From Fusobacterium varium (GTDB taxonomy: Bacteria > Fusobacteriota > Fusobacteriia > Fusobacteriales > Fusobacteriaceae), in the NCBI GenBank assembly GCA_002356455.1, contig AP017968.1, positions 1,426,001 to 1,490,000 of the forward strand: 64,000 nucleotides of DNA, given 5' to 3'. Position numbers and translations under genes: made by a program. How positions within the stretch are numbered: position 1 is the stretch's first letter; each line of letters starts with the position of its first letter. Positions 1 through 64,000 of the stretch are shown here, in pieces. Below the pieces are notes generated by a model that did not search any database, had not been told where the DNA came from, and was given only the letters and a program-made list of their open reading frames with translations.

Positions 1-13
1 ATAAATAAAAAAT

Positions 14-50
14 AAAAGCTGGCTAAAATATATATTTAGTCAGCTTTTTT
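14..50. terminator. bidirectional intrinsic terminator
   Basis: An inverted repeat (AAAAGCTGgCTAAA pairing with TTTAGtCAGCTTTT) is flanked by T-rich tracts on both strands. It lies just past the stop of the small minus-strand gene and can end transcription from either side. Confidence 0.75.
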
Positions 51-71
51 CATTGGATATTACAAATAGTA

Positions 72-272
72 CTATAGTCCATTTTCTCTTTCCAATCTAT
101 TCATGATTTTTTCATTTTCCATATATACTTCATTTAATTCTGTATATACTTTTTGATAATTGTCAGCTAGTTTTTCCTTTTCATCTTCACAGTTGCTTTC
201 TTTCAATTTGATTTTAATATCTTCAATTTGTTCTTCAAGTTCTCTGATCAGATTAAGATTTTTTTCTGTCAT
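72..272 (-). CDS. small coiled-coil hypothetical protein
   Basis: A 66-residue acidic and lysine-rich protein that is predicted almost entirely helical, with heptad-like spacing of Leu/Ile (LIRELEEQIEDIKIKL). I do not recognise a family. The frame opens at a GTG at 281, but that codon overlaps the ribosome binding site AAAGGAG; the ATG at 272 has correct spacing and is the better start. It is followed by its own terminator and preceded by an AT-rich gap, so it looks like a single-gene unit. A small structural or adaptor role is possible, but nothing in the sequence assigns one. Confidence 0.6.
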   Translation of the reverse strand: MTEKNLNLIRELEEQIEDIKIKLKESNCEDEKEKLADNYQKVYTELNEVYMENEKIMNRLERENGL

Positions 273-344
273 AAATATCACTCCTTTAAAAAATAAAATT
301 AATAAATTTCTTAAAAACTTAAACGAAATTTATTTTTTATTATT

Positions 345-1202
345 TTACTTTTTAAAAACAAAATTGTCAAGATATTTTTTACAGGCATTTATGTACTTAT
401 TTTTAAACCATTCTCGTAGACTTAAGGGTTCTATTATCTCAATTTCATCCAAAAAGTATGTAAAATATCTTTTAGCTTTCTCTTCTGAGCATTGAAATTC
501 ATAAAAATTTCCATTTTTAGAGATAATTTCAGGACGATTTAATTTAACTTCTTTTAAAATTTTTTCACCTTCTGGAGTTAAAATGGCTTTTATTTTTTTG
601 CCTTGTGAAAGAAATGGATCAAAATCTTTTATAACTTTATCTACAAACTTTATATCTTCCCAAATTTTTATTTCTTTAGTAATAAAGATAGTATCTATAT
701 TACTTATTCTGTAATTCCTATATTTTTCTTCATTTATATCAAAACAGAAGAGATAATTGGAAAGCTCAAGTTTAGAACTTCCTATATAAAATGGAAGAAC
801 AGATGTGATTCTTTTGTCTTTAAAATGAATTTTTATAATTTTTTTATCTTTTATTGCTGATTCAATTCTTTCAATTATAGCTTGAAAAATAAAAAGTTCT
901 CTATTTTTTCTTGATTGATTCGCATATTTATAAATAAGTCTTCTTATAAAATCTGCTTCTACCTGTATATTTTTTTCCATTAAAAAATCATAATATGTAC
1001 TTAGATTTTTTTTGTTTAAATTAAACTGTATAACAGATTTTTCTCCATCAAAGAAAAAATTATCATTTATTTTTTCATTTTTCATATGTTCAAATATATA
1101 ATTTAGGAGATAGTTTTTTGTTATTTTAAAATTATCCAAATCAGATTCAATTGTTTCTAGGACTTGTTTGAGGAGAGTTATTCTTATTTTTTTTTCCATC
1201 AT
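345..1202 (-). CDS. WYL-domain transcriptional regulator
   Basis: A 285-residue protein with an N-terminal helical region (about 1-110) and a C-terminal WYL-type domain (about 115-270). The domain shows the typical strand region around YRNYRISNIDTIF, and a wHTH-like C-terminal extension ends in SLREWFKNKY. WYL proteins are ligand-responsive transcription factors, often single regulators next to their targets. It is divergent from bioB with about 150 bp between them, so regulation of the biotin operon and of itself is a reasonable inference, though no operator is evident. The canonical N-terminal HTH is not obvious by eye. Two consecutive ATG codons are possible starts; the ribosome binding site is weak (GCAGG). 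Confidence 0.7.
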   Translation of the reverse strand: MMEKKIRITLLKQVLETIESDLDNFKITKNYLLNYIFEHMKNEKINDNFFFDGEKSVIQFNLNKKNLSTYYDFLMEKNIQVEADFIRRLIYKYANQSRKNRELFIFQAIIERIESAIKDKKIIKIHFKDKRITSVLPFYIGSSKLELSNYLFCFDINEEKYRNYRISNIDTIFITKEIKIWEDIKFVDKVIKDFDPFLSQGKKIKAILTPEGEKILKEVKLNRPEIISKNGNFYEFQCSEEKAKRYFTYFLDEIEIIEPLSLREWFKNKYINACKKYLDNFVFKK

Positions 1203-1350
1203 CTAAAACCTGCTTTCTATTTTTTAGTATTATAAAATATTTTATCATAAAAAAACTCAATAATACATAGTACTTTAAATATTTGTAAATTTGTGATATA
1301 TTTGAATGTAGAGAAATTTTTTAAAAGCATAAAAAGGAGCTACTTAAATT

Positions 1351-2337
1351 ATGAAAAACTTTATTAAGAATATAAAAGAACAAATTTTAAAGGGAAAAGG
1401 AATAACTTTTGAAGAAGCTGAAAAATTGATATCTATATCAAATGAAGATAAGGCAACTTTGGATGAGCTTTTTTCTGCTGCAAATGAAATAAGAGAAAAA
1501 TTTTGTGGAAAGAGATTTGATCTCTGCACAATAATAAATGCAAAGTCTGGGAAATGCAGTGAAAATTGTAAATATTGTGCTCAATCCTCTCACTTTAGAA
1601 CTGATGTAGATGTATATCCTTTAGTAACTGCTGAATATGCCTTAAATGAGGCAAAAAAAGTAGAAGAAGAAGGAGCACATAGATTTTCTCTTGTAACAAG
1701 TGGAAGAGGCTTAAAAATTACTTCAGATGAATTATTAGAATTAGAAATTATTTACAAAATACTAAGAGAGAAAACGGATCTTATGCTGTGTGCTTCTCAT
1801 GGGATATGCAACAAGGAAACTTTATTGAAATTGAAAGAAGCAGGAGTTACAACTTATCACCACAATTTAGAATCATCAAGAGAATTTTATCCAAATATAT
1901 GTTCTACTCATACTTTTGAAGACAGAGTAAATACTATAAATGCAGCAAAGGAAGCTGGATTGAATGTATGCAGTGGAGGTATACTCGGATTGGGAGAAAC
2001 ACCAATAGACAGAGTTAAAATGGCTTTTGAACTTAAGCATCTGGGAGTATACTCTGTTCCAATAAATATACTTACTCCTATACCAGGAACACCATTGGAA
2101 GATATGCCAGGAGTAGAGCCAATGGAGCTTGTAAAGACAATGGCTGTATATCGTTTTATACTTCCTAAAGTATACCTTAGATATGCTGGTGGAAGAGTAA
2201 AATTAGGGGAATTACAAAAATTGGGTATAAAAGCGGGGATAAATGCAGCATTGACAGGAAATTTTTTGACAACAACAGGAAATACTATAGAAAGTGATAA
2301 AAAGATGATTAAGGGGGAAGGGTATGAGTTTGAATAA
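1351..2337 (+). CDS. bioB: biotin synthase
   Basis: Radical-SAM enzyme that inserts sulfur into dethiobiotin, the last step of biotin synthesis. The CxxxCxxC cluster motif is at C69, C73 and C76 (KCSENCKYC). The rest of the sequence follows the family closely, including the YHHNLESS and CSGGILGLGET segments. The length of 328 residues is normal. The start is an ATG preceded by AAAGGAG. The stop overlaps the start of bioD by 14 bases, implying translational coupling. No BirA-type operator palindrome is visible upstream, so control by the divergent WYL regulator or another factor is possible. Confidence 0.97.
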   Translation: MKNFIKNIKEQILKGKGITFEEAEKLISISNEDKATLDELFSAANEIREKFCGKRFDLCTIINAKSGKCSENCKYCAQSSHFRTDVDVYPLVTAEYALNEAKKVEEEGAHRFSLVTSGRGLKITSDELLELEIIYKILREKTDLMLCASHGICNKETLLKLKEAGVTTYHHNLESSREFYPNICSTHTFEDRVNTINAAKEAGLNVCSGGILGLGETPIDRVKMAFELKHLGVYSVPINILTPIPGTPLEDMPGVEPMELVKTMAVYRFILPKVYLRYAGGRVKLGELQKLGIKAGINAALTGNFLTTTGNTIESDKKMIKGEGYEFE

Positions 2338-3010
2338 GGGTTATTTTATAATAGGTACAGATACAGGAATTGGGAAGACCTATGTGAGTACCCTTCTTTA
2401 TCAAGGCGTAAAAAAAATAAATGGAGGTTATTATAAGCCAGTTCAAAGTGGAGCTTTTGAAATGCTAGGAAAATTAGTATCTCCAGATGTAGAATTTTTA
2501 TGTGAATATAATAAAATTCCATATGATGTTGATATGACAACATATCTGCTGAGAGCTGAGGTATCTCCGCATTTGGCAGCTGAAATAGATAAAACAGAAG
2601 TAAAACCTGAAAAAATAAAAAAGCATTGGGAAAAATTAACTAAAAAATATGATACTTTAATAGTGGAAGGAGCAGGTGGATTATTTGTTCCTATTATCAG
2701 AGGAAAGTATTATATGTATGATTTAGTAAAAATGCTGGATATACCAGTAATAGTGGTTACTGGAAATAGAGTAGGAAGTATAAATCATACAATGCTCACA
2801 GTAAATGCACTGCAGAATATGGGAATAAAAATACAAGGATTTATATTTAATTCTATTGAAAGATCATATGACAGAACAGGATATGAAAAAGATAATAGAA
2901 ATGTTATAATGCAGATGAGCGGAATAGAAAATCATTTGCTGTTAAAATATGGTCAAGATGCAATAGATAAAATAGATCTTTTAAAGTTTTTAGAAGGAGA
3001 TGCAAAGTAA
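2324..3010 (+). CDS. bioD: dethiobiotin synthase
   Basis: ATP-dependent carboxylase that closes the ureido ring of 7,8-diaminopelargonate to give dethiobiotin. The N-terminal P-loop GTDTGIGKTYVS is characteristic, as are YKPVQSG and the VEGAGGLFVPI segment. At 228 residues it is the normal size. It overlaps bioB at its start, and its stop lies just ahead of the bioA start, so the three genes form one operon in the order B-D-A. bioF, bioC and bioW are not in the window, so the early pimeloyl steps must be encoded elsewhere or the precursor imported. Confidence 0.96.
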   Translation: MSLNKGYFIIGTDTGIGKTYVSTLLYQGVKKINGGYYKPVQSGAFEMLGKLVSPDVEFLCEYNKIPYDVDMTTYLLRAEVSPHLAAEIDKTEVKPEKIKKHWEKLTKKYDTLIVEGAGGLFVPIIRGKYYMYDLVKMLDIPVIVVTGNRVGSINHTMLTVNALQNMGIKIQGFIFNSIERSYDRTGYEKDNRNVIMQMSGIENHLLLKYGQDAIDKIDLLKFLEGDAK

Positions 3011-3011
3011 T

Positions 3012-4379
3012 ATGAATAAACTAAGTGAACTGCAAGAGAAGGATTTAAAATACATATTTCATCCATGTTCACAAATGAAAGATTATGAAGAACTTCCTCC
3101 CATGGTAATAACCAAAGCTGAAGGAATATACTTAGAAGATGAATTTGGAAATAGGTATATGGATTGTGTGTCAAGTTGGTGGGTAAATCTTTTTGGACAC
3201 TGTAATCAAAGAATAAATAAAGTTATAACTGAACAGATAAATAAATTGGAACATGTTATTTTTGTAAATTTTTCACATGAAGCAGCTATTGAACTTTCAG
3301 AAAGATTACATAGAGTAGTTCCAAAAGGAATAGAAAAATTTCTTTTTGCTGATAATGGTTCATCAAGTATTGAAATGGCTTTGAAACTTAGTTTTCAATA
3401 TCATCAGCAGACAGGTAATCCAGAAAAGAAAAAATTTATTTCACTTGCTAATGCTTATCATGGAGAAACAATTGGAGCTTTAGGTGTTGGAGATGTAGAT
3501 TTATTTACAAGTTTGTACAAACCTCTTATAAAAGAGGGAATAAAAGCAAAGGGACCTGATTGTTTTTATTGTCCATACCAAAAAAACTTCGATTATTGTG
3601 AAGCAGAGTGTTTTGAAAATACGGAAAAAATAATAAAAGAAAACCATAAAGAAATAGCTTGTGTTATAATTGAACCTATGGTACAGGGTGCAGCAGGAAT
3701 GAAAATTTATTCTTCTGTATATATCAAAAAATTAAGAGAAATAACTAAGAAATATAATATTCACCTTATAGCTGATGAGATAGCTGTTGGATTTGGAAGA
3801 ACTGGGAAAATGTTTGCAATGGAGCATGCTGGAGTTTCTCCAGATATGATATGTATGGCTAAAGGTTTGTCAGCGGGGTATTATCCTATGTCAATAATAG
3901 GAATTACACAAAATATATATGAAGCTTTCTATTGTGATTATTTAGAAGGAAAATCTTTCCTTCATTCTCATACTTATTCAGGGAACCCATTAGGGTGCAG
4001 AATAGCAGTAGAAGTATTGAAAATATTTGAAGAAGAGAATGTCCTTGAGACAGTAAGAAAAAAGGGAGAATATCTGAGAAAGAAAGCCATAGAATTATTT
4101 AAAGATAATAAAAATATTGGAGAATATAGACAGTTAGGCTTTATAGGGGCAATGGAATTTGTAAAAGATAAAGATACAAAAGAACTTTTTGATTCTAAAG
4201 AAAGAGCAGGATATGAGATATATAAAATAGCTTTAAAAAAAGGAGCAATATTAAGACCTCTTGGAAATATTATATATTTTATGCCTCCATATACTATAAC
4301 AGAAGAAGAAATAGATAAAATGCTTTTGATATGTAAGGAATCCATTGAAGAGTACTTAAAAAACAGGAATACTAATTAA
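3012..4379 (+). CDS. bioA: adenosylmethionine-8-amino-7-oxononanoate aminotransferase
   Basis: PLP class-III aminotransferase that makes 7,8-diaminopelargonate using S-adenosylmethionine as amino donor. The family landmarks are present: SSWWVNLFGHCN near the N-terminus, the aspartate in LIADEIAVGFGRTG, the PLP lysine in CMAKGLSAGYYPMS, and SHTYSGNPLGC. The frame can be read from an ATG at 3000, but that codon is part of the ribosome binding site AGAAGGAGA; the ATG at 3012 sits at a proper distance and is preferred. The gene ends the biotin operon and is followed by a hairpin. Confidence 0.95.
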   Translation: MNKLSELQEKDLKYIFHPCSQMKDYEELPPMVITKAEGIYLEDEFGNRYMDCVSSWWVNLFGHCNQRINKVITEQINKLEHVIFVNFSHEAAIELSERLHRVVPKGIEKFLFADNGSSSIEMALKLSFQYHQQTGNPEKKKFISLANAYHGETIGALGVGDVDLFTSLYKPLIKEGIKAKGPDCFYCPYQKNFDYCEAECFENTEKIIKENHKEIACVIIEPMVQGAAGMKIYSSVYIKKLREITKKYNIHLIADEIAVGFGRTGKMFAMEHAGVSPDMICMAKGLSAGYYPMSIIGITQNIYEAFYCDYLEGKSFLHSHTYSGNPLGCRIAVEVLKIFEEENVLETVRKKGEYLRKKAIELFKDNKNIGEYRQLGFIGAMEFVKDKDTKELFDSKERAGYEIYKIALKKGAILRPLGNIIYFMPPYTITEEEIDKMLLICKESIEEYLKNRNTN

Positions 4380-4402
4380 TTGAAAGAAACTGAATTTTTT
4401 TG

Positions 4403-4449
4403 AAATAAACCCAAATTGCAGGCTGAAACTAAGCAAGGAGGGTTTATTT
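4403..4449 (+). terminator. probable terminator of the biotin operon
   Basis: A ten-base-pair stem (AAATAAACCC with GGGTTTATTT) is separated by a 27-base loop and followed by an AT-rich tail. The long loop is unusual, but position and stem fit an intrinsic terminator after bioA. Confidence 0.55.
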
Positions 4450-4478
4450 TTATATTTAAATATCTATTAGAATTAAAA

Positions 4479-4506
4479 TTACAAGTTGAAAAAAATGTTG
4501 TATAAT
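4479..4506 (+). promoter_or_regulatory. candidate promoter for the ATC-hydrolase-family gene
   Basis: TTACAA at 4479-4484, a 16-base spacer and a perfect TATAAT at 4501-4506, 39 bases before the start codon. Confidence 0.55.
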
Positions 4507-4544
4507 ATTTTTAGTAAGATACAGCAAATCTTAGGAGGATATTT

Positions 4545-5237
4545 ATGGAAGAATTTACAGAAAAACATCATGCTTTTATAGCAGCCTCATTTTATAAAGA
4601 ACTTGTAGAAAATTATGGAAAACAGGGTGAAAAAGCTTTTATAATGGCAGTCCAACGCTATGCTGAACAAAGGGGTTCACGAATGGCTCAAAGGGCAATA
4701 AGAGATAATAAAGAACTCACATTTGCTGTATACAGAGAATATGGAGAGTGGATCAGCAGTGAAACATTAAAAAATGAAGGAGCTGTCAATATAGTTGAAG
4801 AGGTAGCTTTTTCTCCAGATTATGAAATAAAAATTTTACAGTGTCCTTGGGCAGAACAATTTAAAAAAATGAATTTAACAAAAGCAGGAATTATCTATTG
4901 TACACATTTAGATAAAGCTATTGTCAGAGGATTTAATCCATACTTAGTTTTTGAGGTTCCTCAAAGTATATATGAACATGAGTATTGTATCCAAATTATG
5001 AGAGAAGCTAACTTCAAAAAGAACCAAGAAATTATAAAAAATAATGAAAATATAAAAAAATTTGATTATCATTGCGGACATTGTTATAAGACTTTCAAAG
5101 ATATAACAATATCTATTTTTAAAATAAAAGGAGAAAAAATAGCTTTAAAAGTTTTAAAAGATTTTAGCAAAGAATATGGTAATGAAATGGCAGAAATATT
5201 AATTTCTTATTTAAAAGTGGATTTTAATTTAATTTGA
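4545..5237 (+). CDS. L-2-amino-thiazoline-4-carboxylic acid hydrolase family protein
   Basis: A 230-residue protein resembling the ATC_hydrolase family: EKHHAFIAASFYKELVENYG at the N-terminus, the basic RYAEQRGSRMAQRA segment, a central WAEQFKKM, and a C-terminal YHCGHCYKTFKD. The founding member opens the thiazoline ring on the route from DL-ATC to L-cysteine. Most homologues in anaerobes are untested, and a role as a small-molecule sensor or redox protein is equally possible. It has its own promoter and terminator and no pathway neighbours, so the substrate cannot be inferred from context. Confidence 0.75.
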   Translation: MEEFTEKHHAFIAASFYKELVENYGKQGEKAFIMAVQRYAEQRGSRMAQRAIRDNKELTFAVYREYGEWISSETLKNEGAVNIVEEVAFSPDYEIKILQCPWAEQFKKMNLTKAGIIYCTHLDKAIVRGFNPYLVFEVPQSIYEHEYCIQIMREANFKKNQEIIKNNENIKKFDYHCGHCYKTFKDITISIFKIKGEKIALKVLKDFSKEYGNEMAEILISYLKVDFNLI

Positions 5238-5250
5238 AATATAAAAATAG

Positions 5251-5285
5251 AAAAGAGAGTTAAAAAATTTTTAGCTCTCTTTTTT
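5251..5285. terminator. convergent bidirectional terminator
   Basis: AAAAGAGAG and CTCTCTTTT form a stem between the plus-strand ATC-hydrolase gene and the minus-strand MATE gene, with T runs on both sides. Confidence 0.8.
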
Positions 5286-5292
5286 ACTTAAA

Positions 5293-6648
5293 TTATGCAA
5301 TTTTTTCTTTTAAATCTGGGATTTGATAATATTTTTTCCACTTGTGACGATATACAATAAAGATAATAACAGCTTCTATTATCCACTGCAGAGCTGTTAT
5401 TTTCCAAAAGTAAGTTACAGAGCTCCTTCTTAAATAAATATAATAGTATACAAGAGGAAGCCGTATTACCCAGTTTGTAAATAAAACTATTTTAAATGGA
5501 GTCTTGCTGTCTCCAGTTCCTTTTAAAGCTCCTCCTAATACCATAGAAATAGCAATAGGTATCTGTTCTATTGAAGCAAGCATAAGGCAGGCTGTTCCAA
5601 GAGCTATAACTTCAGTTTCACTACTTTTAATAAAAAGAGAAATAAGTTTTTCAGGAAAAATAAGGAAGATTATAGAAAATAATCCCATAATTCCAGAAGC
5701 AAGATATATAGAATAATTTATATATGTCTTAGCTTTTGCATAATCTTTTTGACCTATACAATATCCAGTAAGAGAAGTACATGCTATAGCAAATCCCCAA
5801 CCAGGCATAAAGGAGATACTTTCAATTGTAATAGCTATCTGATTGGAAGCAAAAGATAGACTTCCAAGTGTCATTATGACAGCTACATTTATTAATTTAT
5901 TTATACTGAAAGCTCCTTCCTGCAATGATGAAGGAATAGTCAATTTTACCAATTCCTTAAAATATTCTTTATTAAATGGAGCCAATGGGCTTAGTTTAAA
6001 TGGTATTTTTTTTAATTGACTCAAAGTAAATAAAAGTCCACATACATTTCCAGCAACAGTAGCAATGGCACCTCCTACAACACCTAATTCAGGAGCACCA
6101 AATTTACCAAATATAAGTAAATAATCAAGAGATAGGTTCACTACATTTACAATTATGGCTGTAAAAAGAGGAGTTTTAGTATTCTTACATCCTCTGAATA
6201 TTCCATTGAATATATTTGTTGTCATATTGCACATTACAGCAAGAGAACATATTCTCATATATTTAGTTGCAAGAGATAGAATATCTTTTTCTGCTCCTAC
6301 AATTGTCAATATTTTTTCTGGAAAACAGAAAAAAATTCCTCCCATTAAAAAAGCAAAGATAAGTCCTAATCTTAAAGCAATATCAGAAGTTAATCTTGCT
6401 TTTTCATAATTTTTTCCACCTATTGCTCTTGAGATTATTGAAGTAATAGAAATTGATAGTCCCATAGCAACAATTATATTTGTAAATGTGTACATTACTT
6501 CTGAACTAAGACCAACAGCAGAAACTCCTAATTGTCCACTGTGTTTTCCGACCATGATGGTATCCAATACCCATATCATCATATAAAGAATCATTTCCCC
6601 AACAGCTGGAAGAGCTAACTTCAAAATTTCCAGTATTATTTTTAACAT
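5293..6648 (-). CDS. MATE family efflux transporter
   Basis: A 451-residue integral membrane protein with about twelve hydrophobic segments in two related halves, typical of MATE antiporters that export cationic drugs or metabolites using Na+ or H+. Family segments include the N-terminal ALPAVGEMILYMMIWVLDTIMVG and the central GCKNTKTPLFTAIIVNVVN. Its start overlaps the end of hflX by seven bases on the same strand, so the two are translationally coupled. The substrate cannot be told from the sequence. Confidence 0.92.
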   Translation of the reverse strand: MLKIILEILKLALPAVGEMILYMMIWVLDTIMVGKHSGQLGVSAVGLSSEVMYTFTNIIVAMGLSISITSIISRAIGGKNYEKARLTSDIALRLGLIFAFLMGGIFFCFPEKILTIVGAEKDILSLATKYMRICSLAVMCNMTTNIFNGIFRGCKNTKTPLFTAIIVNVVNLSLDYLLIFGKFGAPELGVVGGAIATVAGNVCGLLFTLSQLKKIPFKLSPLAPFNKEYFKELVKLTIPSSLQEGAFSINKLINVAVIMTLGSLSFASNQIAITIESISFMPGWGFAIACTSLTGYCIGQKDYAKAKTYINYSIYLASGIMGLFSIIFLIFPEKLISLFIKSSETEVIALGTACLMLASIEQIPIAISMVLGGALKGTGDSKTPFKIVLFTNWVIRLPLVYYYIYLRRSSVTYFWKITALQWIIEAVIIFIVYRHKWKKYYQIPDLKEKIA

Positions 6649-8441
6649 ATATTCTCCTCAATCATGAATTTTTTGCATTTGTTGTATACTTCATCATTGA
6701 CTATAGCACTTATCATTATACCTTCCCCTTCATATTTTTCTTCTTGAATAATAGAATTTCTATGAAGAAAAGCACTCATGGAAGTATCACTGTAAGGTAT
6801 GAGATAAGTACATTTTCTAGTAGTTTGTGGTAAAAGAGATACAGTCATTTGTAAAAATTCATCAATATTTTTATTTTCTTTAGCACTGATTTCTATCATT
6901 TGATATTTACTAAAATTTTCTTTTATAGCGGCAATCTGTTCTGGCGAGGCCATTTCAAATTTATTTAATGCAAGAAAAGATGGTTTATCTAAAGCATTTA
7001 ATTCTCCCAATACTTTTTCTACAGCTAAAATTTGTTCAGGAGCAGTTTCACTTGATACATCAACAATATGTATTATTAAATCAGAAAAGCTTACTTCTTC
7101 AAGAGTGGATTTAAAAGCCTCTACTAAATCATGTGGGAGTTTTCTGACAAATCCTACTGTATCAGTAAGAGAGGCAACTCTTTTATCTGGAAGAACTATT
7201 GCTCTGGTAGTAATATCTAAAGTCGCAAAAAGCATATTTTCAGCAAAAACAGCTTCTTTTTTGGAAGTGTTATCTGCTGCATACATATCAACAAGAAGAT
7301 TTCTAAGGGTAGATTTTCCGACATTTGTATATCCAACAAGAGATATTTTAGGTATACCAGATTCATCTCTTTTCTCCCTTTGAGTTATTCTTGTTTTTCT
7401 TATTTTTTCTAACTCCTGTTTTAAATCATAGATAGTTTCCCTTATTCTTCTTTTATCAATTTCCAGTTTTTTTTCTCCAGGTCCTTTTGTTCCTACTCCA
7501 CCACCAGTTCTAGACATTGTAGATCCAAAACCAAGAAGCCTGCTGCTCCTATATTTTAATTGTGCAAGTTCTACTTGAATTTTTGCTTCTCTTGTTCTAG
7601 CTCTTGTAGCAAATATTTCAAGAATAAGTATAGTTCTGTCAATAACTTTACAGCTTGTAAGTTCCTCTAAATTTCTTACTTGCAGACCACTGAGTTCCTC
7701 ATCAAAAATAATAAGATTAGCTTTTTTTAATTGTTTAAAAACAGCAAGTTCCTGTGCTTTTCCAGGTCCAATAAAATAACATGGATCTATTTTGGTTTTC
7801 TTTTGAAAGAATTTAGCTACTACTTTAACATTGCATGCTCTGGCTAATTCAGCTAGTTCATCAAGACTTTCGTTATCATCTAAACCTACAAGAATTGCAT
7901 ATTCATCATCATTTTCAATAACTTCTCTTTTTTTTAGGAAGTTTTCTATTTCATCAATTTTAGAAAGAAAGTCATAATTTACAATTTCTTCTACAGATAA
8001 AGGGCCAATAACTTCATGTGAAAGGTCATTTCCATCTACACTGCAAAATCCAATACTCATTCCTGTTATATAATCTTCATTTATTCCAATAGCAACTATA
8101 CAGTCTAATTTTAATTTTGTAAGAGCAGATATATCTATGTTAGATAGATTTGAACTTCCGCTGGGGTGAGTATGGATAACTCTTGTTCCGCTCAATCTTT
8201 TTTCCTGTACATTTAAAAAAGGCAATTGTACACTGCTGCTGTCACCAATGGATATTTCTGTAACATTTCCTTTTCTGTCAATTGCAATATTAATTTCCCG
8301 GTTTATTCTGCTGCTTACTGAAGCTATAAGAGCAAGCATTTCTGGTTCTATTATCTTATTTTTTTCAACTGTTATATCATGAAGAGAATCTAATTCATTT
8401 AAAATAAAATCTTTAATGCCATCTGTATTTCCTTTTATCAT
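6642..8441 (-). CDS. hflX: ribosome-associated GTPase HflX with N-terminal JAMM-like domain
   Basis: GTPase that splits stalled or hibernating 70S ribosomes. The C-terminal part carries the HflX domain and G domain, with SLVGYTNVGKSTL (G1), DTVGFVRKLPH (G3) and LNKFE (G4); the glycine-rich TMSRTGGGVGTKGPGE linker is also present. The N-terminal 190 residues are an extension with an exact H-x-H-x7-S-x2-D pattern (H90, H92, S100, D103), which resembles a JAMM metalloprotease site. Similar extensions are known in clostridial HflX. The upstream GTG at 8450 overlaps the ribosome binding site, so the ATG at 8441 is chosen, giving 599 residues. Confidence 0.93.
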   Translation of the reverse strand: MIKGNTDGIKDFILNELDSLHDITVEKNKIIEPEMLALIASVSSRINREINIAIDRKGNVTEISIGDSSSVQLPFLNVQEKRLSGTRVIHTHPSGSSNLSNIDISALTKLKLDCIVAIGINEDYITGMSIGFCSVDGNDLSHEVIGPLSVEEIVNYDFLSKIDEIENFLKKREVIENDDEYAILVGLDDNESLDELAELARACNVKVVAKFFQKKTKIDPCYFIGPGKAQELAVFKQLKKANLIIFDEELSGLQVRNLEELTSCKVIDRTILILEIFATRARTREAKIQVELAQLKYRSSRLLGFGSTMSRTGGGVGTKGPGEKKLEIDKRRIRETIYDLKQELEKIRKTRITQREKRDESGIPKISLVGYTNVGKSTLRNLLVDMYAADNTSKKEAVFAENMLFATLDITTRAIVLPDKRVASLTDTVGFVRKLPHDLVEAFKSTLEEVSFSDLIIHIVDVSSETAPEQILAVEKVLGELNALDKPSFLALNKFEMASPEQIAAIKENFSKYQMIEISAKENKNIDEFLQMTVSLLPQTTRKCTYLIPYSDTSMSAFLHRNSIIQEEKYEGEGIMISAIVNDEVYNKCKKFMIEENIC

Positions 8442-8559
8442 AAAAATCACTCCGTTTTATCTCTGTATTTAGCAATATATTATATCATAATTTTATTAAA
8501 AGTAGAAATTACTCATTTATCTCTTAAAAAAATAAATTTTTATTTTATCAGGAACATAC

Positions 8560-8573
8560 TTCAATGTATTGAA
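8560..8573. promoter_or_regulatory. perfect dyad TTCAAT-GT-ATTGAA
   Basis: A perfect 14-base palindrome in the gap between hflX and the symporter gene, about 70 bases upstream of the candidate symporter promoter. It could be an operator for an unknown regulator. Short AT-rich palindromes also arise by chance here. Confidence 0.25.
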
Positions 8574-8641
8574 AATACAGGGTTATATAATTGCGATATG
8601 TTTCAAATATAAAAATTTTATCTTATTTTCGGAATAAAGGG

Positions 8642-8670
8642 TTGATTAAAAGATAAAATTATGGTATATA
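8642..8670 (+). promoter_or_regulatory. promoter of the symporter gene
   Basis: TTGATT at 8642-8647, a 17-base spacer, and TATATA at 8665-8670, ending 56 bases before the preferred start codon. Confidence 0.6.
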
Positions 8671-8726
8671 TTCTAATAGGCATAAAAGCCAGATAAAGTA
8701 TCAGAAAATTTAATGAGGTGGGAAAA

Positions 8727-9911
8727 ATGAAAAAACTCGGGTTATTACCAAGACTTATAGTAGGTCTAATAGCAGGTATCATTGTAGGTAAAATAGGATT
8801 TATTCCATTACTGAGAGTTATGCTTACATTTAATGGATTATTTGGAAACTTTTTACAATTTGTAATTCCATTAATAATCTTAGGATTTGTAGCACCAGGT
8901 ATTGGAGACTTAGGTAAAAAAGCTGGAAAACTGTTGGCAGTTACTACAGTTCTTGCATATGGTTCGACAATTGTGTCTGGATCATTAGCATTCTTTACAA
9001 ATTCTATCTTACTTAGAAAAATACTTCCAGCAGGAGCTGCTTTAGCTGAAGGAAGTCATCCAGAAGCAGGGCTTTTAACTGGATATCTGACAGTTGATAT
9101 GCCTCCGATTATGGGAGTTATGACAGCATTATTAATGGCATTTACACTTGGTATAGGAATAGCAGTGGTTGAAGGAACAACAATTAAAAACTTTATGAAT
9201 GAAGTTCAGACAATTGTTGAAAAGATAATAACAAATATTATTATTCCATTCTTGCCTTTATATGTAGCAGGAATATTTGCTAATATGACCTATGCTGGAG
9301 AAATAGTAAAGATCATGTCTGTATTTGCAAAAGTATTTGGAATAATTATAATTCTTCACTTTGTTATTCTATTGGTTCAATATACAATAGCAGGAACTTT
9401 ATCAGGTGCTAATCCAATATTGTTAATAAGAAAAATGCTTCCAGCATATTTTACAGCAATAGGAACACAATCATCAGCAGCAACTATTCCAGTTACTCTT
9501 AATCAAACAAAACAAAATGGAGTAAATGAAGGAATTGCAGATTTTACTATTCCTTTATGCGCAACTATTCATCTATCAGGAAGTACAATAACACTTGTAA
9601 GCTGCTCAATGGCAGTTATGATGTTGAATGGAATGCCAATCACATTCTCAGGAATGTTTGGATTCATACTTATGCTGGGAGTAACAATGGTAGCAGCACC
9701 AGGAGTGCCAGGTGGAGCAGTTATGGCGGCTTTGGGATTATTAGAAAGTATGTTGGGATTTGGTCCTGAGCTTACATCTTTAATGATAGCTTTATACCTG
9801 ACTCAAGATAGTTTTGGAACTGCTTGCAATGTAACTGGAGATGGAGCAATTGCCATAATTGTTAATAGAATTGCAGGATTTAAACTGATTCCTCCAGTTA
9901 AACAAAAATAA
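8727..9911 (+). CDS. dicarboxylate/amino acid:cation symporter (DAACS family)
   Basis: A 394-residue secondary transporter of the GltP/DctA/SstT superfamily. Diagnostic segments are the serine-rich re-entrant hairpin GTQSSAATIPVTLNQ, the following IPLCATIHLSGS (PLGATINMDGT in many relatives) and the substrate-site helix DSFGTACNVTGDGA. The changes in the last two motifs suggest a substrate other than classic aspartate or glutamate, but this is inference. The frame opens at a GTG within the ribosome binding site GAGGTGGG; the ATG nine bases on is the better start. It is a single-gene unit with its own promoter and terminator. Confidence 0.9.
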   Translation: MKKLGLLPRLIVGLIAGIIVGKIGFIPLLRVMLTFNGLFGNFLQFVIPLIILGFVAPGIGDLGKKAGKLLAVTTVLAYGSTIVSGSLAFFTNSILLRKILPAGAALAEGSHPEAGLLTGYLTVDMPPIMGVMTALLMAFTLGIGIAVVEGTTIKNFMNEVQTIVEKIITNIIIPFLPLYVAGIFANMTYAGEIVKIMSVFAKVFGIIIILHFVILLVQYTIAGTLSGANPILLIRKMLPAYFTAIGTQSSAATIPVTLNQTKQNGVNEGIADFTIPLCATIHLSGSTITLVSCSMAVMMLNGMPITFSGMFGFILMLGVTMVAAPGVPGGAVMAALGLLESMLGFGPELTSLMIALYLTQDSFGTACNVTGDGAIAIIVNRIAGFKLIPPVKQK

Positions 9912-9912
9912 T

Positions 9913-9940
9913 AAAATACTAAAATGGCTATTAGTATTTT
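9913..9940 (+). terminator. terminator after the symporter gene
   Basis: AAAATACTAA and TTAGTATTTT form a perfect ten-base-pair stem with an eight-base loop, starting at the stop codon of the symporter gene. Confidence 0.65.
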
Positions 9941-9980
9941 AAGGAATTATAACATTGAAATAAAATAGGTGTAAATTCTA

Positions 9981-10027
9981 GGGGCTGTTGCAAATTAGTG
10001 ATTGATAAACTAATTTGTGCAGCCTCT
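9981..10027. terminator. hairpin at the left end of the IS
   Basis: The left terminal repeat is itself one arm of a stem: GGGGCTGTTGCAAATTAGT pairs imperfectly with ACTAATTTGTGCAGCCTC after a nine-base loop and is followed by a T-rich tract. It would act as a terminator at the IS boundary. Confidence 0.6.
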
Positions 10028-10135
10028 CTTATTTTTCATAAAAAAATAGAAATCTATTTTATAGATTTCTGCTAATTTATATTTTTATATTTATTTTTAA
10101 GTATCAAAAAAAGAAGTAGATGATTTTTTATTTAT

Positions 10136-11614
10136 CTAAGCTACTTTTAATGAGTGAAGTGTTGTTCCTAAGCGATTATTTATATTTCTGCTTAGATATC
10201 TGTTGAAGTTGTAAGCAATACAAAACAAACATATTTCTCTTAAAACACTTTTTTTACTTCGAACTTTTAATTTTCGCAATTTCATATCTTCTTTCAAAAC
10301 TGCAAAAGCACCTTCTACTTGAATACTTCTGTTCATTCTTAATTGTTTTCCATAATTGCTTGATACATTCTCTTTTGATTTATTTGATAAAATTCTAAAT
10401 CTTGCATTGTACTTAATTTTTTTGTTAGTTTCAGGATTCCAAAAATATTGAACTGTATTATTTTTATTAGAGTATAGAAATTCTAATTCTAATCCATCTT
10501 TTCTAAATAGCTTATTTTCAGAATGATTATATATTAAATTTTCTACTCTGTTTAAATCATTTTTAAACTTTCTGATTTTAGATTTTTCAAAATATATTGG
10601 TTTTATGTATGAAGTATAGCTCATTTTTTCCAAATATTCATAATTTAAAATACTTTCATATCCTGCATCAGCTACAATATTTTTAACTTCTAAATTTTGA
10701 GATGAAATTTTCTCTAAAAATGGAATCAAAGTTTTAGAATCAGAAGGGTTAGAAAAAATTTCATATGAAGAAATATATTCACTAATCACTCCTATTTGCA
10801 GATTATATCCAGGTTTTAATTGACCATTTCTCATATGGTCATCTTTCATTCTCATAAAAGTAGCATCTATATCAGTTTTTGAATAGCTATTTCTACCATT
10901 AAGATTTTTAAAATGATTAGAATATTTTTGATACTTTTCTATGTATTCTGCGCATAATTCTAAATATTTTTGTTCTTTAGATTTTCGCTTTCCTCTACCT
11001 TTGACTATTTGAAAATTCAAATTAGAAAGATACGAATATATTTCAAGGAAGTTGTCATATTGTAAGTTGAAATCATCATTAAAATTTGAAATTAGTTCAA
11101 GAATTTTTTCATCTAATCTATCTCTGTATTTCTCAATAGATTTTTTCCAAACAAATGAATATTTATTAGCATATGCTTCAATTTTAGTGCCATCAATATA
11201 TATTGTTTCAGTGGAAATATTTTCCATTTCAAGAATTTTTTCAACGAATTGTTCAAATAGATCTGGAAGAATATCTTCAGTTTTTGCTAAAAATCTAGAA
11301 ATAGTAGAGTGAACAGGAATTTTAGAATTTTGTAAAAAAAACCTGAATTTAATATTTTCACGGCAAGCCATTTCTATATCTCTAGTAGAAGTTAAATTGC
11401 GCGAATAGGCATAAACAATGATAGAAAACATTCTGATAGGATGTACCTTTGTTTTGTAAGAAAATACTTGCATTAAACTACTAAAATCTAATCCCTCCAA
11501 TATTGAGCTAAGTTTTCTTACAGGATCATTATCAGAAATTTCATATTGTAAAAAGTTAAAAAGTTTGGGTTGATTTAATTGAAAAAAAATGTTATTATTA
11601 GTTAGTTTTTGCAT
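10136..11614 (-). CDS. IS1182 family transposase
   Basis: A 492-residue DDE transposase with a DUF772-type N-terminal domain (RKLSSILEGLDFSSL through STRDIEMACRENIKFRFF). The probable catalytic residues lie in IYIDGTKIEA, IVADAGYES and QVEGAFAVLKED. The frame is uninterrupted and full length, so the element is likely able to move or did so recently. Flanking terminal repeats define the mobile unit. Only one copy is present in the window. Confidence 0.93.
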   Translation of the reverse strand: MQKLTNNNIFFQLNQPKLFNFLQYEISDNDPVRKLSSILEGLDFSSLMQVFSYKTKVHPIRMFSIIVYAYSRNLTSTRDIEMACRENIKFRFFLQNSKIPVHSTISRFLAKTEDILPDLFEQFVEKILEMENISTETIYIDGTKIEAYANKYSFVWKKSIEKYRDRLDEKILELISNFNDDFNLQYDNFLEIYSYLSNLNFQIVKGRGKRKSKEQKYLELCAEYIEKYQKYSNHFKNLNGRNSYSKTDIDATFMRMKDDHMRNGQLKPGYNLQIGVISEYISSYEIFSNPSDSKTLIPFLEKISSQNLEVKNIVADAGYESILNYEYLEKMSYTSYIKPIYFEKSKIRKFKNDLNRVENLIYNHSENKLFRKDGLELEFLYSNKNNTVQYFWNPETNKKIKYNARFRILSNKSKENVSSNYGKQLRMNRSIQVEGAFAVLKEDMKLRKLKVRSKKSVLREICLFCIAYNFNRYLSRNINNRLGTTLHSLKVA

Positions 11615-11678
11615 AGGTATATTATATTAGAAATTTGAAAAAATTTTTAGTATTTTATACCTTTTTTTATTTTAAAAG

Positions 11679-11716
11679 AAAAAGCTGACAGGAAGAAAAC
11701 TTCAAGTCAGCTTTTT
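11679..11716. terminator. hairpin at the right end of the IS
   Basis: AAAAAGCTGAC and GTCAGCTTTTT form a perfect eleven-base-pair stem upstream of the transposase gene. It would stop transcription from entering the transposase from the right, and leftward transcripts leaving it. Confidence 0.65.
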
Positions 11717-11810
11717 GGGTAATTGGGCTATTTTGAATTTGCAACAGCCTCTTTTTATATTATATTAAATCTCAAGATGAAAACATTTTACTTTTTATAA
11801 AATTTTATAT

Positions 11811-11840
11811 TTATCAAAAAATAGGTAAATGTGTTATAAT
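11811..11840 (+). promoter_or_regulatory. candidate promoter of the ABC importer operon
   Basis: TTATCA at 11811-11816, an 18-base spacer and a consensus TATAAT at 11835-11840, ahead of the ribosome binding site AGGAGG and the start at 11885. The inserted IS lies immediately upstream. Confidence 0.5.
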
Positions 11841-11884
11841 AGTATATAAGGGAAAAATTAGTTTTAAGAATAGGAGGTTAAAAA

Positions 11885-12574
11885 ATGAATGATATCATAT
11901 TGACAGTGGAAAATTTTGGACTAACTATAAAAAACAGAAAAGTTCTGGAAAGTGTTTCTTTCGATATTGAAAGAGGGGATTATCTTGCTATTGGTGGAGT
12001 TCCAGGTTCTGGTAAAAGTAGTCTGGTAAAAGGACTGTTAGGTTTGATTAATACTGGAATAACGGGGAATATATCTTATCATAATATAGGAAAAGGTGAG
12101 GTTAGCTATATACCACAGAATATAATGCAGATAAAGGAGGAATTTCCAGGAACTGCCAGAGAGATTGTTGCTATTGGAATGATTTCAAGAAAAAGAGGAA
12201 GATGCTTAGAAGAAAATGATTGGGAGAAAGTAGATGAACTTTTGAAACTTTTTAATTTATATGAATTAAAAGATAAAAAAATAAGTAAACTTACAGCACT
12301 TCAGCAATTAAAAATAAATGTAGCAAAGCATCTTATAACTGAACCTAAATTAATATATATTGATAATCCTAGTTCAACTCTTGATTTAAAAAGCAAGGTT
12401 GATTTTTATAGTACAATAAAAAGAATATGTGATGAAAAAGAAATTACAGTTATTTTTATAACTCATAATATAAAAGAGATATCTAATTTTGCAAATAAAC
12501 TTCTATTCCTAAGAAGAAAAGAGAAAACTTTTTATTTTGGCGATTGTAAGGATTTTATAAAAGATAAGGAATAA
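11885..12574 (+). CDS. ABC transporter ATP-binding subunit, catalytically degenerate
   Basis: First gene of a four-gene importer operon; 229 residues. The Walker A motif is intact (GGVPGSGKSS, 37-46), as are the Q-loop (Q78) and the switch histidine (H194). The signature LSGGQ is replaced by LTALQ (136-140), and the Walker B region reads IDNP, so the catalytic glutamate is Asn161. Such a subunit could bind ATP but would be expected to hydrolyse it poorly. The operon also encodes a complete ATPase, so an asymmetric heterodimer is a natural inference. Overall the sequence resembles metal or TauB-like ATPases; the substrate is unknown. Confidence 0.8.
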   Translation: MNDIILTVENFGLTIKNRKVLESVSFDIERGDYLAIGGVPGSGKSSLVKGLLGLINTGITGNISYHNIGKGEVSYIPQNIMQIKEEFPGTAREIVAIGMISRKRGRCLEENDWEKVDELLKLFNLYELKDKKISKLTALQQLKINVAKHLITEPKLIYIDNPSSTLDLKSKVDFYSTIKRICDEKEITVIFITHNIKEISNFANKLLFLRRKEKTFYFGDCKDFIKDKE

Positions 12575-12586
12575 AGAGGTATAAAA

Positions 12587-13534
12587 ATGAAAAAGATAAT
12601 AATAGTTCTTTTTATGATGCTTTTTTTTATTACAGCAGTGTATTCAAAGGATGTTGTTACATTTGCTTTTCCTGATGGACTTCCAGCTCTTAGTATTGTA
12701 AAAATGATAAATGATGATAAAGAAATATCTGGAAAGAAAATAGATTATAAATTGGAAAAAATATCTGAATCTCTTATAATGAATTTTTTAAAAGAAGAAA
12801 GTGATATTGGTATTGTTCCATCTAATCTTTCAGGACAGTTATATAATAAAAATCTTGATTATAAAATAGTTGGAACCATAGGATGGGGATCTTTTTATAT
12901 AGTGAGCAGAGAAAAAATAAAAAATATAGAAGATTTAAAAGGAAAAGAAATATATACAATAGGTAAAGGGTTAACTCCAGATATAATACTTCAAACAATA
13001 CTGAAAGAAAATGGAATAAATCCAGATAAAGATTTAAAAATAAATTATTTATCTGGAGGTAATGAAATAGCTCCTATGTACCTTGCAGGAAAAATAGATA
13101 TAATTATGGTTTCAGAACCTGTATTAAGTAAAATTCTTTCAAAAGACAAAAGAAGTGAAATAAATTTTGATATGAATAATGAATGGAAAAAAGTATTTAA
13201 AGATGATAAAGGCTTTCCTCAGTCTACTTTAATTGTAAAAGAAAATCTTATTAAAGAAGAACCAGAATTTATATCAGCATTTATAAATAAATTAGAAAAT
13301 AGTATAGAATTTATTTATAGTAAAAATCCAGTAAAAGAAGAATATATAATTGGATCAAAAATAACTATTGATTTAAGTGTTTTAGATGAAATACTAAAAA
13401 GAGTAAATATAAAATTTATATCAGCTGATAATAGCAGGGAAACATATAGATTGTATTTTGAAAATATTAAAAAGATAAACAGCAAAGCAATTGGAGGAAA
13501 AATTCCAAATGAAAAAATATTTATTTCAAAGTAG
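12587..13534 (+). CDS. ABC transporter substrate-binding protein (NMT1/SsuA-like)
   Basis: A 315-residue secreted protein with a clear signal peptide (first 20 residues, ending VYSKD) and no lipobox cysteine, so it should be free in the periplasm. The two-lobed solute-binding fold of the NitT/TauT type is suggested by FAFPDGLPALSIVKM, SDIGIVPSNL and the central NIEDLKGKEIYTIGKG. Relatives bind sulfonates, nitrate, thiamine precursors or related small anions and heterocycles. No riboswitch or pathway gene nearby narrows the choice. It overlaps the permease start, consistent with coupling. Confidence 0.85.
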   Translation: MKKIIIVLFMMLFFITAVYSKDVVTFAFPDGLPALSIVKMINDDKEISGKKIDYKLEKISESLIMNFLKEESDIGIVPSNLSGQLYNKNLDYKIVGTIGWGSFYIVSREKIKNIEDLKGKEIYTIGKGLTPDIILQTILKENGINPDKDLKINYLSGGNEIAPMYLAGKIDIIMVSEPVLSKILSKDKRSEINFDMNNEWKKVFKDDKGFPQSTLIVKENLIKEEPEFISAFINKLENSIEFIYSKNPVKEEYIIGSKITIDLSVLDEILKRVNIKFISADNSRETYRLYFENIKKINSKAIGGKIPNEKIFISK

Positions 13535-14264
13535 ATGGCTATTCATTTCTCCTTTATTATTTATGATTATTTGGGAAATTATATCAAGAATAATAGGAAA
13601 TGACTTGATATTTCCAAGCGTATTAAGTATTTTTAAAGCTTTTATAAATATAATTAAAGAAAAAGACTTCTTATTTATAATTTTTCATACTATAAAAAGA
13701 ACAGGAATAAGTATAGGAATATCATTAATAATAGGAATTTTATGCAGTATTCTTTCATATAAATATCAATTTTTTTATATTCTATTTTTTCCATTTTTTT
13801 CATTTTTAAAATCTATTCCTACAATAGCGGTGATAATATTAGTTTTGATTTGGAGCAATGTAGAAATTGTTCCAATAATAACAGGAATTATGATACTTTT
13901 ACCATTAGTATATGAAAATATACTTGGGGGAATAGATTCAATAGACAGAGATTTGTTAAAAATGGCAGATATATATAAAATATCAAAAATTGATATATTT
14001 AAAGGTATATATATTCCAGGGGTATATTACTTTTCTTCAGCAGGAATCCCTGCTTTAATAGCTTTAACTTTGAAAGTAGTTATAGCAGGAGAAGTTTTGT
14101 CACAAGGCTCTCTTTCAATTGGAGGAGAAATATTTATAGGAAAAATCTATTTGGAAACTTCTTCTATTTTTGCATGGATTGTTATTGTCATTTTGATAAA
14201 TTTTCTTTTGGATGTATTTTTAAAAAATATTAACAAAAAGTTTACAAGGTGGAGGAACTTATAA
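13509..14264 (+). CDS. ABC transporter permease (NitT/TauT type)
   Basis: A 251-residue inner-membrane permease with about six hydrophobic segments and the binding-protein-dependent transport signature. The EAA-like loop reads ADIYKISKIDIFKGIYIPG, followed by ALIALTLKVVIAGEVLS, as in SsuC and TauC proteins. The frame opens at a TTG at 13491, but GGAGG at 13493-13497 and the ATG at 13509 identify the start. The gene begins inside the binding-protein gene and ends in TAATG shared with the next ATPase, so the operon is tightly coupled. Confidence 0.87.
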   Translation: MKKYLFQSRWLFISPLLFMIIWEIISRIIGNDLIFPSVLSIFKAFINIIKEKDFLFIIFHTIKRTGISIGISLIIGILCSILSYKYQFFYILFFPFFSFLKSIPTIAVIILVLIWSNVEIVPIITGIMILLPLVYENILGGIDSIDRDLLKMADIYKISKIDIFKGIYIPGVYYFSSAGIPALIALTLKVVIAGEVLSQGSLSIGGEIFIGKIYLETSSIFAWIVIVILINFLLDVFLKNINKKFTRWRNL

Positions 14265-14962
14265 TGAAACTGGTAAATATAGTTAAATCCTATGGAGATA
14301 AAAAAGTTTTAGATGGAATAACTTTGGATATTGAAGAAGGAAAAGTTACTGCTATATTAGGGGAATCAGGTTCAGGAAAGAGTACTCTTCTCAATATAAT
14401 AGCTGGAAAAATAAAAGATTATAAAGGTAAAATAGTTTTTGAAACTGAAACTGAAAAAGGAATATCATATATATTTCAGGAAGATACTCTTATTCCATGG
14501 AAAACGGTTTATGGGAATCTGGAATTTGTATTAAAGAAAAAAATACCAATTGATAAAATAGAGTTAAGAATAAAAAAATATCTTAAAATGGTAGGATTAG
14601 AAGGAATAGAAAATGAATATCCTAATGCACTTAGTGGAGGAATGAAAAGAAGAGTCGGAATAGCAAGAGCATTTTCCTTTCCTTCAAATTATCTTTTTAT
14701 GGATGAACCATTTGAGTTTTTAGATATAAAAATAAAAAATGAAATAATAGAATATTTTATAAAACTTCAAGATATAGAAAATAAAACTGTAATTTTTATA
14801 ACTCATGACATAGAGTCAGCAGTTTCTTTAGGTGAAAAAATAGTGGTATTTAGCAATAAACCTACAAAAATAAAAAAGATATTTGAAAATCCTTATCCAA
14901 AAGAAAAAAATACAGAAAAAAAAGAAAAATTAAAGAATGAAATAAAAAAATTATTCTTGTAA
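14264..14962 (+). CDS. ABC transporter ATP-binding protein (NitT/TauT type)
   Basis: A 232-residue canonical ATPase: Walker A GESGSGKST (33-41), Q-loop FQEDTLIPWKTVYGN, signature LSGGMKRR (123-130), Walker B with MDEP (D147, E148) and switch ITHD. This is the catalytically complete partner of the degenerate ATPase encoded first in the operon. The GTG at 14249 is part of the ribosome binding site GGTGGAGG; the ATG at 14264 overlaps the permease stop by one base. A promoter for the next gene lies across its stop codon. Confidence 0.9.
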   Translation: MKLVNIVKSYGDKKVLDGITLDIEEGKVTAILGESGSGKSTLLNIIAGKIKDYKGKIVFETETEKGISYIFQEDTLIPWKTVYGNLEFVLKKKIPIDKIELRIKKYLKMVGLEGIENEYPNALSGGMKRRVGIARAFSFPSNYLFMDEPFEFLDIKIKNEIIEYFIKLQDIENKTVIFITHDIESAVSLGEKIVVFSNKPTKIKKIFENPYPKEKNTEKKEKLKNEIKKLFL

Positions 14963-14985
14963 TTATTTAAAATTAAAGATATAAT
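14957..14985 (+). promoter_or_regulatory. promoter of cvfB
   Basis: TTGTAA at 14957-14962, exactly 17 bases of spacer, and consensus TATAAT at 14980-14985, giving cvfB transcription independent of the ABC operon. Confidence 0.7.
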
Positions 14986-15019
14986 ACAGAATAGTATTGT
15001 TTAAGGAGAGATATAGTTT

Positions 15020-15883
15020 ATGATAAAAATAGGAAAAAGACAAAAAATGATTATCAATAATTTTGCAAGTGTAGGTGCATACTTACATGGTGGAACTGAT
15101 GATGATAAAGATAATATACTTCTTCCAAATAATGAATTAGAAGGAAGAAATCTTAAAGAAGGAGATGAAGTAGAAGTATTGGTATATATGGACTCAGAAG
15201 ATAGACCAGTAGCTACTTTCAGAAAAACTGAAGCTTTAGTTGGAAATTTGGCTAAATTGGAAGTAACAGATATTCATCCAACTTTAGGAGCATTTATGGA
15301 CTGGGGGTTAAAAAAAGAACTTCTTCTTCCAAAAGGACAGCAAGTAGGAAAAGTAGAAATAGGAAAAAAATATCTTGTAGGTATATATGAAGATAGTAAA
15401 GGAAGACTTTCTGCTACTATGAAAATATACAAATTTCTTCTTCCATCAGCTGAAATGCAGAAAAATGATATAGTAAGTGGAACTGTTTATGGAATTAATC
15501 CAGAAATAGGAGTTTTTGTTGCTGTAGAAGATAGATACTTTGGACTTATACCTAAAAATGAATATTTTAAAGATTATAAAGTTGGAGATGTAATAGAAGC
15601 TAGAGTAATCAGAGTGAGAGAAGATGGGAAAATAGATCTGACTCCAAGAGAACTTGCTTATATTCAGATGGATAAAGATGCAGAACTTGTATATGAAAAA
15701 ATGAGACTTCTTGGAGAAAGTTTTGGATTTACAGACAAAAGTACTCCAGAGGAAATTATTGGATATTTCAACATGAGTAAAAAGGCATTTAAAAGAGCGG
15801 TTGGAAATTTATTGAAAAATGGAAAAATTGAAAAAAATGATATTGGATATTTTAGGATAAAAAAAGAAAAAAAAGAATTATAA
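15020..15883 (+). CDS. cvfB: CvfB-like S1-domain RNA-binding protein
   Basis: A 287-residue protein with the CvfB arrangement of tandem S1-type OB folds followed by a C-terminal winged helix. Visible landmarks are GAYLHGG..ILLPNNE in the first domain, DIHPTLGAFMDWGLKKELLLP in the second, and VGDVIEARVIRVREDGKIDLTPR in the third. The winged helix falls at TPEEIIGYFNMSKKAFKRAVGNLLKNG. In Staphylococcus CvfB binds RNA and influences virulence gene expression; its role here is not known beyond RNA binding. It has its own promoter and terminator. Confidence 0.88.
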   Translation: MIKIGKRQKMIINNFASVGAYLHGGTDDDKDNILLPNNELEGRNLKEGDEVEVLVYMDSEDRPVATFRKTEALVGNLAKLEVTDIHPTLGAFMDWGLKKELLLPKGQQVGKVEIGKKYLVGIYEDSKGRLSATMKIYKFLLPSAEMQKNDIVSGTVYGINPEIGVFVAVEDRYFGLIPKNEYFKDYKVGDVIEARVIRVREDGKIDLTPRELAYIQMDKDAELVYEKMRLLGESFGFTDKSTPEEIIGYFNMSKKAFKRAVGNLLKNGKIEKNDIGYFRIKKEKKEL

Positions 15884-15898
15884 AAACAATAAATGTAC

Positions 15899-15943
15899 AA
15901 AAAGTTTTAGGAATTTTCCAATAGAAATCCTGAAACTTTTTTT
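15899..15943 (+). terminator. terminator of cvfB
   Basis: AAAAAGTTTtAGGA pairs with TCCTGAAACTTTTT and is followed by further T residues. Confidence 0.75.
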
Positions 15944-16311
15944 ATTTAAAAATATTTCAGCAACTGGAAGGTTTACATATGTATATTTACAGTTGAATAT
16001 TTGAATTAAAGAATTATATAGTTATAAATTAAAAAGCAATATAATTTATTAAATTTTTTTAATTTTTAACAATAAAAATAAAATAATCCTATAGTTAAAA
16101 TTTTATTAATTCAGCTTTTCAGGAGTGATAGAAAACTACATTAATATTTTATATAGTGAGGAATAAAAAATAAAATAAAAAAACAACGTATGATTAATTT
16201 AGAATTTAAGAAATGAAATAATTATCATATAAAAAATATATTATTCTTTTCTTTTTAGTTAGTATATAGTAATGAAGTATCAAGAACAACTTAGATTTTC
16301 AAGGAGGAAAG
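15944..16311. other. AT-rich intergenic stretch with one dyad
   Basis: No gene is visible between the cvfB terminator and the next start. The only structure is an imperfect inverted repeat at 15961-15995, with CAACTG and CAGTTG as outer arms and TACATATGTA as a central palindrome. It could be an operator or a small transcript hairpin. A TATAGT near 16264 may serve as the -10 for the downstream gene. Confidence 0.35.
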
Positions 16312-16689
16312 ATGATAGGATTAATTTTAATGATTCTTGCTTTTGCAGGAATGTGGAAAACTTTTGAAAAGGCTGGAATGGAAGGATGGAAAGGGATTGT
16401 TCCTGTTTATAACATGTATCTTTTAATTACTGAAATTGCAAAAAAACCTTGGTGGTATGTATTGCTGTTATTTGTACCAATAGCAAATATAGTTATCATG
16501 ATTATTGTAAGTATTGAAGTAGCCAAAGCATTTGGAAAAACAACAGGATTTGGAATAGGGCTTGCTTTACTTTCATTTGTATTCTATCCATTGTTAGGAT
16601 TTGGAGATGCAGTATATCAAGGACTTGGAGTAGATGAAACTACTGCTGATTCTGAAGATAAAAATGAAAAACTAGATTACGATCTATAG
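16312..16689 (+). CDS. DUF5684-type small membrane protein
   Basis: A 125-residue protein with three or four hydrophobic segments and the typical family pattern of WKTFEKAGMEGWKGIVPVYN, KKPWWYVLLLFVPIANIV and KAFGKTTGFGIGLALL. The family is widespread and functionally uncharacterised, and is sometimes found next to signal peptidases. Here it stands alone with a strong ribosome binding site (AAGGAGG) and is followed by two hairpins. The acidic C-terminal tail should be cytoplasmic. Confidence 0.7.
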   Translation: MIGLILMILAFAGMWKTFEKAGMEGWKGIVPVYNMYLLITEIAKKPWWYVLLLFVPIANIVIMIIVSIEVAKAFGKTTGFGIGLALLSFVFYPLLGFGDAVYQGLGVDETTADSEDKNEKLDYDL

Positions 16690-16716
16690 TAACATTCTGG
16701 GGGGAATAATATAGAT

Positions 16717-16757
16717 GCATGTTAGAATATATCTTTAAAAAATACATTTTAACATGC
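16717..16757. repeat. inverted repeat GCATGTTA / TAACATGC
   Basis: A perfect eight-base-pair stem with a 25-base AT-rich loop, just upstream of the convergent terminator. Without a T run it is not itself a terminator; it may stabilise the 3' end of the upstream transcript. Confidence 0.4.
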
Positions 16758-16771
16758 GTAATTGTGGTTGT

Positions 16772-16825
16772 AAAAAGAGCCTGCCAAAAATGAAGTTTTC
16801 CTTCTATTTTGACTAGGCTCTTTAA
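16772..16825. terminator. convergent terminator
   Basis: AAAGAGCCT at 16774-16782 and AGGCTCTTT at 16815-16823 flank a loop, with A/T-rich tails on both sides. It separates the DUF5684 gene from the minus-strand rqcH. Confidence 0.65.
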
Positions 16826-16826
16826 A

Positions 16827-18452
16827 TTATAATTTATTTGGTTTTTCAATGAGAATATTTTTTTCATTTTCATAAGTGACAAAACCAGGTTTACTTCCTT
16901 TAGGTTTGTTTATGTATCTTTTTTTAGTATAATCTACACTGATTTTATCTCCAGCAGAACTTTTAGAAAAATATGCTGCTACTTCAGCACCTTTTAAAAG
17001 CATTTCTTCTGTAATTTCATTTGCTTTTATAATTACATGAGAACCAGGAATATTTTTAGAATGCAACCATATATCCTCTTTACTGGCAATTTTAAAAGTT
17101 AGATTATCATTTTCAATATTATTTCTTCCATATAATATTTTAAAATTTTCAAATTCAAGCAGTCCATATCCAATTTCTTTTACCTGTTTCTTTTTATTTC
17201 CTTTTTTTTGCTGTATTTTTATATATCCTTGAGATATTAATTCTTCTTGAATAAGCTTTAAATTATCAGTATTAGGGCTGTTATCAATAAATAGTTTAAT
17301 ACTGTTCAGATAATTCAATTCTTCATTTATTTCAATAAATCTTCTCTTATTAGCTTCCATACCTCTTTTTAATTTATTATATTTTTTATAAAGTTTTTCC
17401 AAATTTTCTTGTGGTGTTATTTGTGGATCAAGTGATATAGATATTTCTTTATTATTATAAAAATCATAAGTTTCAATAGAAGTCATACCTTTTTTAAGTG
17501 TATATATAGAAGCAGCAAGAATATCTCCTTGTTCTTTGTATTTTATAAAGTCTTGTTTTTCTATCGCTTCTTCTTCTAAAAGAGAGATTATTCTCATATT
17601 TTTTTTGATTTTTTTGTTTATATTATCAAGAAGCTGAGTTTTTAATGTGTCAAAGCTGCTTGATAGATTTTCTGAATTTATATAAAAATTTATAGCATCT
17701 CTAAAATTGTCAAAAGAAACTGCTTCATCATATTCTTTTCCTTTAGGAATAATATTAAGTACAGTTCCAAGAACTATTCTGCCTTTATTCAGGAAAATTT
17801 TTGGTTGAGGCGGAGCATTTAGTAACTGTGTGAAACTATCAAAATCAGTTATGTTCTGAACTGTTAATTTTCCAAGACCTTCTATATTTTTTAAGAGGGA
17901 ATTTTCAGTTGTAAATTTATTAAATTCATCTTTTGAAACATTTAAAGGGGAAATTTTTTCTTCAATAACAGGCTGTTCATATTTTAATCCTGGGAAAAGA
18001 GCTCTTAAACGATTTTCTTCCAGAGAAAATCGTTTAAGTAAATCAATTATTTTATCTTCTTCATCTGTAAAAATAAAATTTGAACATTTTCCCATTATTT
18101 CAAAATATATAGAATAATTTTTTACTTCGCCAAGTTCATTTATTTTTGCAAACTTGAAACATAAAATTCTATCAAATCCTAACTGCTGTATATCAGTAAG
18201 CATAGCATTGAGCAAATGTTTTCTCATATTTGCAGCAAGACCAGCAGAATTTTCCAAGATGCTTTCTTTAGAATCTGCAATATAGCAAATTGGAAAAGAA
18301 GGATTGCATGAAAATACAAGTTCAGTTTTTCCAAAATAAACAGAAAGAGATACTTCAGTATTTTTTGTTATTTTATTTATTTTTTTTCCTGAAAGATTTA
18401 CCTTCAGTTCATCTTTTATTTTGTTCAATGATATACCATCAATGTAAAACAT
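16827..18452 (-). CDS. rqcH: RqcH-like NFACT protein (ribosome quality control)
   Basis: A 541-residue NFACT protein, the bacterial Rqc2/NEMF homologue that binds obstructed 50S subunits and adds alanine tails to stalled chains. NFACT-N (about 1-200) contains the tRNA-contacting Asp-Arg pair at D94-R95 (LGFDRI). A coiled-coil region spans about 260-400. The C-terminal NFACT-R domain contains DIWLHSKNIPGSHVII. Older annotation calls this family fibronectin-binding protein. It is the last gene of a minus-strand unit that also holds rsgA, another ribosome factor. Confidence 0.93.
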   Translation of the reverse strand: MFYIDGISLNKIKDELKVNLSGKKINKITKNTEVSLSVYFGKTELVFSCNPSFPICYIADSKESILENSAGLAANMRKHLLNAMLTDIQQLGFDRILCFKFAKINELGEVKNYSIYFEIMGKCSNFIFTDEEDKIIDLLKRFSLEENRLRALFPGLKYEQPVIEEKISPLNVSKDEFNKFTTENSLLKNIEGLGKLTVQNITDFDSFTQLLNAPPQPKIFLNKGRIVLGTVLNIIPKGKEYDEAVSFDNFRDAINFYINSENLSSSFDTLKTQLLDNINKKIKKNMRIISLLEEEAIEKQDFIKYKEQGDILAASIYTLKKGMTSIETYDFYNNKEISISLDPQITPQENLEKLYKKYNKLKRGMEANKRRFIEINEELNYLNSIKLFIDNSPNTDNLKLIQEELISQGYIKIQQKKGNKKKQVKEIGYGLLEFENFKILYGRNNIENDNLTFKIASKEDIWLHSKNIPGSHVIIKANEITEEMLLKGAEVAAYFSKSSAGDKISVDYTKKRYINKPKGSKPGFVTYENEKNILIEKPNKL

Positions 18453-18472
18453 TATTTTCTCCTATCGGACTT

Positions 18473-19147
18473 TTATTCGTTTTTTATACCAATTAAATTT
18501 TTAGCATCAAGAATGTCTAAAACCAAAAGATCTCCATCAGCTTTTTTCAAAATGAAATTATCTTTATCACTGCTTTCCATTATTTCAAGCACTGTAAAGT
18601 TTTCTATTCCATGACTTGCAAAGAAATTTTGAACAATCGGAGTTCCCTTTATCTCTACTACAGAAACTTTTGTTCCTATTGGAAATTCTGTAATAAGAAG
18701 AGGTTTAAAATAATCTGTTTTTCCTCTAAGGGCATTTAAAATTACTTCAAATACTTCAATAAAATGAGTAAGGTCTTTATCAGCAATATCTTCTGTAAGT
18801 GTAGACATTATCATTTTGTGATAGTTATTATGATAAGCTAAAGCTTTAGCTCCTTTAGGAGTCAAAGATACAAAAACTTTTCTTCTGTCAGAATTTGATC
18901 TTACTCTAGCAATAAATCCTTTTTCTGTAAGTTTAGAAACAGCAACAGTAGCAGTTCCCATAGTTATACCAATTCTTTCTGCCAGTTCATTCATAGTAAG
19001 GGAATCCTGTCCTATAGCTTCTATTAAGTGAAGCTCAGTATGAGTAAGGCATTTTATCCCTCTTTTAAGAGCCATATCTTCAGTTTTAAAAAATAATTTG
19101 TAGAAATCTTCCAATACTTCATTAACTTTTTTTATGTTTTCATTCAT
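18473..19147 (-). CDS. MarR-type regulator fused to a FeoA-like domain
   Basis: A 224-residue protein with a MarR winged helix in residues 1-140 (LTMNELAERIGITMGTATVAVSKLTEKGFIARV, then SNSDRRKVFVSLTPKG). A small SH3-like FeoA domain follows from about 148 (FPIGTKVSVVEIKGTPIVQNFFASHGI through VLDILDAKNLIGI). This two-domain layout recalls the DtxR/MntR metalloregulators, where an HTH is joined to an SH3/FeoA domain, but the HTH is MarR-like. The gene lies three bases after rpe and 20 before rqcH. Its target and ligand are unknown; metal sensing is a reasonable guess. Confidence 0.8.
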   Translation of the reverse strand: MNENIKKVNEVLEDFYKLFFKTEDMALKRGIKCLTHTELHLIEAIGQDSLTMNELAERIGITMGTATVAVSKLTEKGFIARVRSNSDRRKVFVSLTPKGAKALAYHNNYHKMIMSTLTEDIADKDLTHFIEVFEVILNALRGKTDYFKPLLITEFPIGTKVSVVEIKGTPIVQNFFASHGIENFTVLEIMESSDKDNFILKKADGDLLVLDILDAKNLIGIKNE

Positions 19148-19150
19148 AAA

Positions 19151-19789
19151 TTAACCTCTCTTTAAAGAATTTATTCTTTCTTTGTAATCTCCAGAAAAAA
19201 CATATGAACCAGCAACAAAAATATTTGCTCCAGCTTCAATACATTTTCCAATAGTGTCAGCTGTAATTCCACCATCAACTTGAATATCTACTTTTTTACT
19301 GAGTTTTCTTACATCTTTTATTTTATCTATTGCACTGTTAATAAATTTTTGTCCTCCAAAACCTGGATTAACACTCATAACCAAAACCATATCTATATCA
19401 TTAATAACATACTTAAGGATATCTACTGGAGTAGAAGGGTTAAGAGATATACCTGCTTTTATTCCATGTGCTTTTATTTGTTGAATAACTCTATGAAGAT
19501 GTACAGTAGATTCTGCATGTACAGTAATTATATCAGCTCCAGATTTAACAAAGTCATCAATATATCTTTCTGGTTTTTCAATCATTAAGTGTACATCAAA
19601 TATAAGTTTAGTTTTGTTTCTTATAGCTTTTATAACAGGAGCTCCAAAAGTTATATTAGGAACAAACATTCCATCCATAACATCTATATGAACATAGTCA
19701 GCTCCAGCTTTATCTATTGCAATTACTTCTTCACCCAGCTTACTGAAGTCAGCTGATAGGATAGAAGGAGCTATCTTGATATCATTCAT
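19151..19789 (-). CDS. rpe: ribulose-phosphate 3-epimerase
   Basis: TIM-barrel enzyme interconverting ribulose-5-phosphate and xylulose-5-phosphate in the pentose phosphate pathway. Motifs seen are APSILSADF, the metal-site segment [28 protein letters not shown] and VDGGIT. The upstream ATG at 19807 lies before the ribosome binding site GAGGTGG, so the start is the ATG at 19789, giving 212 residues. It overlaps the end of rsgA by eight bases; the rsgA-rpe pair is conserved in many Gram-positive bacteria. Confidence 0.95.
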
Positions 19790-20663
19790 ACTTATTCCAC
19801 CTCTCATTTTTTAATTTTTCATATGTTTTTTTATAGAAATCATATCTTACAGGAGAAATTTCTCCATTAGTAACCATATCTTTAATTATACAATTTGGTT
19901 CGTTCAAATGCAAACAATTATAAAATTTACAACTTTTATCAGTTTTGAACTCAGGAAATAATGAAATTAGCTCCTGAACATCTTTTATGTAAGGCAGTTC
20001 TATAGATGAAAAACCAGGAGTATCTATGATAAATCCACCTCCTGGCAGAGGAAGAAGATTAGTATCTTTGGTTGTATGTTTACCTCTTCTCAATCTTTTA
20101 CTTGTTTCACCAGTTTCAAGGATTTTAACATTTTGTAAAAGATTTATAATGCTTGATTTTCCTACACCACTAGGACCTCCAAAAGCTGTTATTTTATTTT
20201 GGATAAAAACTTTCAGCTGGTCTACACCAATATTTTCTTTTTCAGAAATAAGGAAATAAGGTATTTCTAAATTTTTAAGAAAATCTAAATTTTTTTTAAT
20301 ATCTTCAATTTCTACTTTGGTAAGAAGATCTATTTTATTTACAACAACAACTGGTGCTATTTTATAATAAAAACTATTAAGGATAAGAGTATTGAGTCTT
20401 TCATAATCAATAACCGGATCTTTTCCAGCAAATTGAATAACAATATAATCTATATTTGCTACTAAAGGTCTTTCCAAAAGATTTTTTCTTTTTTCTATTT
20501 TAGTTATAGAATTATCTTCTGAAAATTCAACAATATCTCCTACTACACAATTATGTTTATTGTCTTTTCTTTTTAAAATTCCTCTTAACTTGCATTCATA
20601 TACTTTTTCATCAGATTTTATATAATAAAATCCTTGTATTTTGTTTATGACTATTCCTCTAAT
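19782..20663 (-). CDS. rsgA: ribosome small-subunit GTPase RsgA, apparent ATT start
   Basis: Circularly permuted GTPase that checks 30S subunit maturation. The G motifs run G4 (VVNKIDLL), G1 (GPSGVGKSS), G3 (DTPGF), then a zinc site with [14 protein letters not shown]. The first standard start (ATG 20477) would remove the N-terminal OB fold. The frame stays open upstream and encodes that domain, including [11 protein letters not shown] and [13 protein letters not shown]. No ATG, GTG or TTG lies there. The strong site AAGGAGG at 20671-20677 is seven bases from an in-frame ATT (20663-20661), so I place the start there; total 293 residues, the usual length. Confidence 0.85.
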
Positions 20664-20688
20664 TTTTATTCCTCCTTGAAGCAGACTG

Positions 20689-21405
20689 CTAGTTTTCTTT
20701 ATTTACTGTTATATCGATTACTGTACCAGCTGAAACTTTTCTTCCAGCTAAGACACTTGTTTCAATAACTAAATCTTTTTCTATTTCTGGAAGAGATACA
20801 TAAGTTATCTTACCAATAAGAAGAGAGTTTTCTGTAAGAATTTCTTTAGCTTTATTTATCTCAATACCAATAATATCAGGAACTCTTACATCCATAAGCT
20901 GTTCAGAACCGTTGATAAGAAAGGATATTCTTTGCCCCCTTCTGAGCAGAGTCCCAGTTGCTGGATCAGTTGATATAACTTCATTGTATGCAATATTGGC
21001 TTTTGTGGTAGCAACTCTGTCTATAATGAGGCCTTTTTGTTCAGCAATAGCCTTAGCATCTAGAAAGTTCATTCCTTTTAATTCAGGAACTTCTACAAGA
21101 GCTTCCCCTTTACTTATCCATACTTTAATATTTCTATTCTTCTTTACAATATTTCCAGCTTCAGGTTCCTGAAGAAATATCTCTCCAACAGGAAGATCAG
21201 AAAACTCTTCACCCATATTTCTGATATTCAGTTCATTATTTTCTAACATCTTTTCAGCTTCAGCTAAAGTTAGAGTTTTTAAATCTGGAACAGAATAGAA
21301 AGTTTCATTGAAGTATATTTTTTCAAATATTTTAAATGAAAAGAAAGCTATTAAAACGATAGCTATTAAAGTAAGAAAAGAGAAACATATTGACTTTTTA
21401 TTCAT
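20689..21405 (-). CDS. membrane-anchored triple PASTA-domain protein
   Basis: A 238-residue protein with an N-terminal membrane anchor (about 8-28) and three extracytoplasmic PASTA domains beginning near VPDLKTLTLAEAEKML, VPELKGMNFLDAKAIA and VPDIIGIEINKAKEIL. PASTA domains bind peptidoglycan stems and beta-lactams and normally form the sensor part of PrkC-type kinases or penicillin-binding proteins. No kinase or transpeptidase domain is present. It sits directly upstream of rsgA-rpe, exactly where prkC lies in many Firmicutes. A long upstream frame exists, but the ribosome binding site GGGAGG fixes the start at 21405. Confidence 0.85.
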   Translation of the reverse strand: MNKKSICFSFLTLIAIVLIAFFSFKIFEKIYFNETFYSVPDLKTLTLAEAEKMLENNELNIRNMGEEFSDLPVGEIFLQEPEAGNIVKKNRNIKVWISKGEALVEVPELKGMNFLDAKAIAEQKGLIIDRVATTKANIAYNEVISTDPATGTLLRRGQRISFLINGSEQLMDVRVPDIIGIEINKAKEILTENSLLIGKITYVSLPEIEKDLVIETSVLAGRKVSAGTVIDITVNKEN

Positions 21406-21583
21406 TATTCCTCCCTGAAAATTTAATCTTATATTAACACATATAGATACTATTTGATAATAACATAAGAAGCACAAAATATCAATAATTACTTGATAAA
21501 TACTGGAGTAAATGTTAAAATACAGTGAATGATTTTGTTTTAGGATATATGCTTTAAGCATATGATTTTAGGAGGAGAGAAGA

Positions 21584-22108
21584 TTGGATTATACAATTGA
21601 AACATTGATACCAAGAGAAGCAGTGGAAAAAAGAATAAAGGAACTTGCTTCTGAAATAGAAAAAGATTACAAGGGCAGAGAAGTAATAGTTTTAGGATTG
21701 TTGAAAGGCTCTGTTATTTTTATGAGTGATCTTATAAAAGAAATAGATATACCTTTAGTAATTGATTTTATGAGTGTATCAAGTTATGGAAATGGAACTA
21801 ACAGTACTGGGATAGTAAAAATATTAAAAGATACTGATTTTGATTTGAAAGATAAGGAAATTCTTATTGTAGAAGATATAATTGATACAGGACTTACTTT
21901 AAAATATGTAAGAGAATTTATAGAATCTAAAGGAACAAAAAGTGTAGCAATATGTACTCTTTTAGATAAGCCAAGCAGAAGAAAGGTAGAGATTAAAGGA
22001 GATTATGTTGGTTTTGAAATTCCTGATGAATTTGTAGTAGGGTATGGTTTAGACTATGCTCAGCATCATAGAAATCTACCATATGTAGGAATGGTAGTAA
22101 AAAAATAG
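21584..22108 (+). CDS. hpt: hypoxanthine phosphoribosyltransferase
   Basis: A 174-residue purine salvage enzyme that converts hypoxanthine (and guanine) plus PRPP to the nucleotide. The PRPP-binding motif is VEDIIDTGLTL, and the flexible-loop residues SSYGNGTNSTG and the C-terminal YGLDYAQHHRNLPYVG are typical. It uses a TTG start with a strong ribosome binding site GGAGGAG. It is the first gene of a long co-directional run leading to polC, and rsmA starts almost directly after its stop. Confidence 0.94.
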   Translation: MDYTIETLIPREAVEKRIKELASEIEKDYKGREVIVLGLLKGSVIFMSDLIKEIDIPLVIDFMSVSSYGNGTNSTGIVKILKDTDFDLKDKEILIVEDIIDTGLTLKYVREFIESKGTKSVAICTLLDKPSRRKVEIKGDYVGFEIPDEFVVGYGLDYAQHHRNLPYVGMVVKK

Positions 22109-22120
22109 ATGGAGGAAAGG

Positions 22121-22915
22121 ATGTCCTTTAAGCATAAAAAAAAATTTGGTCAGAATTTTCTTACTGATCAAAAAGAAGTTTTAAGAAAAATAATGGAAGT
22201 ATCATCTGTAAATCAAAATGATACTGTTCTTGAGATAGGACCAGGAGAAGGGGCATTAACTGCATTGCTTCTGGAAAAAGCTCAAAAAGTGGTTACTATA
22301 GAGATAGACAGAGATTTAGAAAAAATATTGAGAAAAAAATTTAATGAAAATCCAAAATATACTCTTGTAATGAATGATGTTTTAGAGACTGATTTAAAAG
22401 AATATATAACAGTAGGAACAAAAGTTGTTGCTAATATTCCATATTATATAACCTCACCAATTATAAATAAACTCATTGAAAACAGGGGTGTAATAGATGA
22501 AATATATATAATGGTACAAAAAGAAGTTGCTGAAAGAATATGTGCTAAAAAAGGTAAAGAAAGAAGTGTTCTTACACTTGCAGTTGAATATTTTGGTAAA
22601 GCTGAGTATTTGTTTACTATACCTAAAGAAGCTTTTACACCTATTCCAAAGGTGGATTCAGCTTTTATGTCTATAAAACTTTACAAAGATGATAAATATA
22701 AAAAAATTGTAGATGAAGATATATTTTTCAAATATGTAAAAGCGGCTTTTGCTAATAAAAGAAAAAATCTGTTAAATAATTTTACAACTATGGGAATATC
22801 TAAAGATGAGTTAAGAAAAATTTTGGATGAAGTTGGTATAAAGGAAACAGAAAGAGCTGAAAATCTTACTATAGAGGATTTTATAAACTTGATAGCTGTG
22901 TTTGAAAAAAAATAA
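22121..22915 (+). CDS. rsmA: 16S rRNA dimethyladenosine transferase
   Basis: KsgA/RsmA methyltransferase that dimethylates two adjacent adenines near the 3' end of 16S rRNA. The family start KKKFGQNFL, the SAM motif LEIGPGEGALT and the catalytic NIPYYITSPI are all present, as is the AFANKRKNLLNN segment of the C-terminal domain. An ATG at 22109 lies ahead of the ribosome binding site GGAGG; the ATG at 22121 is preferred, giving 264 residues. A stable hairpin follows the gene before the next start. Confidence 0.95.
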   Translation: MSFKHKKKFGQNFLTDQKEVLRKIMEVSSVNQNDTVLEIGPGEGALTALLLEKAQKVVTIEIDRDLEKILRKKFNENPKYTLVMNDVLETDLKEYITVGTKVVANIPYYITSPIINKLIENRGVIDEIYIMVQKEVAERICAKKGKERSVLTLAVEYFGKAEYLFTIPKEAFTPIPKVDSAFMSIKLYKDDKYKKIVDEDIFFKYVKAAFANKRKNLLNNFTTMGISKDELRKILDEVGIKETERAENLTIEDFINLIAVFEKK

Positions 22916-22923
22916 GGTAAGAT

Positions 22924-22977
22924 TAAAATGAGGGTAGATTAAGAGTTATAAAATAGTGAAAGCTTGCCCTCATTTTA
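22924..22977 (+). terminator. intra-operon hairpin, possible attenuator
   Basis: TAAAATGAGGG and CCCTCATTTTA form a perfect eleven-base-pair stem around a 32-base loop between rsmA and the DUF4911 gene. The tail is only moderately T-rich (GCTTTTAAATT), so it may reduce rather than end transcription. Confidence 0.55.
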
Positions 22978-22997
22978 GCTTTTAAATTGGAGGAAAA

Positions 22998-23252
22998 ATG
23001 TTAGGAAGTTATGAATATCTGATTCAAAGCAGAAAAGAAGATATAGACTTTATTAATAAAATAATGGAAGCATATGAAGGTGCAGGAGTAGTTAGAACTG
23101 TAGATCCTCATAAAGGTCTTATTAATATAATAACTACTTATGATTTTAAGGATTTTGTAAAAGAGATTGTTGAAGATTTAGATAAAAAAGAAGTAGTTGC
23201 TAAAATAGTGGAAGAAGGTCCTTGGAAAGGATCATTATATATTAATAAATAG
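22998..23252 (+). CDS. DUF4911 domain protein
   Basis: An 84-residue protein matching the small DUF4911 family, with the pattern KEDIDFINKIMEAYEGAGVVRTVD and a central LINIITTYD. The function is unknown. Conserved proximity to translation and RNA genes in related bacteria, and the position here between rsmA and khpA, hint at an RNA-related role, but that is only association. The start is set by GGAGG seven bases upstream. Confidence 0.75.
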   Translation: MLGSYEYLIQSRKEDIDFINKIMEAYEGAGVVRTVDPHKGLINIITTYDFKDFVKEIVEDLDKKEVVAKIVEEGPWKGSLYINK

Positions 23253-23274
23253 AATATAAAACGGAGGATGGAGA

Positions 23275-23514
23275 ATGGAAAAATTAGAAAAACTTATAAG
23301 TTACATCATAAAAGAATTAGTAGATACTAAAGAGGAAGTAAGAATTGACTATGATGCTATAGATGATACTATTATCTTTAAAGTAAGTGTTGCTAAAGGT
23401 GAAATGGGGAAAATAATTGGTAAAAATGGACTGACAGCTAACGCAATAAGAGGAGTTATGCAGGCTGCTGGAGTAAAAGATAAATTAAATGTAAATGTAG
23501 AATTTTTAGATTAG
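23275..23514 (+). CDS. khpA: KH-domain RNA-binding protein KhpA
   Basis: A 79-residue single KH domain with the RNA-binding GxxG loop in MGKIIGKNGLTANAIR. KhpA typically pairs with KhpB (Jag) and affects cell elongation and small-RNA metabolism. It lies eight bases before rimM, a very common arrangement (usually rpsP-khpA-rimM-trmD). Here rpsP is missing from that order. Confidence 0.93.
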   Translation: MEKLEKLISYIIKELVDTKEEVRIDYDAIDDTIIFKVSVAKGEMGKIIGKNGLTANAIRGVMQAAGVKDKLNVNVEFLD

Positions 23515-23522
23515 GAGGGGTA

Positions 23523-24095
23523 ATGGAACTTTTAACAGTTGGTAAGATTTCCGGAACACATCACTTAAAGGGAGCAGTTAAAATAATAGCTAATATAGGA
23601 GATGCTGAAATTCTTGAAGGAAACAGAGTAATAGTGGAACTTCCTGAAGGGGAACAGAAAATATTTACTGTAATAAGTGTAAATCCTTTAGTAGGAAATA
23701 AATGGGTAGCTGAATTTCAGGAAATAACTAATAAAACTGAAGCTGGAAAATTAAAAAATTCTTTTATAAAGATAAGAAGAGAACTTCTTGGAATAGGTGA
23801 TGATGAGTATCTTTTAAATGATCTTTTAGACATGAAGGCTGTAGATGCTGATAATGGAGATATACTTGGAAAAATAACTGATATATTTGAAACAGCAGCT
23901 CATGATATTTTGGTGATTGAGGGAGAAAATACAGAAATAATGGTTCCTGATGTAGATGAGTTTGTAAAAAAAATAGATTTTGATAAAAGAGAAATCTTTA
24001 TTCATCTTATAGAAGGAATGAAAGAAGCAAAAGGTCAAAAATTAAAACAAGATGATGGGATAGATGAAGAACTTGAGGAAAATGAGGGGAAATAA
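23523..24095 (+). CDS. rimM: ribosome maturation factor RimM
   Basis: A 190-residue protein with an N-terminal OB-like domain (VGKISGTHHLKGAVKI) and a C-terminal PRC-barrel domain (YLLNDLLDMKAVDADNGDIL, with HDILVIEG and MVPDVDEFV). RimM binds ribosomal protein S19 and assists 30S head assembly. The acidic C-terminal tail is slightly longer than usual. The stop precedes trmD directly. Confidence 0.95.
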   Translation: MELLTVGKISGTHHLKGAVKIIANIGDAEILEGNRVIVELPEGEQKIFTVISVNPLVGNKWVAEFQEITNKTEAGKLKNSFIKIRRELLGIGDDEYLLNDLLDMKAVDADNGDILGKITDIFETAAHDILVIEGENTEIMVPDVDEFVKKIDFDKREIFIHLIEGMKEAKGQKLKQDDGIDEELEENEGK

Positions 24096-24824
24096 ATGAA
24101 AATCAACATTTTGACTCTATTTCCTGAGATGTTTTCTGGATTTAAAAGCGAAAGTATAATAGGAAGAGCTGTAGAAAAGGGCAGCCTTGAAATAAATGTA
24201 ATAGATATCAGAGATTTTTGTTATGACAAACATAAACAGGCTGATGATACTCCTTTTGGTGGAGGGGCAGGAATGGTAATGAAACCTGAGCCACTTATAA
24301 GAGCACTGAAAACAACAGCTGGAAAAGTAATATACACTTCGCCGCAAGGGGTAAAATTTAATCAGCAGCTAGCTGTAAAACTTGCTCAGGAAAAAGAGAT
24401 AACAATAATTGCTGGACATTATGAAGGAATAGATGAGAGGGTAATTGAGAGTAATGTTGATATAGAAATATCAATAGGGGATTTTGTTCTCACAGGAGGA
24501 GAATTGCCAGCAATGGTAATGACTGATTGTATTGCAAGACTTATTCCAGGAGTTATAAAAAAAGAATCTTATGAAAATGATTCTTTTTTCAATGGGTTGC
24601 TGGATTATCCCCATTATACAAGACCTGCTGAATATGAAGGAATGAAAGTTCCAGAGGTGCTGTTATCAGGACATCATAAAAATATAGAACTTTGGCGACT
24701 TAAAGAAAGTCTGAAAAGAACATATTTAAGAAGAAAAGATTTGCTTGAAAAAAGAGAACTAAGTAAAGCAGAAAAAAAACTTTTAGCTGAAATAAAGGCA
24801 GAACTTGGAAAGGAGCAGAAATGA
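24096..24824 (+). CDS. trmD: tRNA (guanine-37-N1)-methyltransferase
   Basis: SPOUT-class enzyme making m1G37 in tRNAs, which prevents +1 frameshifting. Family motifs are present: LTLFPEMF, the DDTPFGGGAGMVMKPEP loop, GHYEGIDERV in the knot, and the active-site GDFVLTGGELPAMVM. The length of 242 residues is normal. It starts immediately after rimM, and its stop overlaps the next start as ATGA. Confidence 0.96.
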   Translation: MKINILTLFPEMFSGFKSESIIGRAVEKGSLEINVIDIRDFCYDKHKQADDTPFGGGAGMVMKPEPLIRALKTTAGKVIYTSPQGVKFNQQLAVKLAQEKEITIIAGHYEGIDERVIESNVDIEISIGDFVLTGGELPAMVMTDCIARLIPGVIKKESYENDSFFNGLLDYPHYTRPAEYEGMKVPEVLLSGHHKNIELWRLKESLKRTYLRRKDLLEKRELSKAEKKLLAEIKAELGKEQK

Positions 24825-25357
24825 TATACAAATTAAATAATCTTATTCCTAAGATAGGAAAAAATAATTATATAGCAGACAGTGCAGCTATTATTGGAAA
24901 TGTAGAAACTGGAGATAATGTTTCTATATGGTTTTCAGCTGTATTGAGAGGAGATATGAGTAAAATAATCATTGGAGATAATTCTAATGTGCAAGACAAC
25001 TCAACTCTTCATGGAGATTCAGATTTTCCTACAACTATTGGAAAAGGGGTTACTATTGGACATAATTGTGTAGTTCATGGCTGCACTGTTGGAGATAATT
25101 CTATAATAGGAATGGGAAGTCAGATACTTAATGGGAGTATAATTCCAAAAAACTGTATTGTATCAGCTGGGGCAGTAGTAAATAGTAAATTAAAAGCTGA
25201 AGAGGGAGATCTTATAGCTGGTTCACCAGCTATAGTTATAAAAAAGTTGTCTGAAAAACATTGGAAATATTTAAGCTATGCCAGAGATTCATATCTTACA
25301 AAAATAAAAAGATATTCAGAAAACTTGGAAAAAATAAATATAAATGAGAATAACTAG
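24821..25357 (+). CDS. gamma-class carbonic anhydrase-like protein
   Basis: A 178-residue left-handed beta-helix protein with hexapeptide repeats. The three metal-binding histidines of the gamma class are in place (H64, H81, H86, within STLHGD and GHNCVVHG). Members include true carbonic anhydrases and many hexapeptide-repeat proteins of unknown activity, so catalysis is likely but unproven. The ATGA overlap with trmD shows translational coupling. Confidence 0.85.
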   Translation: MIYKLNNLIPKIGKNNYIADSAAIIGNVETGDNVSIWFSAVLRGDMSKIIIGDNSNVQDNSTLHGDSDFPTTIGKGVTIGHNCVVHGCTVGDNSIIGMGSQILNGSIIPKNCIVSAGAVVNSKLKAEEGDLIAGSPAIVIKKLSEKHWKYLSYARDSYLTKIKRYSENLEKININENN

Positions 25358-25397
25358 ATTTTAATTAAAAAATCAAGAAAAGAGGAATGAGTAATAA

Positions 25398-25961
25398 ATG
25401 AGAGAAAAAATTTATCTAGGATTAGTTCATTATCCTGTATATAATAAAAACAATGATGTGGTATGTACTTCAGTTACAAATTTTGATATTCATGATATAT
25501 CTAGAAGCTGTAGAACTTATGATATAAAAGGATATCGTTTGATAGTTCCTGTAGATGCACAAAAAATGCTAACAGAAAGAATAATTGGATATTGGCAGGA
25601 AGGTACTGGAGGTCAGTATAATAAAGATAGAGAAAATGCTTTTGCTATAACAAGAGTGATGGACAGCATAGAAAAAACTATTGAGGAAATAGAAGAAAAA
25701 GAAGGACAGAAACCAGTTATAATAACTACATCTGCAAGAATTTTTTCTAATACATTAGGATATAAAGCACTTTCAGAAAAAATATTTGAAGATGACAAAC
25801 CATATCTTTTATTATTTGGAACAGGGTGGGGTCTTACAGATGAAATAATGGACATGTCAGATTATATTCTAGAGCCAATAAGAGGAAATACAAAATATAA
25901 TCATCTTTCTGTGAGAGCAGCAGTAGCTATTATTTTAGATAGATTATTAGGAGAAAATTAA
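25398..25961 (+). CDS. RNA methyltransferase-like SPOUT protein
   Basis: A 187-residue protein resembling the small RNA methyltransferase family (Methyltrn_RNA_4) often encoded just after trmD. Landmarks are YLGLVHYPVYNKN, SVTNFDIHDISRSCRTY, and the knot segment LLFGTGWGL followed by YILEPIRGNTKYNHLSVRAAVAIILDR. The alpha/beta-knot fold is inferred from the last two segments. The RNA target is not known. Confidence 0.8.
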   Translation: MREKIYLGLVHYPVYNKNNDVVCTSVTNFDIHDISRSCRTYDIKGYRLIVPVDAQKMLTERIIGYWQEGTGGQYNKDRENAFAITRVMDSIEKTIEEIEEKEGQKPVIITTSARIFSNTLGYKALSEKIFEDDKPYLLLFGTGWGLTDEIMDMSDYILEPIRGNTKYNHLSVRAAVAIILDRLLGEN

Positions 25962-25982
25962 TAGATAAATTCTGGAGGTAAG

Positions 25983-28900
25983 ATGAATAGAAATGAGATC
26001 AGAATAAAACCTCAGGACAGTATTTTCAGACAGATGGGAATAAACTCTGTAGACATTAAAGAGATAGTTTTCAGTGAAAGAAATAAGAAAATGAAGTTTA
26101 TGTGTTCCGTTCCATGTGTAAAAGACCTCTGTGAACTTGATATAATCTATGAAAATATAAAAAAGAATTTTGGAAAAGAGTTGGAAGTAGATTTTAGAGT
26201 AGAGTATACAGAGAAAGAAATGATGAAGGAAGAACTTATAGTAATAGTAGAAAGAGCCATAATCAGACTTAAGGCAAGAAATGCTATTTCTAAATCATTT
26301 CTTTATTTTTATAGAATAAAGATAGAAGAAGAAGCTGTAAATATTGAACTTAATGAAAAAACAGCTATAGAAATTCTTATAAGTTCTGGAATAGATGATA
26401 AACTTGAAGAAATACTGGAAAATTATGGAATATATAATTTTAAAGTTAAATTTATACTTGGAGATTTTTCCAAGGAATTAACAGAAGTAGAAAAACAAAA
26501 ACAGAAAGAAATAATAACTTTATCAGCTAAAATAGACTCTGATAATTCAAAAGCAGCAGCGTCTAAACCTCAAAAATCAAATGAGGTCTTTGTAAAACAA
26601 GGATTTTCAAAACAGGGATATACAAGTAATAAAACAAAAGAAATAAAAGGAAACTCTATTTCAATAGAGGAATTTGGAGAACTCTATGAAGATGAAATTT
26701 GTATAGTTGAAGGAGAAATATTTTCTATTGAGAGCAGAGATATCAAAAATGATAAAATTTTAATGACAATAAGAATAACCGATGAAAGAAGTTCTCTGAC
26801 AACAAAGGTATTTCTTGATAAAAATAAAAAATTAGAAGTATCTGTTGGAGATTTTATTAAAGTAAGCGGAAAAAAACAAGTTGATAAGTTTTCTGATAAT
26901 GAAGAAATAATAATGATAAATTCTATTAATAAACTTGATAAGGTAAAAGTTCAAAAAATTGATAATGCTCCAGAAAAAATGGTAGAGCTTCATACACATA
27001 GTAAAATGAGTGAGATGGTTGGAGTAGAAGATATTTCAGACCTTATAAAACAGGCAATAGAGTATGGACATAAAGCAATGGCTATAACTGATTATGCAGT
27101 AGTACATTCTTTTCCATTTGCTTATAAGGCAGCTAAAGGAAAAGATTTTAAAGCTATTCTTGGATGTGAAATGTATATGGTAAATGATACTGCTGAAATG
27201 GTAAGAAGCAGTAAAAATATACCTATTGAGGAAGAAAGTTTTGTAGTATTTGACTTAGAGACTATGGGACTTAATTCACATGAACATGAAATAATAGAAA
27301 TAGGAGCTGTAAAACTTCAGGGAACAAGAATAATAGAGAGATATTCTCAATTGGTTAACCCTAAAAAATCTATTCCTAAAAAGATACAGGAGCTTACAAA
27401 TATATCTCAAGATATGGTTGATAATATGCCTACAATAGATGAAGTCCTTCCTAAGTTTATGGAATTTGTAGGTGACTCTACAATGGTAGCACATAATGCT
27501 CCATTTGATATGGGATTTATAAGAAGAGATGTCAAAAAAATTATGGGATACGATTATAAACCTGCAGTAATAGATACGTTACAAATGGCAAGAGATTTAT
27601 ATCCTGATCTTAAAGCATATGGATTGAAAAACTTGAATAAAGTATTAGGATTATCATTAGATAACCACCATAGAGCTGTAGACGACTCACAAGCAACGGC
27701 TAATATGTTCATTATATTTATTGAAAAATATATAGAAATGGGAATAACTAATCTTAGTGAAATAACAGGTGCTCTCCCAATAAATGTAAAAAAACAAGAT
27801 ACATCCAATATAATAGTATTGGTGAAAAATCTTCAGGGACTTCATAATATGTACAGATTAGTATCAGAAGCTCATGTTGATTATTATGGAAATAAGAAAC
27901 CAAGAGTCATGAAATCACATATAGAAAAGTATAGAGAAGGATTGATTATTGGAAGTTCTCTTTCTTCACATTTTATGAATGATGGAGAATTATCTAATTA
28001 TTATATGAGATATGATTATGAAAAAATAGAAAAAAATATAGAATTTTATGATTATATAGAGCTTCTTCCAAAAGGAGCATATTCAGAGTTATATGAAGAT
28101 GATGGAACTGGAACTATATCATCTTTTTCAATGATTGAAGATATGAATAAATATTTTTATAATTTAGCTAAAGAGAGAGGAAAATTAGTAACAGCAAGTT
28201 CTAATGTACATTATATAAATGAAACTGACAGTAAAATAAGAAGCATTCTTCTTTATGGAAGTGGAAGTGTTTATAGAGAGAATCAATATAAGACAGATAA
28301 TAAATTTTATTTTAGAACCACAGAAGAACTTGTAAATGAATTCGACTATATGGGTGAAGATATTGCAAAGGAGATAGTTATATCAGGAACAAATACTATA
28401 GCTGATATGATAGAAGTTATAAAACCAGTACCTGATGGATTTTATCCTCCTAAAATAGATAATGCTGAAAATATAGTAAAAGAGATGACATATGAAAAAG
28501 CATACAGAATATATGGAAATCCTCTCCCAGAAATAGTTAAAGCAAGATTAGAAAGAGAACTTGGAGCTATTATAGGTAATGGCTTTTCGGTACTTTATCT
28601 TTCAGCTCAAAAACTTGTTAAAAAATCACTGGATAATGGATATCTAGTTGGTTCCAGAGGATCAGTAGGTTCTTCTCTAGTTGCTTATATGATGGATATT
28701 ACAGAAGTTAATGCTCTTTATCCACACTATATATGTACAAATCCAGAATGTAAAAATTCTGAATTTATAGAAAGAGAAGGAGTAGGAATTGACCTTCCAG
28801 AAAAGATGTGTCCAAAGTGTGGACAGGTATATAAAAGAGATGGATATTCAATACCATTTGAAGTATTTATGGGATTTAATGGAGAAAAAGTACCAGATAT

Positions 28901-30323
28901 CGACCTTAACTTCTCAGGAGAATATCAATCAGAGATACATAGATATTGTGAACAGCTTTTCGGTAAAGAAAATGTATTTAAAGCAGGAACTATATCTACA
29001 CTGGCAGAAAAAAATGCTGAAGGTTATGTAAGAAAATATTTTGAAGAACATGAAATGAAAGGAAATAGAGCTGAGATAATAAGACTTGCAAAAAAATGTG
29101 AAGGAGCTAAGAAAACTACAGGGCAACACCCTGGGGGAATGGTTGTAGTTCCTAGAGATCACTCTATATATGAATTTTGTCCTGTACAGAAACCTGCAAA
29201 TGATGAAAAAAATGATTCTATTACAACACACTTTGATTATCATGTAATGGATGAACAGTTAGTAAAACTAGATATACTTGGACATGATGATCCAACTACC
29301 ATAAAGATGCTTCAGGAATATACAGGAGTAGATATTTATACCATTCCTATTGCTGATCCAGAAACATTAAAAATATTTTCTGGAACTGAATCATTAGGAA
29401 TTACTCCTGATGATATAAATTCAGTAGTCGGAACTTTTGGAGTACCAGAATTTGGAACACCATTTGTAAGGCAAATGCTTATAGATACTATGCCAAAAAC
29501 TTTTGCTGAGCTTGTAAGAATATCAGGATTATCACATGGTACTGATGTTTGGCTGAATAATGCTCAAGAGTTTATAAGACAGAAAAAAGCAACTCTATCT
29601 CAAGTAATAACAGTGCGTGATGACATAATGAACTATCTTATTGATCAGGGACTTGAAAAAGGAACAGCATTTAAAATAATGGAGTTTGTAAGAAAGGGAA
29701 AACCTTCAAAAGATCCAGAAGGATGGGAAAAATTTTCAAATGAAATGAAGGAACATGATGTTGCAGAATGGTATATAGAGTCATGCAGAAGAATAAAATA
29801 TATGTTCCCTAAAGGGCATGCAGTTGCTTATGTTATGATGGCAATGAGAATAGCTTATTTCAAAGTCCATTATCCTCTGGCTTTTTACGCAGCATATTTG
29901 TCAAGAAAGGCAGAAGATTTTGATTATGAGATAATGAGTGACCCCAAAACGGCAAAAGAGCATTTAGCAGTATTGAGTAAAGAACCTAAACTGGATGTAA
30001 AGAAAAAGGCCGAAATGGCAATATGTGAAATCATAGTGGAAATGTATGCCAGAGGATATGAATTTCTTCCAATAGATGTATATACATCAGCAGGGTTTAA
30101 ATTTACAATAGAGGATGGTAAGATAAGAATACCTCTTATAGCCCTTAATGGATTGGGTGGAGCAGTAATAGAAAATTTAATAAAAGAAAGAGAAACAAGT
30201 AAATTTTTATCATATGAAGATCTTAAAAGAAGAACAAAGATATCACAAACAATAATTGAAAAACTTAAGTCTATAAATGCAGTAGATTCATTGAGCGAAA
30301 CAAATCAGATATCGTTGTTTTAG
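25983..30323 (+). CDS. polC: DNA polymerase III, PolC-type
   Basis: A 1446-residue replicative polymerase of low-GC bacteria. In order it shows an N-terminal region and OB fold (about 220-320), then a PHP domain starting VELHTHSKMS. The PHP domain is split by the DnaQ-like 3'-5' exonuclease (FDLETMGL, HNAPFDMGF, HRAVDDSQAT). The polymerase domain follows, with VGSRGSVGSSLVAY, a zinc-binding CxxxxC...CPKC segment, and PDIDLNFSGEYQ; the GQHPGGMVV and FPKGHAVAYVMMAMR motifs are also seen. The gene lies in the long rRNA/tRNA-modification operon and is followed by a transporter gene eight bases later. Confidence 0.97.
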   Translation: MNRNEIRIKPQDSIFRQMGINSVDIKEIVFSERNKKMKFMCSVPCVKDLCELDIIYENIKKNFGKELEVDFRVEYTEKEMMKEELIVIVERAIIRLKARNAISKSFLYFYRIKIEEEAVNIELNEKTAIEILISSGIDDKLEEILENYGIYNFKVKFILGDFSKELTEVEKQKQKEIITLSAKIDSDNSKAAASKPQKSNEVFVKQGFSKQGYTSNKTKEIKGNSISIEEFGELYEDEICIVEGEIFSIESRDIKNDKILMTIRITDERSSLTTKVFLDKNKKLEVSVGDFIKVSGKKQVDKFSDNEEIIMINSINKLDKVKVQKIDNAPEKMVELHTHSKMSEMVGVEDISDLIKQAIEYGHKAMAITDYAVVHSFPFAYKAAKGKDFKAILGCEMYMVNDTAEMVRSSKNIPIEEESFVVFDLETMGLNSHEHEIIEIGAVKLQGTRIIERYSQLVNPKKSIPKKIQELTNISQDMVDNMPTIDEVLPKFMEFVGDSTMVAHNAPFDMGFIRRDVKKIMGYDYKPAVIDTLQMARDLYPDLKAYGLKNLNKVLGLSLDNHHRAVDDSQATANMFIIFIEKYIEMGITNLSEITGALPINVKKQDTSNIIVLVKNLQGLHNMYRLVSEAHVDYYGNKKPRVMKSHIEKYREGLIIGSSLSSHFMNDGELSNYYMRYDYEKIEKNIEFYDYIELLPKGAYSELYEDDGTGTISSFSMIEDMNKYFYNLAKERGKLVTASSNVHYINETDSKIRSILLYGSGSVYRENQYKTDNKFYFRTTEELVNEFDYMGEDIAKEIVISGTNTIADMIEVIKPVPDGFYPPKIDNAENIVKEMTYEKAYRIYGNPLPEIVKARLERELGAIIGNGFSVLYLSAQKLVKKSLDNGYLVGSRGSVGSSLVAYMMDITEVNALYPHYICTNPECKNSEFIEREGVGIDLPEKMCPKCGQVYKRDGYSIPFEVFMGFNGEKVPDIDLNFSGEYQSEIHRYCEQLFGKENVFKAGTISTLAEKNAEGYVRKYFEEHEMKGNRAEIIRLAKKCEGAKKTTGQHPGGMVVVPRDHSIYEFCPVQKPANDEKNDSITTHFDYHVMDEQLVKLDILGHDDPTTIKMLQEYTGVDIYTIPIADPETLKIFSGTESLGITPDDINSVVGTFGVPEFGTPFVRQMLIDTMPKTFAELVRISGLSHGTDVWLNNAQEFIRQKKATLSQVITVRDDIMNYLIDQGLEKGTAFKIMEFVRKGKPSKDPEGWEKFSNEMKEHDVAEWYIESCRRIKYMFPKGHAVAYVMMAMRIAYFKVHYPLAFYAAYLSRKAEDFDYEIMSDPKTAKEHLAVLSKEPKLDVKKKAEMAICEIIVEMYARGYEFLPIDVYTSAGFKFTIEDGKIRIPLIALNGLGGAVIENLIKERETSKFLSYEDLKRRTKISQTIIEKLKSINAVDSLSETNQISLF

Positions 30324-30331
30324 GAGGAAAA

Positions 30332-31249
30332 ATGTTGAATGAAAAAAATGAAACCATGGGAGCTATGCTTGTTTGTCTTGCAGCTACACTTTGGGGATTT
30401 GATTCCATAGTGCTGACACCAAGATTGTTTAAACTTAGCGTACCTTATGTGGTTTTTATGGTGCATCTTCTTCCTTTTATAGGAATGACTTTGATATTTG
30501 GAAAAGATGAAATAAAAAATATAAAAAAATTAGATAAGAAAGACTTAATGTTTTTCTTTTTAGTAGCATTGTTTGGAGGAAGTTTAGGAACACTCTCAAT
30601 TGTAAAAGCACTATTCTTAGTAAATTTTCATCATCTTACAGTAGTCACACTTTTACAAAAATTACAACCTATATTTGCTATTTTATTAGCAAGAGTGATA
30701 TTGAAAGAACGAGAAGGGAAAGGCTTTTTATTTTGGGCAGTAATGGCTCTTATAGGAGGTTATCTGCTTACTTTTCAATTTAATATGCCACAGATGGTGT
30801 ATAATGGAAATATGCTATTAGCTTGCTTTTATTCACTTCTAGCAGCATTTTCTTTTGGAAGTGCTACTGTATTTGGAAAAAGAATTTTAAAAAATGCATC
30901 TTTCAGAACAGCATTATATCTTAGATATGGATTAACAGCTTTTATAATGTTTTTTATAGCTTCTTTTAATGGAAGTCTTAGTTATATAAGTCATACAACT
31001 TCACTTCAATGGATGATATTTATTATAATAGGTCTTACAAGCGGAAGTGGAGCAATACTCCTATATTATAAAGGGCTTAGGCATATAAAAGCAAATGTAG
31101 CAACAATGTGTGAACTTTGTTTTCCTGTGTCAAGTATACTATTTGACTATATATTTAATGGTAATGTTTTGTCAATGATCCAAATATTAAGTGCAGGATT
31201 AATGTTGTATTCTATCTATAAGATAACTAAAAATAGAGTAAATGAGTAA
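30332..31249 (+). CDS. DMT superfamily (EamA) transporter
   Basis: A 305-residue protein with ten hydrophobic segments in two EamA repeats. The first repeat begins AMLVCLAATLWGFDSI and the second LLACFYSLLAAFSFGSATVFGKR. Typical roles are export of amino acids or other small metabolites; the substrate is not evident. The GGAGG site overlaps the end of polC, so it is probably expressed with it. Confidence 0.88.
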   Translation: MLNEKNETMGAMLVCLAATLWGFDSIVLTPRLFKLSVPYVVFMVHLLPFIGMTLIFGKDEIKNIKKLDKKDLMFFFLVALFGGSLGTLSIVKALFLVNFHHLTVVTLLQKLQPIFAILLARVILKEREGKGFLFWAVMALIGGYLLTFQFNMPQMVYNGNMLLACFYSLLAAFSFGSATVFGKRILKNASFRTALYLRYGLTAFIMFFIASFNGSLSYISHTTSLQWMIFIIIGLTSGSGAILLYYKGLRHIKANVATMCELCFPVSSILFDYIFNGNVLSMIQILSAGLMLYSIYKITKNRVNE

Positions 31250-31265
31250 AAAAATATAAAATGAT

Positions 31266-31294
31266 TTGTAAATTTTTAAAAGTTATGGTATAAA
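31266..31294 (+). promoter_or_regulatory. promoter of the HU gene
   Basis: TTGTAA at 31266-31271, 17-base spacer, TATAAA at 31289-31294, 32 bases ahead of the start codon. Confidence 0.65.
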
Positions 31295-31326
31295 GAATAT
31301 AGCTAAAAAATTAAGGAGGAATTATA

Positions 31327-31605
31327 ATGACTAAAAAAGAGTTTATTGATTTATATTTTGAAAAGGGAGAGTTCGCAACTAAAATTGATGCTGAGAAAAA
31401 AGCTGCAGCTTTTTTAGCAGTTATTGAAGAAGGGTTAGTAGGTGGAGAAGATATTACTTTTCTAGGATTTGGAAAATTTGAAGTTGCTGACAGAGCTGCT
31501 AGAACTTGCAGAAATCCGCAAACTGGTGAAGAAATGAAAGTTGAAGCTAAAAAAGTAGTGAAATTTAAAGCTGGAAAAGGATTATCTGAAAAAGTAAATC
31601 AATAA
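31327..31605 (+). CDS. HU-family DNA-binding protein
   Basis: A 92-residue nucleoid protein. The N-terminal helical part begins MTKKEFIDLYFEKGEF; the HU/IHF signature GFGKFEVADRAARTCRNPQTGEEM is followed by a beta arm. HU bends and compacts DNA and supports replication and recombination. It is a single-gene unit with its own promoter and a strong terminator. Confidence 0.93.
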   Translation: MTKKEFIDLYFEKGEFATKIDAEKKAAAFLAVIEEGLVGGEDITFLGFGKFEVADRAARTCRNPQTGEEMKVEAKKVVKFKAGKGLSEKVNQ

Positions 31606-31630
31606 TTCTAAAATTAATTTAAATATAAAA

Positions 31631-31667
31631 GTGGGGATGCTGTTTATCAGTATCTCCATTTTTTTAT
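31631..31667 (+). terminator. terminator of the HU gene
   Basis: GTGGGGATgCTG pairs with CAGtATCTCCAT around a short loop and is followed by a run of seven T. Confidence 0.85.
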
Positions 31668-31854
31668 TTTCATATACAGTAAAAAAATATGATATTTTTA
31701 CATTAAAAATGTTGAAAATTCGAAAGAAAAGTTCTATAATATAGACACAAAGAGTTAATTGATTATTAATTTGAAAGTGAAAATAAAATTTTATAGCAAA
31801 AAAATTTTAAAAGAAATTATCAAAATTAAACTCATAATATAAGGGGGAATAATC

Positions 31855-33057
31855 ATGGCAGTAACATTAGAAACCATCAAAAAAGCGAAACAAACTATTG
31901 AGCATTCAATTAAAAGAACACCTTTAATAGAGTGTCCAACATTAGAAAAAGAACTTGGTGGTAAAGTATTATTCAAGCTTGAAAATCTTCAAAAGACAGG
32001 ATCATTTAAAGTAAGAGGAGCATTAAACAGAATAGCCAATCTAACAGAAGAGGAAAAGAAAAAAGGAGTTATTGCATCATCAGCAGGAAATCATGCGCAG
32101 GGAATAGCTTTGGGAGCAACAGCACAAGGAATAAAATCAACAATAGTAATGCCTGAAACTGCACCAATAGCAAAAGTAGCAGCAACAAAAGGATATGGAG
32201 CAGAAGTAGTATTATGTGGAACAGTATACGATGATGCTTTTGCAAAAGCATGCGAAATTCAAAAAGAAACAGGAGCTATATTTTTACATCCATTTGATGA
32301 TGACTATGTAATTTCAGGTCAGGGAACAATAGGACTGGAAATATTGGAAGATGCAATTGATATAGATACAGTATTAGTACCAATAGGTGGAGGAGGAATA
32401 CTTGCAGGAATAGCGACAGCAATAAAATCAATAAATCCTTCAGTAAGAATAATAGGAGTGGAATCAGCAAATGCAGCATCAATGACAGAGGCGTTGGCAA
32501 AAGGAGAATGCTGTGAAGTATGTGCAACACCAACAATAGCAGATGGAATAGCAGTAAAAAAAGTAGGATGCAAAACTCTTGAGCTGGTAAAACAATATGT
32601 AGATGAAGTAGTAACAGTAACAGAGGATGAAATAGCAACAGCAATACTATTCCTTATGGAAAAAAGTAAAGTAGTTGCAGAAGGAGCAGGAGCAACACCT
32701 TTAGCAGCAATACTTGCAGGAAAGGTTGACTGCAAAGGGAAAAAGACATGTGCAGTAGTTTCAGGAGGAAACATAGATGTCAATCTTATAGAAAGAGTAT
32801 TGAACAGAGCTTTAATTAATGCAGGAAGAAGATATGAATTCAAAGTAAAGGTACATGACAGATTTGGAGAAACAGAAAAATTATTAAGTTTAATTACAGA
32901 AAATAGAGCCAATATTCTATTTATAACTCAAAGTATGTATAATGTAGAATTAGGAATAACAATGCAGGAAGTAACATTGGTAATAGAATGCAGTGATATG
33001 GCTCATAGAGATGTTGTAAGAGCTAAAATTATAGAGGCTGGATATGAAATTTATTAG
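31855..33057 (+). CDS. tdcB: catabolic threonine ammonia-lyase
   Basis: PLP enzyme that deaminates L-threonine (and serine) to 2-oxobutyrate. The PLP lysine is K52 in TGSFKVRGALNR; SAGNHAQGIA and the phosphate-binding GGGGILAGIA are also typical. It has 400 residues, with a catalytic domain to about 320 and a C-terminal ACT-like domain (RYEFKVKVHDRFGETEKLLSL). This is the shorter, degradative or single-ACT form rather than the long biosynthetic IlvA. It stands alone with a strong AGGGGG ribosome binding site. The codon pattern is unusually rich in GCA and ATA, giving spurious leucine-rich frames on the opposite strand. Confidence 0.9.
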   Translation: MAVTLETIKKAKQTIEHSIKRTPLIECPTLEKELGGKVLFKLENLQKTGSFKVRGALNRIANLTEEEKKKGVIASSAGNHAQGIALGATAQGIKSTIVMPETAPIAKVAATKGYGAEVVLCGTVYDDAFAKACEIQKETGAIFLHPFDDDYVISGQGTIGLEILEDAIDIDTVLVPIGGGGILAGIATAIKSINPSVRIIGVESANAASMTEALAKGECCEVCATPTIADGIAVKKVGCKTLELVKQYVDEVVTVTEDEIATAILFLMEKSKVVAEGAGATPLAAILAGKVDCKGKKTCAVVSGGNIDVNLIERVLNRALINAGRRYEFKVKVHDRFGETEKLLSLITENRANILFITQSMYNVELGITMQEVTLVIECSDMAHRDVVRAKIIEAGYEIY

Positions 33058-33135
33058 TATTCAAAAATAGTTAGTATTGAAAAAAAATGATAATTGAAGT
33101 AGAATATCTATTATGAAGTTGTTTGGAGGAGAAAG

Positions 33136-34410
33136 ATGAAAAAAATAATAGGAGTATTAATGATCCTTATATTTTCTATTTCTTATGGAAAATATGAGTA
33201 TCCTTTTCAAAATCCATATATGGCAACTATACTAGGGAGTTCTACTTTAATGATAAACGGAGTAAGTAAGTCTGTTCCAACTAAAGTATATAAGACTAAA
33301 CTTCCTGGCAGTATAGAAGTGCCAGAGAATTTATGGTATAATGATAAATTTGAGTTTTCTCTAGTTCCACAAAAAGAAAAAGCACCATTAATATTTCTTT
33401 TAGCAGGAACAGGATCAGATTATCATGCAGCAAGAATGGTATTTTTTCAAAGAATATTTTATGATGCTGGATATAGTGTAATTTCAATTACATCACCAAT
33501 GCATTCAAATTTTATCATCAACGCATCTAGTAATAGGATGCCAGGAATGATAATGGATGATGGAAAAGATGTTTATAATGTTATGAAGGAAACATATAAA
33601 ATTGTAAAAGATAAAATAAATGTTTCTGATTTTTATGTTGTAGGATATAGTTTAGGTGCTACTGAATCAGCAGTGGTTTCTTATATTGATGAAACTGAAA
33701 AAGCATTTAATTTTAAAAGAGTATTTATGATTAATCCTGCAGTAGATATTTATGAATCAGCAGTAAAGCTTGATAAAGCTTTAGATGAGCCAACAGAAGG
33801 AAAAGTTGAAAATCTGGAAAAACTTATTAATAAAGTATTTAATAAACTTTCAGATTCAGTAAAAAATGGTTATACAGAAATAACAGAAGAACTTATTTAT
33901 AGCATGTTTGCAAAAGATCAAATGTCAGATGAAGAAATGGGAGAATTAATAGGTTTGGTATTTAGACTGACAGCCATTGATGTTAATTATGTAACTGATT
34001 TAATAAATGACAGAAAAGTTTATGTAGATAAACCAGTTGGGAAATTTACAAATATGTTTCCATATTTTGAAAAAATAAATTTTGCTGGTTTTGAAGATTA
34101 TATGTATAGACTTGCTTATCCATATTTTGATGAAAAAATGGGTGGTGGGATAAGTCTTGAGGAACTTTTACAGCACACTAAACTTCAGCAGATACAGGAT
34201 TATTTAAAAAATACAGACAAAATAGCAGTAGTAACAAATAAAGATGAAATCATATTAGGAGAAGAGGACTTCAAATTTTTAGAAAATACTTTCAGAGGAA
34301 GATTAATAATATATCCTTATGGAGGTCATTGTGGAAATATGTATTATAAAACTAATGTAGATGTAATGCTGAAATTTCTAAAGGAGGGAGTACTTGATTA
34401 TGAGAACTAA
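33136..34410 (+). CDS. secreted alpha/beta hydrolase coupled to mlaA
   Basis: A 424-residue protein with a signal peptide (first 18 residues, ending SYGK). The alpha/beta hydrolase core has the oxyanion-side LLAGTGSDYH and the nucleophile elbow GYSLGA with Ser172; a probable catalytic histidine is in YPYGGHCGN near the C-terminus. It overlaps mlaA by about ten bases. Gene pairs of such a hydrolase with mlaA occur in other Gram-negative bacteria, and a role in phospholipid handling at the outer membrane is a fair inference. The substrate is untested. Confidence 0.8.
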   Translation: MKKIIGVLMILIFSISYGKYEYPFQNPYMATILGSSTLMINGVSKSVPTKVYKTKLPGSIEVPENLWYNDKFEFSLVPQKEKAPLIFLLAGTGSDYHAARMVFFQRIFYDAGYSVISITSPMHSNFIINASSNRMPGMIMDDGKDVYNVMKETYKIVKDKINVSDFYVVGYSLGATESAVVSYIDETEKAFNFKRVFMINPAVDIYESAVKLDKALDEPTEGKVENLEKLINKVFNKLSDSVKNGYTEITEELIYSMFAKDQMSDEEMGELIGLVFRLTAIDVNYVTDLINDRKVYVDKPVGKFTNMFPYFEKINFAGFEDYMYRLAYPYFDEKMGGGISLEELLQHTKLQQIQDYLKNTDKIAVVTNKDEIILGEEDFKFLENTFRGRLIIYPYGGHCGNMYYKTNVDVMLKFLKEGVLDYEN

Positions 34411-35146
34411 TAAAAAATTTATTATGCTCCTTATGATGCTTTTAGTTTTTACATTTTCAGCTGCTGCAACAGATGAAAAATCGGAAATTAAAAATCATGA
34501 TACTGAAATAGCTGAATATTTTGGAGTATATGACCCATGGGAGCCTCTAAATAGAAGAATATATTATTTTAATTATACTTTTGATAAATATGTATTTCTG
34601 CCAGTAGTAGATGCTTATAATCTTATAACACCTACTTTTGTACAAAAAGGAGTAAAGAACTTCTTTAGAAATACACAGAATATCACTGTAACTGGTAATT
34701 CTTTACTGCAGTTTAAAATAAAAAAAGCTATGAGAGCAATAGGAAGATTTTCAATAAATGCAACATTAGGTGCAGGAGGGGTATTTGATACAGCTTCTTC
34801 TTTAGGAATGCCAAAACCATATGAGGATTTTGGGTTGACTTTAGCTCATTATGGAGTAGGAGAGGGGCCATATTTAATTTTACCTTTTTTAGGACCAAGC
34901 AATTTAAGAGATGCAGTAGGAACAGGAGTAAATACTTTAGCTCTTGGAGCATTAGACCCTTATGAAGCAGCAGATTTATTTGATATAGACAGTCCAGAAG
35001 TGTTTGCACTTAGTTCAGTGGATAAAAGAAAAAATACAAAATTTAGATATTATGCAAGTGGATCGCCATTTGAATATGAATATCTAAGATTCTTCTACAA
35101 GAAATATAGAAAGCTGCAATCAGAAACAGGAGTACAGGTTTTTTAA
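34400..35146 (+). CDS. mlaA: MlaA/VacJ-family outer-membrane lipid asymmetry protein
   Basis: A 248-residue MlaA homologue. The domain is clear: VYDPWEPLNRRIYYFNYTFDKYV, GVKNFFRNTQNI, GRFSINATLGAGGVFD and EDFGLTLAHYGVGEGPYLILPFLGPSN. MlaA removes phospholipids from the outer leaflet of the outer membrane, so the host has one. Unlike the classic lipoprotein, the signal peptide ends in FSAAATDE without a lipobox cysteine, so anchoring must differ. TTG at 34394 and ATG at 34400 are both possible starts after AAGGAGGGAG. Partner mlaBCDEF genes are not in the window. Confidence 0.9.
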   Translation: MRTNKKFIMLLMMLLVFTFSAAATDEKSEIKNHDTEIAEYFGVYDPWEPLNRRIYYFNYTFDKYVFLPVVDAYNLITPTFVQKGVKNFFRNTQNITVTGNSLLQFKIKKAMRAIGRFSINATLGAGGVFDTASSLGMPKPYEDFGLTLAHYGVGEGPYLILPFLGPSNLRDAVGTGVNTLALGALDPYEAADLFDIDSPEVFALSSVDKRKNTKFRYYASGSPFEYEYLRFFYKKYRKLQSETGVQVF

Positions 35147-35169
35147 AAAAGAAAAATGGAGGATATTAA

Positions 35170-36552
35170 ATGGATTTACAAAAAAAAGTGTTGGATTATA
35201 AAGAAGAAGTTATAAAAGGAATACAAGGTGCTGTACAAATAAAAAGTGTTCAGGAACCTGCAAAAGAAGGAAAACCTTTTGGTGATGGTCCAGCAGAAGC
35301 TTTACAATATTTCTTAAATCTAGGAAAAGAATTAGGATTTGAAGTTAAAAATTTTGACAATTATGCTGGTACTATAGAGTTTGGAGAAGGAGAAGAAACT
35401 GTAGGAATATTAGGTCATGTAGATGTGGTACCAGAGGGAGAAGGATGGACTTATCCTCCATATAGTGCAACTATAGCAGATGGAAAAATCTTTGGAAGAG
35501 GAACTTTAGATGATAAAGGACCTTCAATGGTTTGTCTTTATGCTATGAAAGCAATAAAAGATTCTGGAATTAAACTAAGCAGAAAAATCAGAATGATAAT
35601 AGGAGCTAATGAAGAAACTGGAAGTCTTTGTATGGAGCATTATTTTAATACATTAAAACAGCCACAGCCTACATTGGCATTTACTCCTGATTCGAGTTTT
35701 CCTGTAACATTTGCTGAAAAAGGTATAGTTCGTGTAAAACTTTCAAATACTTATAAAACTTTAAATGATATAATTATAAAGGGAGGAAATGCATATAATT
35801 CTGTTCCAGATAAAGCAGAAGCAGTTCTTCCAGTAGAATTTGCTGAAGGACTTGCAGAAAAAGCTGCTTCATACAATGAAGGAAAAGAATACAAGATAGA
35901 AATTGAAGTAAAGAATGGAAAATATCATATTACTTCTTTAGGAAAATCTTCTCATGCAGCTAGACCAACAGAGGGATACAATTCTATCAGTGCATTATTT
36001 GCATTTTTAGGAACTGTAAATATTAAAAATGAAGAATTAAATTCATTAATAGGATTCTTTAAAGAATATATAAAAATGGAAAATAATGGAGCTTCTTTTG
36101 GAATAAATTTTAAAGATGAGGAAAGTGGAAGCCTTACTCTTAATCTAGGAAAAATGGTACTTGAAAATGGAAAATTAGAATTATGCATAGATATGAGATG
36201 TCCAGTTCTTGTACCTAATACTAAAGTTATTGAAACTTTAAAGGAAAAAACTGCTGGAAAAATGGAGCTTGAAGTTACTGGGAATTCAGCACCACTATAT
36301 GTAGCTAAAGATAGTTTTCTTGTATCTACTCTTATGAATATTTATAAAGAAATAACTGGTGATGTAAATGCACAGCCAGTAGCTATTGGAGGAGGAACTT
36401 ATGCGAGAGAAGTAACTAATGGAGTTGCATTTGGAGCTCTTTTATCATCACAAGAAAATAATATGCATCAAAAAAATGAATATCTTGAAATAGATAAAAT
36501 AGATACATGGTTAAAAATATATGTAGAGGCTATTTACAGATTAGCAAAATAA
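35170..36552 (+). CDS. M20 family dipeptidase (PepV/Sapep-like)
   Basis: A 460-residue dinuclear zinc peptidase. The metal-site residues are visible as H83 and D85 (GHVDVV), D114-D115 (GTLDDKG) and E148-E149 (NEETG). The length and the lid-domain insertion fit the PepV/Sapep group, which cleaves dipeptides in the cytoplasm. There is no signal peptide. It starts 24 bases after mlaA with GGAGG, so it may share that transcript, although the functional link is unclear. Confidence 0.9.
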   Translation: MDLQKKVLDYKEEVIKGIQGAVQIKSVQEPAKEGKPFGDGPAEALQYFLNLGKELGFEVKNFDNYAGTIEFGEGEETVGILGHVDVVPEGEGWTYPPYSATIADGKIFGRGTLDDKGPSMVCLYAMKAIKDSGIKLSRKIRMIIGANEETGSLCMEHYFNTLKQPQPTLAFTPDSSFPVTFAEKGIVRVKLSNTYKTLNDIIIKGGNAYNSVPDKAEAVLPVEFAEGLAEKAASYNEGKEYKIEIEVKNGKYHITSLGKSSHAARPTEGYNSISALFAFLGTVNIKNEELNSLIGFFKEYIKMENNGASFGINFKDEESGSLTLNLGKMVLENGKLELCIDMRCPVLVPNTKVIETLKEKTAGKMELEVTGNSAPLYVAKDSFLVSTLMNIYKEITGDVNAQPVAIGGGTYAREVTNGVAFGALLSSQENNMHQKNEYLEIDKIDTWLKIYVEAIYRLAK

Positions 36553-36640
36553 AAAAGGAAAAAGGCTGGTAAAAAAGTATATTTTCTAGTATGATATTAT
36601 GGTAACGAAATATAATATAGACTAAGGAGATATACAAATT

Positions 36641-37510
36641 ATGGACTGGAAAAAGCTGACTATTGAAGACAAGGAAATAATAGATAATTTTACCAAAGGA
36701 AAATTTAAAACTTGTGATTATAATTTTACTAATCTTTTTTTGTGGAGTCAGGGAGAAGATCTTCATTATAAAATAGAGAATGATGTATTAATTATACATG
36801 GAACATTTGTAGAGGATGAATACTGTTTTATGCCTATTCCTAAAAACGAAAATGCAATAGGTGCAATGAAGGAAATAATAAAAGTTTTACTTCAAAACAG
36901 TAAAAAAATAGTACTTGTTCCTGAAGAATGGAAAGAAAAACTTGAAGATAGTTTTATACTTGAAGAGAGAAGAGATAGCTTTGATTATGTTTATTCTATA
37001 GAAAGCTTAGCTTATTTAAAAGGAAGAAAGTATGCTAAAAAGAAAAATAGAGTACATAATTTTATGAAAAGTTATAATTACAGTTATGAGTCTGTGACTT
37101 CTGAAAATGTAGAGGAAGTTATAGATTTTCAAACTAACTGGTGTCATGATAAAGAGTGTGAAATTATTCCAGTATTGAGAAATGAAAATATGGGGATATT
37201 GAATCTTCTTCATAATTTTGACAGACTTGGAATAAAAGGTGGAATATTAAGAGTAGAAGGAAAGATAGTGGCTTATACATTAGGAGAAGCAATAAGTGAT
37301 GAATATGTAGTTATACACATTGAAAAAGGTTTAAATGACTATGTAGGAAGTTATCAGATGATAAATATGACTTTCCTTGAAAAAGAATTTACTGATTATA
37401 AATTTGTAAATAGAGAAGATGATTTTGGTGATGAAGGATTAAGGGAAGCAAAAGAATCATATCATCCATTAGAGTTATTAAAAAAATATGAAATAATTGG
37501 AATAAGATAA
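36641..37510 (+). CDS. DUF2156 (phosphatidylglycerol lysyltransferase-like GNAT) protein
   Basis: A 289-residue soluble protein with the tandem GNAT layout of DUF2156: the N-terminal TCDYNFTNLFLWSQG, then GRKYAKKKNRVHNFMKSY. A C-terminal acyltransferase part includes GIKGGILRVEGKIVAYTLGEAIS. Related domains transfer aminoacyl groups to lipids or peptides, but stand-alone cytoplasmic members are mostly uncharacterised. It is followed by a strong terminator. Confidence 0.78.
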   Translation: MDWKKLTIEDKEIIDNFTKGKFKTCDYNFTNLFLWSQGEDLHYKIENDVLIIHGTFVEDEYCFMPIPKNENAIGAMKEIIKVLLQNSKKIVLVPEEWKEKLEDSFILEERRDSFDYVYSIESLAYLKGRKYAKKKNRVHNFMKSYNYSYESVTSENVEEVIDFQTNWCHDKECEIIPVLRNENMGILNLLHNFDRLGIKGGILRVEGKIVAYTLGEAISDEYVVIHIEKGLNDYVGSYQMINMTFLEKEFTDYKFVNREDDFGDEGLREAKESYHPLELLKKYEIIGIR

Positions 37511-37517
37511 AATATCA

Positions 37518-37548
37518 ACTGGGACTTAGAAATAAGTCTCAGTTTTTA
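37518..37548 (+). terminator. terminator of the DUF2156 gene
   Basis: AACTGGGACTTA pairs with TAAGTCTCAGTT around a three-base loop and is followed by T residues. Confidence 0.85.
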
Positions 37549-37661
37549 TATATATAATTTTTTATATTTTTATACAAAATAAATATGCAGTTTGAAAAAT
37601 TAAGAGTAAAATATACTGTTAAATATGATATAATATAAACAATTATTGAAGGAGGGTTTTT

Positions 37662-39071
37662 ATGGGACAAAAGTATGAATTGAATTTTTTAAATGAAAAT
37701 GATATAAACCTTTTAATAAAAGAATCTGAAAAAAAAGCTGAAAATAAAGAATTTGTAAGAAAAATATTGGAAAAAGCTTTAGAGGCCAAAGGTATTACTG
37801 ATGAAGAAGCTGCTGTTTTACTTAGTATAAATAACACTGAACTTCTTGAAGAAATGTTTGAAACTGCAAGAAAAATAAAAGAAAAAATATATGGAAAGAG
37901 AATTGTAATGTTTGCTCCATTATATGTAAGCAACTATTGTGTAAATAATTGTGAATATTGTGGATATAAGCATGATAATGATGAATTGAGCAGAAAAAAA
38001 TTAAATAGAGAAGAACTTATAGAAGAAGTTAAATCACTGGAAAAACTTGGGCATAAAAGAATAGCTTTAGAAGCAGGTGAGGACCCTCTTAACTGTTCTT
38101 TAGATTATATATTGGAATGTATAAAAGATATATACTCAATTAAATTTAAAAATGGAAGTATAAGAAGAATAAATGTGAATATTGCTGCAACAACAATTGA
38201 AAATTATAAAAGACTGAAAGAGGCAGAAATAGGTACATATATATTATTTCAAGAAACATACCATAAGCCTACTTATGAAAGAGTACATTTAAATGGTCCA
38301 AAAAGAGACTATGAATATCATACAACAGCTATGTTCAGAGCAAGGGAAGCAGGAATAGATGATGTAGGAATAGGTGTATTATATGGTTTGTATGACTTTA
38401 AATATGAAACTATATCAATGATAAGATATGCTGATGCTCTTGAAAGGATAACAGGAGTGGGGCCGCACACAATATCAGTTCCAAGATTAAGGGCAGCAGA
38501 AAATGTATCATTGAAAGATTATCCATATCTTGTATCAGATGGTGATTTTAAAAAACTAGTGGCAGTGTTAAGGCTGGCTGTTCCATACACAGGACTTATT
38601 CTCTCTACTAGAGAGGAAGCTGAACTTAGAGATGAAACAATAAAATTAGGAATATCACAGGTAAGCAGTGGATCATGTACAGGAGTAGGGGGATATTCTG
38701 AGAGAGAAAAAGATAATAAAGAGAAACCACAATTTGAACTTGGAGATAACAGATCACCTTTAGAAATGATAGAAAGTTTAATGAAAGGAGGATATGTACC
38801 AAGTTATTGTACAGCTTGTTATAGAAATGGGCGTACTGGGGATAGATTTATGGAGATAGCAAAAAGCGGACAAATAAATGTAATGTGTGAAGCTAATGCA
38901 TTGATGACACTTAAAGAATTTTTAATTGATTATGCAGATGATAAATTGAGAAAAATAGGTGATAAAGTTATTATAGAAACTTTAAATAAGATGCCTGATG
39001 AAAATTTTAAAAATAAAATAAAAGAAAATTTAAAAGCTATAGAAAATGGAGCTAGAGATATAAATGTATAA
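37662..39071 (+). CDS. hydG: [FeFe]-hydrogenase maturase HydG
   Basis: A 469-residue radical-SAM tyrosine lyase that produces the CO and CN ligands of the hydrogenase H-cluster. The SAM cluster motif is C93-C97-C100 (YCVNNCEYC). The C-terminal CTAC motif followed by a third cysteine in INVMCEANAL binds the second iron-sulfur cluster and separates HydG from the related ThiH. HydE, HydF and the hydrogenase itself are not in the window. It is a single-gene unit with TATAAT at 37629 and a terminator, so the maturation genes must be scattered. Confidence 0.93.
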   Translation: MGQKYELNFLNENDINLLIKESEKKAENKEFVRKILEKALEAKGITDEEAAVLLSINNTELLEEMFETARKIKEKIYGKRIVMFAPLYVSNYCVNNCEYCGYKHDNDELSRKKLNREELIEEVKSLEKLGHKRIALEAGEDPLNCSLDYILECIKDIYSIKFKNGSIRRINVNIAATTIENYKRLKEAEIGTYILFQETYHKPTYERVHLNGPKRDYEYHTTAMFRAREAGIDDVGIGVLYGLYDFKYETISMIRYADALERITGVGPHTISVPRLRAAENVSLKDYPYLVSDGDFKKLVAVLRLAVPYTGLILSTREEAELRDETIKLGISQVSSGSCTGVGGYSEREKDNKEKPQFELGDNRSPLEMIESLMKGGYVPSYCTACYRNGRTGDRFMEIAKSGQINVMCEANALMTLKEFLIDYADDKLRKIGDKVIIETLNKMPDENFKNKIKENLKAIENGARDINV

Positions 39072-39079
39072 ATAAAATA

Positions 39080-39125
39080 AAAGCTGATCATAAAATAGAT
39101 TCTTATCTTATGACCAGCTTTATTT
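39080..39125 (+). terminator. terminator of hydG
   Basis: AAAGCTG and TCATAA pair with TTATGA and CAGCTTT, with one mismatch and a T-rich tail. Confidence 0.75.
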
Positions 39126-39157
39126 TTAACGCCATATTTTTTTAAAATAATATAGTA

Positions 39158-39406
39158 TTAAAATTTTTCTAACAGGAAATCTGTAAATTGGTTAAGATTT
39201 TCAGTACTCTCTGTAGAAGCATAAGCCAAACTTCCAAGAGTATTCCACTCAGAAGGGCTAAGTTTAATCTCTTCATTTTTAGCTTTTTCATCAATCAAGC
39301 TAAAGAAAGCATTCAGATTCTCTTTAAGTTCTTTATCAAGTTCCTGTCTTTTTTTTAGGTTTTCAGATAGATTCTGAATTTCTTTTTTTAGTAAGCAACT
39401 TTGCAC
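39158..39406 (-). CDS. small helical hypothetical protein
   Basis: An 82-residue protein, highly charged in its first half (KKRQELDKELKENLNAFF) and likely coiled-coil, with a more conserved-looking C-terminal LSPSEWNTLGSLAYASTES. I do not recognise a family. It uses a GTG start preceded by AAGGAG at correct spacing. It lies alone between hydG and the small membrane-protein cluster. Confidence 0.55.
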   Translation of the reverse strand: MQSCLLKKEIQNLSENLKKRQELDKELKENLNAFFSLIDEKAKNEEIKLSPSEWNTLGSLAYASTESTENLNQFTDFLLEKF

Positions 39407-39607
39407 TTTAATCTCTCCTTTTTTTAAATTTCACATAATATTATCATACTTTTTCATGAATATGTCAATAGATTTTTTATAATTAATAAATTTGCTTTAA
39501 TATTTTTCAATTTTTTTATTTAATTAAATTGAAATTTTTTTTTATTTTTTGAAATAAAAATTTTATAAATTTAAAGAAAGTTTTAAAAAATGAACTCCAA
39601 TTTGTCA

Positions 39608-39636
39608 TTGACTAATAAAATTTAATTCTATATTAT
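39608..39636 (+). promoter_or_regulatory. promoter of the first small membrane-protein gene
   Basis: TTGACT at 39608-39613, 17-base spacer, TATTAT at 39631-39636, 31 bases before the start codon. Confidence 0.7.
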
Positions 39637-39667
39637 ATAAAATAAGCAAAGACATTGGGGGAATTTC

Positions 39668-40045
39668 ATGAAAAAATTTTTTGATATGTTTGTGTTGAAG
39701 TTAGGGATATGTGTGAATATAATAGGAATTATATTTGTATTAATTGTTCTTAATGAAAAATCAAAAGCTTCTATGCTTATAGTAACATATGTATCATGTT
39801 TGAGAAATATATTGATATTTACTAAGTGGATAGAAGATGACAGGTTTGTATTAAAATATTATATTCCATGTATTGTAGCTGACTTTTCTCTGGAAACGTT
39901 TATTAGATTATTCATGGAAGTTTTTTTGATTAATAAAGATGTAAAAGAAGTTGTATGGATAGTTATAATAATGGGGGGAGGAATGTCTTTTGCAGGTTCA
40001 TATTTATATCAGTTTTTCAAATTAAAATCCTATAAATATAATTGA
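39668..40045 (+). CDS. four-helix small membrane protein, paralogue A
   Basis: A 125-residue protein with four hydrophobic segments and a conserved-looking central loop FTKWIEDDRFVLKYY. I do not recognise a family. It is paralogous to the protein at 40958: the same length and topology, a matching IxFxxWIxDDxxxxKYY pattern and an identical last twelve residues YQFFKLKSYKYN. It has its own promoter and a terminator shared with the convergent MORN-repeat gene. A membrane role, perhaps in envelope stress or immunity, would be guesswork. Confidence 0.65.
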   Translation: MKKFFDMFVLKLGICVNIIGIIFVLIVLNEKSKASMLIVTYVSCLRNILIFTKWIEDDRFVLKYYIPCIVADFSLETFIRLFMEVFLINKDVKEVVWIVIIMGGGMSFAGSYLYQFFKLKSYKYN

Positions 40046-40055
40046 TTTATTAATT

Positions 40056-40093
40056 AAAAAACACATCAATGTAAATTATTTGATGTGTTTTTT
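40056..40093. terminator. convergent bidirectional terminator
   Basis: AAAAAACACATCAA and TTGATGTGTTTTTT form a perfect 14-base-pair stem between the plus-strand membrane gene and the minus-strand lipoprotein gene. Confidence 0.9.
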
Positions 40094-40098
40094 GTATA

Positions 40099-40701
40099 TT
40101 ATAGTAAAATCATAAGCTGTTCAGCAATAAGTTTACCATTTTTATATATTCCCTTCCATTTTAAACTGCCATTTTCATAGTAGGTTTTCCATTCTCCAGT
40201 ACCTGCACCATTATCATATTCTTTCTCAGATTCAAGCCCTCCATTATAATAATAACTTTTCCATTCACCATGAGGCTTTCCATCTTTATATATTCCTTTT
40301 AAGGCCAATTTTCCATTAAGATGATATTTTAAAAATAAATTATTAGGAAGTCCATTTTTAAATTCAGTATCAATATTTAAATTTCCATTTTGATAATAAG
40401 TTTTGAATATACCATCTTCTATATTATTTTTATAATTTCCCTCTAATTTGATTTTTCCATTTTGGTAATAAATTTTCTCCAGACCATTTTTAGTTCCATC
40501 TTTATAACATGTAACTTTTTTTAACTGGCCATTATCATATTTTTCTGTAAGTATACCAGAAAAATGTTTACTGATTCCCAAGACACTTTCTTTTTCATGA
40601 AGTGATGGAGATTTTTGAGGTATTGTTGTATTATTATTATTTTCATTATTACAACTTAATAATAGAAATATTACAGAAAATAGTAATATAAATTTTTTCA
40701 T
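40099..40701 (-). CDS. MORN-repeat (YwqK-type) lipoprotein
   Basis: A 200-residue secreted lipoprotein. A short signal peptide ends in the lipobox LLLSC, followed by Asn-rich linker and about seven MORN-like repeats with the pattern ENGxLKxxGxYKNGK (for example YQNGKIKLEGNYKNN and YENGSLKWKGIYKNG). Such proteins are numerous in Fusobacterium genomes and are sometimes labelled YwqK family antitoxins, though no toxin is adjacent here. The ribosome binding site GGAGGAAG makes ATG 40701 the start. It should lie on the outer-membrane or periplasmic side. Confidence 0.8.
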   Translation of the reverse strand: MKKFILLFSVIFLLLSCNNENNNNTTIPQKSPSLHEKESVLGISKHFSGILTEKYDNGQLKKVTCYKDGTKNGLEKIYYQNGKIKLEGNYKNNIEDGIFKTYYQNGNLNIDTEFKNGLPNNLFLKYHLNGKLALKGIYKDGKPHGEWKSYYYNGGLESEKEYDNGAGTGEWKTYYENGSLKWKGIYKNGKLIAEQLMILL

Positions 40702-40864
40702 GTATTCTTCCTCCCCCATTTTTATAAATATTACATTTTATTATATCATAAATTTGATAAAAATCGTAAAAATAGATAGATATATTAGTTTTTTAGAGAT
40801 GAAAGATAAATATATATATGTATAGTGGATTAATAGAAATAGATTTATCTTTAATTTTTTAGTT

Positions 40865-40892
40865 TTGACATTTAGATAAAAAAGCTTATAAT
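40865..40892 (+). promoter_or_regulatory. consensus promoter of the second small membrane-protein gene
   Basis: A perfect TTGACA at 40865-40870, 16-base spacer and perfect TATAAT at 40887-40892, 66 bases before the start codon. Confidence 0.75.
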
Positions 40893-40957
40893 ATAAACAA
40901 AAAGAATGGAAAAGATTAATTTTTATAAAACTATAAAAATTATTTAGGAGGTGCTAT

Positions 40958-41341
40958 ATGTGGGATGTTTTGGACAGATATGTATTGACAGTAGGAATAA
41001 TATTTCATATATTTGGAACAGTTTTTCTTACTGGAGTTATACTTGATGAAAATAAATACTTGCTTCAGATAATACAATACACTTCTTTAAGTAAAAGTGT
41101 AATAATTTTCAGCCATTGGATAGGAGATGATAAATATAAATTTAAATATTATTTTTTATACTTTATTTTAAACTTTATTATTTTACTTTTATCAGGATTT
41201 TTTATAAGGACTTTTGTCAGTCAGAATATAAAAACTACACTATTTTTAGGAACTGTTATGTTTTTAATTGGTCTTATTCTCACTTTTATAAATGCATTTT
41301 TATATCAATTTTTTAAGTTAAAATCATACAAATATAATTAA
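40958..41341 (+). CDS. four-helix small membrane protein, paralogue B
   Basis: A 127-residue paralogue of the protein at 39668, with four hydrophobic segments, the central SHWIGDDKYKFKYY loop and the identical C-terminal tail YQFFKLKSYKYN. The two genes flank the MORN-repeat lipoprotein gene and probably arose by duplication. The family is not one I recognise. A near-perfect promoter and an AGGAGG ribosome binding site suggest it is well expressed under some condition. Confidence 0.65.
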   Translation: MWDVLDRYVLTVGIIFHIFGTVFLTGVILDENKYLLQIIQYTSLSKSVIIFSHWIGDDKYKFKYYFLYFILNFIILLLSGFFIRTFVSQNIKTTLFLGTVMFLIGLILTFINAFLYQFFKLKSYKYN

Positions 41342-41391
41342 AATATAAATAATTTTTTTCTTGATATTTTTATACTGTTTATAAGAATAAT

Positions 41392-41420
41392 TTGACAAAA
41401 AAATAAAAAAATTATATCAT
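41392..41420 (+). promoter_or_regulatory. promoter of the GYD-repeat lipoprotein gene
   Basis: TTGACA at 41392-41397, 17-base spacer, TATCAT at 41415-41420, 60 bases before the preferred start. Confidence 0.65.
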
Positions 41421-41480
41421 AAAATATATATTTTTATGGCGTTGATTATATTTAGAAGAGAAATAAAATTAGGAGGAAAA

Positions 41481-41726
41481 ATGAAGAAAATATTATTTTT
41501 ATCTATAATTTTATTGTTGTTAAGTTCTTGTACTAATGTGGATGAAAGAGGCTTTTATACTGATGGAGAAAATATAAGAAAACATAAAATAACTGGGACA
41601 TATTATGACCCAAATGGATATGATATAGATAATCATGATATGGATGGTTATAATCCAGAAGGGTATGATTATGATGGATATACAAGAGAAGAATATAAAA
41701 AAATATTAAAATATAAAGAAAAATAA
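41481..41726 (+). CDS. small lipoprotein with Gly-Tyr-Asp repeats
   Basis: An 81-residue lipoprotein with the lipobox LLSSC at the end of its signal peptide. The mature part holds a tandem pattern of YDPNGYD, NHDMDGYN, PEGYD and YDGYT, close to a repeating DxxGY unit, and ends in a basic tail. Tyr- and Asp-rich repeats of this type may bind metal or cell-wall polymers, but I cannot assign a function. An upstream ATG at 41436 is in frame but lies before the ribosome binding site AGGAGG; the ATG at 41481 gives a proper signal peptide. Confidence 0.65.
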   Translation: MKKILFLSIILLLLSSCTNVDERGFYTDGENIRKHKITGTYYDPNGYDIDNHDMDGYNPEGYDYDGYTREEYKKILKYKEK

Positions 41727-41737
41727 TAAAAAATTAA

Positions 41738-41768
41738 TGAGAGGGGAGAAATCTCCTCTTCAATTTTT
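41738..41768 (+). terminator. terminator of the GYD-repeat lipoprotein gene
   Basis: GAGGGGAGA and TCTCCTC form a short G+C-rich stem with one bulge, followed by AATTTTTT. Confidence 0.7.
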
Positions 41769-41876
41769 TATATACTGCACTAAAAAAAGATAATAAGATG
41801 TTAAACAGTATAATATAAAAAAGAAGTTAAAAATGTATTGAAAAATTAAAAACTATAAAGAAAGGAGTATAATTTT

Positions 41877-42647
41877 ATGATAGAAACAGGGAATGTAATG
41901 ACAGCTTTTATTCTTACATTATTAGCTGGTCTTGCAATGGGAGTAGGAAGCATTATATCGTTTATAGGGAAAAAAACAAATAAAAGATTCCTATCAGCCT
42001 CATTAGGATTTGCAAGTGGTGTAATGATATATGTTGCATTTGTGGAAATATTTATGGAATCAAGAGAATCATTAGTTGAAATTTACAGTGGGAGCAGAGG
42101 ATTGTGGATAGCAGTTATTTCATTTTTTACAGGAATGATTTTTATGATTCTCACAGAAAAATTTTGTTTAAAAGAAAATCAAGAAGAAAATGAGGAAAAA
42201 TCTGTATACCGAATGGGAGTAATGACTGCTGTGGCAATAGGAATACATAATTTTCCAGAAGGAATGGCAATATTTGCATCAGTACTAAAAACTCCAGCAT
42301 TAGGTTTTTCTGTAGCTGCAGCTATAGCCATTCACAATATATCAGTAGGAATAGCTGTATCTGCACCAATATATTATGCAACAGGAAGTCGAAAAAAAGC
42401 ATTTGCCTTTTCTCTTATTTCGGGATTGGTAGAACCAATGGGAGCTTTAGTAGGTTATATTCTTCTTAAAAATTATTTAAATGAAAAAATATTTGGAATG
42501 TTACTGGCAGCAGTAGCAGGTATTATGATCTATATAGCTTTAGATGAACTTCTTCCATCAGCACAGAACGATGGAAATCATCATATTGCCACTTATAGTA
42601 TGATATTTGGAATGATAGTAATGGCAGTAAGTTTAATGATAATTTAA
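41877..42647 (+). CDS. zupT: ZIP family metal transporter
   Basis: A 256-residue transporter with eight hydrophobic segments. The metal-pathway helices carry IGIHNFPEGMAIF and IAIHNISVGIAV, the ZIP signature of ZupT, which imports zinc and other divalent metals. The second helix has ISVG in place of the more usual IPEG, so metal preference may be altered. It is a single-gene unit with a good AAAGGAG site and a terminator. Confidence 0.9.
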   Translation: MIETGNVMTAFILTLLAGLAMGVGSIISFIGKKTNKRFLSASLGFASGVMIYVAFVEIFMESRESLVEIYSGSRGLWIAVISFFTGMIFMILTEKFCLKENQEENEEKSVYRMGVMTAVAIGIHNFPEGMAIFASVLKTPALGFSVAAAIAIHNISVGIAVSAPIYYATGSRKKAFAFSLISGLVEPMGALVGYILLKNYLNEKIFGMLLAAVAGIMIYIALDELLPSAQNDGNHHIATYSMIFGMIVMAVSLMII

Positions 42648-42674
42648 GGATTTATTTAAAAATAGATAATTTTG

Positions 42675-42712
42675 TAAAAAAAGGCAGAGTGAGTAATTTC
42701 TCTGTTTTTTTA
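42675..42712 (+). terminator. terminator of zupT
   Basis: A stem of CAGAG with CTCTG, extended by G-U and A-T pairs, followed by a run of T. Confidence 0.65.
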
Positions 42713-42841
42713 TTATATAAAATTGAAATAATATGTTAATATATAAGAGATAAGATAAAATATATTTTTATAGAATAATATATTAACAAAAATAATATTC
42801 TTATTTTTAAGATATTAAAAGTAATAGGAGGGAAAAGAAAT

Positions 42842-43717
42842 ATGGCAAGAAGAATATCAATTTATAACTATAAAGAAAAAATAGGAAAAAGTACTTCTGC
42901 ATATTATATGGCAAAAGCTCTTTCAGAAGAAGGGAAAAAAGTATTGATGATAGATGCAGACCCACAATGCAGTTTAACAAAATTATCTTTGACTATGAAT
43001 AATAATGACAGGCTTAAGGAAACAGTTGTTGACTTGCATAAAGCAGTTTTAAAAGCCTTTGAAGGTCAACCTATTCCAATAACAGCTGAGGTTCCTCAAA
43101 GACTTTCTGACAGATTGCTTCTGACTCCTGGGAGCAGTGAAATATTAAAATTGGAAATTACACTTTCTTTTGCTCATAAAAAAGATAATAATATGAAAAT
43201 ATTTGGAAATATAGCAGGAGCATTTAATGAGTTTTTTAACAAAATGGAAGAGGAATACGATTTAGATTATATTATAATAGATTTTCCATCTACTATGAAA
43301 GAAATAAGCAAAAATTTATTGATGGTATCAGATTATATAGCTATTCCTACAATAATTGATTTGTTTATGAATGATACTTTTATATTATTAATAAAAGAAT
43401 TTCATGATTTAAATGAATTGAGAAATAATATGCTTAGTAAATATAGCGATTCATATTATTCATTCCCAGATAAACAGCCTAAATTTATTGGATTTTTGAA
43501 ACAAGACTATTTATTTGATAAAAAAATAGAAAATAAAAATATAAAAGAAATAAGTATGTTTACAAGAAATATAAAAATAATAGGAATGCTTTTAGAAAAT
43601 GAAAAATTGAGAGCTAATGATTATATTTTATCTCAAATTCCAAATTTAAATAAAAACAAAGAATTATTTAATATTTTTATAAAAGAAATGGCTGAAAGAA
43701 TAATAGGATTAGAATAG
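42842..43717 (+). CDS. solitary ParA-family ATPase
   Basis: A 291-residue ParA/MinD-type protein. The deviant Walker A region reads KEKIGKST (K11-T18): the signature lysine and the P-loop lysine remain, but the usual GG is replaced by EK. Walker A' (LMIDADPQCSLTKL) and Walker B (DYIIIDFPSTMKE) are clear. There is no ParB, and no replication gene next to it, so it is not a normal plasmid partition pair. Orphan ParA proteins often position cargoes such as secretion or chemotaxis complexes. The cargo here is unknown. Confidence 0.8.
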   Translation: MARRISIYNYKEKIGKSTSAYYMAKALSEEGKKVLMIDADPQCSLTKLSLTMNNNDRLKETVVDLHKAVLKAFEGQPIPITAEVPQRLSDRLLLTPGSSEILKLEITLSFAHKKDNNMKIFGNIAGAFNEFFNKMEEEYDLDYIIIDFPSTMKEISKNLLMVSDYIAIPTIIDLFMNDTFILLIKEFHDLNELRNNMLSKYSDSYYSFPDKQPKFIGFLKQDYLFDKKIENKNIKEISMFTRNIKIIGMLLENEKLRANDYILSQIPNLNKNKELFNIFIKEMAERIIGLE

Positions 43718-43750
43718 AATATTTAATTAAAGTTCAGTAATTATAAATAG

Positions 43751-43819
43751 AAAAACTCTCTTAATCTTAGCTTAATAAAAGAAAATTTTTACTAATTAAG
43801 TATCAGGAGAGTTTTTTTA
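43751..43819. terminator. convergent terminator
   Basis: AAAAACTCTC and GAGAGTTTTT form the outer stem, with CTTAAT and ATTAAG pairing inside. It separates parA from the minus-strand block. Confidence 0.75.
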
Positions 43820-43823
43820 TTAT

Positions 43824-44606
43824 TTAATTAAATAATTCTTTTAATTTGTTATAGTCATCAAATAAAATTTCTGGATTTTCATTAAAATCATATTCTAATA
43901 CAATATTTGCACCAGGAGTATATATTTTTATTAATTCAACTAAAGGCAAGTAATCAAATTTTCCATTAAAAATAGGTTTATGTTCATCATGCAGCCCATT
44001 GTTATTATGAAAATGGAATCCCAGTATATTGTTTTTTAAATTTCTTATTAACTCATTGATATTCCATCTGTTTAAATAAGCATGTCCAATATCAATCAAA
44101 CATTTATAATTATTTTTTAATATTAGATTTTCATATTCTTTTTGAGAAAATACCATATTTTTCCCTATTCCAACATTTTCAATAACTATATCAATATCAT
44201 ATTTACTACCTAATTTTACTAATAAATCAATTTTTTCTGAAATTTTATTTTTTAATCCTTCATCTATTTTATGAGAAGGAATTCCTTCATTACTATGGAG
44301 AACCATAAAATGAGGATTATATTTTTTTGAAAGTTTTAAGCTTTCTTCATAGCTGTACAGAGTTTTTTCCCATGAATCCTTTGTCATGTCTGCAAGATTG
44401 CATTTTCTAAAAGGTCCATGAAAAGAAACTGATTTAAATTGGTATTTTTCAAGTATTTCTATCATTTTTTTTGTATATTCTTCATCTAGTGGCTCTATAA
44501 AAAGTTCTAGATTTTCTATCTTGTTTTTTTCTAAAAGTTCTAGAATCTCTTTAGAACTTTTTTTATAAAATATCAAATCACTGATATATACTAAATTTTT
44601 ATTCAA
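43824..44606 (-). CDS. sugar phosphate isomerase/epimerase-like TIM-barrel protein
   Basis: A 260-residue xylose-isomerase-like barrel. The metal-site pattern of the AP-endonuclease-2 superfamily is visible in FKSVSFHGPF, HFMVLHSNEG, DIVIENVGIG, CLIDIGHAYLNRW and GFHFHNNNGLHDEH. Relatives isomerise or epimerise sugars, hydroxypyruvate or inositol derivatives. It is last in the TRAP transporter operon, so it probably acts on the transported organic acid or its product. The start is TTG with AGGAGG nine bases upstream. Confidence 0.78.
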   Translation of the reverse strand: MNKNLVYISDLIFYKKSSKEILELLEKNKIENLELFIEPLDEEYTKKMIEILEKYQFKSVSFHGPFRKCNLADMTKDSWEKTLYSYEESLKLSKKYNPHFMVLHSNEGIPSHKIDEGLKNKISEKIDLLVKLGSKYDIDIVIENVGIGKNMVFSQKEYENLILKNNYKCLIDIGHAYLNRWNINELIRNLKNNILGFHFHNNNGLHDEHKPIFNGKFDYLPLVELIKIYTPGANIVLEYDFNENPEILFDDYNKLKELFN

Positions 44607-44632
44607 TATTTTTTTCCTCCTTAACTTTCAGA

Positions 44633-45919
44633 TCAACTCAATAAATTTGGCAGAAACAGTACTATACCAGGGATATAAGTCAATATAAATAATACCAATA
44701 GAAGAGCAACAATGAAAGGAGTTATCTCTTTCATGAATTCTTCCAATTTGATATTTAATAATGAACATGTAAGGAACATCATTGATCCAAATGGAGGAGT
44801 AACTCCACCAATCATAATATTTACTACCATTACTATTCCAAGATGTAAAGGATCAATACCTAATTTTAAAGCAGCTGGAATCAGTAAAGGTGCTAAAATT
44901 ATCATGGCTGCTCCTCCATCTATAAACATTCCTACAAAAAGGAGGATCAAATTGATTAATAATAATAGAGACCATGGACTAGTACTAAATTCTAATAAGA
45001 TATTAGTTAATTTGAAAGGGATTCTTTCCCAACTTAAATAAGCCCCAAATACATTTGCTGCAATAATAATAAACATTACTGTACTTGTACCATAAACAGT
45101 TTCCTTTAAAATATCTGGAAATTTTTCTAATTTCAATTCTTTATATATAAAAATTCCAATTAGTGTTGTAATTACAACTGCTATTGCTCCAGCTTCAGTA
45201 GGAGTGAAGATTCCAATTCTCATACCTAATATTATTACAAAAGGTAAAATAAGTGCCCATATAGATTCTTTGAATTGCTTGAATATTTCTTGCAGAGATG
45301 CTCTTTTATCTCTTACAGGAACATATTTTCTTTTTTTAGATATAATAGCAACTGTTATCATCAAAGAAATTGCTATCAATATACCTGGAACATATCCAGC
45401 TATAAACATTTTTGTAACAGAAACATTAGAAAGTAAAGCATATATTATTAATACAATTCCTGGTGGAATAATTGGACTAACTATTGAGGAAGCTGCTGTT
45501 ATTGCAGCTGAAAACCCTTTTGAATATCCTCTATTTACCATTTCAGGAACCAGAACTTTACACTGCATAGCCGCGTCAGCATTGGCAGAACCAGAAATTC
45601 CTCCCATTAAAACACTTAATAGTATATTGACTTGGGCAAGTCCTCCAGTTAAGTGTCCAGTTAAAACTTCTGCCATTCCCATTAATCTTTTACTTATACC
45701 AGAATAATTCATGATTGATCCAGCCATTATAAAAAATGGAATTGCTAATAATGGAAATGATTCAGCACTTCTTATAAAGTGCTGCATTATTAAATCTAAA
45801 TCCATACTTGTATCTAAAAATCCAAAAAAGAATAGTGTAGCTCCCATTAAAGCAAAACATATTGGAATATTTAAAAAGAAGAAAATAAATAATATTAAAA
45901 TAGGTAAAAAACTATACAT
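44633..45919 (-). CDS. TRAP transporter large permease (DctM type)
   Basis: A 428-residue permease with about twelve hydrophobic segments and the DctM signatures AMQCKVLVPEMVNRGYSKGFSAA-like, GIFTPTEAGAIAVV and PPFGSMMFLTCS. It forms the sodium-driven transport channel with the small permease. The ATG at 45925 abuts the GGAG site; the ATG at 45919 has the proper spacing and is preferred. The end of the small permease gene overlaps its start. Confidence 0.93.
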   Translation of the reverse strand: MYSFLPILILFIFFFLNIPICFALMGATLFFFGFLDTSMDLDLIMQHFIRSAESFPLLAIPFFIMAGSIMNYSGISKRLMGMAEVLTGHLTGGLAQVNILLSVLMGGISGSANADAAMQCKVLVPEMVNRGYSKGFSAAITAASSIVSPIIPPGIVLIIYALLSNVSVTKMFIAGYVPGILIAISLMITVAIISKKRKYVPVRDKRASLQEIFKQFKESIWALILPFVIILGMRIGIFTPTEAGAIAVVITTLIGIFIYKELKLEKFPDILKETVYGTSTVMFIIIAANVFGAYLSWERIPFKLTNILLEFSTSPWSLLLLINLILLFVGMFIDGGAAMIILAPLLIPAALKLGIDPLHLGIVMVVNIMIGGVTPPFGSMMFLTCSLLNIKLEEFMKEITPFIVALLLVLFILTYIPGIVLFLPNLLS

Positions 45920-46388
45920 TTTCATCTCCTTTTTTTCCTAACATTGTTTTTATAGTTTTTAAAATTTCTAGAATAGAATATATGAAGATTAATCCAAAAC
46001 CTATAATTAAAGAAGAATTAACATACATAGATGAAATTCCTAATACAGCAGTAGGTTTTACTCTAGAAATTATTGTAAATTTTAAACTTAAGCAGAAAAA
46101 AGCTCCATTCATTAACATCACTATTACATTAATTAATAACTCAATATAATTTTTAAATTTTTTAGGTAATGCTTGAGTTAATATATCAATTCCCATATGC
46201 ATTTTTTTTCTATAGCAACTAGCTCCTCCTACAAATACAGACCAGATAAAACATATAGTTGCTATCTCTTCAGCACTTTTTATTGGAGAATTGAAAAAGT
46301 ATCTCATTCCAACATTCAAAATTACTATAATTATAGTAAAACTTAAAAATGTGCAAGATATAAAATCATCTATATAAATCTTTTTCAT
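45912..46388 (-). CDS. TRAP transporter small permease (DctQ type)
   Basis: A 158-residue protein with four hydrophobic segments and the DctQ pattern NVGMRYFFNSPIKSAEEIATICFIWSVFVGGASCYRKKMHMGIDIL. It couples the binding protein and large permease. It lies directly between those two genes and overlaps the large permease gene, so the three form a standard TRAP system. Confidence 0.92.
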   Translation of the reverse strand: MKKIYIDDFISCTFLSFTIIIVILNVGMRYFFNSPIKSAEEIATICFIWSVFVGGASCYRKKMHMGIDILTQALPKKFKNYIELLINVIVMLMNGAFFCLSLKFTIISRVKPTAVLGISSMYVNSSLIIGFGLIFIYSILEILKTIKTMLGKKGDENV

Positions 46389-46402
46389 ATAATTCTCCTA
46401 CA

Positions 46403-47404
46403 TTATTTTTTTATTTCATTTTGAATTTTCTCATATATATCTGGAGAAAATCCTGGGAATTCATCAAAAACTTTTTTAACTCTTTTTTGGAACTCTTCTA
46501 AGTTAACTTCATTTAAAATCATACCATTTTTTACTATATCTTTTTTAAATTCTTCGTCTAATTCATACATTTTTTTATTGTTATCTATAGCAGCTCTTGT
46601 AATTTCTTCCTGAATAACTTGTCTTTGTTCATCAGTAAAAGAATTCCAAACTTTAGTTGAAATATACACTCCACCAGTTCCTAAAAAATGTCCGCTTAAA
46701 GCAACATTTTTTCTTAAATCATAAAGTTTACTATTTGACATAAAAGAAAAAGTAGTTTCAGTTCCATCAATAACTTTTTGCTGTAATGCACTTACAGTTT
46801 CACTCCATGGCATTGCTACTGGATTAGCTCCTAGAGCATTAAATGTATCTATCCATAGTTTACTTGCAGGAACTCTCAGTTTTAGACCTTTCAAATCTTC
46901 AGGATTAGTAATAACTTTATCAGTAACTATATGTCTGAATCCAAAAATGAAATCTAAAGATAATACTTTAATTCCTTTATCTTCAGCTTGTTTTTCTAAT
47001 TGCTTTACAAAATCACTACTTGTAACCTTTGTATAATCTTCATATGTTGTGTAAAGCATTGGTCCTACTAATGCTGTGAAATCAGGAACATAATCACCAA
47101 TATAACTTGGATCAACTACAGAGATAAAGTCACTTCCTCTTAAAACTTGTTCAATAGCATCTTTATATGAAGGTAATTCTCCATTTGGATAAACTTGTAA
47201 TTCTATTTGTCCTTTTAATCTTTCATTAATTTTGTCTGCTGCCTGGGAAATATAGATATGTGTAGGTTCATTAGTTTGAAAAACATGGCTAACTTTTATA
47301 ACTCTAACCTTGTTTTCTTCTTTTTTTCCACAACCTGCGACTAAAAATAAAATCCCTAACATTAAAAAAAGTGCTGATTTAAAAATATTTTTATTTCCTT
47401 TCAT
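46403..47404 (-). CDS. TRAP transporter substrate-binding lipoprotein (DctP type)
   Basis: A 333-residue solute-binding protein. The signal peptide ends in the lipobox LVAGC, so it is membrane-anchored. DctP family features include the N-terminal VIKVSHVFQTNEPTH, the carboxylate-binding arginine segment LKGLKLRVPASKLW, and VDGTETTF-like DGTETTFSFM. Such proteins bind organic acids such as C4-dicarboxylates, sialic acid, sugar acids or ectoine. The TIM-barrel isomerase in the operon suggests a sugar acid or hydroxy acid. The LacI regulator gene lies immediately upstream on the same strand. Confidence 0.92.
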   Translation of the reverse strand: MKGNKNIFKSALFLMLGILFLVAGCGKKEENKVRVIKVSHVFQTNEPTHIYISQAADKINERLKGQIELQVYPNGELPSYKDAIEQVLRGSDFISVVDPSYIGDYVPDFTALVGPMLYTTYEDYTKVTSSDFVKQLEKQAEDKGIKVLSLDFIFGFRHIVTDKVITNPEDLKGLKLRVPASKLWIDTFNALGANPVAMPWSETVSALQQKVIDGTETTFSFMSNSKLYDLRKNVALSGHFLGTGGVYISTKVWNSFTDEQRQVIQEEITRAAIDNNKKMYELDEEFKKDIVKNGMILNEVNLEEFQKRVKKVFDEFPGFSPDIYEKIQNEIKK

Positions 47405-47464
47405 ATAACCCTCCTAAAGTATTTTTATTTATTTTAAGTCTATTAATACTAAATCTTAATAAAC

Positions 47465-47478
47465 TTTAGAATACCTAT
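47465..47478 (-). promoter_or_regulatory. 14-base repeat upstream of the TRAP operon (candidate operator)
   Basis: The string TTTAGAATACCTAT lies about 60 bases upstream of the dctP start, overlapping the stop of the LacI-type gene. It occurs again, identically, upstream of that regulator (48686-48699). It is weakly dyad-symmetric. Confidence 0.35.
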
Positions 47479-48518
47479 TTAGTTTTTATATTTAAAACAC
47501 TCCCTCGTTCTATAACTCTAATTTCGGTATTTTCTACAACTCCCTGTTCCCCTTTTAGAATGTTCATTAATTTTATCAATGCTTTTTCAGCAATGAAATC
47601 GTCTAAATGATTTATGCTGGTTATTTTTGGAGTAGTATATTCACAAAGTTCCATATTATCATAACCAATTATTGAAACTTTTTGAGGAACTTCAATTCCA
47701 TGTTTTGATAAAGCTCTCATAGCACCCAAGGCTATATAATCATTTCCAGCAAAAATAGCAGTATAATCAAACTTCTTATTTTTTTTAATATACTCATCTA
47801 TGATTTTATATGAACTTTCTTGAGTAAATTTTCCAGATATTATTTTTTGCTTTTCTATATTGTTGTCTTTTAAGCACTTTAGATAACCTCTGGCCCTTTT
47901 AATTGAAGTTTTTCTTTTTATTTCTCCTGTCAGATGTAAAATATTTTTATGCCCATTTTCAATTAGATATTGAGTAGCCTTATATCCACCTTCAAAATGA
48001 TTAGGATTAATTGCAGAAACAGTCTGATTAGCTACATTTTTTTCATAGTCTAAAAGAACTATCTTATTTTTAGAATTTATAAGGTTTTCTATTTCTCTAA
48101 ATTTTTTCCCCCCAGAAATAACAAGAGCACCATCTATAATTCCATTGGCAAATATTTTTTCCCATGTAGTTCCCTTTTTATTAATATATGAAACTAGTAC
48201 TAAATAACCTAAATTTTCTGCTGCATCAATAATTTTTGATATTAATTCTGAATAGTATAAAGATTCGGATATTTTTTTATAATTTTTTTCATTTGTACTA
48301 GATTTTCCAGTATAAACAAATAATCCAATAATTCCAGATTTTTTACCAGCCAGTTTTTGCGCAGATAAATTTGGATAATATCCATTTTCTTCTATAACTT
48401 TTAAAACTTTTTCTTTTGTTTCAGGTGAAATATCTGGATAATTATTTATAACTCTTGATACTGTACTTCTAGAAACTCCTGCAAGTTGGGCTATAATTTT
48501 ACTATTAATTTTTTTCAC
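47475..48518 (-). CDS. LacI family transcriptional regulator
   Basis: A 347-residue repressor with the LacI HTH at the N-terminus (IIAQLAGVSRSTVSRVINNYPDISPETKEKV) and a periplasmic-binding-like sensor domain that includes AIFAGNDYIALGAMRAL and ISIIGYDNMELCEYTTPKITSI. It almost certainly controls the TRAP operon downstream. The only standard start is a GTG at 48518 that merges with its AGAGG site; an ATT seven bases further is better spaced but unusual, so the true start is uncertain by three codons. Confidence 0.88.
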   Translation of the reverse strand: MKKINSKIIAQLAGVSRSTVSRVINNYPDISPETKEKVLKVIEENGYYPNLSAQKLAGKKSGIIGLFVYTGKSSTNEKNYKKISESLYYSELISKIIDAAENLGYLVLVSYINKKGTTWEKIFANGIIDGALVISGGKKFREIENLINSKNKIVLLDYEKNVANQTVSAINPNHFEGGYKATQYLIENGHKNILHLTGEIKRKTSIKRARGYLKCLKDNNIEKQKIISGKFTQESSYKIIDEYIKKNKKFDYTAIFAGNDYIALGAMRALSKHGIEVPQKVSIIGYDNMELCEYTTPKITSINHLDDFIAEKALIKLMNILKGEQGVVENTEIRVIERGSVLNIKTK

Positions 48519-48550
48519 CTCTTGTAATTATTATTTGAAAACAAATTTAC

Positions 48551-48567
48551 TAACACGCGTTCGGAAC
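48551..48567. promoter_or_regulatory. CG-rich candidate LacI-type operator
   Basis: TAACACGCGTTCGGAAC lies 33 to 49 bases upstream of the LacI-type gene, centred on ACGCGT. LacI-family operators usually have a central CG, and this patch is strikingly G+C-rich against its surroundings. It could be an autoregulatory site. Confidence 0.35.
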
Positions 48568-48685
48568 TTTGTATTCAAACTATATAATTTTTTTTGACAT
48601 TAGTCAATTTTAAAAATTATATTCTTACAATATTTTTTATATATTTTCATAATATTTGATATTGAAAGTACACACTAAAACCTTT

Positions 48686-48699
48686 TTTAGAATACCTAT
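48686..48699 (-). promoter_or_regulatory. second copy of the 14-base repeat
   Basis: Identical to the sequence at 47465-47478, here in the gap between the DSD1-like gene and the LacI-type regulator, about 170 bases before the regulator start. Confidence 0.3.
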
Positions 48700-48727
48700 A
48701 TTTGAAAAAATAAAATAAATTGAAAAG

Positions 48728-48768
48728 AAAAAAGCCAAAAATTTATTAAAATCTTTGACTTTTTATTT
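48728..48768 (-). terminator. terminator of the D-serine operon
   Basis: On the minus strand AAAAAGtCAAA pairs with TTTGGCTTTTT and is followed by T residues, just past the DSD1-like gene. Confidence 0.7.
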
Positions 48769-48783
48769 TGAAATTTATCAGAT

Positions 48784-49893
48784 TTAAATTTGTTTGAAAC
48801 TATTTCCTCTAACATCTACATGAATACTTTTTAATACATTTTCGTCTTTTGTAACTGTGTAATAGCTGCATAAATTAGCAGTAGAACATGAATGATTAGG
48901 AATGATTTCTATTTTATCTCCTACTTTCAAGTTAGTTTCTCCATGAATATGAAGTTTTCCAACTTCTTCTGACAAAGATGCAACAATAGCTTCTGGATGT
49001 CCAATTACAGTTCCAAAACCTACTATTGAATTATTTCCATGAGCTCCCTGATCCAACCCCAGACATTTAGCTCCAGCATCACATATAAATAAATCTTCTT
49101 TAGGATGAGAAATTATTGTAGTATATACAGTTAAAGCACAATCTTTTATTTCGGCTTTTTTTATAGATAATTGAATAGTATCTAAAAATACATAATTTCC
49201 TGGATGAAATACATTGATATTTTTATCTTTTACAGCTTCACTAAATGTCGGAGTTGAACCACTTGTTATATATTCAAGCTCATAGCCTGCATCATTCATA
49301 TATTTTTTAGCAGTAGCTATAGTCTGGCATTCATCAACAATATATTTATGAACTTCATTTTCACAAGCTGCAGAATATACATGACCAGGATGAGTAGAGA
49401 TTCCTCTTAATCTCAACCCCTTCATAGTTTTTAATTTATCTGCAAATTCAACAATTTTATTTACAGGTAATCCAAAACGATGTAAACCACTATCAACTAT
49501 AATGGTATAGCTTATAACTGTGTTAGCTGCAACTGCCATATTATTTATCATTTCAGCAGCTTCTAAATTATCAAGCCTTATTATAAAATCGCTTTTTTTA
49601 GTTAATTCTATTACTCTTTCTATACTTTCTTTGCTTGCTACTGGATAAGCATACATTATTTTTTTTAACCCTATTCTACAGCAAGCCTCAGCTTCATCTA
49701 ATGTTCCACATAAAGCTCCAGTTGCTCCAGCTTCTAGCTGCAGTTTTAAAAGTTCCATGCTTTTATGAGTTTTTATCATAGGCCATAGCTCTTTTCCGTT
49801 ATCATTGCACATTTTTTGGTATGTTTTAATATTGTTTTCTAATGCATCTAAATTTAGTAGAATCACTGGAGTTTTAAGATTTTCTTTTTTCAT
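48784..49893 (-). CDS. DSD1/D-threonine aldolase-like PLP enzyme
   Basis: A 369-residue fold-type III PLP protein with an alanine-racemase-like barrel and a C-terminal D-serine-dehydratase-like domain. The PLP lysine is in WPMIKTHKSMEL (probably K41), and the metal-binding site is seen in IPNHSCSTANLC. Family members deaminate D-serine or cleave D-threonine or 3-hydroxy-D-aspartate. It is encoded 13 bases after dsdA, so it probably widens the range of D-hydroxy amino acids used. Which reaction it catalyses cannot be read from the sequence. Confidence 0.85.
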   Translation of the reverse strand: MKKENLKTPVILLNLDALENNIKTYQKMCNDNGKELWPMIKTHKSMELLKLQLEAGATGALCGTLDEAEACCRIGLKKIMYAYPVASKESIERVIELTKKSDFIIRLDNLEAAEMINNMAVAANTVISYTIIVDSGLHRFGLPVNKIVEFADKLKTMKGLRLRGISTHPGHVYSAACENEVHKYIVDECQTIATAKKYMNDAGYELEYITSGSTPTFSEAVKDKNINVFHPGNYVFLDTIQLSIKKAEIKDCALTVYTTIISHPKEDLFICDAGAKCLGLDQGAHGNNSIVGFGTVIGHPEAIVASLSEEVGKLHIHGETNLKVGDKIEIIPNHSCSTANLCSYYTVTKDENVLKSIHVDVRGNSFKQI

Positions 49894-49906
49894 AATTTAA
49901 TCCCCC

Positions 49907-51232
49907 TTATTTTAAATGAGTTTCTAAAAATTTTTCCATATCTTCTTTTGGAACCATTCTTCCACCAGTTGCCCAGCAGATATGATAAGTATTTTCTATA
50001 TTTTTTCCAATTTTCTGTTCAATATATTTTTTTGTTTCTTCATACTTTAATAAAGATACTGGGCCTTCAAAAGCAGCACATGATGATGGTTCTATTTTTA
50101 TATTTTCTGATTCATTCAGGCATCTTAAATAGTCATAAAGTTTATAATCTTCCAAAGTAAATTCTCCACTTAAAATAGAATCCATCATTCTTCCTACAAG
50201 TCCAGAAGGTCTTGCAACTGCAAGTCCATCAGCATGTGTTATTCCATTTATTCCAATGTCACGAACACTGATTTTTTCATGAAGTCCACTTTCCATTCCC
50301 AGAAGCATGCAAGGGGCTAAAGTAGGTTCAATAAAGAAAATATACACATTTTCTTTAAAAATTCTTTTTAAACCATAAGCAACTCCACCTGGAGCACCTC
50401 CTACTCCGCATGGAATGTAAACTAATAAAGGATGTTCATTATCTATAAAAATATTTTTCTCATCTAATTGTTTCTTTAATCTTGAAGCTGCAACAGTATA
50501 TCCTAAAAATAAATTTAATGATTTTTCATCATCTACAAAATAACTTCTAGGGTCTGTATCTGAATTTTTTCTTCCTTCTTCAACTGCTTTTCCATAGTCA
50601 TCTGCATATTCAACAACTTTTACTCCTTTTGATCTCAGCATATCTTTCTTCCATTGTTTAGCATCAGCTGACATATGAACAATAACTTCAAATCCTAAAG
50701 CAGCACTTGTTATACCTATACTTAAGCCTAGATTTCCAGTTGATCCTACTTGAATTTTGTAAGAAGAAAAGAATTTTTTAAATTTCTCATCTGCTAAGAT
50801 TGAATAATCATCATTAATAGATAATATTCCAGCTTCAATAGCCAATTCTTCTGCATGCTTTAAAACTTCATATACTCCTCCTCTAGCTTTTATAGACCCA
50901 GCTACAGGAAGATGACTGTCCATTTTTAAATATAATTTTCCAGGAATTTTAGTATTATATTTTTTTTCAAGGTTTTCCTGCATAGAAAATATTGCTTCTA
51001 ATGGAGATTCAATTATTCCATTTGTTTCTTTTGTTTCAGGAAAAGATTTTTTTATAAATGGAGCAAATCTCTTTAAACGTTCTTCAGCATCTTTTAGATC
51101 ATCATCAGAAAGAGGGAGATTTTTTTCGTATTCACTATATGGAATTTCTTTTTTATTGATCCATCCTATTTCATTTTTATCAGCTAGCTTTTTAATAACA
51201 GTATCATTTTTTATCAGTTCTTCAGTGTTCAT
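49907..51232 (-). CDS. dsdA: D-serine ammonia-lyase
   Basis: A 441-residue fold-type II PLP enzyme converting D-serine to pyruvate and ammonia. The PLP lysine is K115 in GSIKARGGVYE; QVGSTGNLGLSIGI and CGVGGAPGGVAYGLK are typical of DsdA and separate it from threonine deaminases. An in-frame ATG at 51250 lies ahead of the ribosome binding site AAAGGAG, so ATG 51232 is used. It sits between the GntP-type permease and the DSD1-like enzyme, making a compact D-serine utilisation operon. Confidence 0.93.
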   Translation of the reverse strand: MNTEELIKNDTVIKKLADKNEIGWINKKEIPYSEYEKNLPLSDDDLKDAEERLKRFAPFIKKSFPETKETNGIIESPLEAIFSMQENLEKKYNTKIPGKLYLKMDSHLPVAGSIKARGGVYEVLKHAEELAIEAGILSINDDYSILADEKFKKFFSSYKIQVGSTGNLGLSIGITSAALGFEVIVHMSADAKQWKKDMLRSKGVKVVEYADDYGKAVEEGRKNSDTDPRSYFVDDEKSLNLFLGYTVAASRLKKQLDEKNIFIDNEHPLLVYIPCGVGGAPGGVAYGLKRIFKENVYIFFIEPTLAPCMLLGMESGLHEKISVRDIGINGITHADGLAVARPSGLVGRMMDSILSGEFTLEDYKLYDYLRCLNESENIKIEPSSCAAFEGPVSLLKYEETKKYIEQKIGKNIENTYHICWATGGRMVPKEDMEKFLETHLK

Positions 51233-51277
51233 TTTATTCTCCTTTAACATTAAATATATTTTAATTTATTGTTTATT

Positions 51278-52636
51278 TTATAAGAAAATCATTTTTAATA
51301 TTATAACACAAATAAGTGCTGTAACAGATTGAAAAACACTTATTATAGGAAATACTTTATAAGCTGTTTCTGGTTTCATTCCTGATGTAGAAGTAACTAC
51401 CCAGAAGAAATCATCATTTCCATGAAATACCATAAATCCTCCAGCAGCACATGCCAACATAGCTATAACTAATCCTATTGGAGAATTAAACCCAAGAACA
51501 TCTACTAATGGTAATAACATAGAAGCAGCTGTAATCATTCCTACAGTACCTGAACCAATTGCGGTTCTGAAAATGGCACCAATTATATATGGAACTATTA
51601 TTCCTATTGAGATTCCAGAAAATAGATTTATAACTATATCTTGAAGATTAGATAATTTTAAAATAGTTGCAAAAGCTCCTCCTGCTCCAACTATTAAAAC
51701 TATTTGTCCTGCTGTTTTTAATGCTTCTCCAAATATTCCATCAAATGTCCAGACCTCTTTATCATCAGGATGAACAGATTTATATGTAAAAAATGCAATT
51801 ATTAATCCTATGAATAAAGCAACTATTGTCTGTCCTAGAGCATCAGCAATATTATATATCATTCCTTTTCCTAAAGGTAAAGATTCTAAAGTTGCAACAG
51901 TCCTTAACAACATTAAAAATATTGGTAATAAAATAGGCAGAAAACTCATAAGAGGGCTTGGAAGTTTTTTTCCACCATTTTCTTCTATTATTTTACTAGC
52001 TTCTTCTATTTCTGGTAAAAAATGGTATTTTTTTCCAAAAATTCTGCCTGCTAAAATAGCAACAATTGTAACAGGAATAGAAACCAGCATTCCAAGTAAA
52101 ATAACTAATCCTAAATTAGATCCTAAAATTCCTGCAACTGCCAATGGACCAGGTGTAGGAGGAACCAGCATATGTGTAGCATGTAATCCCATTGCCAGAG
52201 CTACTGCCATTGTTGTCATACTGGTACCAGTGTCTTTACTCATTCTTTTAGCAAGTGGTGATAATAAGACAAATGCTGAATCACAAAATACAGGAATAGA
52301 TACAAAATACCCAGTGACAGCTAATCCAATATCAGCATTTTTCTTCCCAGTAATTTTTAAAATTGTTTCAGCCATTGTTTCTGCTGCTCCACTATGTTCT
52401 AAAAGTGCCCCCATAACAGTTCCTATTGCAATAACTACTCCAATTCCAGCAATAGTTTCTCCTAATCCCCCAGAATATGCTCCAATAATAGTTGGAATCG
52501 AATGACCTGAAACAATTCCAAAAAAGAAAGCACTAATACTCAAGGCGAAAAAAGGATGCAATTTCACCTTAACTGTTAGTATTATCAATAGTAAAATTGA
52601 TAATGCTATTGTTACAATAACAAATGTTGAACCCAT
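51278..52636 (-). CDS. GntP-family permease, probable D-serine transporter
   Basis: A 452-residue protein with about twelve hydrophobic segments and GntP family features: VIAIGTVMGALLEHSGAAETMA, SIPVFCDSAFVLLSPLAKR, and HATHMLVPPTPGPLAVAGIL. The family transports gluconate and other sugar acids, and also D-serine (DsdX). Because it is the first gene of the operon holding dsdA, D-serine is the likely substrate. It begins with a strong AGGAGG site and is divergent from the XRE-cupin regulator. Confidence 0.9.
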   Translation of the reverse strand: MGSTFVIVTIALSILLLIILTVKVKLHPFFALSISAFFFGIVSGHSIPTIIGAYSGGLGETIAGIGVVIAIGTVMGALLEHSGAAETMAETILKITGKKNADIGLAVTGYFVSIPVFCDSAFVLLSPLAKRMSKDTGTSMTTMAVALAMGLHATHMLVPPTPGPLAVAGILGSNLGLVILLGMLVSIPVTIVAILAGRIFGKKYHFLPEIEEASKIIEENGGKKLPSPLMSFLPILLPIFLMLLRTVATLESLPLGKGMIYNIADALGQTIVALFIGLIIAFFTYKSVHPDDKEVWTFDGIFGEALKTAGQIVLIVGAGGAFATILKLSNLQDIVINLFSGISIGIIVPYIIGAIFRTAIGSGTVGMITAASMLLPLVDVLGFNSPIGLVIAMLACAAGGFMVFHGNDDFFWVVTSTSGMKPETAYKVFPIISVFQSVTALICVIILKMIFL

Positions 52637-53060
52637 AAAAAATACCTCCTACTTTTTTTATTATATGTTGCTTTATATAAGTTCTTTTAAATAAAGAAAT
52701 TTATTACCTTGATATATAAAAAATAATTGGTAACAATATATTTTTTGCTTTTGAAGTTAATACAATTAAATTTTTAATCAGATATTTTTTCATATTCAAT
52801 AAATAAATTCTTAAATTTATTAAATATTAATTAATTTTTTATATAATAAAAATTTTATTTTTAAATGAAATGTATATTAAAAGTTCTATATGTTTTGATT
52901 TTTGATTGAATTATACTTTATAAAAAATAAAATGTCAATAAAAAATTAAATATTATTAAATTTAATTGCATTTAATTAAATGATGCTGAATAAAACATAG
53001 TAGAGAAAATTTTTTAAATAGTATATAATTGTAATATATTAAAATAAGAAAGGATTAAAA
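52637..53060. promoter_or_regulatory. divergent control region of the D-serine operon
   Basis: No gene is visible in this very AT-rich 424-base gap. It must hold the promoters for both the permease operon and the regulator. Near the regulator (about 52960-52985) the octamer ATTTAATT occurs twice, ten bases apart, one helical turn, partly overlapping an inverted TTTAATT/AATTAAA. This is a candidate regulator site, though such strings are easily made by chance at this composition. Confidence 0.35.
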
Positions 53061-53618
53061 ATGGATAAAGAAATAAATGTAGGAGCCATAATTAAAAGAA
53101 TTAGAATAGAAAAAGGATTGCTGTTAAAAGATGTTGCTGAGAAATGTGAAATTTCTTCATCTATGCTTAGCCAGATTGAAAAAGGAAATGCTAATCCTTC
53201 TTTAAATACAATAAAATCAATTGCACAAGCTTTGGAAATTCCCTTATTTAAATTTTTTATAGAACCTGAAAAGGAAGATATAAGCATTAATATTTTAAAA
53301 AAAGAGAACAGAAAGATAATAAATACTAAAAAGATAAGATATGAGCTTTTGTCTCCTGAAGGTCCTACTAATATTGAATGTATGAAAATGATTTTTACTG
53401 AAAAGAATGCTGAAACTTCAATAGAGCCAATGGCACATAAAGGAGAAGAGATAGCACTCCTTCTAAGTGGGAAAGTAAAAATAACTATAGGGAATCAGTC
53501 TTGTGAGATGGAACCGGGAGATTCAGTTTATATACCTGCATTAAAGCCACATAAGTGGACTAATTTAAATATCGGAGAGAGCGTTGTACTTTTTTCTGTA
53601 ACTCCACCTGAATTTTAA
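53061..53618 (+). CDS. XRE-cupin transcriptional regulator
   Basis: A 185-residue protein with an N-terminal XRE helix-turn-helix (IKRIRIEKGLLLKDVAEKCEISSSMLSQIEKGNANPSLNTI). A C-terminal cupin domain follows (HKGEEIALLLSGKVKITIG and MEPGDSVYIPALKPHKW). This architecture is common in regulators of amino-acid and polyamine catabolism, with the cupin as ligand sensor. Divergent from the dsdX-like/dsdA operon, it probably controls that operon in response to D-serine or a product. Confidence 0.9.
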   Translation: MDKEINVGAIIKRIRIEKGLLLKDVAEKCEISSSMLSQIEKGNANPSLNTIKSIAQALEIPLFKFFIEPEKEDISINILKKENRKIINTKKIRYELLSPEGPTNIECMKMIFTEKNAETSIEPMAHKGEEIALLLSGKVKITIGNQSCEMEPGDSVYIPALKPHKWTNLNIGESVVLFSVTPPEF

Positions 53619-53639
53619 GATTTTTATAAAAATGAAATA

Positions 53640-53678
53640 ATAAATAAAAAAAGGGAAAATTTCCCTTTTTTTATTTAT
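53640..53678 (+). terminator. terminator of the XRE-cupin gene
   Basis: An almost perfect 39-base palindrome: TAAATAAAAAAAGGGAAA with its complement, centred on AAAATTTC. Confidence 0.85.
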
Positions 53679-53927
53679 AGTTAAAAGAAGTTTATTTTTT
53701 TGCATTGATTGAAAATGAAAAGTAATAATTTTTGAAATTTAAAAAATAAAATTATATATATTTAGGTACTTTTGAATATTACTATTTTTGTATTAAATAA
53801 TTTTGAATTATTTATATTATTTTCATTATTTATAATTTTTTTATATAATATTTAGTGAGTCTTAAATAAGGAGTATTTTTATATTTTTGATTCGAATAAA
53901 ATAGAATGAAATTACTGGAATATCACT
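53679..53927. other. AT-rich intergenic stretch
   Basis: Together with the preceding terminator this makes a gap of about 310 bases. I see no frame, RNA gene or clear repeat in it. Confidence 0.5.
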
Positions 53928-54287
53928 TTATTTTACAGTAACTTTGAAACGACATTTTTCAGCTCCTCCTAATACAGTTTCAATCATTTCTACTTGTATG
54001 TTTTTACTAGGCATTAAATTTCCAAGGATATATAATATACTTTGTCGAGAACATTCACAATGTGATACATTGTTTATTTTTCCAGATAATACTTCTTCAC
54101 AAACACATTTAGGATAACCTATTTCATAAATATGCCCAGGTTCTATAATTTTTGCCAATAATGCTTCTGTGTTACCATATTTTTTATATTGCTCATCTAA
54201 ATTACAACCACATTCCATAAATTGCTTTTTCTGAATTGGTAAGACAGTATCTTTAACACAAGTAATTGCTTTATTTCTATAATTCAT
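53928..54287 (-). CDS. cysteine-rich protein, DUF6144-like
   Basis: A 119-residue protein with seven cysteines in the patterns ECGC, YPKCVCEE and HCECS, ending in IQVEMIETVLGGAEKCRFKVTV. The C-terminal half resembles the end of DUF6144 and related V4R-like sensor proteins, in which a cysteine cluster precedes a CRF motif, but the N-terminal part is short. It may bind a metal or an iron-sulfur cluster. The start is set by GGAGG. It is a single gene with no informative neighbours. Family membership is a judgement by eye. Confidence 0.5.
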   Translation of the reverse strand: MNYRNKAITCVKDTVLPIQKKQFMECGCNLDEQYKKYGNTEALLAKIIEPGHIYEIGYPKCVCEEVLSGKINNVSHCECSRQSILYILGNLMPSKNIQVEMIETVLGGAEKCRFKVTVK

Positions 54288-54695
54288 TTTATTTTACCTC
54301 CAAGTTTTTTTAATCTTATTGATTCTATCATGATTTTTTTCCCAAGTAAATGTTCTAGAAATTGAGATAAATAATCTTGGTTGAAAAAAACTAAACAAGA
54401 ATGATAAAATAAGACTGTTTATATTTATTTTATGAGAATTTATATTAATCTTTTTTGTCACTGAAATATTGTTATCTTCATTTTTTTAAAATTTTTACAA
54501 GAAGTTTTCTATCAAAGATATAAGCAAAAATTGCTTTTTCCAATTCATTATGATATATTTGTCATATATATGTTATTGAATATAAAAAATAGAAATTGAA
54601 TTAAAGAGAATAAAAGCTATAGAATAAATATCAAGATTATTGTTTTAATTAATCATATCAGTGAGAATAAATAATATTTAATTATGGAGGTTATA
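54288..54695. other. AT-rich intergenic stretch
   Basis: No frame, RNA gene or strong repeat is visible. The promoters of the flanking divergent genes should lie here. A weak dyad ATGA...TCAT is present near 54550. Confidence 0.4.
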
Positions 54696-55544
54696 ATGGC
54701 ATTCAGTAAAACCATTCAAATGTATATATTTGATGGCAATCCAAATGGGAGAATCATGTGTGAACTTTCTAATTGGAATGGAAGAATTTATAAAATATCA
54801 AGGAATGAAATTTCGGATTTTGCTAATAGAGAAGATTCTGAAAATACTGGAGTTTATTTTCTTTTAGGTAAGGATGAAAATAATAGTGATACTATTTATA
54901 TTGGTGAGGCAGAAAAAATATTAACAAGAATAAAACAACATTTAAAAGATACAGAATATTGGAATGATTGCATTGCTGTTATAAGCAAGGATAATTTATT
55001 AAATAAGGCACATGTTAAATATCTTGAAAATAAATTCTATTCATTAGCAAAAACTGCTGGAAGATCAACTGTTGTTAACAGTACAATACCAACTTGTTCT
55101 TCAATTTCGGAGTATGATGAAGCAATGTTACAAGAATTTATTAGCAATACAAAGTTACTTATCAATACTCTTGGATATAAAGTATTTGATTTGATTGAGG
55201 ATACATCTGTAAAACTTAATCAAAATCAATCATATTTTTATATAAAAGCTGCTAGAGGTGCCGAAGCTACAGGGATTATAGTTTCTGATGGCTTTGCAGT
55301 ACTAAAAGGCTCAATAATTGCTTCATCGATTACAAAAAGTATGTCTACTTCTTTATGTAATTTGCGTAATTTATTGTTGAATAAAGGAATTATAAATGCA
55401 GATTTTTGTTTTGAACAAAATTATACTTTTACAAGTCCTTCATTAGCAGCAGCAGTTGTCATGGGAAGAAATGCTAATGGTCGTACTGAATGGAAGACAA
55501 CTGATAAAAAAACTTTAAAAGAAATAGAAGAAGCAGTCATTTAA
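54696..55544 (+). CDS. GIY-YIG nuclease-domain protein with C-terminal DUF4357
   Basis: A 282-residue protein. The GIY-YIG fold is marked by TGVYFLLGKD and DTIYIGEAEKILTRIKQHL (about 45-80), with a downstream YLENKFYSLAK carrying the expected glutamate. The C-terminal region (FTSPSLAAAVVMGRNANGRTEWK) matches DUF4357. Such proteins are scattered, often near mobile elements, and may act in DNA defence or repair; no partner gene is seen. The ATG at 54684 lies before the GGAGG site, so ATG 54696 is preferred. A strong terminator follows. Confidence 0.8.
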   Translation: MAFSKTIQMYIFDGNPNGRIMCELSNWNGRIYKISRNEISDFANREDSENTGVYFLLGKDENNSDTIYIGEAEKILTRIKQHLKDTEYWNDCIAVISKDNLLNKAHVKYLENKFYSLAKTAGRSTVVNSTIPTCSSISEYDEAMLQEFISNTKLLINTLGYKVFDLIEDTSVKLNQNQSYFYIKAARGAEATGIIVSDGFAVLKGSIIASSITKSMSTSLCNLRNLLLNKGIINADFCFEQNYTFTSPSLAAAVVMGRNANGRTEWKTTDKKTLKEIEEAVI

Positions 55545-55576
55545 TTGCAAATATAATCAATCTATATAATAAAAAC

Positions 55577-55626
55577 AATCCCTAGAAATCCTACAATTGT
55601 AAGGAACCTAGGGATTATTTTAGTTA
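55577..55626 (+). terminator. terminator of the GIY-YIG gene
   Basis: AATCCCTAG and CTAGGGATT form the outer stem, with TCCT...AGGA and ACAATTGT inside, then a T-rich tail. Confidence 0.8.
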
Positions 55627-55800
55627 AAGTACACTATAAATGTGAGACTTCATTTTTTATTTTGTAAAAAAGGTTATAAAAAATAAATATATCAATAGTT
55701 AAAATTAAAAAAATTAAATATGAATAGGAAAATTTTAAAAGTAATTATTAGATTATTTTATCTGGATTTTTTAGAATTGAATTTATAAAAAATTATGCAA

Positions 55801-55843
55801 AAAAACCTCTTAGAGCTTATTAGAGCTTATCTAAGAGGTTTTT
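55801..55843. terminator. strong hairpin, probably the old guaA terminator
   Basis: AAAAACCTCTTAGA and TCTAAGAGGTTTTT form a perfect 14-base-pair stem; the loop contains a direct repeat of TTAGAGCTTA. Read on the minus strand it lies about 100 bases after the guaA-like stop at 55942 and would be its natural terminator. Confidence 0.65.
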
Positions 55844-56085
55844 ACATTTTTAAAAAGTACCATTCTGGTACCAAGTAACTTTTTAATATCATGTACTTGT
55901 TCTAAATATTCTAAATAGTTGCTTTTATGAAAATAAAAATATTATTCCCACTCAATGAATAAAAAATTATCAAATATGTTAAATCATCTAAAATTAAGGG
56001 TTTTCATCTCATATCTTCTTATCAATTTTTCAAAAATTTTCAAAAATTGGTACGTTTTTAGTACGATTTTTAAAGGAGGTTAAGC
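55844..56085. other. junction and leader region of the mobilizable element
   Basis: Within the 541-base gap between the GIY-YIG gene and the HTH protein, this part has the inverted pair GTACCATTCTGGTAC near 55858-55872 and the paired GGTACG and AGTACG at about 56048-56066. It also has two copies of TTTTCAAAAA near 56028-56046. The latter two sets could be binding sites for the HTH replication-type protein downstream. No gene is visible. Confidence 0.35.
55942..55956 (-). other. candidate attachment site: copy of the guaA 3' end
   Basis: On the minus strand this reads ATT GAG TGG GAA TAA, encoding Ile-Glu-Trp-Glu-stop, the nearly universal C-terminus of GMP synthase. No guaA body is attached. 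Integrative elements that target the 3' end of guaA leave just such a copy at the far junction. The element would lie on the right-hand side, covering the mobilization and restriction genes, with guaA itself beyond the window. Confidence 0.55.
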
Positions 56086-57030
56086 ATGGAACTAACAGAA
56101 AAAGAAAAAGAGATTTTAAAAATACAAGACAATAGAATAGATTTTTATTTTAAGATAGAAAATGCAGTAATAGATAATGATGAAGTTTTTAGCAATATAT
56201 ATGAAAGCCACCTTTATATAGTTTTATCAAGATTTTGTAATAATGGAAACATAGCATATCCTTCATATAATACACTTGCTAAATTATGCTATTGTAGTAA
56301 AAGAAAAGTTATTGAAACAATGAATAAACTAATAGAGAAAGGTTTAATAAATAAAGTTAATAGAACTATGAATGGAAATGATAGAAAAACTAATCAAAGC
56401 AATATTTATACTATAAATAATATAAAGCAATATATTGCATTAAACAAAAATACAGAATCTTTTCAAATTCAGCATAAAGATAATGTATCAACAGATAATT
56501 TAAATAATTCTAATAAGGTTGTGAATGATATACACCAAGGTAGTGCACCATATGCACTAGGGGTAGTGAATGATATGCACCAGGATAGTGAACAATATGC
56601 ACCCAATAAAGAAATAAATATAAATAACAATAATATAAATAAAAAGAGAGAAAAAGAGTCTATCTCTCATGTAAATGATAAGGAATTGAATAATTTAAAA
56701 AAATTAGATGAACTAAAAAATATAATTTGTACCTCTATAAAAAAAAGTAGAAAAGAATTAGATTCTGTATTTCCTAATGCTTTATACAAAAATTTAGATC
56801 TTGATTTACTCATAGAAAAAATAAAAGAATCTTCTTATTTACAAGGTTTAAATAAAATACCCTTTATTTCAATATTTACAACAAAAGATGGAATAAATAA
56901 GATTTTATTGGGGTATTATGCTGACTATAAAGATAATTCAAAAATAATTGATATAAACAAATTAGCTAAAAATAAAGATAATGGATATAGTAATGACTTT
57001 AAAGATTTAATTGATAATGTTTTAATATGA
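56086..57030 (+). CDS. HTH replication-initiator-like protein of a mobile element
   Basis: A 314-residue protein with an N-terminal winged helix of the HTH_36 type (IYESHLYIVLSRF, YPSYNTLAKLCYCSKRKVIETMNKLIEKGLI). An Asn-rich linker contains two similar segments, VVNDIHQGSAPYA and VVNDMHQDSEQYA, before a C-terminal helical domain. This layout, with a DnaC-like gene overlapping the stop, is common in plasmids, phages and integrative elements, where the pair initiates replication. The Asn- and Lys-rich composition differs from the housekeeping genes, consistent with transfer. Confidence 0.78.
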   Translation: MELTEKEKEILKIQDNRIDFYFKIENAVIDNDEVFSNIYESHLYIVLSRFCNNGNIAYPSYNTLAKLCYCSKRKVIETMNKLIEKGLINKVNRTMNGNDRKTNQSNIYTINNIKQYIALNKNTESFQIQHKDNVSTDNLNNSNKVVNDIHQGSAPYALGVVNDMHQDSEQYAPNKEININNNNINKKREKESISHVNDKELNNLKKLDELKNIICTSIKKSRKELDSVFPNALYKNLDLDLLIEKIKESSYLQGLNKIPFISIFTTKDGINKILLGYYADYKDNSKIIDINKLAKNKDNGYSNDFKDLIDNVLI

Positions 57031-57053
57031 AAGTATTGACAAAGGAGGTACTT

Positions 57054-57812
57054 ATGAAGAAATGTGAATTTTGTGGAAAAGAATATATAAAAAATCAAAT
57101 AAATTTATTGCCTAAATCAATAAGAGCAAATCTAGAATTCATACCAAATTGTAGTTGTCGAATTGAACAAGATATGAAAATTCAAAATGAGAAGTGGGAA
57201 GAAGATTTAATAAAATCTCGCTTAAAAAAGTATTCTAATGCATCAATTATAAAAGAAAATATTAGTAACTTTAGATTTGAAAATACAAATATCAACATGG
57301 ATAAAACTGATATACATGATAGACACTTAAGAATTGGTTTAAAATTTGTAACTGAATTTTTAAAAAATAAAAATATGAAAGGAGGAATATATTTTTATGG
57401 TTCCGTTGGAACAGGAAAAACTTATACAACAGCATGCATAGCAAATAAATTAATTGAAAATTCTTATACAGTTTTAATTTTAAATTTAGGATTATATTTT
57501 TTAAAATTAAGAAGTGAATGGGCAGAGGGAGAACTAGAAACTTTAAAATTAGTAGAGAAATGTGATCTTTTGATAATAGATGATTTAGGAACTGAAAAAG
57601 TTAGTGAGTTTGTATTAGAAAAAACATTTAATTTAATTGATAGAAGATGTGTAGCAAAAAAGCCCATGATAATTTCTTCAAATTTATCTCTTGATGAAGT
57701 AGCAAAAACATATAATGATAGAATTGCAGATAGAATAAAAGAAATATGTGTTCAAGTTAATGTTGAAGGAAAAAGTAAAAGAAAGCCGATTCAAGATTGG
57801 CTTATAGCATAA
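57054..57812 (+). CDS. DnaC/IstB-like helicase loader ATPase
   Basis: A 252-residue AAA+ protein. An N-terminal zinc-ribbon-like segment (CEFCGKEY with CSC further on) precedes the ATPase core with Walker A GSVGTGKTYT, Walker B LLIIDDLGTE, and the sensor segment MIISSNLSLDEV followed by DRIADRIKE. Such proteins load the host helicase at an element's origin. The frame opens at 57027, overlapping the previous stop, but AAAGGAGG places the start at 57054. It works together with the preceding HTH protein. Confidence 0.85.
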   Translation: MKKCEFCGKEYIKNQINLLPKSIRANLEFIPNCSCRIEQDMKIQNEKWEEDLIKSRLKKYSNASIIKENISNFRFENTNINMDKTDIHDRHLRIGLKFVTEFLKNKNMKGGIYFYGSVGTGKTYTTACIANKLIENSYTVLILNLGLYFLKLRSEWAEGELETLKLVEKCDLLIIDDLGTEKVSEFVLEKTFNLIDRRCVAKKPMIISSNLSLDEVAKTYNDRIADRIKEICVQVNVEGKSKRKPIQDWLIA

Positions 57813-57959
57813 ATGATAGCTCTAGATACTGCAAAATTTTTTCAAAATAAATTGTTTTCAACAATTTAATTCTCAAAAATTTAAGAAAAAAAGCTCAACT
57901 GTTAATCATAAAAATTTATAATAAAATTATTTTATGTTGCCATTTTTTTCTTAAAAGCA

Positions 57960-58026
57960 GTATCTAGCAAGCTACTCAAATTTGCCGTACAAATTTAAAG
58001 CTTGTTAGGGGATTCCCCTAATACCC
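57960..58026. other. candidate oriT
   Basis: Directly upstream of mobC lie two nested dyads. CAAGCT...AAATTTG (57969-57985) is mirrored by CAAATTT...AGCTTG (57991-58005). This is followed at once by the palindrome TTAGGGGATTCCCCTAA (58006-58022) and TACCCC. Inverted repeats next to a G+C-richer tract, immediately before mobilization genes, are the usual form of MOBP-type transfer origins. The rest of the 278-base gap (57813-58090) shows no gene. Confidence 0.55.
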
Positions 58027-58090
58027 CTTTTATAATTTTTATATTTTTATTGAAAAATTATAAAAATAAAAAGATAAGGAGATGATACAT

Positions 58091-58393
58091 ATGGAGAAAA
58101 AAATTACTGTTCGATTAAAAGAAACAGATAGACTTAAATTAAGAGTTCAAGCTGAAGAATTAAACATAAGTCAATCTGAAATGATTCGAGAATTAATAAG
58201 AAAAAATTTTTGTGAAGATATAAAAGAGCATAATATATTGATTAATGATTTGAGAATTTTATTAAGAGGATTAACTAATAATATAAATCAAATTGCAAAA
58301 AAGGTTAATAGTAAAGTATTAATTAATGAAATAGAAGAGGCTAAAAAAATTCATGACGAGGTATATAAAATATGTCAATTATTAAAGTTGTAA
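58091..58393 (+). CDS. MobC-like relaxosome accessory protein
   Basis: A 100-residue protein with an N-terminal ribbon-helix-helix (KKITVRLKETDRLKLRVQAEELNISQSEMIRELI) and a MobC-like helical C-terminus (LRGLTNNINQIAKKVN). It should bind near oriT and help the relaxase. ATG 58082 is adjacent to the AAGGAG site, so ATG 58091 is the likely start. Its end overlaps the relaxase start by 22 bases. Confidence 0.85.
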   Translation: MEKKITVRLKETDRLKLRVQAEELNISQSEMIRELIRKNFCEDIKEHNILINDLRILLRGLTNNINQIAKKVNSKVLINEIEEAKKIHDEVYKICQLLKL

Positions 58394-59319
58394 AGAAAAG
58401 TGGAAAAACATTTGCTTCTTTAAAAAAAGTTTTATCATATGTTGGGAAAAAAGCCTCTGAAACATTTGGATTAAATTGTAATAATAATTTTAAAAATGTG
58501 GCTAAAGAGTTTATAGAAACAAAAAAATTTTTTAATAAAGAGGAGGGGAGGCAATATAGACATTATATCCAAAGTTTTAAGCCAGGAGAAATTACTAAAG
58601 AAAAAATTATGGAACTATCAATCAAATGGACAGAAAAAGTTTTTCCTGGACATGAAGTTTTTATTGCGGTTCATAATGATAAAGAGCATTTACATACTCA
58701 CTTCATAGTAAATTCAGTTAATTTTGAAACAGGGAAAAAGCTTCACGAAAATAGAAATAATTTGGATATGAAAAAGAAAATAAATGATGAAATATGTTTA
58801 GAATATGGAATTAATAACAAACAAGAGTTAAAAAAAGAAGGCGAAATAATAACATATGATAAAAATAAATATCAAATAATAAAGAAAGGAGCTGATATTA
58901 CAAGATTAGCAGAATCACTTTTAAATGTTATTCAAGTTGCAACTTCTAAAAAAGATTTTTCAAATAAAATGAAAAACTATGGGTATGAAGTTGAATGGAA
59001 TGAAAACAAAACTCATATTGTATTCAGTGCAGATCCAAGTATTTTAAAAGGAAAGAAAAACAAATTTAGACTAGCTAATTTACAGAAAATATTTAATATT
59101 AGTGATTTTTCAAAAGAAAGATTACTAGAGATATTTGAAGAAAACTCTAGACAAAGTGAATTAAAAAAACTAGATGAAATTGCTAAAAACATGATGTTTG
59201 ATGAAGTGTATAAAAGAGAAAAAGAAATAAAAACTTTAAATTCTATCTCAAAACCAAAGATCACTTCAAAAAAATCATGGAGAAATAAAAATACATCTTC
59301 AGAAATAGATTTTAAATAG
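58372..59319 (+). CDS. MOBP-type relaxase
   Basis: A 315-residue relaxase/mobilization nuclease. The metal-binding triad is H106, H108 and H110 in HLHTHFIVNSVNF, with a likely catalytic tyrosine in the N-terminal LSYVGKK. It nicks DNA at oriT and pilots the strand into the recipient using another element's conjugation machinery. It is shorter than many relaxases, with no primase or helicase domain, as expected for a mobilizable rather than self-transmissible element. Confidence 0.88.
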   Translation: MSIIKVVKKSGKTFASLKKVLSYVGKKASETFGLNCNNNFKNVAKEFIETKKFFNKEEGRQYRHYIQSFKPGEITKEKIMELSIKWTEKVFPGHEVFIAVHNDKEHLHTHFIVNSVNFETGKKLHENRNNLDMKKKINDEICLEYGINNKQELKKEGEIITYDKNKYQIIKKGADITRLAESLLNVIQVATSKKDFSNKMKNYGYEVEWNENKTHIVFSADPSILKGKKNKFRLANLQKIFNISDFSKERLLEIFEENSRQSELKKLDEIAKNMMFDEVYKREKEIKTLNSISKPKITSKKSWRNKNTSSEIDFK

Positions 59320-59337
59320 TAAATAGGAGGAATCAAA

Positions 59338-60094
59338 ATGAACTTAAAAAATTTAAATAAAAATAGTACTATAAATACTATAGAAAAAAAAAGAAAACAG
59401 CATTGCAAAATCAGTTGCTAAATGGGAATATGAAAATAAAGAAAAAATAAAGGATAATAAAGATTCAAATTCAGTTGAAATTTCTAAAGAGGTAATCAAA
59501 AGTCTTGATATAACACGACAAAATATTGAAACTAAAACTCTAATAGATGAACTTAAAAAATCTACCTTATCAGTGATTGATTCTATGAATAAATTTTCAA
59601 GTTCAATCCCTATAATGTTAGAGCAATTAAATACTATAACAGAACACCTAGAATTTGAAGAGTTTTTAAATAAATTAAAAATAATAGAGGATTGTTCAGT
59701 TTATATTTTACATTATAAAGACAGTTTAGAGATAGAATTAAAAAAAATCATAGATAACTCGAACAATGCTCTTAAAACCTTAGAAGTAAAAACAAATAAT
59801 CATATTAATAATATTTGTGAAAAAGGATTTGAAAGAATTAAAAATAAAGAAGAAAAATATTTAGAATTTAGCAAAGTTGTCATATTAACTCTTTTTACGT
59901 TTCTTATGGTATTATTATTTTTATTTTCAAAATATCACTCTAAGCTATCTAATATGGAAAAAACCATAGAAAAAAATAATCAAGAGATTTCTTTATTACA
60001 CAATATTTTACTAGAAAATAAAAAATATTGGCTAGACAAAGATAATTACAATATTTATATTAAAAGTAAAGAAAAAAAATCTAATAATAAGTAA
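59338..60094 (+). pseudogene. mobilization-associated membrane protein gene interrupted by an A9 frameshift
   Basis: A proper start (AGGAGG, seven bases, ATG at 59338) opens a frame that ends after 27 codons at 59421. The adjacent frame, open from just after a run of nine A (59384-59392) to 60094, continues as a plausible protein (NSIAKSVAKWEYENKEK and onward). It includes a membrane segment near the end (VVILTLFTFLMVLLFLF). Removing one A would join them into a product of about 250 residues. Position after the relaxase suggests a MobB-like anchor protein. It may be a broken gene, a phase-variable gene, or one read by slippage on the A run. Confidence 0.7.
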
Positions 60095-60103
60095 AAATAA
60101 TAT

Positions 60104-60140
60104 AAAAACAGAGTATATTTCAAAAATACACTCTGTTTTT
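60104..60140. terminator. bidirectional terminator
   Basis: AAAAACAGAGTATATTT and AAATACACTCTGTTTTT form a long stem between the mobilization genes and the convergent restriction-modification gene. Confidence 0.8.
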
Positions 60141-60300
60141 TATTTTCATTATTAAGACGACCTCGTAAAATCGTTTTTAAAAGGGTTTATTTATGATTAT
60201 TATTATAAACTATCACTTTGAAATAAAAACTTATTAAAAGTCATTTTATAGCTTCATACTTATTTTAATTATATAATATTTCAAAATTTACTTTTCCTAA

Positions 60301-62973
60301 TTATCTAACTAATTCACTATAGAGTTTCATTAAATATGATACACATTCTTCTTCATTTCCAAATTCCCATTTTTTACCATAAGCTTCCCATACAGCTTTA
60401 TCATTTTCTTGATGAGCTTTTCTCAAATCTATTGGCATAAAAGTATCATCATATAAATCTGCATAGCTATCATTAGGATATTTTTCTCTTATATCTAAAA
60501 TATTTTGTCCTGCCTTTTCTAATTTTTCTTTCATTTTATTATCTAGTTCAGGAAATGGAAAATTATTATAAACAACTGATACAGAATATCGGTAATCACT
60601 TTTCATTCTTCCTGCAATAGCTCTTACCCATGCCATATGAACAGAAGAAGTTAGTATAGAAAACTCTAACTGCCCTGCATCAGATAGTAATATAACTTGA
60701 TTTAGAGCTATTGTAGTTTTATCTATAAAACCAATAGGAATATATTTTCTTTTCTCACTACTTACTCTAGGAATTATCAAAGCTTTCTCTGGATTTCTTC
60801 TATCTTCAAAAAGAGTTGGGGTATCAGCTAATTTAATTGTTGCTTTTCTATCACTATTCAATCTAAATTCTCTTACTTTTTTTACCCTTTCAGATACTAA
60901 AGGCATTTTTCTTAATTCTGATATAGAAACGTCTACAAGCCATAAAACATATCTTGGCTTTTTACTTATAAAGTTATCTCCTCCAACTAGTTTTTTTATA
61001 TATTTTAGAGCTTGTGGTTCTTTTAACTTAAATTCTTCATATTCTTCAGGTTCAACCTTTAAAAAATTCCCATCTATCGGAACATTTCCATCTTCCATTT
61101 TTAATAAATTTTGAATGTGATTGGTACGTCTCTCTATAAATACATCTTCTGAATTTATTAAATATCCATTAATATTTTTTGCTTCGATAACTTCTCCATT
61201 CGCCAAATATATTTTTTTACTTTCTATACTATTTTTTTTATTAGAAAAACCTATAACAACACAATGAACAGCAGCTTTTTCTTTAGCTTCATTATCCCAT
61301 TTAAATGTTCTATATCCAAAATCTATTTTACACTCATTTTTATCAAGAATAAGTTTCCACAAAATTCCGACTTGTTCTCCCTGAGTTATTGAATTAGTTG
61401 ATACAAAAGCTATTTTTATATTAACATTATTTTTAGCCATAAAACTTGCTTTATAAAACCAGGCAGTTATATAATCTAAAGTTCCTATTTTCATTTTTTT
61501 AGGGAAAGTTGTTTTTAAATCATCTTTTTGTTCAGGAGACATAAATTTTTTTCCTATAAATGGTGGATTTCCCAAGATATAATCTACATTTTCCCATTCA
61601 ACTCTTAAAGCATTTCCGTTTATTATATTGGCATTTTCTTTTATCGGAAAATCTATTATATTTTGTCCGAAAAAATTGCTTACTTGTCTATCCATTAGGT
61701 GTTTCATTAAAAGTAAAGAAATTTTAGCTATTTCACAAGCAAAAGTTTCATATTCTATTCCATAAAACTGGTCTATATGTACCTTTGAACTTATATCAAA
61801 TAAAGAAAGTTGAGATGTAGATTTTAAAAACTTTAAAATCTCAAATTCTAGTTCTCTTATTTTTTGATAAGTTAAAATTAAGAAATTTCCACTTCCACAA
61901 GCAGGATCGAGAAATTTTAGGTTAGAAATCTTTTGATGGAATTCCTCTAATTCTTTACGAGTTGACTTTGCTTTCTCAAATTCTTTATAAAGTTCATCAA
62001 GAAATAAAGGTTTTATAACTTTCATTATATTTTCTTCAGACGTATAATGAGCACCTAATTCTCTTCTCTTTTTTTGATCCATTACTCCTTGAAACATAGC
62101 TCCAAATATCGCAGGACTAATTCTACTCCAGTCAAATTCGCAACATTCTATTAATAACTCTCTCATTTTTTTATCGAATATAGCTGGTGGTAATTGCTCT
62201 GTAAACAAATTTCCATTAATGTATCTGAATCTATTTAATTCTGTTGATAAGTTTTTCATTCTTTTTTCTACTGGAGTGTCAAGAATATTGAATAACATCA
62301 TAATTCTCATTGCTAAATCACTACCATCTTCTGCAGATGTTCTTACATAATCCTCAAAACTATCTTTCTCAAAAATACCTGTATCATCAGCAAAAAGACA
62401 AAATAAAATTCTAACTAAATATACCTCTAAAGAATGTTCCTCATATCCATATTCTTTTAAAAGATCATGAAGTTTTGCCATTTTATATGAAGCTGTTGTA
62501 TTTAATTCTATTTCGTTTTTTTCTTCAAATTTTTCTTGATATCCTGCCACAATTCCAAAAATTCGGATATGATTTTTTAACTGACTAACTTTAAATGATT
62601 TATATTTTATGTCTTTTTTAAGATTATAAACTTCTATTTTATCAAAATCACTAACCATTACTAGTTCAGGCTTTTCTTCTGGCTTTAAAGCATGAACATA
62701 ATCCATAGCTTGACTATATGCTTTTGCAAGTGATTTCCCTTTAGATTTCATCTCTATTAAAATTTTTGCAGGTATAAAATAATCAATATATCCAATACTT
62801 CCATCATTTAAAATTATTTTATACTCATGTAATCCATCTCTAAAATCTACCCCAAAAACATTCATTAAATCTTTTTCAAATGTTTGAGCATCTTGTCTTT
62901 CATCTCCATTATTTTTTCTCCAAGTATTTTGAAAAGCAATCGCTCTAGTTTCTATTTCTGACCAAGTTAACAT
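60301..62973 (-). CDS. MmeI-like type IIG restriction-modification enzyme
   Basis: A 890-residue single-chain enzyme. The N-terminal nuclease has D64-x9-E74-M-K76 (GYIDYF to LIEMKSKGK), the same spacing as the MmeI D-x9-E-x-K site. A helical linker follows, then the gamma-class adenine methyltransferase core with DPACGSGNFL and NPPFIG. The target-recognition domain and C-terminal helices make up the rest (RYSVSVVYNNFPFPE is typical). It both methylates and cuts its recognition sequence, which cannot be read from the protein. The start is ATG 62973, after a weak AGGG site. It lies inside the inferred mobile element, as cargo or a stabilising system. Confidence 0.9.
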   Translation of the reverse strand: MLTWSEIETRAIAFQNTWRKNNGDERQDAQTFEKDLMNVFGVDFRDGLHEYKIILNDGSIGYIDYFIPAKILIEMKSKGKSLAKAYSQAMDYVHALKPEEKPELVMVSDFDKIEVYNLKKDIKYKSFKVSQLKNHIRIFGIVAGYQEKFEEKNEIELNTTASYKMAKLHDLLKEYGYEEHSLEVYLVRILFCLFADDTGIFEKDSFEDYVRTSAEDGSDLAMRIMMLFNILDTPVEKRMKNLSTELNRFRYINGNLFTEQLPPAIFDKKMRELLIECCEFDWSRISPAIFGAMFQGVMDQKKRRELGAHYTSEENIMKVIKPLFLDELYKEFEKAKSTRKELEEFHQKISNLKFLDPACGSGNFLILTYQKIRELEFEILKFLKSTSQLSLFDISSKVHIDQFYGIEYETFACEIAKISLLLMKHLMDRQVSNFFGQNIIDFPIKENANIINGNALRVEWENVDYILGNPPFIGKKFMSPEQKDDLKTTFPKKMKIGTLDYITAWFYKASFMAKNNVNIKIAFVSTNSITQGEQVGILWKLILDKNECKIDFGYRTFKWDNEAKEKAAVHCVVIGFSNKKNSIESKKIYLANGEVIEAKNINGYLINSEDVFIERRTNHIQNLLKMEDGNVPIDGNFLKVEPEEYEEFKLKEPQALKYIKKLVGGDNFISKKPRYVLWLVDVSISELRKMPLVSERVKKVREFRLNSDRKATIKLADTPTLFEDRRNPEKALIIPRVSSEKRKYIPIGFIDKTTIALNQVILLSDAGQLEFSILTSSVHMAWVRAIAGRMKSDYRYSVSVVYNNFPFPELDNKMKEKLEKAGQNILDIREKYPNDSYADLYDDTFMPIDLRKAHQENDKAVWEAYGKKWEFGNEEECVSYLMKLYSELVR

Positions 62974-63062
62974 CAAATCACCCTATTTTTAAATAATCGT
63001 TTGTTTTTATTAAATCACAATCTTTCAATGATAAATTTTACCTAATTAAAATATTACAGTAA

Positions 63063-63842
63063 TTAATCAACAAATGCTGTAACTGCAGCTTTTCTAACAA
63101 ATTTTGCTAATTTATATTCTCTTTTACTTCCATTTAATTCATTTCCATTTTCATCTTTTAATAATTCTTTAATTTCTTCATCTCCATAAACTCCTATATA
63201 TCTTTTAAGAAATTCCTTCCCCTTTTCATTTAATTTTAGTCCTTTTTTTTCAAATAATTCATCCACTGTTTCATCTGTATATTGAATCTGATATCTGCCT
63301 GATTCATTCCAATCTTGTCTTTTCATATATTCTTTCATATGTTGATCTATCTTATAATTTTTCTTCTCTTGTTTTTTCCATTTTTTAAATTCAATAAGAT
63401 CTTTATAACTTATGCTTAAATAATTTACATAATTTTCTAGTTCTTTAATACCCTTTTTAGAAATCTCCGACAAATCTATTATTTGTCTCCTTTTTCCTTT
63501 CCATATAATTAACATATTTTTTTCTTCTAATAATTCTTTAGGAGCCGGATAGACTACCTCAATGTTATCTGCTTCATCTATAAAACCAACCATTTTATAT
63601 AATATTTTATAATCAATCTCTAGAGTATTTGCTATATCTTTCAATAAAAAAGGATTTATTTTTTGAATTTTACCGTTTTCTAAATTAGAAATAACAGAGC
63701 TAGTTATCCCAACTATATCTGCTAGTTCATTAACGCCATATTTTTTAGAACATTTGTTAGTTCTCAAATCTTTTATATATTCTCCTAATTTTTCTCTTCT
63801 TTCTTTAGGAATAATGTATTTGCTATTGTTAGAATCACTCAT
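63063..63842 (-). CDS. XRE-type repressor-like protein
   Basis: A 259-residue protein with an N-terminal XRE helix-turn-helix (GEYIKDLRTNKCSKKYGVNELADIVGITSSVISNLENGKIQKINPF) and a long charged C-terminal region without a recognised domain. It lies 90 bases upstream of the restriction-modification gene on the same strand and may regulate it like a controller protein. It is also divergent from a strong promoter at the window edge, so it could be the master repressor of the element. The GGAGG site supports the start. Confidence 0.8.
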   Translation of the reverse strand: MSDSNNSKYIIPKERREKLGEYIKDLRTNKCSKKYGVNELADIVGITSSVISNLENGKIQKINPFLLKDIANTLEIDYKILYKMVGFIDEADNIEVVYPAPKELLEEKNMLIIWKGKRRQIIDLSEISKKGIKELENYVNYLSISYKDLIEFKKWKKQEKKNYKIDQHMKEYMKRQDWNESGRYQIQYTDETVDELFEKKGLKLNEKGKEFLKRYIGVYGDEEIKELLKDENGNELNGSKREYKLAKFVRKAAVTAFVD

Positions 63843-63931
63843 AATAAATCCTCCCTACTTATTTTTATTTAAAAATACATCTTAAATAAAATATAACATA
63901 AAAAACAATTTTTTACTATAAAAAATAATAT

Positions 63932-63960
63932 TTGACACATTGGAAAAAAGATGATAGTAT
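63932..63960 (+). promoter_or_regulatory. strong outward promoter at the window edge
   Basis: Perfect TTGACA at 63932-63937, exactly 17 bases of spacer, and TAGTAT at 63955-63960. It points away from the XRE gene into sequence beyond the window. Confidence 0.75.
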
Positions 63961-64000
63961 TCTCTTATAAGATAAAGTTAGTATGCTTATACTTATTTTT

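Follow-up and report, generated by a model that had tools for sequence, protein, structure and literature searches.

A nine-adenine run splits the third gene of a mobilization operon in Fusobacterium varium, probably through a recent slip

The window analysed here, a 64,000-nt stretch of the F. varium chromosome, carries a mobilization operon whose third gene is divided between two reading frames at a run of nine adenines. We think it probable that a recent change from A8 to A9 inactivated, or nearly inactivated, this gene in an element that is losing its mobility. Decay is the favoured reading because the homologues of the gene are intact, because the tyrosine integrase gene is split as well, and because a parallel A8-to-A9 change is found in one copy of an insertion sequence (IS) in the same genome. 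On this account, an A8 run near the start of the gene would have gained one A via replication slippage, recently enough that the 234 codons downstream still lack a second lesion. Translation from the strong start would then end after 27 residues, and the full-length protein would be absent or made in traces only, via polymerase slippage. In an element already on its way to immobility, losing a transfer gene would be of no cost to the cell.

The split gene and its homologues

The preliminary description of this locus, made from the letters alone, had proposed a well-formed start at 59338, and an AGGAGG does stand 7 nt upstream of this ATG; several homologous operons likewise have AGGAGG or GGAGG 3' of their relaxase gene. 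Frame 0 runs from the ATG through the nine A, whose coordinates we confirm, to a stop codon at 59419-59421 (Table 1). In the neighbouring frame, no stop codon interrupts the 234 codons between the run and the TAA whose last base is 60094. The longest open frame among 3000 composition-matched Markov sequences was 88 codons, and the neighbouring frame is thus a real coding frame, as had been claimed. One A fewer does yield a single product: A8 or A11 predicts a protein of 251/252 aa, and A7, A9 and A10 predict 36, 27 and 37 aa, respectively. The first in-frame start codon of the shifted frame is GTG 59573, and the G+C content by codon position of the stretch before it (59393-59572; 0.37/0.27/0.12) is close to that of the relaxase gene (0.33/0.24/0.15), so this stretch looks coding. 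The identification of the product as a coiled-coil membrane protein encoded by a mobilization gene also held, since it combines a coiled coil with one predicted transmembrane helix and follows MobC and the relaxase as the third gene of the operon. A single-sequence structure model of the protein contains long helices only, at low confidence (pTM 0.28).

Table 1. Positions of the split gene, its operon and neighbouring features (window coordinates unless stated)
Feature	Position	Strand	Basis
Replication-initiator-like (HTH_36/DnaD) and DnaC/IstB-like ATPase genes, upstream of mob operon	56086..57812	+	
mobC-like gene (ribbon-helix-helix / MobC)	58082..58393	+	Pfam MobC, E=1.2e-5
MOBP-type relaxase, apparently intact, HNDKEHLHTH motif	58372..59319	+	Pfam Relaxase, E=1.1e-32
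Shine-Dalgarno AGGAGG of split gene	59325..59330	+	Direct reading
Frame-0 ORF of split gene, 27 aa, premature stop	59338..59421	+	
A9 run, site of frame loss	59384..59392	+	
Rest of gene in shifted frame: coiled coil, one transmembrane helix, C-terminal K(Y/F)W	59393..60094	+	
Predicted transmembrane helix VVILTLFTFLMVLLFLFS	59876..59929	+	Translation; modelled helix, pLDDT about 90
Terminator-like hairpin ending mob operon	60104..60140	.	17-pair stem and T tail
MmeI-like type IIL restriction-modification enzyme, element cargo	60301..62976	-	All five MmeI Pfam domains
Tyrosine integrase, in-frame TAA	L037 14218-15273 = G000:C1 1490218-1491273, just past window end		

A relaxase search returned related operons across the Fusobacteriota and on plasmids of Fusobacterium and Cetobacterium. 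At 14 loci, a further gene comes after the relaxase gene or overlaps it, and its product combines a coiled coil, a single transmembrane helix and a K(F/Y)W motif at the C terminus. These 14 syntenic homologues, all from Fusobacteriota, were aligned; each is one uninterrupted frame, and none is split at an A-run. A profile built from them matched the downstream piece of the window's gene with E=1.2e-5 (best of 200 shuffles, 3.9), and the split protein is 17-24% identical to the homologues. Searching 98 genomes of the phylum with the profile returned the same loci, again with open frames; the stops counted in the window's match and in one other appear, from their coordinates, to lie where the match overruns the ends of the ORFs. 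The pFN1-type third mob gene was found, likewise unsplit, in 15 Fusobacterium plasmid records. In pPA52, an additional 133-aa gene lies between the relaxase and third mob genes (L058 4350-4751), which is absent from its close relative pFN1. Neither Pfam nor NCBIfam holds a family model that names the third mob protein, and the split gene therefore belongs to a family of mobilization proteins that has no name in these databases. By analogy, its product probably serves the relaxosome as an accessory protein, anchored in the membrane and with a coiled coil, and the copy in the window is a broken relative of this family rather than a working member.

No close copy of the element was found by protein search among 60 relatives, plasmids and viral contigs, by relaxase search of genome contigs and viral contigs, or with a DNA pattern that allowed 6-12 bases at the run, applied to the same genome and viral contigs. 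We infer an ancestral run of A8. Were substitutions to fall at random in the downstream frame, about 0.07 of them would produce a stop codon, and the chance of finding zero nonsense codons at 5% divergence is 9%; the lack of a further lesion in this frame accordingly bounds the event to the recent past and says nothing more. Continued use of the gene, or a true run of A8, would predict an open downstream frame equally well.

The element and its integrase

The operon of the split gene is part of an integrated mobilizable element in the chromosome. The order of genes is mob operon, restriction enzyme, regulator, small HTH gene and integrase, and from this order the integrase appears to belong to the same element. 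It reads FDKK*MYITHSYQR where its homologues, most of which are 350-380 aa in one frame, read through (for example, FENKKININKSYQR and FDKKTLRINKSYQR). The TAA is directly followed by ATG, and it is conceivable that reinitiation there gives a two-chain integrase. The integrase stop could be of independent origin; lesions in two mobility genes fit with an element that is losing its mobility.

Several further features of the element and its surroundings were recorded. Upstream of mobC, a G+C-rich hairpin at 58003-58023, TGTTAGGGGATTCCCCTAATA, is followed by CCCC and is a possible oriT. At two other loci (L011 and L012), an N-terminal fragment of a similar MmeI-like enzyme lies directly 3' of the third mob gene. 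The element directly adjoins a prophage (L037 15442-20000 and L038) that has an intact integrase of its own, and the close relative G001 lacks the entire block of roughly 53 kb (L095), such that the site may be an insertion hotspot. A search for direct repeats that would define the ends of the element gave nothing above AT-rich noise. The element is absent from the relatives G001 and G002, neither of which yielded an exact empty site.

Run-length variation elsewhere in the genome

An IS91-like insertion sequence present in about 48 near-identical copies in this genome (L129-L176; for example, C1:214500-216000) offers a ready measure of homopolymer slippage inside one genome. The 48 copies fetched are 98-100% identical to the query copy, with substitutions at a mean of 0.0065 per site per copy. 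At a run within the coding sequence, 47 copies have A8 and one has A9, and in the latter the transposase is split into two parts that lie in different frames and are joined at the run. A non-coding run is A7 in seven of the 48 copies and otherwise A8, and no other internal indels were seen in about 62 kb of aligned IS copies. These variants indicate that a change of run length is an ordinary event in this genome and implies no switch. Changes from A8 to A9 here are thus ordinary mutations or, less probably, assembly errors. Since such frameshifts arise in IS copies in the ordinary course, an out-of-frame poly(A) run should be taken with caution, as weak evidence of a switch, in AT-rich fusobacterial genomes.

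We also surveyed 444 kb of genome stretches, in which 205 A8 and 21 A9 runs were counted over both strands. Two homopolymer-linked gene breaks were confirmed in this sample, the split mob gene and the one IS copy; the remaining candidates from a looser frameshift scan, run without a Shine-Dalgarno requirement, were judged on inspection to be starts of genes or to lie antisense to long ORFs. The sample contains eleven further A9 runs within ORFs that do not disturb the frame; six of these runs lie in genes that have a clear family match, and murD, ksgA and the genes for a PhoB-like regulator and a phosphotransacylase are among the genes that carry in-frame A9. Within the window, A9 runs are about eight-fold rarer than expected (four observed, 33 expected from dinucleotide shuffles), in agreement with published selection against slippery runs.

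Alternative readings and comparison with known systems

A sequencing or assembly error, with a true run of A8 and an intact gene, is an unlikely explanation of the split. Homopolymers are the usual site of such errors and the downstream frame has no other lesion, as this reading would have it. However, the assembly, in three contigs, is clean at homopolymers, and two confirmed breaks among so many A8 and A9 runs make systematic homopolymer error unlikely; an isolated error at this one run is conceivable. The in-frame A9 runs of murD, ksgA and the PhoB-like regulator also speak against error, and the nonsense codon of the integrase is not of the homopolymer-length type. We infer that the A9 change is present in the DNA rather than in the assembly alone. 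The gene might still work at a reduced level through transcriptional slippage, with enough of the mRNA carrying A8 or A11, a reading that we regard as unlikely too. In its favour, the run at the frame break has the at least nine A of a slippage-prone run, and the downstream frame is intact. Bacterial A9 runs may be prone to slippage, and disrupted genes can be rescued in this manner (PMC1088944; PMC4256274; PMC3017870). Yet single-base insertions outnumber deletions at A-runs in E. coli and Buchnera (PMC5574713), and the commonest product, A10, leads to a dead end of 37 aa, so that rescue needs a deletion or a gain of two; the homologues, moreover, have no conserved run at which to slip. The direction of slippage varies with polymerase and context (PMC6260861), and the argument from insertion bias is therefore not absolute. 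Since A9 runs are known to slip in other bacteria, some full-length protein in trace amounts is plausible. That the run acts as a throttle, with rare A8 or A11 transcripts giving a trickle of full-length membrane protein, seems improbable; if it did, the element would be mobilizable at low frequency while remaining nearly silent for its host.

Phase variation, in which reversible changes of run length within the population would make the gene switchable under selection, we likewise hold to be improbable. Run-length change does happen in this genome, but housekeeping genes carry A9 in frame and such a run is thus no mark of switch genes here, a frame-breaking run occurs at the equivalent place in none of the homologues, and no selective reason for switching a third mob gene is known. 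Very improbable is a functional product in the form of a shorter protein of 173 aa starting at GTG 59573, with the 27-aa ORF as a leader: the ORF 59573-60094 is open, but it has no ribosome-binding site upstream, the 60 preceding codons in the same frame have coding composition, and homologues begin directly after the relaxase gene or overlap its end. Programmed ribosomal frameshifting at the run is hardly credible, for while the heptamer A AAA AAA is present in the zero frame, the favoured -1 shift leads to the 37-aa dead end and a +1 or -2 shift would be required, and the predicted folding of the 90 nt 3' of the run is no more stable than that of shuffled sequences (z=0.31). The preliminary description had left phase variation, slippage and decay side by side; among these, decay by replication slippage is the one we retain, and we found nothing positive for phase variation or for transcriptional slippage.

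The closest comparison for the split gene is with the third gene of pFN1, pPA52 and their relatives, annotated as 'hypothetical protein', which occupies the same position after a MOBP relaxase preceded by mobC and shares with the window's copy the coiled coil, the single transmembrane helix and the C-terminal K(F/Y)W. These homologues are unsplit frames, whereas the window's copy is split at A9. RSF1010 MobB and ColE1 MbeB are small proteins with an accessory role in mobilization whose genes accompany that of a MOBP relaxase, and the window's protein is likewise small and encoded beside such a relaxase; unlike members of the MobB/MbeB family, it has no match to that family in Pfam or NCBIfam. 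With respect to the run itself, the poly(A) genes of Blochmannia and Buchnera similarly lie in AT-rich genomes and combine one poly(A) indel with an otherwise open frame, but in those genomes the long runs are kept across strains and species and rescue has been demonstrated (PMC3017870), whereas the gene described here is an accessory gene seen in one strain. Citrobacter rodentium tssM1 also has an A-run followed by a premature stop, with the remainder in another frame. In tssM1, however, the run is A11, insertions restore the frame and both products are needed (PMC4256274), whereas the run described here is A9 and the usual insertion of one A does not restore the frame.
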